Origin: a virus
Reading direction: 5' to 3' (one strand)
Length of the DNA stretch: 21,800 nucleotides
Virus record (IMG/VR): IMGVR_UViG_3300031669_000263
Location: 1 to 21,800 of that record
Shown here: positions 1-21,800 of the stretch, one piece after another
Numbering within the stretch: the first letter of the stretch is position 1
Layout of the letters: each line of letters begins with the position of its first letter
Notes under the pieces: generated by a model
What the model was told of the DNA's origin: nothing
What the model saw: only the letters and a program-made list of their open reading frames with translations
Database searches by the model: none
Translations under genes and position numbers: made by a program

Positions 1-1683
1 GTCGACCACAGCCCCGCCACCGTAGATGGTGACAGCACCCTTCTCCGCTATGATGTTGGCGCTGGACGTGCCCAGGGCCTTCATGTGGAGACCATTGTTG
101 GTGAGGATGTCGAAGTTCCCCGCCACGCCGAGCTTGATCCCACCCTGGAAAAATGCCTCAAGAGAGTTTTCCGCGATCGGCCCCCCGATGTTCGCCTTCA
201 ACTGCCCTTTCTTGTTGAAAGTGTAGAACGTGTCCTTGGTCCCGTCCAAAGGCGACAAACGAAACAGCGTTGCGGCATGTTCGTCCAGGTTGACGGATTT
301 CTCCTTGTTATTCGGGTCACTCGGAAGCGGGATCGGGTCTAGGCGCGGTGCCGGAGAGGAACCATCAAAGATGACCGCCTTGACGGGAACGCCGTACTTT
401 TGCCTCCCCTGAATACTATAAGGGTCATTACCGATAACACTGCCCAGAACCCACTCGATGTAGGGGGAATTGGAAGGAGCTTTCTGGATCCCGGCAGGGT
501 CATTATCGGGCAACCGCTCGGCATCGAACATATCCGTCTGTTCGGTTACGGGCAGTCTCCCATCCGCTGTGTGCGTGACCTCGATGCGGTACTCGGTCAG
601 CGTCCGGGCTCCCGGATCCAAAGCCGCGTTTCCGCTGGTTTGAGACGAAACCCTGAAAACGGGTTTGCCCCCATAAAGGGCTGTGGGTTGGTACTTCGTA
701 TCGACTACGAAGCCCGAGGAATCTAGGAACCCTCCCTGTTTCAGGAAGGTGTAGGGGTCCATGTTTTGGTCGACGACGATCCGGGGCCGACTGGGAGTAG
801 GTGCGGGTTGTCCCGATTTTATCTCCTGCGGGGTTTTACGGAAAATCCCAGCGGGAGTCAGGAAGCCGCTCGGAGCTGTGGGGTCGTCCAGAAGTTCGTC
901 TTCCGTGACCGGGTCATTTCCGTATAGCTGCGTTTTGGAGTCCCAGACTTTGCCGTCTGAGACCATGTACGGGGCCAGCAGGAGTGCATCCCGCTGAACC
1001 ATGCCGTGATAGGACCGGACGCCCGCGAGAGCGTCGAACCGCTGGAGGGCCCTCGTGACCGCCGCCTGGTCCTGGTCCCGAAGCCGGAACTCGTTGCCCC
1101 GGCGGTTGGCGAGAGTAACCCCCTCGTCGAGTACGAGATCCGAGCCTTGAGCGGAGGAGGCAACGATGTTGCCGGGTTGGATGTGCCGGAGCTTGTGCCG
1201 GATGACGTCGAAGACACCCTCGTACTTTGACTTGTCTTTGGGGGACTCGATGTCGTGCTCGTCCTTCTCGAATTCGGACGTTGTGACCCAATCACGCCCA
1301 GGGAAAACACCAGGGATCATCCAGGCGAGGACGACGGGTGAGCGGTCTTCCTTCCGACTGGATTCTTGATTCATCCAGCCGATGACGCAGTAGTCCCCGA
1401 TCATCGGGAGCGCAGCAAAGAAATGGCGGGCCCCCGCTCCAGGGAAAGTGAGGGGGACGGGCGTACGGATGAACTGTCCGGGTGTCCCCGAGATGGTCTT
1501 GAGGGTGACGAAAAACTCTTCGTAATCGAGACTGACGACACGGGCGATGGCGAGACTGCCCCCCACGTCGGGGCGCATCTTATCCTTGGTAGCCTTGGCT
1601 TTTTCCGAAGAAGCGAGCAGTGCCCCGTACTGGACGGACTCCAAGGAGACGATGGGCCGACGCCCTGTATTAGTCTTAGCCAT
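1..1683 (-). CDS. Baseplate spike / gp5-like OB-fold tail protein, 3'-partial
   Basis: The frame is open from an ATG at 1683 to the left edge, so 561 residues are visible and the stop lies outside the window. The start shares one base with the stop of the hub gene (TGATG) and has a strong Shine-Dalgarno (GGGGAGGT, 8 bases upstream). Residues about 38-130 look like the OB-fold of gp5/VgrG-type spikes: a beta-rich stretch ending in VVLAWMIPGVFPGRDW. Residues 155-245 are a well-ordered segment containing LANRRGNEFRLRDQDQA. From about 488 the chain becomes short beta repeats rich in G, N and I (for example GNFDILTNNGLHMKA), as expected at the start of a trimeric beta-helix needle. Its position directly after a gp27-like hub supports a tail-tip spike acting at the cell envelope. 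The middle region (250-480) is not recognised. Family placement is inference from the beta-rich pattern and gene order. Confidence 0.6.
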   Translation of the reverse strand, partial: MAKTNTGRRPIVSLESVQYGALLASSEKAKATKDKMRPDVGGSLAIARVVSLDYEEFFVTLKTISGTPGQFIRTPVPLTFPGAGARHFFAALPMIGDYCVIGWMNQESSRKEDRSPVVLAWMIPGVFPGRDWVTTSEFEKDEHDIESPKDKSKYEGVFDVIRHKLRHIQPGNIVASSAQGSDLVLDEGVTLANRRGNEFRLRDQDQAAVTRALQRFDALAGVRSYHGMVQRDALLLAPYMVSDGKVWDSKTQLYGNDPVTEDELLDDPTAPSGFLTPAGIFRKTPQEIKSGQPAPTPSRPRIVVDQNMDPYTFLKQGGFLDSSGFVVDTKYQPTALYGGKPVFRVSSQTSGNAALDPGARTLTEYRIEVTHTADGRLPVTEQTDMFDAERLPDNDPAGIQKAPSNSPYIEWVLGSVIGNDPYSIQGRQKYGVPVKAVIFDGSSPAPRLDPIPLPSDPNNKEKSVNLDEHAATLFRLSPLDGTKDTFYTFNKKGQLKANIGGPIAENSLEAFFQGGIKLGVAGNFDILTNNGLHMKALGTSSANIIAEKGAVTIYGGGAVVD

Positions 1684-4600
1684 CAGCCGTTACCTCCCCC
1701 GGTAGGGTTTTTGATCAGGGCCTTGGCCTGCTCGAATTTGAACGACGCCTCACTAGCAGCCCTCTTGGCATCTTCGGTGATGTTCTCCAGAGCGGCGGCA
1801 GTCTGACCCAAACCGAGGAAGGACTGGAGGAAATTCGACCCCCTGTTGTCCAGCACCGTCCCTCGCAAAGCCTCCTGCGATTCGCGCCATGAATCAACCT
1901 TCTCGGCGGTGACCTGACCGAGCCATTGGGTCATCGGATCAGGGCTTTCCTGAGACGCCTGGGAAACCGTACTCGGGTCGAGGATCTGGACGAACCCAGC
2001 CTGCCCGAAAGCCTCCAGTTGGATACTGGCTTCAGCGGCCTTGCAGGAACAGACATCCCCGAGAGGCGCTTGGGTGAGATCCGCCAAGGAGTAGGCGGCA
2101 TTCACCAAGGGCACTTTCATCAGTGCGTCGCTCTCTTTGGTGGGGACGAAGTTCAAGAGGCTGAATTCGAGCATGTCGGGGTTTCCAGTGGCCTTTGCCA
2201 GGCCCATGTTCTGGAGATCCCTGTTCGTGATGTTGCGCTCCTTCAACTCCCGCTGTGCCTGCTTTTCGAGCCCCGTGATGGCTTCCTGACGGGTGGTGCT
2301 CGTCCTCGGTTGGAGCTTGACCACCCCGTTTTGAGTAGTCTCTTCGATGTACTCGATGCGCGACTCGCCATCGACGAACACCTTGATGACGTTCTCGACG
2401 AGTTTCCGGGACAGCATCGAAGAGGGGTCTTGCCGGTGGATCACATCCCAAGCCCCTGATGGATCGATGTCGATCCCACGCCCGTATCGGTACGAGCCGA
2501 AAACGCAGTAACCCTTCTCATCCGAGATGGGAAACACGGGACTCTCGAACACGAGATCGTACCTGAACTCGCTTTTCGTCTTCGTCTTGTCGGCGGACAA
2601 AGACTGAGCCCCCAGCTTGGACGCAAAAGCCAAATCGAATGCGACAACGGCTTTCTCTTGGTCGACCGGCCGGGTGACCGACTCTTGGAGGCTGGCAATC
2701 CAACTCCTCTTAGCCGAAGATACAGCTCTGACCATCCAGCTCCCGAGTTCCGCACCCGCGCCCGACATGAGATCCACGGACGAAGGGAAAACCGTCTGAA
2801 CGGCTTCGCTGTCATCCGACGTGGCCCCGCCATTACCCCCGTAATAGATAGACATCGGGGCTTTCACATCGATCCGAATCTTGCGGATGGTGATGTCTGT
2901 GGGGAACGGAGGCACCGTGATAGACGGGATCGACTCGTTCACCAAGGCGGCTTTCATGGTCGTGACGACCGTTTTTCGTGCCTCGGTCAAATACCCTGCC
3001 TTGGTTTCCCACGCCCTCTTGAACACCCCCTCGATAGTATCGCTGGGCTCGATCCTCCCGTTTTTCCCTATGCTGGCCAGGTTGAAACCGGCCCGGAGAG
3101 CAGCATCCTGGGACACCTTGACCTTGGGAACCTCACCCTTCTTGTTGTTTGTCAGAGGACGCTTCAGACCCGCCTCATGTCGGGCAAACATGATCTCCTT
3201 GACCGAACTGGTGGGGATAGTCTCGCCTCCGGGTTTGTTGAACGTGTTTACGCGAATACCCCAAGTTACAGGCTGGCTCTCGGCCAGTTCCGCTTCTGGA
3301 CGCTTCCCGTTCGGGAAAGTCGCAGTGGGCGTTTTCACGTAACCTGTGGTGGTAGCCACCTGGTCGAGCACGGGGTCGGAGAGGCTTATCGTTTTGGTCT
3401 CCGCCGACTGCCGCATGAATTTCTGGCCCTGCTGCTCCTTGTCCGGGTGGGACGCCGAATAGTAGCGATAGTAGCCGGGCTGCTGACCGTTCGAGAAAAC
3501 GGCCTTCTTCTCGCTCAACAGGTCGAGGAGATTAGCGGTCGAAGTCAGATCCGTGAAGCTGCCAAAAGCACCATCATTGGATTTGGCCTTGAAGGCCGCA
3601 CCTGTTCGGTTGATCAGGTTGATCAGATAGGTGAGACCCGTATTCTTGGCGTTGGTTTCCCCTTGGCCTGTTACGAGCTTGTCTATCTCCGCCTTCAATT
3701 GTTTTCGCTTGGCAAACAACCCCTCCTGCGCTTTTTGGGCTGATTTACGCTTGGCTTTCTCTTCTGTTGGAGTGGCCGCCGTACCCTCGGCTTGCTTCTC
3801 GGCTTTACTCTTATCCCTACCGGCGGGTTTTCCGTTCAGTAAGGCGAAGAGGGCTTCCTGTTGGGGGCCGGGCTTATAGAGTGGGATTTTCTGTTCGACC
3901 TTTGCTATCTGGGCATCCAAGACTCGAAGCTCGGCCTCTAGGACGGAGACCCGTTCTCCCCGCTCCCGCAGATCCTTCATGTAATCCCGACCGGCCTCGA
4001 CGGCATCGACCCGGGTCGGCCCATCACCCACCGCTTTTTTCGACTTAGGAGAATTCTCGCCCTGCACGCTGAACAGGACCGACTGGGACGAGCTACCAGT
4101 CGACGAACTGGCTACAGAGGACTCCATGAGGTAGTCGCCCGTTGTGGGGTCTTTCTTGAGTTGGTTCAACTGGACCGCTTGATCCAAGAGGTTCTGGATG
4201 ACTTGTGGAGACCCGAGATCCTCGATGTCAGTCCCGATCAGCCAAAACAGAGGATTCAAGTGCGTCGGATCAAGAGCCATCACCACATTCGGGAAACCCG
4301 ACAATCTCGGTCTGCCGTCTTCCCCAATGACCTCCAGGGGGCGTTCGGGGAGGTTGGGATTGCTGAGTTCGATCGCGTCGATCCCGCCAATGTTCGGGTC
4401 CGGTCTCCCAGGGGCGTAGAACTTAGCCCTCTTGGCGACAAGCTGGAGGTTGGTCTGGCACTGACCACCTACCGAGAACGAATGGGCGAAACTCGGGCAG
4501 TAGTAGTAGCAGTCGAGATAGGGAATGAATACGGGGTATCCCGGACGGATTTCGGGACGTAAAGGAATCGTGACCGTGGCCGAATTGACCTGGGCATTCA

Positions 4601-7001
4601 AGATGTCCAGACGGTTGACCCCGGCGAAGAAAAGGGACTTGGGGTCGTTGTAGTAGGCGGACTCCAAGGTGGCCTGACGCCACCCGAATTGCGCCACGAG
4701 CCGATAGTCGATGTACCTGCCCTCGACGCCCCACTCGTTTTCCAACCCGGTGCCGACCCAGTTCCGGAAATGCTGACCCTTCGCGATGATGTACGTCGCT
4801 TGGGGTTCTTTCTCCGAGAAGTTGATCGTGATGATGTCAATGTCCTCGATCCGGTAAACCCTAGATGCGCTGGTATCGAGGTTGTACATGGGGGGCTTGA
4901 ACACGAAGTCCCCGTCCACGTCCTGGTAGAACTCGAATCCGATGATCTCCATGCACTTCGTGGCCACGTCCAGTTTCGAGACATAGGTGGACTCGAACGT
5001 CTCCACCTGGCCCAGCTTGCCCAGGTCCATGGGCCAAGGCTCATTCTCGGCTATGTTGATCTCAAGGTTTGAAGCCTTCCCCTGCTCCAGGAGTTTTTGC
5101 TCTTGGGTCGAATCGGGAGCGGGGGCTCCCTGTTGGGCAAGGATGACCGCTTCCAGGGTCGCCAGGCTATTGAGCCAGAGCGCCCAACTTTTCTCGAAAG
5201 GCTCGTTCTCCTGTTTGGGGTTTCGCATGGCCAAGGAGTGAGCATCCTTGAGCCTCCGCATCAGATCGGTCGTAGGCAATCTGGACAGAAACGCGGCCTG
5301 TGCATTACTGAGCAATCTGCCCGTTGCACCGTGGAGACGTAGCTGGTTCATCTTACCCTTGAACCGGTTTTCCCAGTAATTGAGGGTAAGGGAGAAAAGG
5401 CTCTCTCCGTTGAAAGCCAGGGCGTCCTGGTTGCCCGCTTGCCTCAAGGCCCAACCGACACCCGCTGCGGCTCCGCCGATGTCCGAGTAAAGCTCCCACA
5501 TGACTTGGTACGGGTGTTTCCCGGTGAAGTTGCTCCCGACAAGGGACATCTTGAGCTTCGAGTTGGTGGGTCGAGCACCCAAGAACGAGGCGTTGTCCGA
5601 AATCTGCTGGAATCCCCAGAAGTGCAGAAGCGAGTTGCACGAAACGGAGATCGTGTTCACGCCGGAGGCGTAATTGAACGTCACCGAAGTCGTGACGCCG
5701 TGGAAAACATGGTAGTAGGGGTAGGCGATCACCTCGTCGATCCCCGTGTCACCCAGGCCCATGCTATCGAGCAGGGAGGGGCCGAGTTTCGGCTGCCGGG
5801 CACGCTCGGGGGGATCTGTAGATGTGGCCTCGGCGGGCGGCCCGGGAGCCGTCGGCTGGACAACCTCCGCCATGGTCTGAGGGGGGTTTACGTTGTGCTG
5901 ATTCCACCGCCGGACCCCATCAAAGTTCGAGGGGGCAGGCATCCCCGACAGGGTCTTAGTCAGCTCGGGTGGTAGTTTGGAATCCCCGCCCGTGAGCGTC
6001 TGAACGGTTTTCCCGTTCTCATCTTTGACATCCCACCAAGTGTAGGACACCGAGCGCCCAGGGTGTCTCCCCCCTTCTCCACCATTCCGGTCGTAATGGG
6101 GCTCCCTGGACCACCGAGCAGACACGGTAAAGTCACTATGGTTTTCACTCGGGGCGTTGGTATTCGGCTTTGCTGCGAGGTAGGCACCCACGCCCCCCTT
6201 TTCCATGTACCCGGCGTCCCTGAGTGTCCGTAGCGCCGCCCAAGTCACGGTGCGGTCGACTTGCCGCCGGTTGCCGTCCGTACCGGTGTAGTAGGCTTTC
6301 AGGTCGACAGCGTTTCCCGCGTAGTGGGCGCTCCCTTCGACATGGATTCCGTCACCTTCTTTGGCAAAAGCATCCCGGAAGACGAGCTGGACATCCCCTC
6401 CCCCGTAATATGGGAGCTGGCCTTCTGAGGCCAGTGCTCCTAGATACTGCTGGAAGGTCTCCATGTTCTGACCCAGCGAGGTCAGATTCGCCCGTTGCTC
6501 TTGAGTGAGATCCGCTTCGTTTTCGCCCCTACCCAGGAAACTACTGACCGGGAATGCGGGCGTTCCGTCCGAACTCAGCGGGAGATCCTTGTTCGATTGG
6601 GCAGGGCCCACATCCGATTCTTTCGTTGCCGCCACTACCTCGGCTTCCACCGTCGGTTTCGACAGGGGCTCGAACATCCCCTCGACCGGGAAATACCCCC
6701 GCATGTAGACATGGATTTCGAGCCCAGGGCGCAAGATGAACTTGGCGTCGCGGGCAAAGCTGTCTGTGTGGTGTACAGGGATCGAGAGCGTGAAAGTGGC
6801 GGACGCCGACTGTGGGTCTATCCCTGCATCGACCGAAACTTCGGTGAGGAACTGCTGGAGATCGATCCGACGATGGCACTTCGGACAACCGGGAAGCGAA
6901 GTGTCTCCGTTCAGGTAAACCAGCGCATCTGGTGTGTGCTGAACGAGTTTCTTCCCGTCGATCTTCCAAGTGCCGACGTAGGGGGTTTGCGTCAAACTCA
7001 T
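1683..7001 (-). CDS. Giant tail/baseplate hub protein with embedded M15-type peptidase motif
   Basis: 1772 residues, several times longer than T4 gp27 or P2 gpD. Residues 1-115 are beta-rich and include a CPKC pair (C39, C42) that could hold zinc or form a disulfide. Residues about 165-340 contain the M15 metallopeptidase signature SxHxxGxAxD (S224, H226, G229, A231, D233) and a later EPHYD (E300, H302), matching the family's zinc ligands and last histidine. Residues about 425-870 resemble the hub core of gp27/late-control-D proteins, ending in the typical RPGYPVFIPYLDCYYYC...SFAHSFSVGGQ...NLQLVAKR pattern (819-858). Residues 1008-1040 and 1070-1112 are charged and probably coiled coil. The rest (1120-1772) is unrecognised and carries CSC at 1651-1653. 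It starts at ATG 7001, overlapping the preceding stop by 4 bases. Likely role: central hub of the tail tip that also cleaves peptidoglycan peptides on entry. The hub call is fairly firm; peptidase activity is inferred from motifs. Confidence 0.75.
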   Translation of the reverse strand: MSLTQTPYVGTWKIDGKKLVQHTPDALVYLNGDTSLPGCPKCHRRIDLQQFLTEVSVDAGIDPQSASATFTLSIPVHHTDSFARDAKFILRPGLEIHVYMRGYFPVEGMFEPLSKPTVEAEVVAATKESDVGPAQSNKDLPLSSDGTPAFPVSSFLGRGENEADLTQEQRANLTSLGQNMETFQQYLGALASEGQLPYYGGGDVQLVFRDAFAKEGDGIHVEGSAHYAGNAVDLKAYYTGTDGNRRQVDRTVTWAALRTLRDAGYMEKGGVGAYLAAKPNTNAPSENHSDFTVSARWSREPHYDRNGGEGGRHPGRSVSYTWWDVKDENGKTVQTLTGGDSKLPPELTKTLSGMPAPSNFDGVRRWNQHNVNPPQTMAEVVQPTAPGPPAEATSTDPPERARQPKLGPSLLDSMGLGDTGIDEVIAYPYYHVFHGVTTSVTFNYASGVNTISVSCNSLLHFWGFQQISDNASFLGARPTNSKLKMSLVGSNFTGKHPYQVMWELYSDIGGAAAGVGWALRQAGNQDALAFNGESLFSLTLNYWENRFKGKMNQLRLHGATGRLLSNAQAAFLSRLPTTDLMRRLKDAHSLAMRNPKQENEPFEKSWALWLNSLATLEAVILAQQGAPAPDSTQEQKLLEQGKASNLEINIAENEPWPMDLGKLGQVETFESTYVSKLDVATKCMEIIGFEFYQDVDGDFVFKPPMYNLDTSASRVYRIEDIDIITINFSEKEPQATYIIAKGQHFRNWVGTGLENEWGVEGRYIDYRLVAQFGWRQATLESAYYNDPKSLFFAGVNRLDILNAQVNSATVTIPLRPEIRPGYPVFIPYLDCYYYCPSFAHSFSVGGQCQTNLQLVAKRAKFYAPGRPDPNIGGIDAIELSNPNLPERPLEVIGEDGRPRLSGFPNVVMALDPTHLNPLFWLIGTDIEDLGSPQVIQNLLDQAVQLNQLKKDPTTGDYLMESSVASSSTGSSSQSVLFSVQGENSPKSKKAVGDGPTRVDAVEAGRDYMKDLRERGERVSVLEAELRVLDAQIAKVEQKIPLYKPGPQQEALFALLNGKPAGRDKSKAEKQAEGTAATPTEEKAKRKSAQKAQEGLFAKRKQLKAEIDKLVTGQGETNAKNTGLTYLINLINRTGAAFKAKSNDGAFGSFTDLTSTANLLDLLSEKKAVFSNGQQPGYYRYYSASHPDKEQQGQKFMRQSAETKTISLSDPVLDQVATTTGYVKTPTATFPNGKRPEAELAESQPVTWGIRVNTFNKPGGETIPTSSVKEIMFARHEAGLKRPLTNNKKGEVPKVKVSQDAALRAGFNLASIGKNGRIEPSDTIEGVFKRAWETKAGYLTEARKTVVTTMKAALVNESIPSITVPPFPTDITIRKIRIDVKAPMSIYYGGNGGATSDDSEAVQTVFPSSVDLMSGAGAELGSWMVRAVSSAKRSWIASLQESVTRPVDQEKAVVAFDLAFASKLGAQSLSADKTKTKSEFRYDLVFESPVFPISDEKGYCVFGSYRYGRGIDIDPSGAWDVIHRQDPSSMLSRKLVENVIKVFVDGESRIEYIEETTQNGVVKLQPRTSTTRQEAITGLEKQAQRELKERNITNRDLQNMGLAKATGNPDMLEFSLLNFVPTKESDALMKVPLVNAAYSLADLTQAPLGDVCSCKAAEASIQLEAFGQAGFVQILDPSTVSQASQESPDPMTQWLGQVTAEKVDSWRESQEALRGTVLDNRGSNFLQSFLGLGQTAAALENITEDAKRAASEASFKFEQAKALIKNPTGGGNG

Positions 7002-8452
7002 GGAAGGCCGACCCCACTCTTGGACAGGGTGAACGGGAACTTCAGGCCGAAGCTATTCACGGGAGCCTGTTGGGCTTGTGCTGGGGCCAAAGCCGCCGCT
7101 GGCTGAAAACCTCCCGTATTGACGCTCTGGGACGTAGGACGAGTTCGATCCGGCGAGGGGTGTGCCCCCATCGCGGGGTTCGAGCGCCCCCCCGTGAACT
7201 GCGAGACAAACACGTCCACGGAATCTTGCGACCCGATGGCGATGGTTCCGGGTTTGCCGGATCCGGAACCCCGGGACAGCCGAGGATCACCGGGATTTGG
7301 GTTCGGGGCACGCATGGGCTGGACAACCGTGACGTTCTGACCCGTGTCCAGCATGGCGGACACGGTGAAATTAAGCTCGAAAGTCCAGCCTCCCAATTGG
7401 TTCGTGTCGTCTACCGTGAAACTCATCGACTGCATGTGGCCGTAGTAGACCCACTTGTCGTACCGGATGGAGAGCGCCCCAACGTGATGGTGAGCGTTGG
7501 ATCGGCCCACCGTGTCGTGGATGTAGCCGTTGTTTTTGTAGAAAAGGAGCACCGACATGAGATTCTGGAACGCCATGGAATCCCGTCGGCTGGCGAACTG
7601 CACGCCTTTGCCTCCCGCGATAAAAGCTCCGATACGGGCACTGATCATCAGCTTGGGTTGCTCCTCGCCCCAAGCCTGGAAGATGTATCCGTGCCTCGAT
7701 CTATCCTGGAATTGCTGGATCTTCGAGTAGGTGATTTGAAGGCTCTGGGGGTTAATCAGGAGGATGAGAGGAGGCGTCCCGAACACCGCAGACAGTTGCA
7801 TGGCGATGTCCACCGCCACGTTGAGGTCGACGATGGCGGGTTCGCCCATGCGCCCGGTCGCGCCCTGGCCTGTCGGGGAGCGTTTGGGAGTACCGTCTGC
7901 TGGGCCCCTGTTCTGGAGGCCCGTGGAATTCCGGGCCATGACCTCCTGAACGGTGCCTCCGAACCCGAGTTGAGTGTAGGGGGCCTGAGAGATCAGATCC
8001 CGTGAGTAGCTGTAGCTCTGCCCGGAAGCGGCGGCGGCGGCCTCGAATACGCCGACTCGTTTTGGACGACCACGCCCATAAGGCTCGATGTTCCCAAAAA
8101 CCAGAGGGGGCTCGACCTGGATGGTGAAGGGTGAGAGGTTCCGGAGAATCTCAGAGGAACTCGAAACAGGTAAGGCTTCCGCCTGCTCGTATTCGACTCC
8201 GAAATCAGGACCCGTCTTGAGCCCCTTGAAAGCCAGCGGAGGTACGACCTCGATCCCGCTACCACGATCAGGAGTCTTCCGTGCGCTCTGTGGAGAGATC
8301 GCATCAGCGACCCCCCAATCCTGAAGGTCGGTCGGGTTAATCCGTTTTGGGGATGAGCTGGCATCCGTTGTAGACAACGCAGATGACGCCCGGGTCAGGT
8401 TGTTCCGGCGGAACGTGGCATAGTCGTAACCGATCCTGCTATCAATAGCCAT
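6998..8452 (-). CDS. Tail/baseplate structural protein, paralogue A
   Basis: 484 residues. The core at about 229-368 (LLINPQSLQITYSKIQQFQ...FQAWGEEQPKL, then RRDSMAFQNLMSVLLFYKNNG, YIHDT and GGWTFELNFTV) aligns with the core of the next upstream gene product in the same order and spacing, so the two are paralogues. The N-terminal 200 residues and the tail from 370 are low-complexity, rich in G, S, P, Q and A, and look like flexible extensions. The start is an ATG abutting the upstream stop (TAAATG) with a good AGGGAG Shine-Dalgarno 5 bases away. It sits between the tape measure and the hub, where tube-initiator and baseplate proteins usually lie. I infer a role at the tube-hub junction; no enzymatic motif is visible. 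Confidence 0.6.
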   Translation of the reverse strand: MAIDSRIGYDYATFRRNNLTRASSALSTTDASSSPKRINPTDLQDWGVADAISPQSARKTPDRGSGIEVVPPLAFKGLKTGPDFGVEYEQAEALPVSSSSEILRNLSPFTIQVEPPLVFGNIEPYGRGRPKRVGVFEAAAAASGQSYSYSRDLISQAPYTQLGFGGTVQEVMARNSTGLQNRGPADGTPKRSPTGQGATGRMGEPAIVDLNVAVDIAMQLSAVFGTPPLILLINPQSLQITYSKIQQFQDRSRHGYIFQAWGEEQPKLMISARIGAFIAGGKGVQFASRRDSMAFQNLMSVLLFYKNNGYIHDTVGRSNAHHHVGALSIRYDKWVYYGHMQSMSFTVDDTNQLGGWTFELNFTVSAMLDTGQNVTVVQPMRAPNPNPGDPRLSRGSGSGKPGTIAIGSQDSVDVFVSQFTGGRSNPAMGAHPSPDRTRPTSQSVNTGGFQPAAALAPAQAQQAPVNSFGLKFPFTLSKSGVGLP

Positions 8453-9262
8453 TTACGCTCCCTGGAAACCCTTGGAACCCGTCGGGAGGCTCTGTGCCCC
8501 GGATCCTGTGGGTTTTGTCAGCGCCCCACCAACACCGAGGGCTTTCACATCGGACGCGAAGTCGAGCACTTGTTCAAGGGGGCCCGGCGTCTGAGCTTGT
8601 GCCGATTGCTGTGGTGGGTACTGCGTTCCGCCGGTTGAGGTGTACGGCATAGAACGGAACCGGAGAATCTCGCTTTGGACGGTGAAGCTCGTCGTAAGCT
8701 CGAACTGGAAACCTTTGTCAGCGGACTCCATGACCTGGAAGTTGCTGAACCAGCCGAGGTAAATCCCTCCATCGAACAGGATCTTGATGATCCCCTGAAA
8801 CACGATCTGGCCGGTCGTGTCGTAGACCGACCCGTTGTTGTGGAACAGGGCCAGGAAATCGAGGTACTTGTCGTAGGCGATCGTCTCTCGCCGGGTGCCA
8901 AGGGTATTCAGCGCACCGTTTCCCGAGTCGCCCGTGATGTTCGAGAGACCCGCGTAGAGGCGCTTGAAGCCCCCCGTAGCCTGCGTGAAGTCGATGGTAC
9001 GGGCACCCTCACCCCAATGCTGTTCGACGTACCCGCCCTTCGTCTGGATACGCTCGATGGATTTCTCGTACTGGATCGACATCGTGTGCGGGTTGACATG
9101 GAGGACCATGCGGAGATCGGGCGGGAGGATGCTCGTCTCCTGGTCGGGAGCTAACACATCGAAAATGACGGGGCGAGCCCCGAGCCCATTTGTCCCATCG
9201 TCCGGGGACATGAAGGCGCTCCGGAAGACCGGGGCGTTCTTGGCTGGGCTCCCGTACCTCAT
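8453..9262 (-). CDS. Tail/baseplate structural protein, paralogue B
   Basis: 269 residues. The core at about 52-196 (LHVNPHTMSIQYEKSIERIQ, GGYVEQHWGEG, RRETIAYDKYLDFLALFHNNG, VYDTTG, KGFQFELTTSFTV) matches the core of paralogue A. The short N-terminus and a G/P/S/Q-rich C-terminus are the only other parts. The INP...GGYV.QHWGE pattern is, as I remember it, common in phage proteins encoded next to the tape measure; I do not give a family name. The ATG at 9260-9262 overlaps the tape-measure stop by 4 bases (ATGA). The Shine-Dalgarno is poor, so translation probably depends on ribosomes finishing the tape-measure gene. It probably forms a ring at the distal end of the tail tube, but that is inference from position. 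Confidence 0.6.
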   Translation of the reverse strand: MRYGSPAKNAPVFRSAFMSPDDGTNGLGARPVIFDVLAPDQETSILPPDLRMVLHVNPHTMSIQYEKSIERIQTKGGYVEQHWGEGARTIDFTQATGGFKRLYAGLSNITGDSGNGALNTLGTRRETIAYDKYLDFLALFHNNGSVYDTTGQIVFQGIIKILFDGGIYLGWFSNFQVMESADKGFQFELTTSFTVQSEILRFRSMPYTSTGGTQYPPQQSAQAQTPGPLEQVLDFASDVKALGVGGALTKPTGSGAQSLPTGSKGFQGA

Positions 9263-12200
9263 ACGCCGCTACCGAGCACCCCAGCCCTTTGAGCCGTAGC
9301 AATCGCCTTCACGATTCCGGGGGCGTCATTGTAGAGGTGGAACACGTTGGTTGTCCCACCACCGGCCGAGTCGCTTCGGCGGCTGGCGAGAGGGCCGCCA
9401 GGCTTAAGCCCGATAAGGGTATCCGCCTCCGAGATGCGCCGGGCGTCTCCGTCTTGCATGACGAAGTCTTGCAATTCGGGGAGGCCCATCGTTCTCCGCA
9501 AAGCATCTTCAACACTGCCTTCACCGCCCTGCGCGGGTTTTGCCAGATAAGGAAGAAGCTCCTCGGGGAACCCCTGGCCCTCCAGGAAAGCGAAATAGAG
9601 TCTCTCGGCCTGTGCGGCAGCATCGCTCACACCCGCTTCGGCCAGAATCGCCTTGAACAGGTCGACGTTCTCTAACGTCCGGCCCTTGAGCAGGGCCTCC
9701 AGCACGGCCTTTTCGAGATCCTCACGTAGTTTGGGCCGCGCTTTCTCTCTAAGCTCCTGCTCCTTCCGAAGCCGCTTTGCCTCATTTTCATCCATGGCGT
9801 CGATAATTTCATTCGCAGGAACACTGGCCTGGGCACGAGACAGGAGATCCTTTTTCCGGTCCGCCGAAACACCCATCCCAGGCATCCCCCAATACTCCGA
9901 CTTCAGCTCGGGTCTGAAAGTCTTGCCCGCAAGGGTAGCCTCTGCATATTGCGGGGCCAATTTTTCCAACTCCTCCAAAGCGGCCTTGAGTTTTCCGGCT
10001 TCCGCTTGCGGCATGTCCATCCCTAGATGCCGTTGCTCCTCGTGGAGCCGCTCTACGAAAGCCTGGGCCAGATACTTAGCCGCTTCCTTTTGCTGCCCTG
10101 CGGGCAATTGCTTCAACTTCTCTTTTTGCTCCGCCCCCAACCCGGCATCGGCCAGAGCCCCTGCAGCCATGCCTTTTCCTGTCTTATTCGTCCCCCAGAT
10201 TTTTTCGCCCAGCGAGGCCGAGAACCCCTCACTCAAGACTTTCTTTTGAGCCGCATCGTACCTTTTGACCTGTTTCTGGGATTCCGCCATCACGCGAGAT
10301 TGCTCCGCCATCTGAGCTTTGATCTCAGCACTTTTTTCCGGGGATGTGGCACCATGAAGCTGACCCTTAAGTCGTGCAAGCTCCTCACGGGCCCCGGCAA
10401 AATCCTCCTGGCTCTTGGAAATACCATCGGCAATCAGATCGAGGGCCTTCTGGCGTTCCTCTGCCCCGGACTCACTGAGCATGAAGTTGAAAATCGACTG
10501 GGTGACCCCATGAATTTTCTCTAGTATGGCCTCTATCCCCTGTTTCAAGACCATGGTCATCTCAGTCGTGTTCGCGACCTGTTGTTGAGCGAGGGCGATG
10601 TCCTGGGAGATCGTTTCTTCCGTCCCGTCTGAATAAGCCGAGGCGAGGGTGCTCTTCAAATCTTCGACATCCGTGGCATCAACCTCTTTCCCGATCTGGT
10701 AGTTCTGGCCTTTCAAGACGGCCCGGTAGACTTTACCTTGATCGACGATCACGCCGTAGGTCTTCGCCATCAGGTCCATTTCCTCTTGGGAAACGTGCCC
10801 CTTCATTTTTGCCGTCTCAGCCATCCGCTGCTTGATGTTGGCGACGGCTCCGAGCTGCCATCCTTGGAAAGTCGCCAGGTTCTTGAGTTCCTCCATACTC
10901 AAGCCCGTCGTCGTCACCAATTGCTTGAGCAACACATCGGTAATGTCCCCACTCTTCCAGATGTCGTAGAGGGTTTTATTACCCATCCCCTGCTCTTCCA
11001 AGATCCCTTGGATCGGCAATAGGGCGGCTTCGAGCTTGGCGACCCCGGTCACCCCAGTAGCACCCGTTACGACTCCACCCAGCCCTCCCCGAGCACCGAC
11101 CAGCAAAGTCCCCAGTGAATCGAACTTGTTGAGGAGACCAGGCATGTTGACCTTCGTCAAATCCGCCAAGAAGGCCGCCTGCTGCCGGGCAGTGAGTTTC
11201 CCGTAAGTGGACGCCAACTTATCTGGATCGAGACTCACGTTGAAACGATCGAAGATGGAACTGAGCCGGTTGTACCCGGCTTCATCATTTTCCTTGAGCC
11301 CGGAGAGCATCCGGTTGATGTCTTCGGCGGTACGTCTTGCCGCACCCGTTTCGATTTTCCTGTAGCGTGCGACCCCTTTACCCCCCTCCCCAGCCATGAG
11401 CACTTTCTTCATCACATCAGTAGGGACATCCATGATGCCCTTGTTGAGTTCGGTGACCATCTGGGCACCGGCCTTGGGCCCCAGAACCTTGCTCATGCGG
11501 GCGAGGAGCCCCGCCGTCTCACTCAGACGGACGTTGTACATGCTCATGTCCGCCGTAGCTTGTGTCATCAGGGAAAAGAACCGCTTGATGCCGAAACCCG
11601 ACTCCATGGCTGCCCGGTGAATCCCGCTGAGGCTATCCCGGATGGAGTTGAAGTTCTCACCCAGGTCCTCCATCCAGCTCCCGATTTGCTCGGTCATCTG
11701 GCCTGTCTCGGTGTTGAACAACTTGGCGTAGGTCAGAGTCAGCGCCGTGGCGTCCTTGAGACGCTCCTGTTGCGTCGCTGCATCCTGGATCCCGGCCGTG
11801 ATCCTCGCGAACGTCTGACCCGCAGCGGCATATGCCCCGATGATCTGCAAGGAATCCTTGGCTGTGAGTCCCCACGTTTGATTGAAGGATTCCCCGGTCA
11901 GGGAAAACTTGGTAAACGTCTCTCGGATCAGATCCAGGTTCTTCTGCATACTCCCGTACTGATCGGTCAATTCCCCCACAGCCACACCGGAAGAGAGAAG
12001 CTCCTTGTTGAACTCCTTGGTTTGGGCGTCCGCATCAATGATGAGTTTGACGACCGCTGCAAGCGCCCCGACGATCGCACCGAGACCCATGATAGCGGGG
12101 CCGAGCTTCCCAATAAGGGCCCCGAGCCCCCCTTCCGAAGTGGCTCCTTTCATGGCCGCCTTCGTACCGAGCGTCTTGAGCCTCTCGCCAAAGGACTCCG

Positions 12201-12687
12201 CCATTTGGCTGAAGTCACCGCTCATGGCATCGTTGACGGCCTTGGCGAACCCCTCCCCCGCGCTATCTATGTTCTCCGAGAAGCTCTTAGCCTCACGGCG
12301 GCCCAGTTCATCCGCGATTTTCTGGGTGTAGGCCATCTCCTTAGCCAGACGGCCTCTTAGGGCTCTCTCCTCAAGCGTAGCCCGTTTGAGTTGTCCCTTT
12401 AACTCCCGACGCTCGGACCTGGTCAGGGATTGATCATTAAGGCGTCTCCGGGCTTCATCGCCTCTGATTTTGAGGGTCTCCACCAAAGTGGCGTATCTCA
12501 GAGTCTCCTGCCCGAAAGCCGCAGCGGCCTTGACGGAAAAACCTTTCTGGAGTGCGTCAGCGGTCGCACTACGGATGCTCTCATGGAGAGTTTTACCGAT
12601 GACATTAGAGATGTTTTGAATCCTGGTGGGGTCTAACTCCATCCCGACCCGGGCCATAATTTCCATAGTCGCTCTTGTACTGGCCAT
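9259..12687 (-). CDS. Tail tape measure protein
   Basis: 1142 residues, mostly helical, rich in Ala, Lys, Glu and Leu, with long coil-like stretches (about 65-130 and 770-830) and a hydrophobic segment at 187-218 (LGALIGKLGPAIMGLGAIVG...). This combination of great length, heptad-like coil and one or more hydrophobic stretches is typical of tape measure proteins, which set tail length and pass into the host envelope. Using the usual approximation of 0.15 nm per residue, the tail would be about 170 nm; this is an estimate. ATG at 12687 follows the previous stop after two bases (TGATCATG), with AAAGGGGA about 10 bases upstream. The position after two chaperone-like genes and before baseplate genes is the standard tail order. 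No lytic domain motif was found in it. Confidence 0.85.
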   Translation of the reverse strand: MASTRATMEIMARVGMELDPTRIQNISNVIGKTLHESIRSATADALQKGFSVKAAAAFGQETLRYATLVETLKIRGDEARRRLNDQSLTRSERRELKGQLKRATLEERALRGRLAKEMAYTQKIADELGRREAKSFSENIDSAGEGFAKAVNDAMSGDFSQMAESFGERLKTLGTKAAMKGATSEGGLGALIGKLGPAIMGLGAIVGALAAVVKLIIDADAQTKEFNKELLSSGVAVGELTDQYGSMQKNLDLIRETFTKFSLTGESFNQTWGLTAKDSLQIIGAYAAAGQTFARITAGIQDAATQQERLKDATALTLTYAKLFNTETGQMTEQIGSWMEDLGENFNSIRDSLSGIHRAAMESGFGIKRFFSLMTQATADMSMYNVRLSETAGLLARMSKVLGPKAGAQMVTELNKGIMDVPTDVMKKVLMAGEGGKGVARYRKIETGAARRTAEDINRMLSGLKENDEAGYNRLSSIFDRFNVSLDPDKLASTYGKLTARQQAAFLADLTKVNMPGLLNKFDSLGTLLVGARGGLGGVVTGATGVTGVAKLEAALLPIQGILEEQGMGNKTLYDIWKSGDITDVLLKQLVTTTGLSMEELKNLATFQGWQLGAVANIKQRMAETAKMKGHVSQEEMDLMAKTYGVIVDQGKVYRAVLKGQNYQIGKEVDATDVEDLKSTLASAYSDGTEETISQDIALAQQQVANTTEMTMVLKQGIEAILEKIHGVTQSIFNFMLSESGAEERQKALDLIADGISKSQEDFAGAREELARLKGQLHGATSPEKSAEIKAQMAEQSRVMAESQKQVKRYDAAQKKVLSEGFSASLGEKIWGTNKTGKGMAAGALADAGLGAEQKEKLKQLPAGQQKEAAKYLAQAFVERLHEEQRHLGMDMPQAEAGKLKAALEELEKLAPQYAEATLAGKTFRPELKSEYWGMPGMGVSADRKKDLLSRAQASVPANEIIDAMDENEAKRLRKEQELREKARPKLREDLEKAVLEALLKGRTLENVDLFKAILAEAGVSDAAAQAERLYFAFLEGQGFPEELLPYLAKPAQGGEGSVEDALRRTMGLPELQDFVMQDGDARRISEADTLIGLKPGGPLASRRSDSAGGGTTNVFHLYNDAPGIVKAIATAQRAGVLGSGV

Positions 12688-12689
12688 GA

Positions 12690-13892
12690 TCAGTCATTCC
12701 CCTTTGAGAACGTCACTTGCCGCCCCGCCAGATCGGCTGCCAACGGACTCTCTTCCTGTCCCGCTACGACCAAATGCTCTCCATCCACTCGCAGGTTCCC
12801 CGCCGTCGGAGCCTTCTCTATGTACTTGGAATAGAGATAATTGCGCTGCTCACCGCCCGTAGCCACTTGCTTGACCCCAGGGGAACCCGCTTGCCGTTCA
12901 CCGATGATGGCGGCGAGCTGGTCGGCCGTGTATCCCACAAGAGCCGTGCTCGGGAGGAGATCCTCACCACGTTCGGCGGCTTCCGCTTGGACAGCCGCGA
13001 GGTGTCTCGCTTGCTCCGCCTTCTCCCCCTCGATGCGTTCGATGATCCGCTTCTTGTATTCGCGGATTACCTTATCGTGCCAGTCCTCCTCCCCACTCAC
13101 CCACCGCCTCATCTCCTCGGCCAACTCATCGGCAGATTTCGATTCGATGAGCACGTTGCCAGGGACAGCGAGCGTGCCTTTCGCTTTCTTGGGGTCAGGG
13201 CTGTTCAAAAGCCCGAGTGTCCAGTAGTAGAAGTAGTCCTGAACCGTACTGCGCCGAGCGTCTTCCCGCTTCCGACGTTCCCGGTCCTTGTTATCGAGCT
13301 TCTGGATACCTTTCGGAGCCATGGCCGAAGCCGATAGCTTGAAACCCTCCCACAGACTCTCGTGATCTTCCCGCTGGTCCTCGAAGGTGTTGTAGGCCAC
13401 CCACATCCGCTGGATGAGGTTTGTCCCCAGTTTCTCCGCTCCCGGAACACCTACATGAGCGGAGAAGGCATTGCCGCCCATCGATCGCCACTGATAACGG
13501 GACTGCGTCTCGTAACAGAAGGACTCGACTCCACGGCTCGCCTTTTTCTGCCTGGCGAATAACCCGATAACGATGGTGAACAAGATGTCCTGGATGTTTT
13601 TGGGGAATCCCCGGACAATGGCCGCCAGGCGGGGGACAGCGCCGGGCTCTCCGAGAAGATTGATCCCGTTGACCATCCAGATGGACGAAGCGACCGTCCA
13701 TGCCCGCCACTCGGCACCCGGCGCACTCATCCTCGCGTGCAACGCGAACATATCCCCCGGCCCCAATGTCCGGAGACACATGGGCGTGTCCTGAACCACG
13801 ACGGGGTGGTACAGAAACCCGGGCAACAACAGAGCCTCGATGTCCTCGTAGAAAAGCTCTCGTTGCTTCTGTGTGGTCGGCGGGAGAGGCAC
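12690..13892 (-). CDS. Probable tail-assembly protein encoded next to the tape measure
   Basis: 400 residues starting at GTG 13892. Residues 1-115 are hydrophobic and helical (LLLPGFLYHPVVVQDTPMCL; LRTLGPGDMFALHARM; DILFTIVIGLFARQKKASRG). Residues 155-225 are helical and charged (RMWVAYNTFEDQREDHESLW, then a Lys/Arg/Glu-rich run). Residues 250-310 are likely coiled coil. There is no signal peptide or catalytic motif. The only nearby Shine-Dalgarno-like bases (GCAGG) are 12 bases from the GTG, and the gene is in the same frame as the upstream gene, separated from it by one TAG and three codons, so coupling or readthrough is plausible. By position it may act as a tape-measure or hub assembly chaperone. 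The function is inferred from context only. Confidence 0.5.
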   Translation of the reverse strand: MPLPPTTQKQRELFYEDIEALLLPGFLYHPVVVQDTPMCLRTLGPGDMFALHARMSAPGAEWRAWTVASSIWMVNGINLLGEPGAVPRLAAIVRGFPKNIQDILFTIVIGLFARQKKASRGVESFCYETQSRYQWRSMGGNAFSAHVGVPGAEKLGTNLIQRMWVAYNTFEDQREDHESLWEGFKLSASAMAPKGIQKLDNKDRERRKREDARRSTVQDYFYYWTLGLLNSPDPKKAKGTLAVPGNVLIESKSADELAEEMRRWVSGEEDWHDKVIREYKKRIIERIEGEKAEQARHLAAVQAEAAERGEDLLPSTALVGYTADQLAAIIGERQAGSPGVKQVATGGEQRNYLYSKYIEKAPTAGNLRVDGEHLVVAGQEESPLAADLAGRQVTFSKGND

Positions 13893-13901
13893 GGCGTTGG
13901 A

Positions 13902-15140
13902 CTACCTGCTTCCCGACGGCTTGAACCTTGGGTTGAGCTGCCCCTTCACAGCGGCATTGACCGTCATGGGCGGCGCTTTCGATGCACCCCGTGGTCGCGA
14001 AAGCTCCTCGGCCGGGGCTTTCAATACCGGAGCCCCTACTGCCGGGGAGGGGCTGCTCTGATCCCCCAGGAAACTCCGAGAAGCCTCCAGGGCATCCATG
14101 TGAGGCGGTCTCCGGGCCGCCTGGGCCATGTTGAGCACTGACTCAGATGCGGGCTCAGGGGCCGGAGCGGCTCCCATGCGGGCCATCAGGAGCCTGTGGT
14201 TCTCCGCCTCCACGATTTGCTTCGCCGTCTCCGGGTCACTCATGTCGAGGAACGATGTGTCCTCGGGAAGCGGGGATTGAGGGGTCCCCTCATGGTCCCG
14301 GTCCGGCTCGGGCTGGGGGGGCATAGGCGGCCGAGCCGCCGTCGCGGGCGCGGGAGGTGTTGCCCGCTGGGGAATGATGGGACGGCGAGCGGCAGGGGGC
14401 AAAAGTTGCTCATCCACTTCGTCAGGTTCAGGCTCGTCGTCCGGCTCCTCCATAGGGATTTGGGCGTTCCTGGCGGTCAGCCTGTCGAGGCTCGCTTGCT
14501 TCTGCTGGGCATCCTGCCTTTCGATCTCGACGATGGACCGCACTTGCTGGGCGAACTCTGTCCCAACGGTGCCCTCGTTCTTCTCCTTCTCGGCCTTTTC
14601 CAGCTCCTTCAGTTGAGCCAGGCGTTTTTCCAGGCGCTCGATTTCGGCTTTCCGGTCGGAGGGCTCGAAAATGACGGCACCTTCCGCTTCCCGCTCCACA
14701 CGTTCGAGCAGTTCCCCGTATTTGCGGAACATCATGATCAGCAGGGTGCCCGACCACTCCCGCTGCTTGATGATCTTCCGAATAGCCTCGGCTCGGGCGA
14801 TTTTGATCGGTGTGCCGTTAGGGAGTTTCTCCCCTGTCTCGATGAACGGAGAATCCCGGAGGTCCAACCCATCGATCTCGATGATGGCATGGCAGACGAT
14901 CCCGAGCTTGACCTCGTTGATGTAAGACATGGCCCGGTGCTGGGTCCCGTCTTCTTCCGTAGTATCGTCAGTATCCGGCTGGGCTGCCTTGGCTGCCTGC
15001 TTGTGGACGTAGGTTTCCTCGTCCGGGGGGATTATCCGAAGGACTACTGGGACTCCGGCGACAGGGAACGCCAGTTCGCCTTTCCCGATGGTCTCGATGT
15101 TGGCGAATGCGGATTCGAGTGCTTGTAGTGTGAGGGTCAT
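13902..15140 (-). CDS. Probable tail-assembly chaperone with Pro-rich linker
   Basis: 412 residues. Residues 1-150 form a compact alpha/beta region (FPVAGVPVVLRIIPPDEETY; INEVKLGIVCHAIIEIDGLD; AEAIRKIIKQREWSGTLLIM) resembling tail-assembly chaperones encoded just before tape measures, which keep that protein soluble. Residues 163-225 are strongly charged and probably coiled coil. Residues 228-345 are low-complexity, rich in Pro, Ala, Glu and Asp. The C-terminal 60 residues are Pro/Ala/Ser-rich and basic at the end. ATG 15140 has a good Shine-Dalgarno (AAGGGAG, 5 bases away). It ends at TAG 13902-13904 in the same frame as the next gene. Instead of the usual overlapping pair joined by a -1 frameshift, the two genes here are collinear. 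The chaperone call is from fold impression and position. Confidence 0.5.
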   Translation of the reverse strand: MTLTLQALESAFANIETIGKGELAFPVAGVPVVLRIIPPDEETYVHKQAAKAAQPDTDDTTEEDGTQHRAMSYINEVKLGIVCHAIIEIDGLDLRDSPFIETGEKLPNGTPIKIARAEAIRKIIKQREWSGTLLIMMFRKYGELLERVEREAEGAVIFEPSDRKAEIERLEKRLAQLKELEKAEKEKNEGTVGTEFAQQVRSIVEIERQDAQQKQASLDRLTARNAQIPMEEPDDEPEPDEVDEQLLPPAARRPIIPQRATPPAPATAARPPMPPQPEPDRDHEGTPQSPLPEDTSFLDMSDPETAKQIVEAENHRLLMARMGAAPAPEPASESVLNMAQAARRPPHMDALEASRSFLGDQSSPSPAVGAPVLKAPAEELSRPRGASKAPPMTVNAAVKGQLNPRFKPSGSR

Positions 15141-15232
15141 CCCTGCTCCCTTAGATGTTTATGGGAACAGCTTCAGCGGACCCGGACAGCACAAGGCGAT
15201 GTGAATTCGTCGTTTTTTGTCTATCTGACCAA

Positions 15233-15248
15233 ACCTTCCGGGGAAGGT
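15233..15248 (-). other. Hairpin C in tube-chaperone gap
   Basis: ACCTTCC/GGAAGGT forms a perfect 7-bp stem with a 2-base loop, so in practice 6 bp with a 4-base loop. On the minus-strand transcript it is followed by only three T residues in a row, so it is a weak terminator candidate at best. Confidence 0.4.
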
Positions 15249-15252
15249 CGGA

Positions 15253-15271
15253 TCCTCTCTTTCGGAGAGGA
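15253..15271 (-). other. Hairpin B in tube-chaperone gap
   Basis: TCCTCTC/GAGAGGA is a perfect 7-bp stem around a 5-base loop (TTTCG on the plus strand). It lies 4 bases from hairpin C, so the transcript could fold two stems in tandem. There is no T-tract, so structure-mediated RNA protection or attenuation is more likely than intrinsic termination. Confidence 0.45.
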
Positions 15272-15348
15272 AGCTCAAGTCGGAATCAAGTCGTCTGTCT
15301 GTCCGTCTGGGGTGCCGCCGAAGCTGCTACTGTCCGTCTGTTTATTGT

Positions 15349-15376
15349 ACCGCCCTCCCCTTCACGGGAAGGCGGT
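15349..15376 (-). terminator. Hairpin A just after the tail tube gene (attenuator or RNA-stabilising stem)
   Basis: A strong stem begins 6 bases after the tube-gene stop codon: ACCGCC pairs with GGCGGT, then a C/A mismatch, then TCCC pairs with GGGA around a 6-base loop. On the minus-strand transcript it is followed by ACAATAAAC and not a U-tract, so it does not meet the rule for an intrinsic terminator. A stem at the 3' end of an abundantly made structural gene commonly stabilises the upstream message or reduces read-on. Confidence 0.45.
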
Positions 15377-15382
15377 GGAAAA

Positions 15383-16183
15383 CTACCCGATGGTGAAGGT
15401 CGCGGCGGAGGATGCCTCCGTCGTCGCCACATCCGCGAATCTGATCGAACCGAGCTGGCCGATCGTGGGATCGTTCCCTGTGGCAAGGAACTCACCGTAG
15501 ATCGAGGAGAAGTCATGCACGTCGGTGACGTCGGCGTCACCCGTCTCCATGACGACCCCAGAATCCTTCGCGTAGTTGTTCGTGTATGAGGTAAACCAGC
15601 AAGCCTCGTACACCGTGATGATGGCCGAGTGCCCCCGCTTGGGCGGGTCATTCGGGAAACCTTTGGTATCCTTGGTCACCGCAGGATACTGGATCGCCTT
15701 CAAGCCGCCGTCGAAAGACCCCGACGTGCCGCTGACCCCTTGGTTGGCGCGGCCGAAGTCGGCATCCACGAGGGACGAGAAAACGAGCTGCTGCTCGATG
15801 TCGAACGGCCATCTGTGGTGGGCCAATGAGCGGACCGGCCCATCCACACCTCCGGCATAACCCGTGGCTTGCCAGAGATTGCAGAGGTAGAGCATCGCCC
15901 GCTCGAAGTTGAGCTTCGTCTGCTCCGTGACCGACGGCACCAGTTCCGCAATCTGGTCCCCGAAGCCAATACCCCTGACGGAATCGATCGTCCGACTCCC
16001 GGAGACGTTGAACTGACTCAACACACCCATCTGATGCAGTGCGGCGGTTTCGCCATACGCTGGTGCCAGAACTCGGTTCCGCTGGGAAACCGCTGTCCGA
16101 GTATTCGGGGTTGTCCCAAAGTGGTATAGGTAGGAGCTACCCTGTACGCCGTTCTGTGGGTTCTTGTCGGTGTTTGTTGCCAT
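15383..16183 (-). CDS. Probable tail tube protein
   Basis: 266 residues with no signal peptide or transmembrane segment. The stretch at 60-140 (VSGSRTIDSVRGIGFGDQIA; LNFERAMLYLCNLWQATGYA; VRSLAHHRWPFDIEQQLVFS) fits, as I remember them, tail tube proteins of large phages, with an arm region followed by a beta-barrel-like part. Residues 150-215 are beta-rich and the C-terminus is an Ala/Thr-rich strand. The position first in the tail operon, followed by chaperones and the tape measure, is where the tube gene usually lies. ATG 16183 has GGAGG 9 bases upstream. That Shine-Dalgarno is next to one arm of a long inverted repeat, and a strong hairpin follows the stop, both fitting a highly expressed and controlled gene. 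No sheath gene is visible in this window. Another major virion protein is the main alternative. Confidence 0.5.
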   Translation of the reverse strand: MATNTDKNPQNGVQGSSYLYHFGTTPNTRTAVSQRNRVLAPAYGETAALHQMGVLSQFNVSGSRTIDSVRGIGFGDQIAELVPSVTEQTKLNFERAMLYLCNLWQATGYAGGVDGPVRSLAHHRWPFDIEQQLVFSSLVDADFGRANQGVSGTSGSFDGGLKAIQYPAVTKDTKGFPNDPPKRGHSAIITVYEACWFTSYTNNYAKDSGVVMETGDADVTDVHDFSSIYGEFLATGNDPTIGQLGSIRFADVATTEASSAATFTIG

Positions 16184-16377
16184 GCGGTCGGGCCTCCGGT
16201 TAGCTCACACCTACCCGGCCAAGCCGCAGGGCAAGCGTTCATCACTAACCGGAAGATATAGGCTCAAAAACGCCCAACCCTTGACTTCCCCAGCCCTGTT
16301 TGACTGTCGGAAGTGAGCGCCCTTTGAGGATCAGTCTCATATGCCCAGGATGGCTAACGGAGAGAGGAAATAGGGGA
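16184..16377. other. Intergenic gap between VIT/VWA gene and tail tube gene
   Basis: The 194 bases contain the inverted repeat and tube-gene Shine-Dalgarno described separately. The remaining 16254-16377 holds no open frame of note, no intrinsic terminator with a T-tract after the VIT/VWA stop, and no promoter with two matching boxes on the minus strand. If the tail operon is transcribed from here, its promoter is not of the ordinary sigma-70 kind, or transcription reads in from upstream. Confidence 0.4.
16195..16253 (-). promoter_or_regulatory. 9-bp inverted repeat in the leader of the tail tube gene, next to its Shine-Dalgarno
   Basis: TCCGGTTAG (16195-16203) and CTAACCGGA (16245-16253) are perfect inverted repeats separated by 41 bases. 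On the minus-strand RNA the arm closest to the gene reads CUAACCGGA and continues into GG, so pairing would bury the first three bases of the GGAGG Shine-Dalgarno (16193-16197). The loop also contains GC-rich bases that could fold further. This could be a translational switch or an operator for a DNA-binding protein. No promoter I trust was found in the gap. Confidence 0.5.
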
Positions 16378-18906
16378 TTATCCCTTCAGGGCCTCGGAAA
16401 TCTCACCCCAGACCTCCCGCCTCAGGGCCTCGTCAAAGACCCGGGCATCCGCCAGATAGCCCGACCAGTCCCCTTCGACCTTTCGATCCGGGGTCCGGAA
16501 CAGAGCCGTCAGGGACCTGCCGTAGGCGGACGCACCCGACACTGCCTTCCAAAGGTCGTCCGCCCCCTGAAGGAAGTCGGCCATCCTCTTGAGGTGAAGC
16601 CCGTAAATGTCGGCCCCGCCGTCCACCTGGGCGTTGACCACGATCAGACCGACCAGAGCCGTCCGGAGGAGCCGTCCGAGGTTCCCGTCATCGGGCATCC
16701 CCCCGTCCGCTTCGAGAGATGCCAGCATCGCCAAGAGCATGTCGGTCGGGGCCGAGTCGTTGAGGGTCAGCGAGGTCACGGCGGGGTTGAACACCCCCAT
16801 GCCGATCCCCTCATCCGCGACGAGGTTGAAGCTGTCGGGCTCGTAGTCCACGTCGTCCACATAGGCCGACGATGCCGTCGGGAAGCCGCCTCCCGTCAGG
16901 GACGTGGTTTGACTGGTCTGCACGTAGAAGGAGTGATTCGCTATCGGGGCCGTATCGCACAGGCTCATGGTGTAGACGCCCGGAGAGGCGTAAGCGGAGC
17001 CGCCGAGACTGAAGCTGGAGAGCGGAACGACTCCGGACATGATCTTCCCGCTTCCGAAGTACGCCTGCTGCTGCAAGCCCTCGGGAGTCCCGACCGGGAC
17101 GACCTGCTGCTTAGGGGTAACACCTTCCTGGTCGCCAACCCGCTCGATGACCGAGCACAGGCTCACCGCCCTGGACGCCAGGCCGTAGCCCATGGAGATC
17201 GTCTCCATCTCCTTCTCGGTCTTCTCTCGCACCGGGCTCCCAGCCTGGGACACGTCGTAGACGGAGTCGAGGTCTTCGAGCTTCCTGCCTGCCGACAGGA
17301 GCGCCACGAGGCCCTCGGGGACCGGGCGGATACCGTCAACCACGATGGGGAGAACTTCCGTACCAAAGCCCAACGTGATGAGCTTGGGCAAACCTATGCC
17401 GGGGTCGTTGACCAGGACTGGGATGCCTCCCCAGACCGTTCCGACGTCCACGTCATCCGGTCGAGCAACCGTCGCCTTCACCCCCACTTGTCGGGGGTCC
17501 TTGATCTGGTTCAGAAGGGTCAGGGCCGCAGTCGCCGTGTCCTCGTTCTCCCCCGCGAGCCTCGAAACGCCCTTCGTCCGTCGGGCGAGGGCCGTCAGGA
17601 ACTTCGACTTGCTGGCCATCCCGATGCCCAGGATGTGAAGCCGGGTTCCGACCGAAGCCATCTGCTCGATGATCTGGGCCGTCTCCCAGACCTCACCGTC
17701 CGTCAAGAGGAAGATGTCCCCGCCGGGACCCCCAAGCACCTTGAGGGCAGCTCCGAGCGTCCCCAGAAGCTCCGTCCCACCGTTCACCTGGATCTTCTCG
17801 ACGAACTTCTTGGCCTGCTTTCGGTTCTCGTCCGTGGCCTTCACCGTCTTCTTGTGGAACGCCTTGTGGTCCGACCCGAAGTGGATGATCCCGAACTCGT
17901 CATCCGGCCCGAGCGTCGACAGGCAGGCGAGGACCGACTTCTTCGCCCGCTCAATCGGATGGCCGCCCATGGACCCGGATCGGTCGAGGACAAAACACAC
18001 CTTCCTGGGGGTGTTCTCCGCCTTCGGGACCATCTCCGACGGGATAACCGCCGTCCAGCGAGGTGCGCCCTTTGGGAGCGACGTATCCGGGGCCTCTTCC
18101 TCCCCCTCGGTCAGGGACTTGTCCGCGAACACCGCGAAGATGGGCTTCTTCGTCTTCACGTCGAGGACCAGATCCCGGTTCGGGACACCATCCCCAGCCG
18201 CCAAGGTAACCACGGCGGCATCGGTGCCGGACGGGCTGACGCTGATCCGGTGCGAGGGAGACGCCACGGAGTCGAGGACGCCGCCGGTCTCCACCTGGAT
18301 GTTGAACGAGACCTCGTGGAGGCCCTCGGCGCTGGACTTCCACTCGGGGAGGATGAGGTCCCCGAAAACCGAGCTGGGGAGTTCCTGCTTGCCCCCTTCG
18401 GGGGTGGCGTAGCTCTTGGCCTGGGAATGGTAGCCCGGCGGGATGGTGAAGGGGTAGCGGAAGCGGTAACCCTTGTCGTTCACCTCGACCCCGACGACGA
18501 TCTCCATGAGGACCGTGATCTCCTCGCCAGGACGCACCTGACCCACGTTCAGGCTCACCAAGCCGTCGGCAGAGGTCTCGGCCAGGACCGAGAGATGGCC
18601 GCCCTGGATGCCCTCCTCGTAGCTCTCACGGGCCTTCTCGCGAGGCTTCATCTCGGACTTCGCCTCGAAGTCCTCCCCCTTGACCGTGAATCGCCGGAGG
18701 GTTCCGTTGGCCGGGAGCATCGAGACGTAGATGGCCTCGAAGGGCTCACCGTCCTCTTCGGTCTTGAACTTGTGGGTCAGCGTCAGCATGGCCCCGACCG
18801 GGTAGACTTGGCCACTCAGGTCGAGCCGTTGCATGACCAAGATGGCCGGATGGCCGGTTGTTTGGTTGATCAGGGTGTTCACTACGGGGGTCATGTCAGT
18901 TTCCAT
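16378..18906 (-). CDS. VIT + von Willebrand factor A domain protein
   Basis: 842 residues from ATG 18906, chosen because AGAGGAG lies 7 bases upstream and the chain then begins like a VIT domain; longer starts add only an unrelated Arg/Ser-rich extension. Residues about 20-150 are the VIT domain (seen also in inter-alpha-trypsin-inhibitor heavy chains), with the typical FPxxAxVxxF-like beta pattern modified. Residues 300-475 are a VWA domain with an intact metal-ion adhesion site: DRSGS at 308-312, T378 in GGTEL, and D403 in LLTDGE. Residues about 560-610 (GYGLASRAVSLCSVIERVG, then VVPVGTPEGL) form a conserved-looking post-VWA module. The C-terminal region (700-842) is helical and unassigned. 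It has no signal peptide or membrane anchor, so it is probably cytoplasmic, or secreted another way. It overlaps the MerR gene by 11 bases, implying co-expression. Its role in a phage is unknown; protein binding is likely. Confidence 0.85.
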   Translation of the reverse strand: METDMTPVVNTLINQTTGHPAILVMQRLDLSGQVYPVGAMLTLTHKFKTEEDGEPFEAIYVSMLPANGTLRRFTVKGEDFEAKSEMKPREKARESYEEGIQGGHLSVLAETSADGLVSLNVGQVRPGEEITVLMEIVVGVEVNDKGYRFRYPFTIPPGYHSQAKSYATPEGGKQELPSSVFGDLILPEWKSSAEGLHEVSFNIQVETGGVLDSVASPSHRISVSPSGTDAAVVTLAAGDGVPNRDLVLDVKTKKPIFAVFADKSLTEGEEEAPDTSLPKGAPRWTAVIPSEMVPKAENTPRKVCFVLDRSGSMGGHPIERAKKSVLACLSTLGPDDEFGIIHFGSDHKAFHKKTVKATDENRKQAKKFVEKIQVNGGTELLGTLGAALKVLGGPGGDIFLLTDGEVWETAQIIEQMASVGTRLHILGIGMASKSKFLTALARRTKGVSRLAGENEDTATAALTLLNQIKDPRQVGVKATVARPDDVDVGTVWGGIPVLVNDPGIGLPKLITLGFGTEVLPIVVDGIRPVPEGLVALLSAGRKLEDLDSVYDVSQAGSPVREKTEKEMETISMGYGLASRAVSLCSVIERVGDQEGVTPKQQVVPVGTPEGLQQQAYFGSGKIMSGVVPLSSFSLGGSAYASPGVYTMSLCDTAPIANHSFYVQTSQTTSLTGGGFPTASSAYVDDVDYEPDSFNLVADEGIGMGVFNPAVTSLTLNDSAPTDMLLAMLASLEADGGMPDDGNLGRLLRTALVGLIVVNAQVDGGADIYGLHLKRMADFLQGADDLWKAVSGASAYGRSLTALFRTPDRKVEGDWSGYLADARVFDEALRREVWGEISEALKG

Positions 18907-19300
18907 TGTCTGTCTCCTCTTCTGGGCCGGGGTCAGCGAATTGCTCGATCTTCCGGAGTAGCTCCTGCCTGCGGTCGTGGGACATAGGGACTCGGAGAGA
19001 CACCATGACATCCGGGTGGATACGGTATGCCTCCCACATCTCGTCGGGATACCATTGCGCCCCGGATACCGTGGTAGTCTCGCGGGCATCCGAGGTCATT
19101 TGCCGGATCTGATCCAGCGAGTACCCCAACTTCTTGAGATCCTTGATCTGCTCCAACGCCGTCAGGTGGCTGTCGTCATAGTGGGCTTTCTTCCCACTGC
19201 CGATGGGTGAGGGCAAAAGCCCCTCCGCCATGTAGTAGCGAACCGTCCGGGCCGACAATCCAGCCGCCTCTGCCAGTTCGGCTATCGTGTATTCGACCAT
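18896..19300 (-). CDS. MerR-family transcriptional regulator
   Basis: 134 residues from ATG 19300. Residues 3-24 (EYTIAELAEAAGLSARTVRYYMAEGLLP) match the MerR helix-turn-helix, followed by the wing (PIGSGKKAHYDDSHLTALEQ) and LKKLGYSLDQIRQM. The effector part after about residue 70 is short (about 65 residues), contains no Cys pair for metal sensing, and is charged. A GTG at 19318 would add six residues; the ATG gives the usual family N-terminus. Neither start has a clear Shine-Dalgarno. It ends 11 bases inside the VIT/VWA gene, so it probably regulates its own operon. MerR proteins distort promoters with long spacers; no such promoter with a matching inverted repeat was found here. The small-molecule or protein signal is unknown. 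Confidence 0.85.
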   Translation of the reverse strand: MVEYTIAELAEAAGLSARTVRYYMAEGLLPSPIGSGKKAHYDDSHLTALEQIKDLKKLGYSLDQIRQMTSDARETTTVSGAQWYPDEMWEAYRIHPDVMVSLRVPMSHDRRQELLRKIEQFADPGPEEETDNGN

Positions 19301-19318
19301 GACGGCCAGTATGCACAC

Positions 19319-19324
19319 ATTCTA
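19319..19324 (-). promoter_or_regulatory. Possible -10 box for a near-leaderless MerR transcript
   Basis: On the minus strand TAGAAT (5 of 6 bases of TATAAT) ends 18 bases before ATG 19300, which would give a leader of roughly 12 bases. That would fit the missing Shine-Dalgarno. No -35 at 17 bases is convincing (the hexamer there is CTTCTT), so this is a weak call. Confidence 0.25.
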
Positions 19325-19356
19325 ACCAGTAGCAACTGTAAAAGAAGACAGCAGGG

Positions 19357-19620
19357 TTATTCAGGCTCCCCTAATGGGAAACCACCCCAGCCGTCAGGCT
19401 TCAGGGGCGGAGGGTTTGCCATCCTTTCCCTCGCCAGCTTGATCAGTGGCATCATCTCGTCCTCGAAGACGGTTACGAAGTCCTCGTACTCTGGGTGGAA
19501 GGTCCGGGGGCAACCCGCCAAGGCGTAGACCCGCTCGATGTCGGTGTGGTGGAAAAGCGCCCGTTCGGTCTTACAGTGGATCTCGCAGTATCCCAGGAGA
19601 TCCTCATCCGTCTTCGCCAT
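19357..19620 (-). CDS. Small protein with CxxxC motif, unknown function
   Basis: 87 residues. ATG 19620 has AAGGA 6 bases upstream. It contains CEIHC (C12, C16), a pair HH at 24-25 and C37 in GCPRTFH, so a small zinc site is possible. The rest is acidic and helical (EDFVTVFEDEMMPLIKLARE), ending in a Pro/Gly-rich tail. It does not resemble a family I know. It is followed by the MerR and VIT/VWA genes on the same strand after 56 bases, and may be the first gene of that cassette. The upstream gap carries a long hairpin just before its ribosome site. Confidence 0.65.
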   Translation of the reverse strand: MAKTDEDLLGYCEIHCKTERALFHHTDIERVYALAGCPRTFHPEYEDFVTVFEDEMMPLIKLARERMANPPPLKPDGWGGFPLGEPE

Positions 19621-19630
19621 GCTTTTCCTT

Positions 19631-19665
19631 ACCCGAAAAACGGTTTGCCCTCCGTTTTTTCGGGT
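19631..19665. terminator. Long A/T-tract hairpin between divergent genes (possible bidirectional terminator or operator)
   Basis: ACCCGAAAAACGG pairs with CCGTTTTTTCGGGT around an 8-base loop; the only irregularity is one extra T. The stem has the A-tract/T-tract shape of bidirectional terminators, but the G+C core next to the loop is only 3 bp and the outer CGGG continues the stem. On the minus strand it ends 5 bases before the Shine-Dalgarno of the 87-residue gene, so it could also limit that gene's translation or bind a regulator. Confidence 0.4.
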
Positions 19666-19695
19666 GTGTCTCCTCTTGGTTGGAGTAGAAAAAAC

Positions 19696-19724
19696 AAGAC
19701 AAGTCCCTTAACGGTGGGTATGGT
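19696..19724 (+). promoter_or_regulatory. Weak sigma-70-like promoter candidate for the duplicated-repeat gene
   Basis: AAGACA (4 of 6 matches to TTGACA) and TATGGT (4 of 6 to TATAAT) are 17 bases apart on the plus strand, giving a start near 19731 and a leader of about 38 bases before the ATG at 19769. The matches are poor and chance is a real possibility. Confidence 0.25.
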
Positions 19725-19768
19725 TTTGGCCGGAACCCAAGAAACGTGTTCCTACAAAGGACAAACGC

Positions 19769-20419
19769 ATGGCATCACTCATGGCAGCACTCAAATCGGA
19801 ACTGAAAACCCTCTACCACGTAGCCATGGCAGCGGCTACGCAGGTGCAAAACGTCATCGATGGGATAGAGAAGATCGAAGCCGAAAACAACATGGCTTCC
19901 GCTCCTCCCAAGGAAGCTCCGGCCCCGAAAGCTCCGAAGGCCCCGAAAGCTCCGAAGGCCGCAACCCGCGTCCTGGCCGGATTGGAGATCGCTGTCCCCA
20001 CCAACAAGGGCGAACGGATGAATCTCCCATCCAAGGGTGATTTCGCGCAGAGGGCGAAGTCACTTGGGGTCACCCAGGAAAAGATGGCCGAGTTCTTCCC
20101 AAGCGGTGCCAAGCCCACGAACGAGATGAAGATCAAGTTCCTGGAGTACCTCGATACGCTGCCTCCCGCCGCCGTGACGGAATCCCCCGCCCCCACGGGT
20201 AGCTCAAATGGCGTCAAGGTACTGGCAGGCTTCTCGATCGCCACCCCCGCAAACAAGGGCGAACGAATGAATCTCCCATCCAAGGGCGAGATCACAAAGA
20301 AGGCTCTGGCGATGGGAGTGACTCAGGAGAAGATCGCGGAGTTCTTCCCCAAGGGGTCCAAGCCCACGAACGAGATGAAGCTCAAGGCGCTGGAGACCCT
20401 GGACGGGATGGCGAAGTAG
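19769..20419 (+). CDS. Protein with two tandem 65-residue repeats and an Ala-Pro-Lys linker
   Basis: 216 residues. ATG 19769 has AAAGGA 7 bases upstream. Residues 1-40 are a probable amphipathic helix or coil. Residues 43-65 are a linker built from repeated APK (APKAPKAPKAPKAA), as in histone-H1-like or TolA-like tails. Repeat 1 (67-131) and repeat 2 (150-214) share about 44 of 65 residues by my count, including NKGERMNLPSKG, GVTQEKxAEFFP and KPTNEMK. Between them is a Pro/Ser-rich spacer. Each repeat looks like a small helical domain with an EFFP core and many Lys residues, so nucleic acid or polymer binding is possible but not shown. There is no known domain I can name. The stop is followed at once by a small hairpin. 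It is the first of three same-strand genes. Confidence 0.8.
   Translation: MASLMAALKSELKTLYHVAMAAATQVQNVIDGIEKIEAENNMASAPPKEAPAPKAPKAPKAPKAATRVLAGLEIAVPTNKGERMNLPSKGDFAQRAKSLGVTQEKMAEFFPSGAKPTNEMKIKFLEYLDTLPPAAVTESPAPTGSSNGVKVLAGFSIATPANKGERMNLPSKGEITKKALAMGVTQEKIAEFFPKGSKPTNEMKLKALETLDGMAK
19967..20161 (+). repeat. Intragenic tandem duplication, copy 1
   Basis: Codes for residues 67-131 of the duplicated-repeat protein. The DNA around the NKGERMNLPSKG codons is almost identical to copy 2, which suggests a fairly recent duplication or gene conversion. Confidence 0.8.
20216..20410 (+). repeat. Intragenic tandem duplication, copy 2
   Basis: Codes for residues 150-214. It differs from copy 1 mainly in the central helix (GEITKKALAM in place of GDFAQRAKSL), which is where binding specificity could have diverged. 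Confidence 0.8.
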
Positions 20420-20435
20420 CTACCGCAAACGGTAG
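20420..20435 (+). terminator. Hairpin after the duplicated-repeat gene
   Basis: CTACCG-CAAA-CGGTAG, a perfect 6-bp stem starting on the base after the TAG stop. It lacks a T-tract (followed by TCATCCC), so it may stabilise the 3' end instead of terminating. Confidence 0.4.
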
Positions 20436-20511
20436 TCATCCCTTGACCGGGCCTTGGGTGCGATCGAGTTTACGGGCTAAATTGCCTTGGCGTCCGGGTA
20501 GGGCAAGCAAG

Positions 20512-20685
20512 ATGAAGGTCGGACGTAAGACTCAAGGCCAGGCGCTTCTTACCAACGGTGTCGGTGAGAAGACCGTGGCCGACGGTCTCGGTCACAAGTC
20601 CTGCCCGGCCAAGCGCCGGGTTCGCCGAGCCTTGGAGACCAAGGTCCGCCAGGCTGGCCGTAAGGCTTGCCGAGAGGCCCGTTAG
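20512..20685 (+). CDS. Small, highly basic protein
   Basis: 57 residues with 16 Lys/Arg against 4 Asp/Glu. The C-terminal half (CPAKRRVRRALETKVRQAGR) would form a positively charged helix, with Cys at 31 and 53. I prefer ATG 20512, with a weak AGGG 8 bases upstream; a longer TTG start at 20443 adds unrelated residues. The composition suggests nucleic acid binding, such as DNA condensation in the capsid or RNA binding, but no family is recognised. It lies between two other plus-strand genes, 92 bases after the first and 23 before the next. Confidence 0.6.
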   Translation: MKVGRKTQGQALLTNGVGEKTVADGLGHKSCPAKRRVRRALETKVRQAGRKACREAR

Positions 20686-20708
20686 CTCCCCTATACCCTC
20701 ACCTCGGT

Positions 20709-21068
20709 ATGGGCGACTCCCTCCGAAAAGCCGTTATCCGTCTGGCTCACGCCAGACCTGAGCTGAGAGGGGAACTCCTGCCCCTGCTGAAGGAAGCGGC
20801 TAAGACCGAGGCCGAGCTAAAGAAGGATCATTACAAGTATTCCGTGATGCACGCCAAAGCCCTGAAGATTCAAAAGGAGGAGGCGAAAAGGGGATACGAC
20901 GGGCCGTGGGGAAAAGGCTATCATATTGGGGTTGAACTCCAAGATATCATGCAAAACATCTACATGATTGAGGCCCAGCTTAGGAAAATGGGTGTCTCAT
21001 TCACTCCGTATATGTCGGGGGCCACACCTAGGCGGCTGCACGCGAGTAAACGTAGGGCCTCCCGTTAA
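20709..21068 (+). CDS. Helical protein with N-terminal LRKAVIRLAH...LLPLLKEA motif
   Basis: 119 residues from ATG 20709; there is no clear Shine-Dalgarno, and a TTG at 20667 would give a longer but unlikely N-terminus. Residues 4-29 (LRKAVIRLAHARPELRGELL, then PLLKEA) form an amphipathic helix-turn-helix pair. I recall similar N-terminal segments on several otherwise unrelated virion proteins of large phages and marine viral sequences, so it may be a targeting or packaging tag; this is memory, not a search. Residues 30-95 are helical and charged, and the last 20 are basic (RRLHASKRRASR). Its TAA overlaps the stop of the convergent nuclease gene in the palindrome TTAA. Confidence 0.65.
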   Translation: MGDSLRKAVIRLAHARPELRGELLPLLKEAAKTEAELKKDHYKYSVMHAKALKIQKEEAKRGYDGPWGKGYHIGVELQDIMQNIYMIEAQLRKMGVSFTPYMSGATPRRLHASKRRASR

Positions 21069-21075
21069 CACGGGA
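21060..21075. other. Hairpin over the shared convergent stop codons
   Basis: TCCCGT-TAAC-ACGGGA is a 6-bp stem with a 4-base loop. Both stop codons lie in its TTAA and the stem spans the ends of both genes, so either transcript could end or be stabilised here. No T-tract follows on either strand. Confidence 0.4.
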
Positions 21076-21800
21076 AAAGACTAACCCCCATCTCCGCCAG
21101 ACGGCCCCTCAGATACGATGGGTCCGTGTAGGGCTCGTCATACCGCACCGTCAACAGACGGAACCCCAAAGCTAGAGCCTGCTTTTGCTTCTCGGCGTCC
21201 CGGGCCTGCATCGCCTCGAAGACGTACTGAGCCTTGTGCCAGTAGGGGATGAACTTGAAATGCTGTTTCCCTTGGACCTCGACCAGTAGGTTGTGCTTCG
21301 GGAAATACCCGTCAAAGAAAAACCGATAGCCCGTCACCGGGTTGGTGATCCGGGTGTCCGACCACTCCCACTCGTAGGGCTCGCCCACCAGACCGGCCAC
21401 GGTGTCGAGAACCCGCTTCTGGAAAGCCAGTCGGTTCCGGGTCGGGAGCTTGTGCTCCTTGCAGTAGTGGAGGACCGTCCAGAAAACGCACCCGAAGGCA
21501 TCCGCCGCCAGAGCGACCTGGACCCGGCCCTTGCTGTCCTTGAAAGGCTCAAGGTCTTGGGGGGTGAGGTTGAGCTTGTGGGTGGGGAAACACATCACCC
21601 CGTCCGCGAAAAGAGGGGCGTCAGGGTAGTCCCGGCGGTACTTGTCGATGTCGTGGGACGCCATCAGGTGCCCCGTCATGTTGAGGCCCCGCCAACCACA
21701 CTCCCGACACTCCACGAAGTCATCAGGCTCGGACTTACCTGCCCACCGGGCCCTCTCTGCGGCTTTCAGACAATCCCCACACCGGAGGTCGTGGGCATCG
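21065..21800 (-). CDS. Zinc-finger plus Vsr/PD-(D/E)XK-like endonuclease, 5'-partial
   Basis: The frame is open from the right edge to TAA at 21065, giving 245 codons including stop (244 residues). A GTG at 21715 is probably not the start, because the 28 codons before it keep open and contain CGDC (C7, C10 of the visible chain). Residues 31-62 (CRECGWRGLNMTGHLMASHD, then IDKYRRDYPDAPL) look like the Ros/MucR C2H2 finger (C31, C34, H44, H49). Residues 155-225 carry a nuclease-like core: FFFDGYFP (D163), LLVEVQGKQHF (E174, H180), and QARDAEKQKQALALGFRLLTVRY (D201). This pattern of D-E-x-Q-G-x-QH followed by RD and a final hydrophobic strand is seen in Vsr-like and PD-(D/E)XK nucleases of phages. 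A free-standing homing endonuclease is the likely role. It is convergent with the plus-strand cluster. Confidence 0.7.
   Translation of the reverse strand, partial: DAHDLRCGDCLKAAERARWAGKSEPDDFVECRECGWRGLNMTGHLMASHDIDKYRRDYPDAPLFADGVMCFPTHKLNLTPQDLEPFKDSKGRVQVALAADAFGCVFWTVLHYCKEHKLPTRNRLAFQKRVLDTVAGLVGEPYEWEWSDTRITNPVTGYRFFFDGYFPKHNLLVEVQGKQHFKFIPYWHKAQYVFEAMQARDAEKQKQALALGFRLLTVRYDEPYTDPSYLRGRLAEMGVSLFPC

Follow-up and report, generated by a model that had tools for sequence, protein, structure and literature searches.

Enzymes that cut the bacterial cell wall are already known as parts of phage tails, where they are usually found as domains of the spike, as in T4, as domains of the tape measure protein or as C-terminal tails. 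The lysin domains of the Tal proteins are mostly located at the C-terminus. The zinc DD-peptidase of Streptomyces albus G is a free, secreted enzyme with a wall-binding domain of its own. Lysin domains in tape measure proteins are also mostly C-terminal (PMC10194240), and endopeptidases are common among the virion lysins of phages that infect Gram-positive hosts (PMC6116005; PMC10194240). In the literature surveyed, reports of virion lysins of the endopeptidase type are confined almost entirely to phages infecting Gram-positive bacteria (PMC6116005), which makes the host of the lineage described below a testable question.

Here we describe a predicted peptidase domain inserted into a tail hub protein that is encoded in a 21.8-kb metagenomic record from a very large bacterial virus (the whole stretch of DNA analysed, hereafter the window). 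Our main conclusion, to which we assign a probability of roughly 0.78, is that the insert belongs, as a zinc metallopeptidase, to the M15/Hedgehog-DD-peptidase (LAS) superfamily, being located in a surface loop of hub domain I and serving as a built-in, interchangeable virion lysin. No description of such a hub insert was found in the literature searched, most subscription journals being outside its coverage.

Identification of the Tail Hub

The hub, its parts outside the insert and the adjacent genes are located as follows.

1683..7001, minus strand: tail hub protein of 1772 aa, identified from an open frame, a model match to solved hubs and 71 related loci
6693..6932, minus strand: opening portion of hub domain I, residues 24-103, placed by the VIA match to Mu gp44; its last strand in the model, 95-101, precedes the loop
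4407..5720, minus strand: remainder of the hub core, residues 428-865, with strands 429-445 and 448-457 after the insert
2541..3443, minus strand: site 2, residues 1187-1487, minimal in the window hub (about 300 aa)
6998..8452, minus strand: tail gene upstream of the hub, 484 aa, corresponding in gene order to Tunturi_5 gp255 or gp256
9259..12687, minus strand: likely tape measure protein, 1142 aa, from position and length
1..1683, minus strand: next gene downstream of the hub, at least 561 aa, incomplete at the window end

The 485-kb huge phage LR745208 encodes a distant homolog of the window hub; that of the jumbo phage Tunturi_5 is more distant still and is annotated as a tail protein with lysin activity. 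Aligning the window hub with the LR745208 homolog led to 71 IMG/VR loci of huge phages on contigs of up to 536 kb, using search patterns placed on both flanks of the insertion site (site 1), a design that misses hubs with changed flanks. At 90% identity, these loci and the two annotated records collapse to 55 representatives, of which two are remote.

A structure model was made of hub residues 1-880, and it is weak overall (pLDDT 63.9, pTM 0.42). Its ordered parts match 19 chains with Foldseek E-values from 4e-6 to 5e-4, nearly all of them hubs or tail-tip proteins, including the Mu-type tail proteins of Neisseria and Shewanella (MuSo2), Milano, the T5 tail tip and Mu gp44, with T4 gp27 and VgrG ranked lower. 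These matches bear out the hub-like character that the first-pass annotation of this DNA had attributed to the protein, and as judged from the model it is a tail hub of the gp27/gp44 type. Realignment with VIA placed Mu gp44 (1wru) over model residues 24-694. For residues 706-863, the counterpart is the second hub domain of such proteins as pyocin R2 and lambda J. Domain I of both Mu gp44 and T4 gp27 aligns on either side of the insert (residues about 20-694), so that the insert lies within domain I, after strand 95-101 and before strand 429-445.

A CxxC motif is located near the start of the hub (residues 39-42; 6876-6887) and a CxC motif near its end (residues 1651-1653; 2043-2051). Both are present in 41 of 41 hubs and both are missing in the other five (Fisher 7e-7), a co-occurrence that suggests a single metal or disulfide site, which would link the two ends of the protein.

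The 1142-aa gene has the same position and length as Tunturi_5 gp257 and L068 2313-5600, and from the gene order it is likely to encode the tape measure protein. Equivalents of the 484-aa upstream gene in L039 and L052 show a match to Phage_tail_tube_init that is below the cutoff. The product of the gene downstream of the hub is 44-53% identical to its equivalents in other loci, and no solved relative, spikes included, was found for it by sequence. By eye it is spike-like, and the part within the window has no evident lysozyme, which would fit a lysin sited in the hub. Close to the tail genes, positions 16378-19089 (minus strand) encode a protein of 903 aa in which a VIT domain (PF08487) is combined with a von Willebrand A domain (PF13768), seemingly an uncommon architecture among phages.

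Characterization of the Insert Domain

The insert and its motifs occupy the following positions.

5793..6623, minus strand: exchangeable insert (site 1), residues 127-403, with no similarity to the insert of the sister hub L004
5946..6554, minus strand: M15/Hedgehog-like domain as modelled, residues 150-352
6303..6332, minus strand: SxHxxGxAxD motif (SAHYAGNAVD), residues 224-233, with the putative zinc ligands H226 and D233
6180..6197, minus strand: GGVGAY, residues 269-274, of which GxGxY is invariant; in the M15 domains at site 2 the aligned residues are GGVGFY
6090..6104, minus strand: EPHYD, residues 300-304, with the putative third ligand H302 and the invariant D304

The first-pass annotation had pointed to an M15-type peptidase motif at 5967-6524, an interval that corresponds to hub residues 160-345 and includes the WSREPHYD ending at residue 304. 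The SxHxxGxAxD signature is indeed located there, and no second copy exists in any of the six frames of the window, with an expectation of 0.0007 for a protein of such composition. The EPHYD noted about 70 residues downstream is also present, 67 residues beyond D233, but E300 is variable and the conserved motif is xHxD (H302, D304) rather than EPHYD. This motif aligns with FIHID of the site-2 M15 domains, and residues 302-304 form a strand in the model.

The domain is carried in the same loop, between RGYFPV and YPYYHVFHG, by 14 hubs, namely the window hub and 13 others from huge phages. Identity between the window domain and the other 13 ranges from 18 to 33%, and H226, G229, A231, D233, G270, G272, Y274, H302 and D304 are unchanged in all 14, D304 being the sole invariant acid apart from the ligand D233. 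In a leave-one-out profile search based on the other 13 members, the window scored 98.8 bits versus 14.7 bits for the best hub lacking the M15-like domain at site 1, and that hub has an M15-type domain at another site. Since the window by itself scores nothing in Pfam, we also considered that SxHxxGxAxD might be a chance match in a hub loop, an explanation with practically no probability left, being refuted by the low expectation, the conservation in 14 hubs, the leave-one-out score and the matching fold. A chimeric assembly was rejected because the same arrangement recurs in 14 distinct hubs, and an endolysin was rejected because the domain sits within one continuous hub frame.

The AlphaFold model of residues 150-352 has a pLDDT of 86.9 and a pTM of 0.84. 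Foldseek by itself identified nothing significant in the PDB and BFVD (best E 0.26), and the M15 and Hedgehog entries emerged only when the Foldseek candidates were realigned with VIA. The top entry is then the zinc DD-peptidase 1LBU (Z 10.7 over 121 residues, 3.1 A, 14% identity over the aligned residues), followed by Hedgehog structures at Z about 7 with LysECD7 among them, thereafter ChiX, Ply500 and LysB4, and lower down VanX and the RB49 peptidase. Solely Hedgehog and M15 entries are listed down to Z 5.7, the first unrelated entry having Z 5.2. The predicted fold is accordingly M15-like, as the first-pass annotation had anticipated.

At the sequence level, the only significant solved relatives of the family profile are the N-domains of Sonic, Indian and Desert hedgehog (best E 2e-5), with Ply500 at E 0.12. 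H226 and D233 align with H141 and D148 of Sonic hedgehog (Shh), and H220 matches Shh H135, this position being a histidine in 9 of the 14 members. The Shh calcium ligands E90, E91, D96, E127, D130 and D132 fall in a poorly aligned region and are mostly unmatched by the profile consensus. The Pfam check that had been suggested for the domain gave a divided result: the window domain alone obtained no hit, PF01085 included, but the member L056 exceeds the curated HH_signal (PF01085) cut-off with 27.9 versus 22.1 bits. L056 is also the best member for Peptidase_M15_3/M15_2 (PF08291, PF05951), at 20.1 versus the cut-off of 23.2 bits, and the window has no match there. Searches of NCBIfam and PHROGs with the window domain returned nothing useful, tblastn searches against phages gave chance-level matches only, and domain-only scans with narrow patterns recovered known hubs only from viral contigs and none from genome contigs.

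When the family profile was compared with the site-2 domains of M15_2-like type (E 4.7e-6), both halves of the ligand set aligned, as did GGVGxY. The invariant GxGxY and HxD pattern matches the site-2 domains that hit PF05951 below the cut-off, and GGxGxY followed by xHxD is what we take to be the typical pattern of Peptidase_M15_2/M15_3. The insert domain looks like Hedgehog in its first half and like Peptidase_M15_2/M15_3 in its second half.

Two narrower placements were rejected. One is an M15 peptidase of the VanY/VanX/Ply500 type (PF02557, PF13539), for which the acid at position -3 from the last His is missing; this residue is R299 in the window and variable elsewhere, and across the 14 members a conserved Glu or Asp is absent at both -3 and -6 from H302. 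The other is Hedgehog proper, as all 14 members have H-x-D and not H-x-H, and the equivalent of the Hedgehog residue E177 (on its role, see PMC8052667) is missing. Being neither VanY-like nor Hedgehog, the domain is therefore assigned no lower than to the M15/Hedgehog-DD-peptidase (LAS) superfamily, within which we treat it as a new subgroup. The earlier M15-type assignment stands as far as fold and ligand pattern are concerned, although the domain resembles Hedgehog and not VanY, and the usual M15 acid is not conserved in it; the likeness to Hedgehog and the nature of the loop as an exchange site had both been missed.

With no conserved general acid/base at the usual positions, it may be asked whether the domain has kept the M15 fold and the zinc site without being an enzyme, and instead binds peptidoglycan or stabilizes the tip, as argued for Hedgehog. 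Its relatives include Hedgehog, the site of which has been called pseudo-active (PMC6027127). We consider a non-enzymatic role unlikely, given that the ligands are invariant while the remainder of the domain diverges to the low identities given above, and that the same slot serves catalytic lysozyme-type domains in related hubs. Furthermore, D304, which is placed two residues past H302 and probably on the same face of the strand, could be the catalytic residue in place of the usual acid.

Domain Exchange Between Hubs

In other hubs, the same flanks enclose lysozyme-like or unclassified inserts or just 14-45 residues, the short loop being found in about half of the hubs. Among the 13 inserts that are not of the M15 type, SLT was identified in four (best E 2.5e-19) and Phage_lysozyme2 in four (best E 2.9e-11), in partly overlapping sets of proteins. 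The inserts of L004, L026, L031, L016, L020, L028, L034 and L065 have no family match in Pfam, and PHROGs offered no class for the L004-type and other unassigned inserts. By eye, some of the unmatched inserts resemble SleB or NlpC/P60, which may serve as a lead; those of L004, L026 and L031 share an E...NR... pattern that recalls SleB-type hydrolases and have no relevant match in Pfam or PHROGs.

Many hubs with a short loop have an expanded site 2, which extends from RYYSASHP to SPVFPVSD and comprises about 480-790 residues (479-786) compared with about 300 otherwise. Glucosaminidase (PF01832) was identified here in two hubs and a muramidase (PF11860, E 0.003) in one, while six of the aligned hubs have M15-type motifs. 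Two of these six match PF05951 with E about 5e-4, below the cut-off. Of 46 hubs that are complete at both sites, 23 are occupied at site 1 only, 12 at site 2 only, 10 at neither and one at both. Occupancy of the two sites is near-exclusive (Fisher p 1.8e-4, an optimistic value since related hubs are not independent). L027 (11547-13400, approximate) alone combines an M15 insert at site 1 with a greatly expanded site 2, and its second insert is unclassified.

The hubs with neither insert are L023, L024, L025, L036, L039, L049, L051, L052, L068 and L069, and no lysin was found by Pfam in those of their neighboring genes that were scanned. In these ten, the lysin function is consequently either dispensable in some hosts or located in an unrecognized gene elsewhere.

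The history of the site was traced on a tree of the hub core built without the inserts. The presence of a site-1 insert requires only two changes on this tree, whereas the type of insert requires at least 12 among the hubs that have one, some type labels (L016, L020) having been assigned by eye. Taken by itself, the M15 type requires nine changes, at least five of which are forced by strongly supported branches. The closest relative of the window hub is its sister L004, with 78% identity over the hub core and a support of 100. The insert is 278 residues long in L004 and 277 in the window, with no detectable similarity between the two, whereas the linkers are still recognizably alike, the flanks being 74% and 52% identical. 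The loop is an exchange site for whole domains of unrelated folds.

The exchange also bears on the substrate. M15 enzymes as a group are peptidases, and nothing more specific was found in favor of a target other than peptidoglycan, such as a protein exposed on the host surface, a peptide layer of the host or, during assembly, the hub itself. The glycan of peptidoglycan is what the lysozyme-type and glucosaminidase domains in the corresponding places of related hubs attack, and a peptidase and a glycan cutter would be interchangeable only if peptidoglycan is their shared target, which speaks against cleavage of another peptide and makes it very unlikely.

Discussion

A role of the M15/Hedgehog-like insert in cutting the cell wall is supported indirectly, by analogy, because the slot in sister phages holds lysozyme-like domains and hubs with an empty slot often have a recognized lysin at site 2. 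We envisage that contraction of the tail would drive the hub, located at the tip, to the cell wall. There, H226, D233 and H302 would hold a zinc ion that activates a water molecule, and the peptidase, presumably displayed outside domain I, would cut the stem or cross-bridge peptide of the peptidoglycan round the entry point, allowing the tube to pass through the wall. Should the hub form a trimer, like those of T4 and Mu, several copies of the domain would be arranged round the tip. Elsewhere in the lineage, the lysin would be swapped at the loop or carried at the second site further along.

A broader hypothesis is that domain I represents a dedicated socket, through which one lineage swaps unrelated lysins in a single loop between fixed linkers and keeps roughly one lysin in each hub, at either of two sites. 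In this way it would re-tune wall entry to new hosts while the rest of the tail is unchanged. We are evenly divided about this proposal. If true, a hub with a central domain that takes varied lysins in one loop would illustrate how large phages adapt wall entry by the exchange of modules, and a phage group of Hedgehog-like domains would join the small set known from bacteria.

The closest solved fold to the insert domain is that of the Streptomyces albus G enzyme (1LBU, M15), which we take to have the same H, D, H ligand set and from which the hub insert differs in that the position of the catalytic acid is not conserved. The Hedgehog N-domain and the bacterial Hedgehogs (BacHh, M15A) have the same order of elements as the insert up to SxHxxGxAxD, but Hedgehog is a secreted protein, whereas the insert is part of a phage hub. 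Likewise, the phage endolysins of the M15 type (Ply500, LysB4, LysECD7 and the RB49 peptidase) share the fold (Z 4.8-6.6) but act at lysis, whereas the window domain belongs to the tail. In the gp27-gp5 complex of T4, a hub from the same fold family is paired with a tip domain that cuts the wall, as predicted for the window hub; in T4, however, this domain is a lysozyme that cuts the glycan and is located in the spike protein gp5, whereas the window has a peptidase-type domain within the hub. The virion lysins of the phages of Gram-positive bacteria (Tal and tape measure lysins) are similar in having a muralytic domain fused to a tail protein, yet these domains are mostly C-terminal, whereas the domain of the window is inserted into hub domain I, at a single loop where unrelated folds are exchanged.
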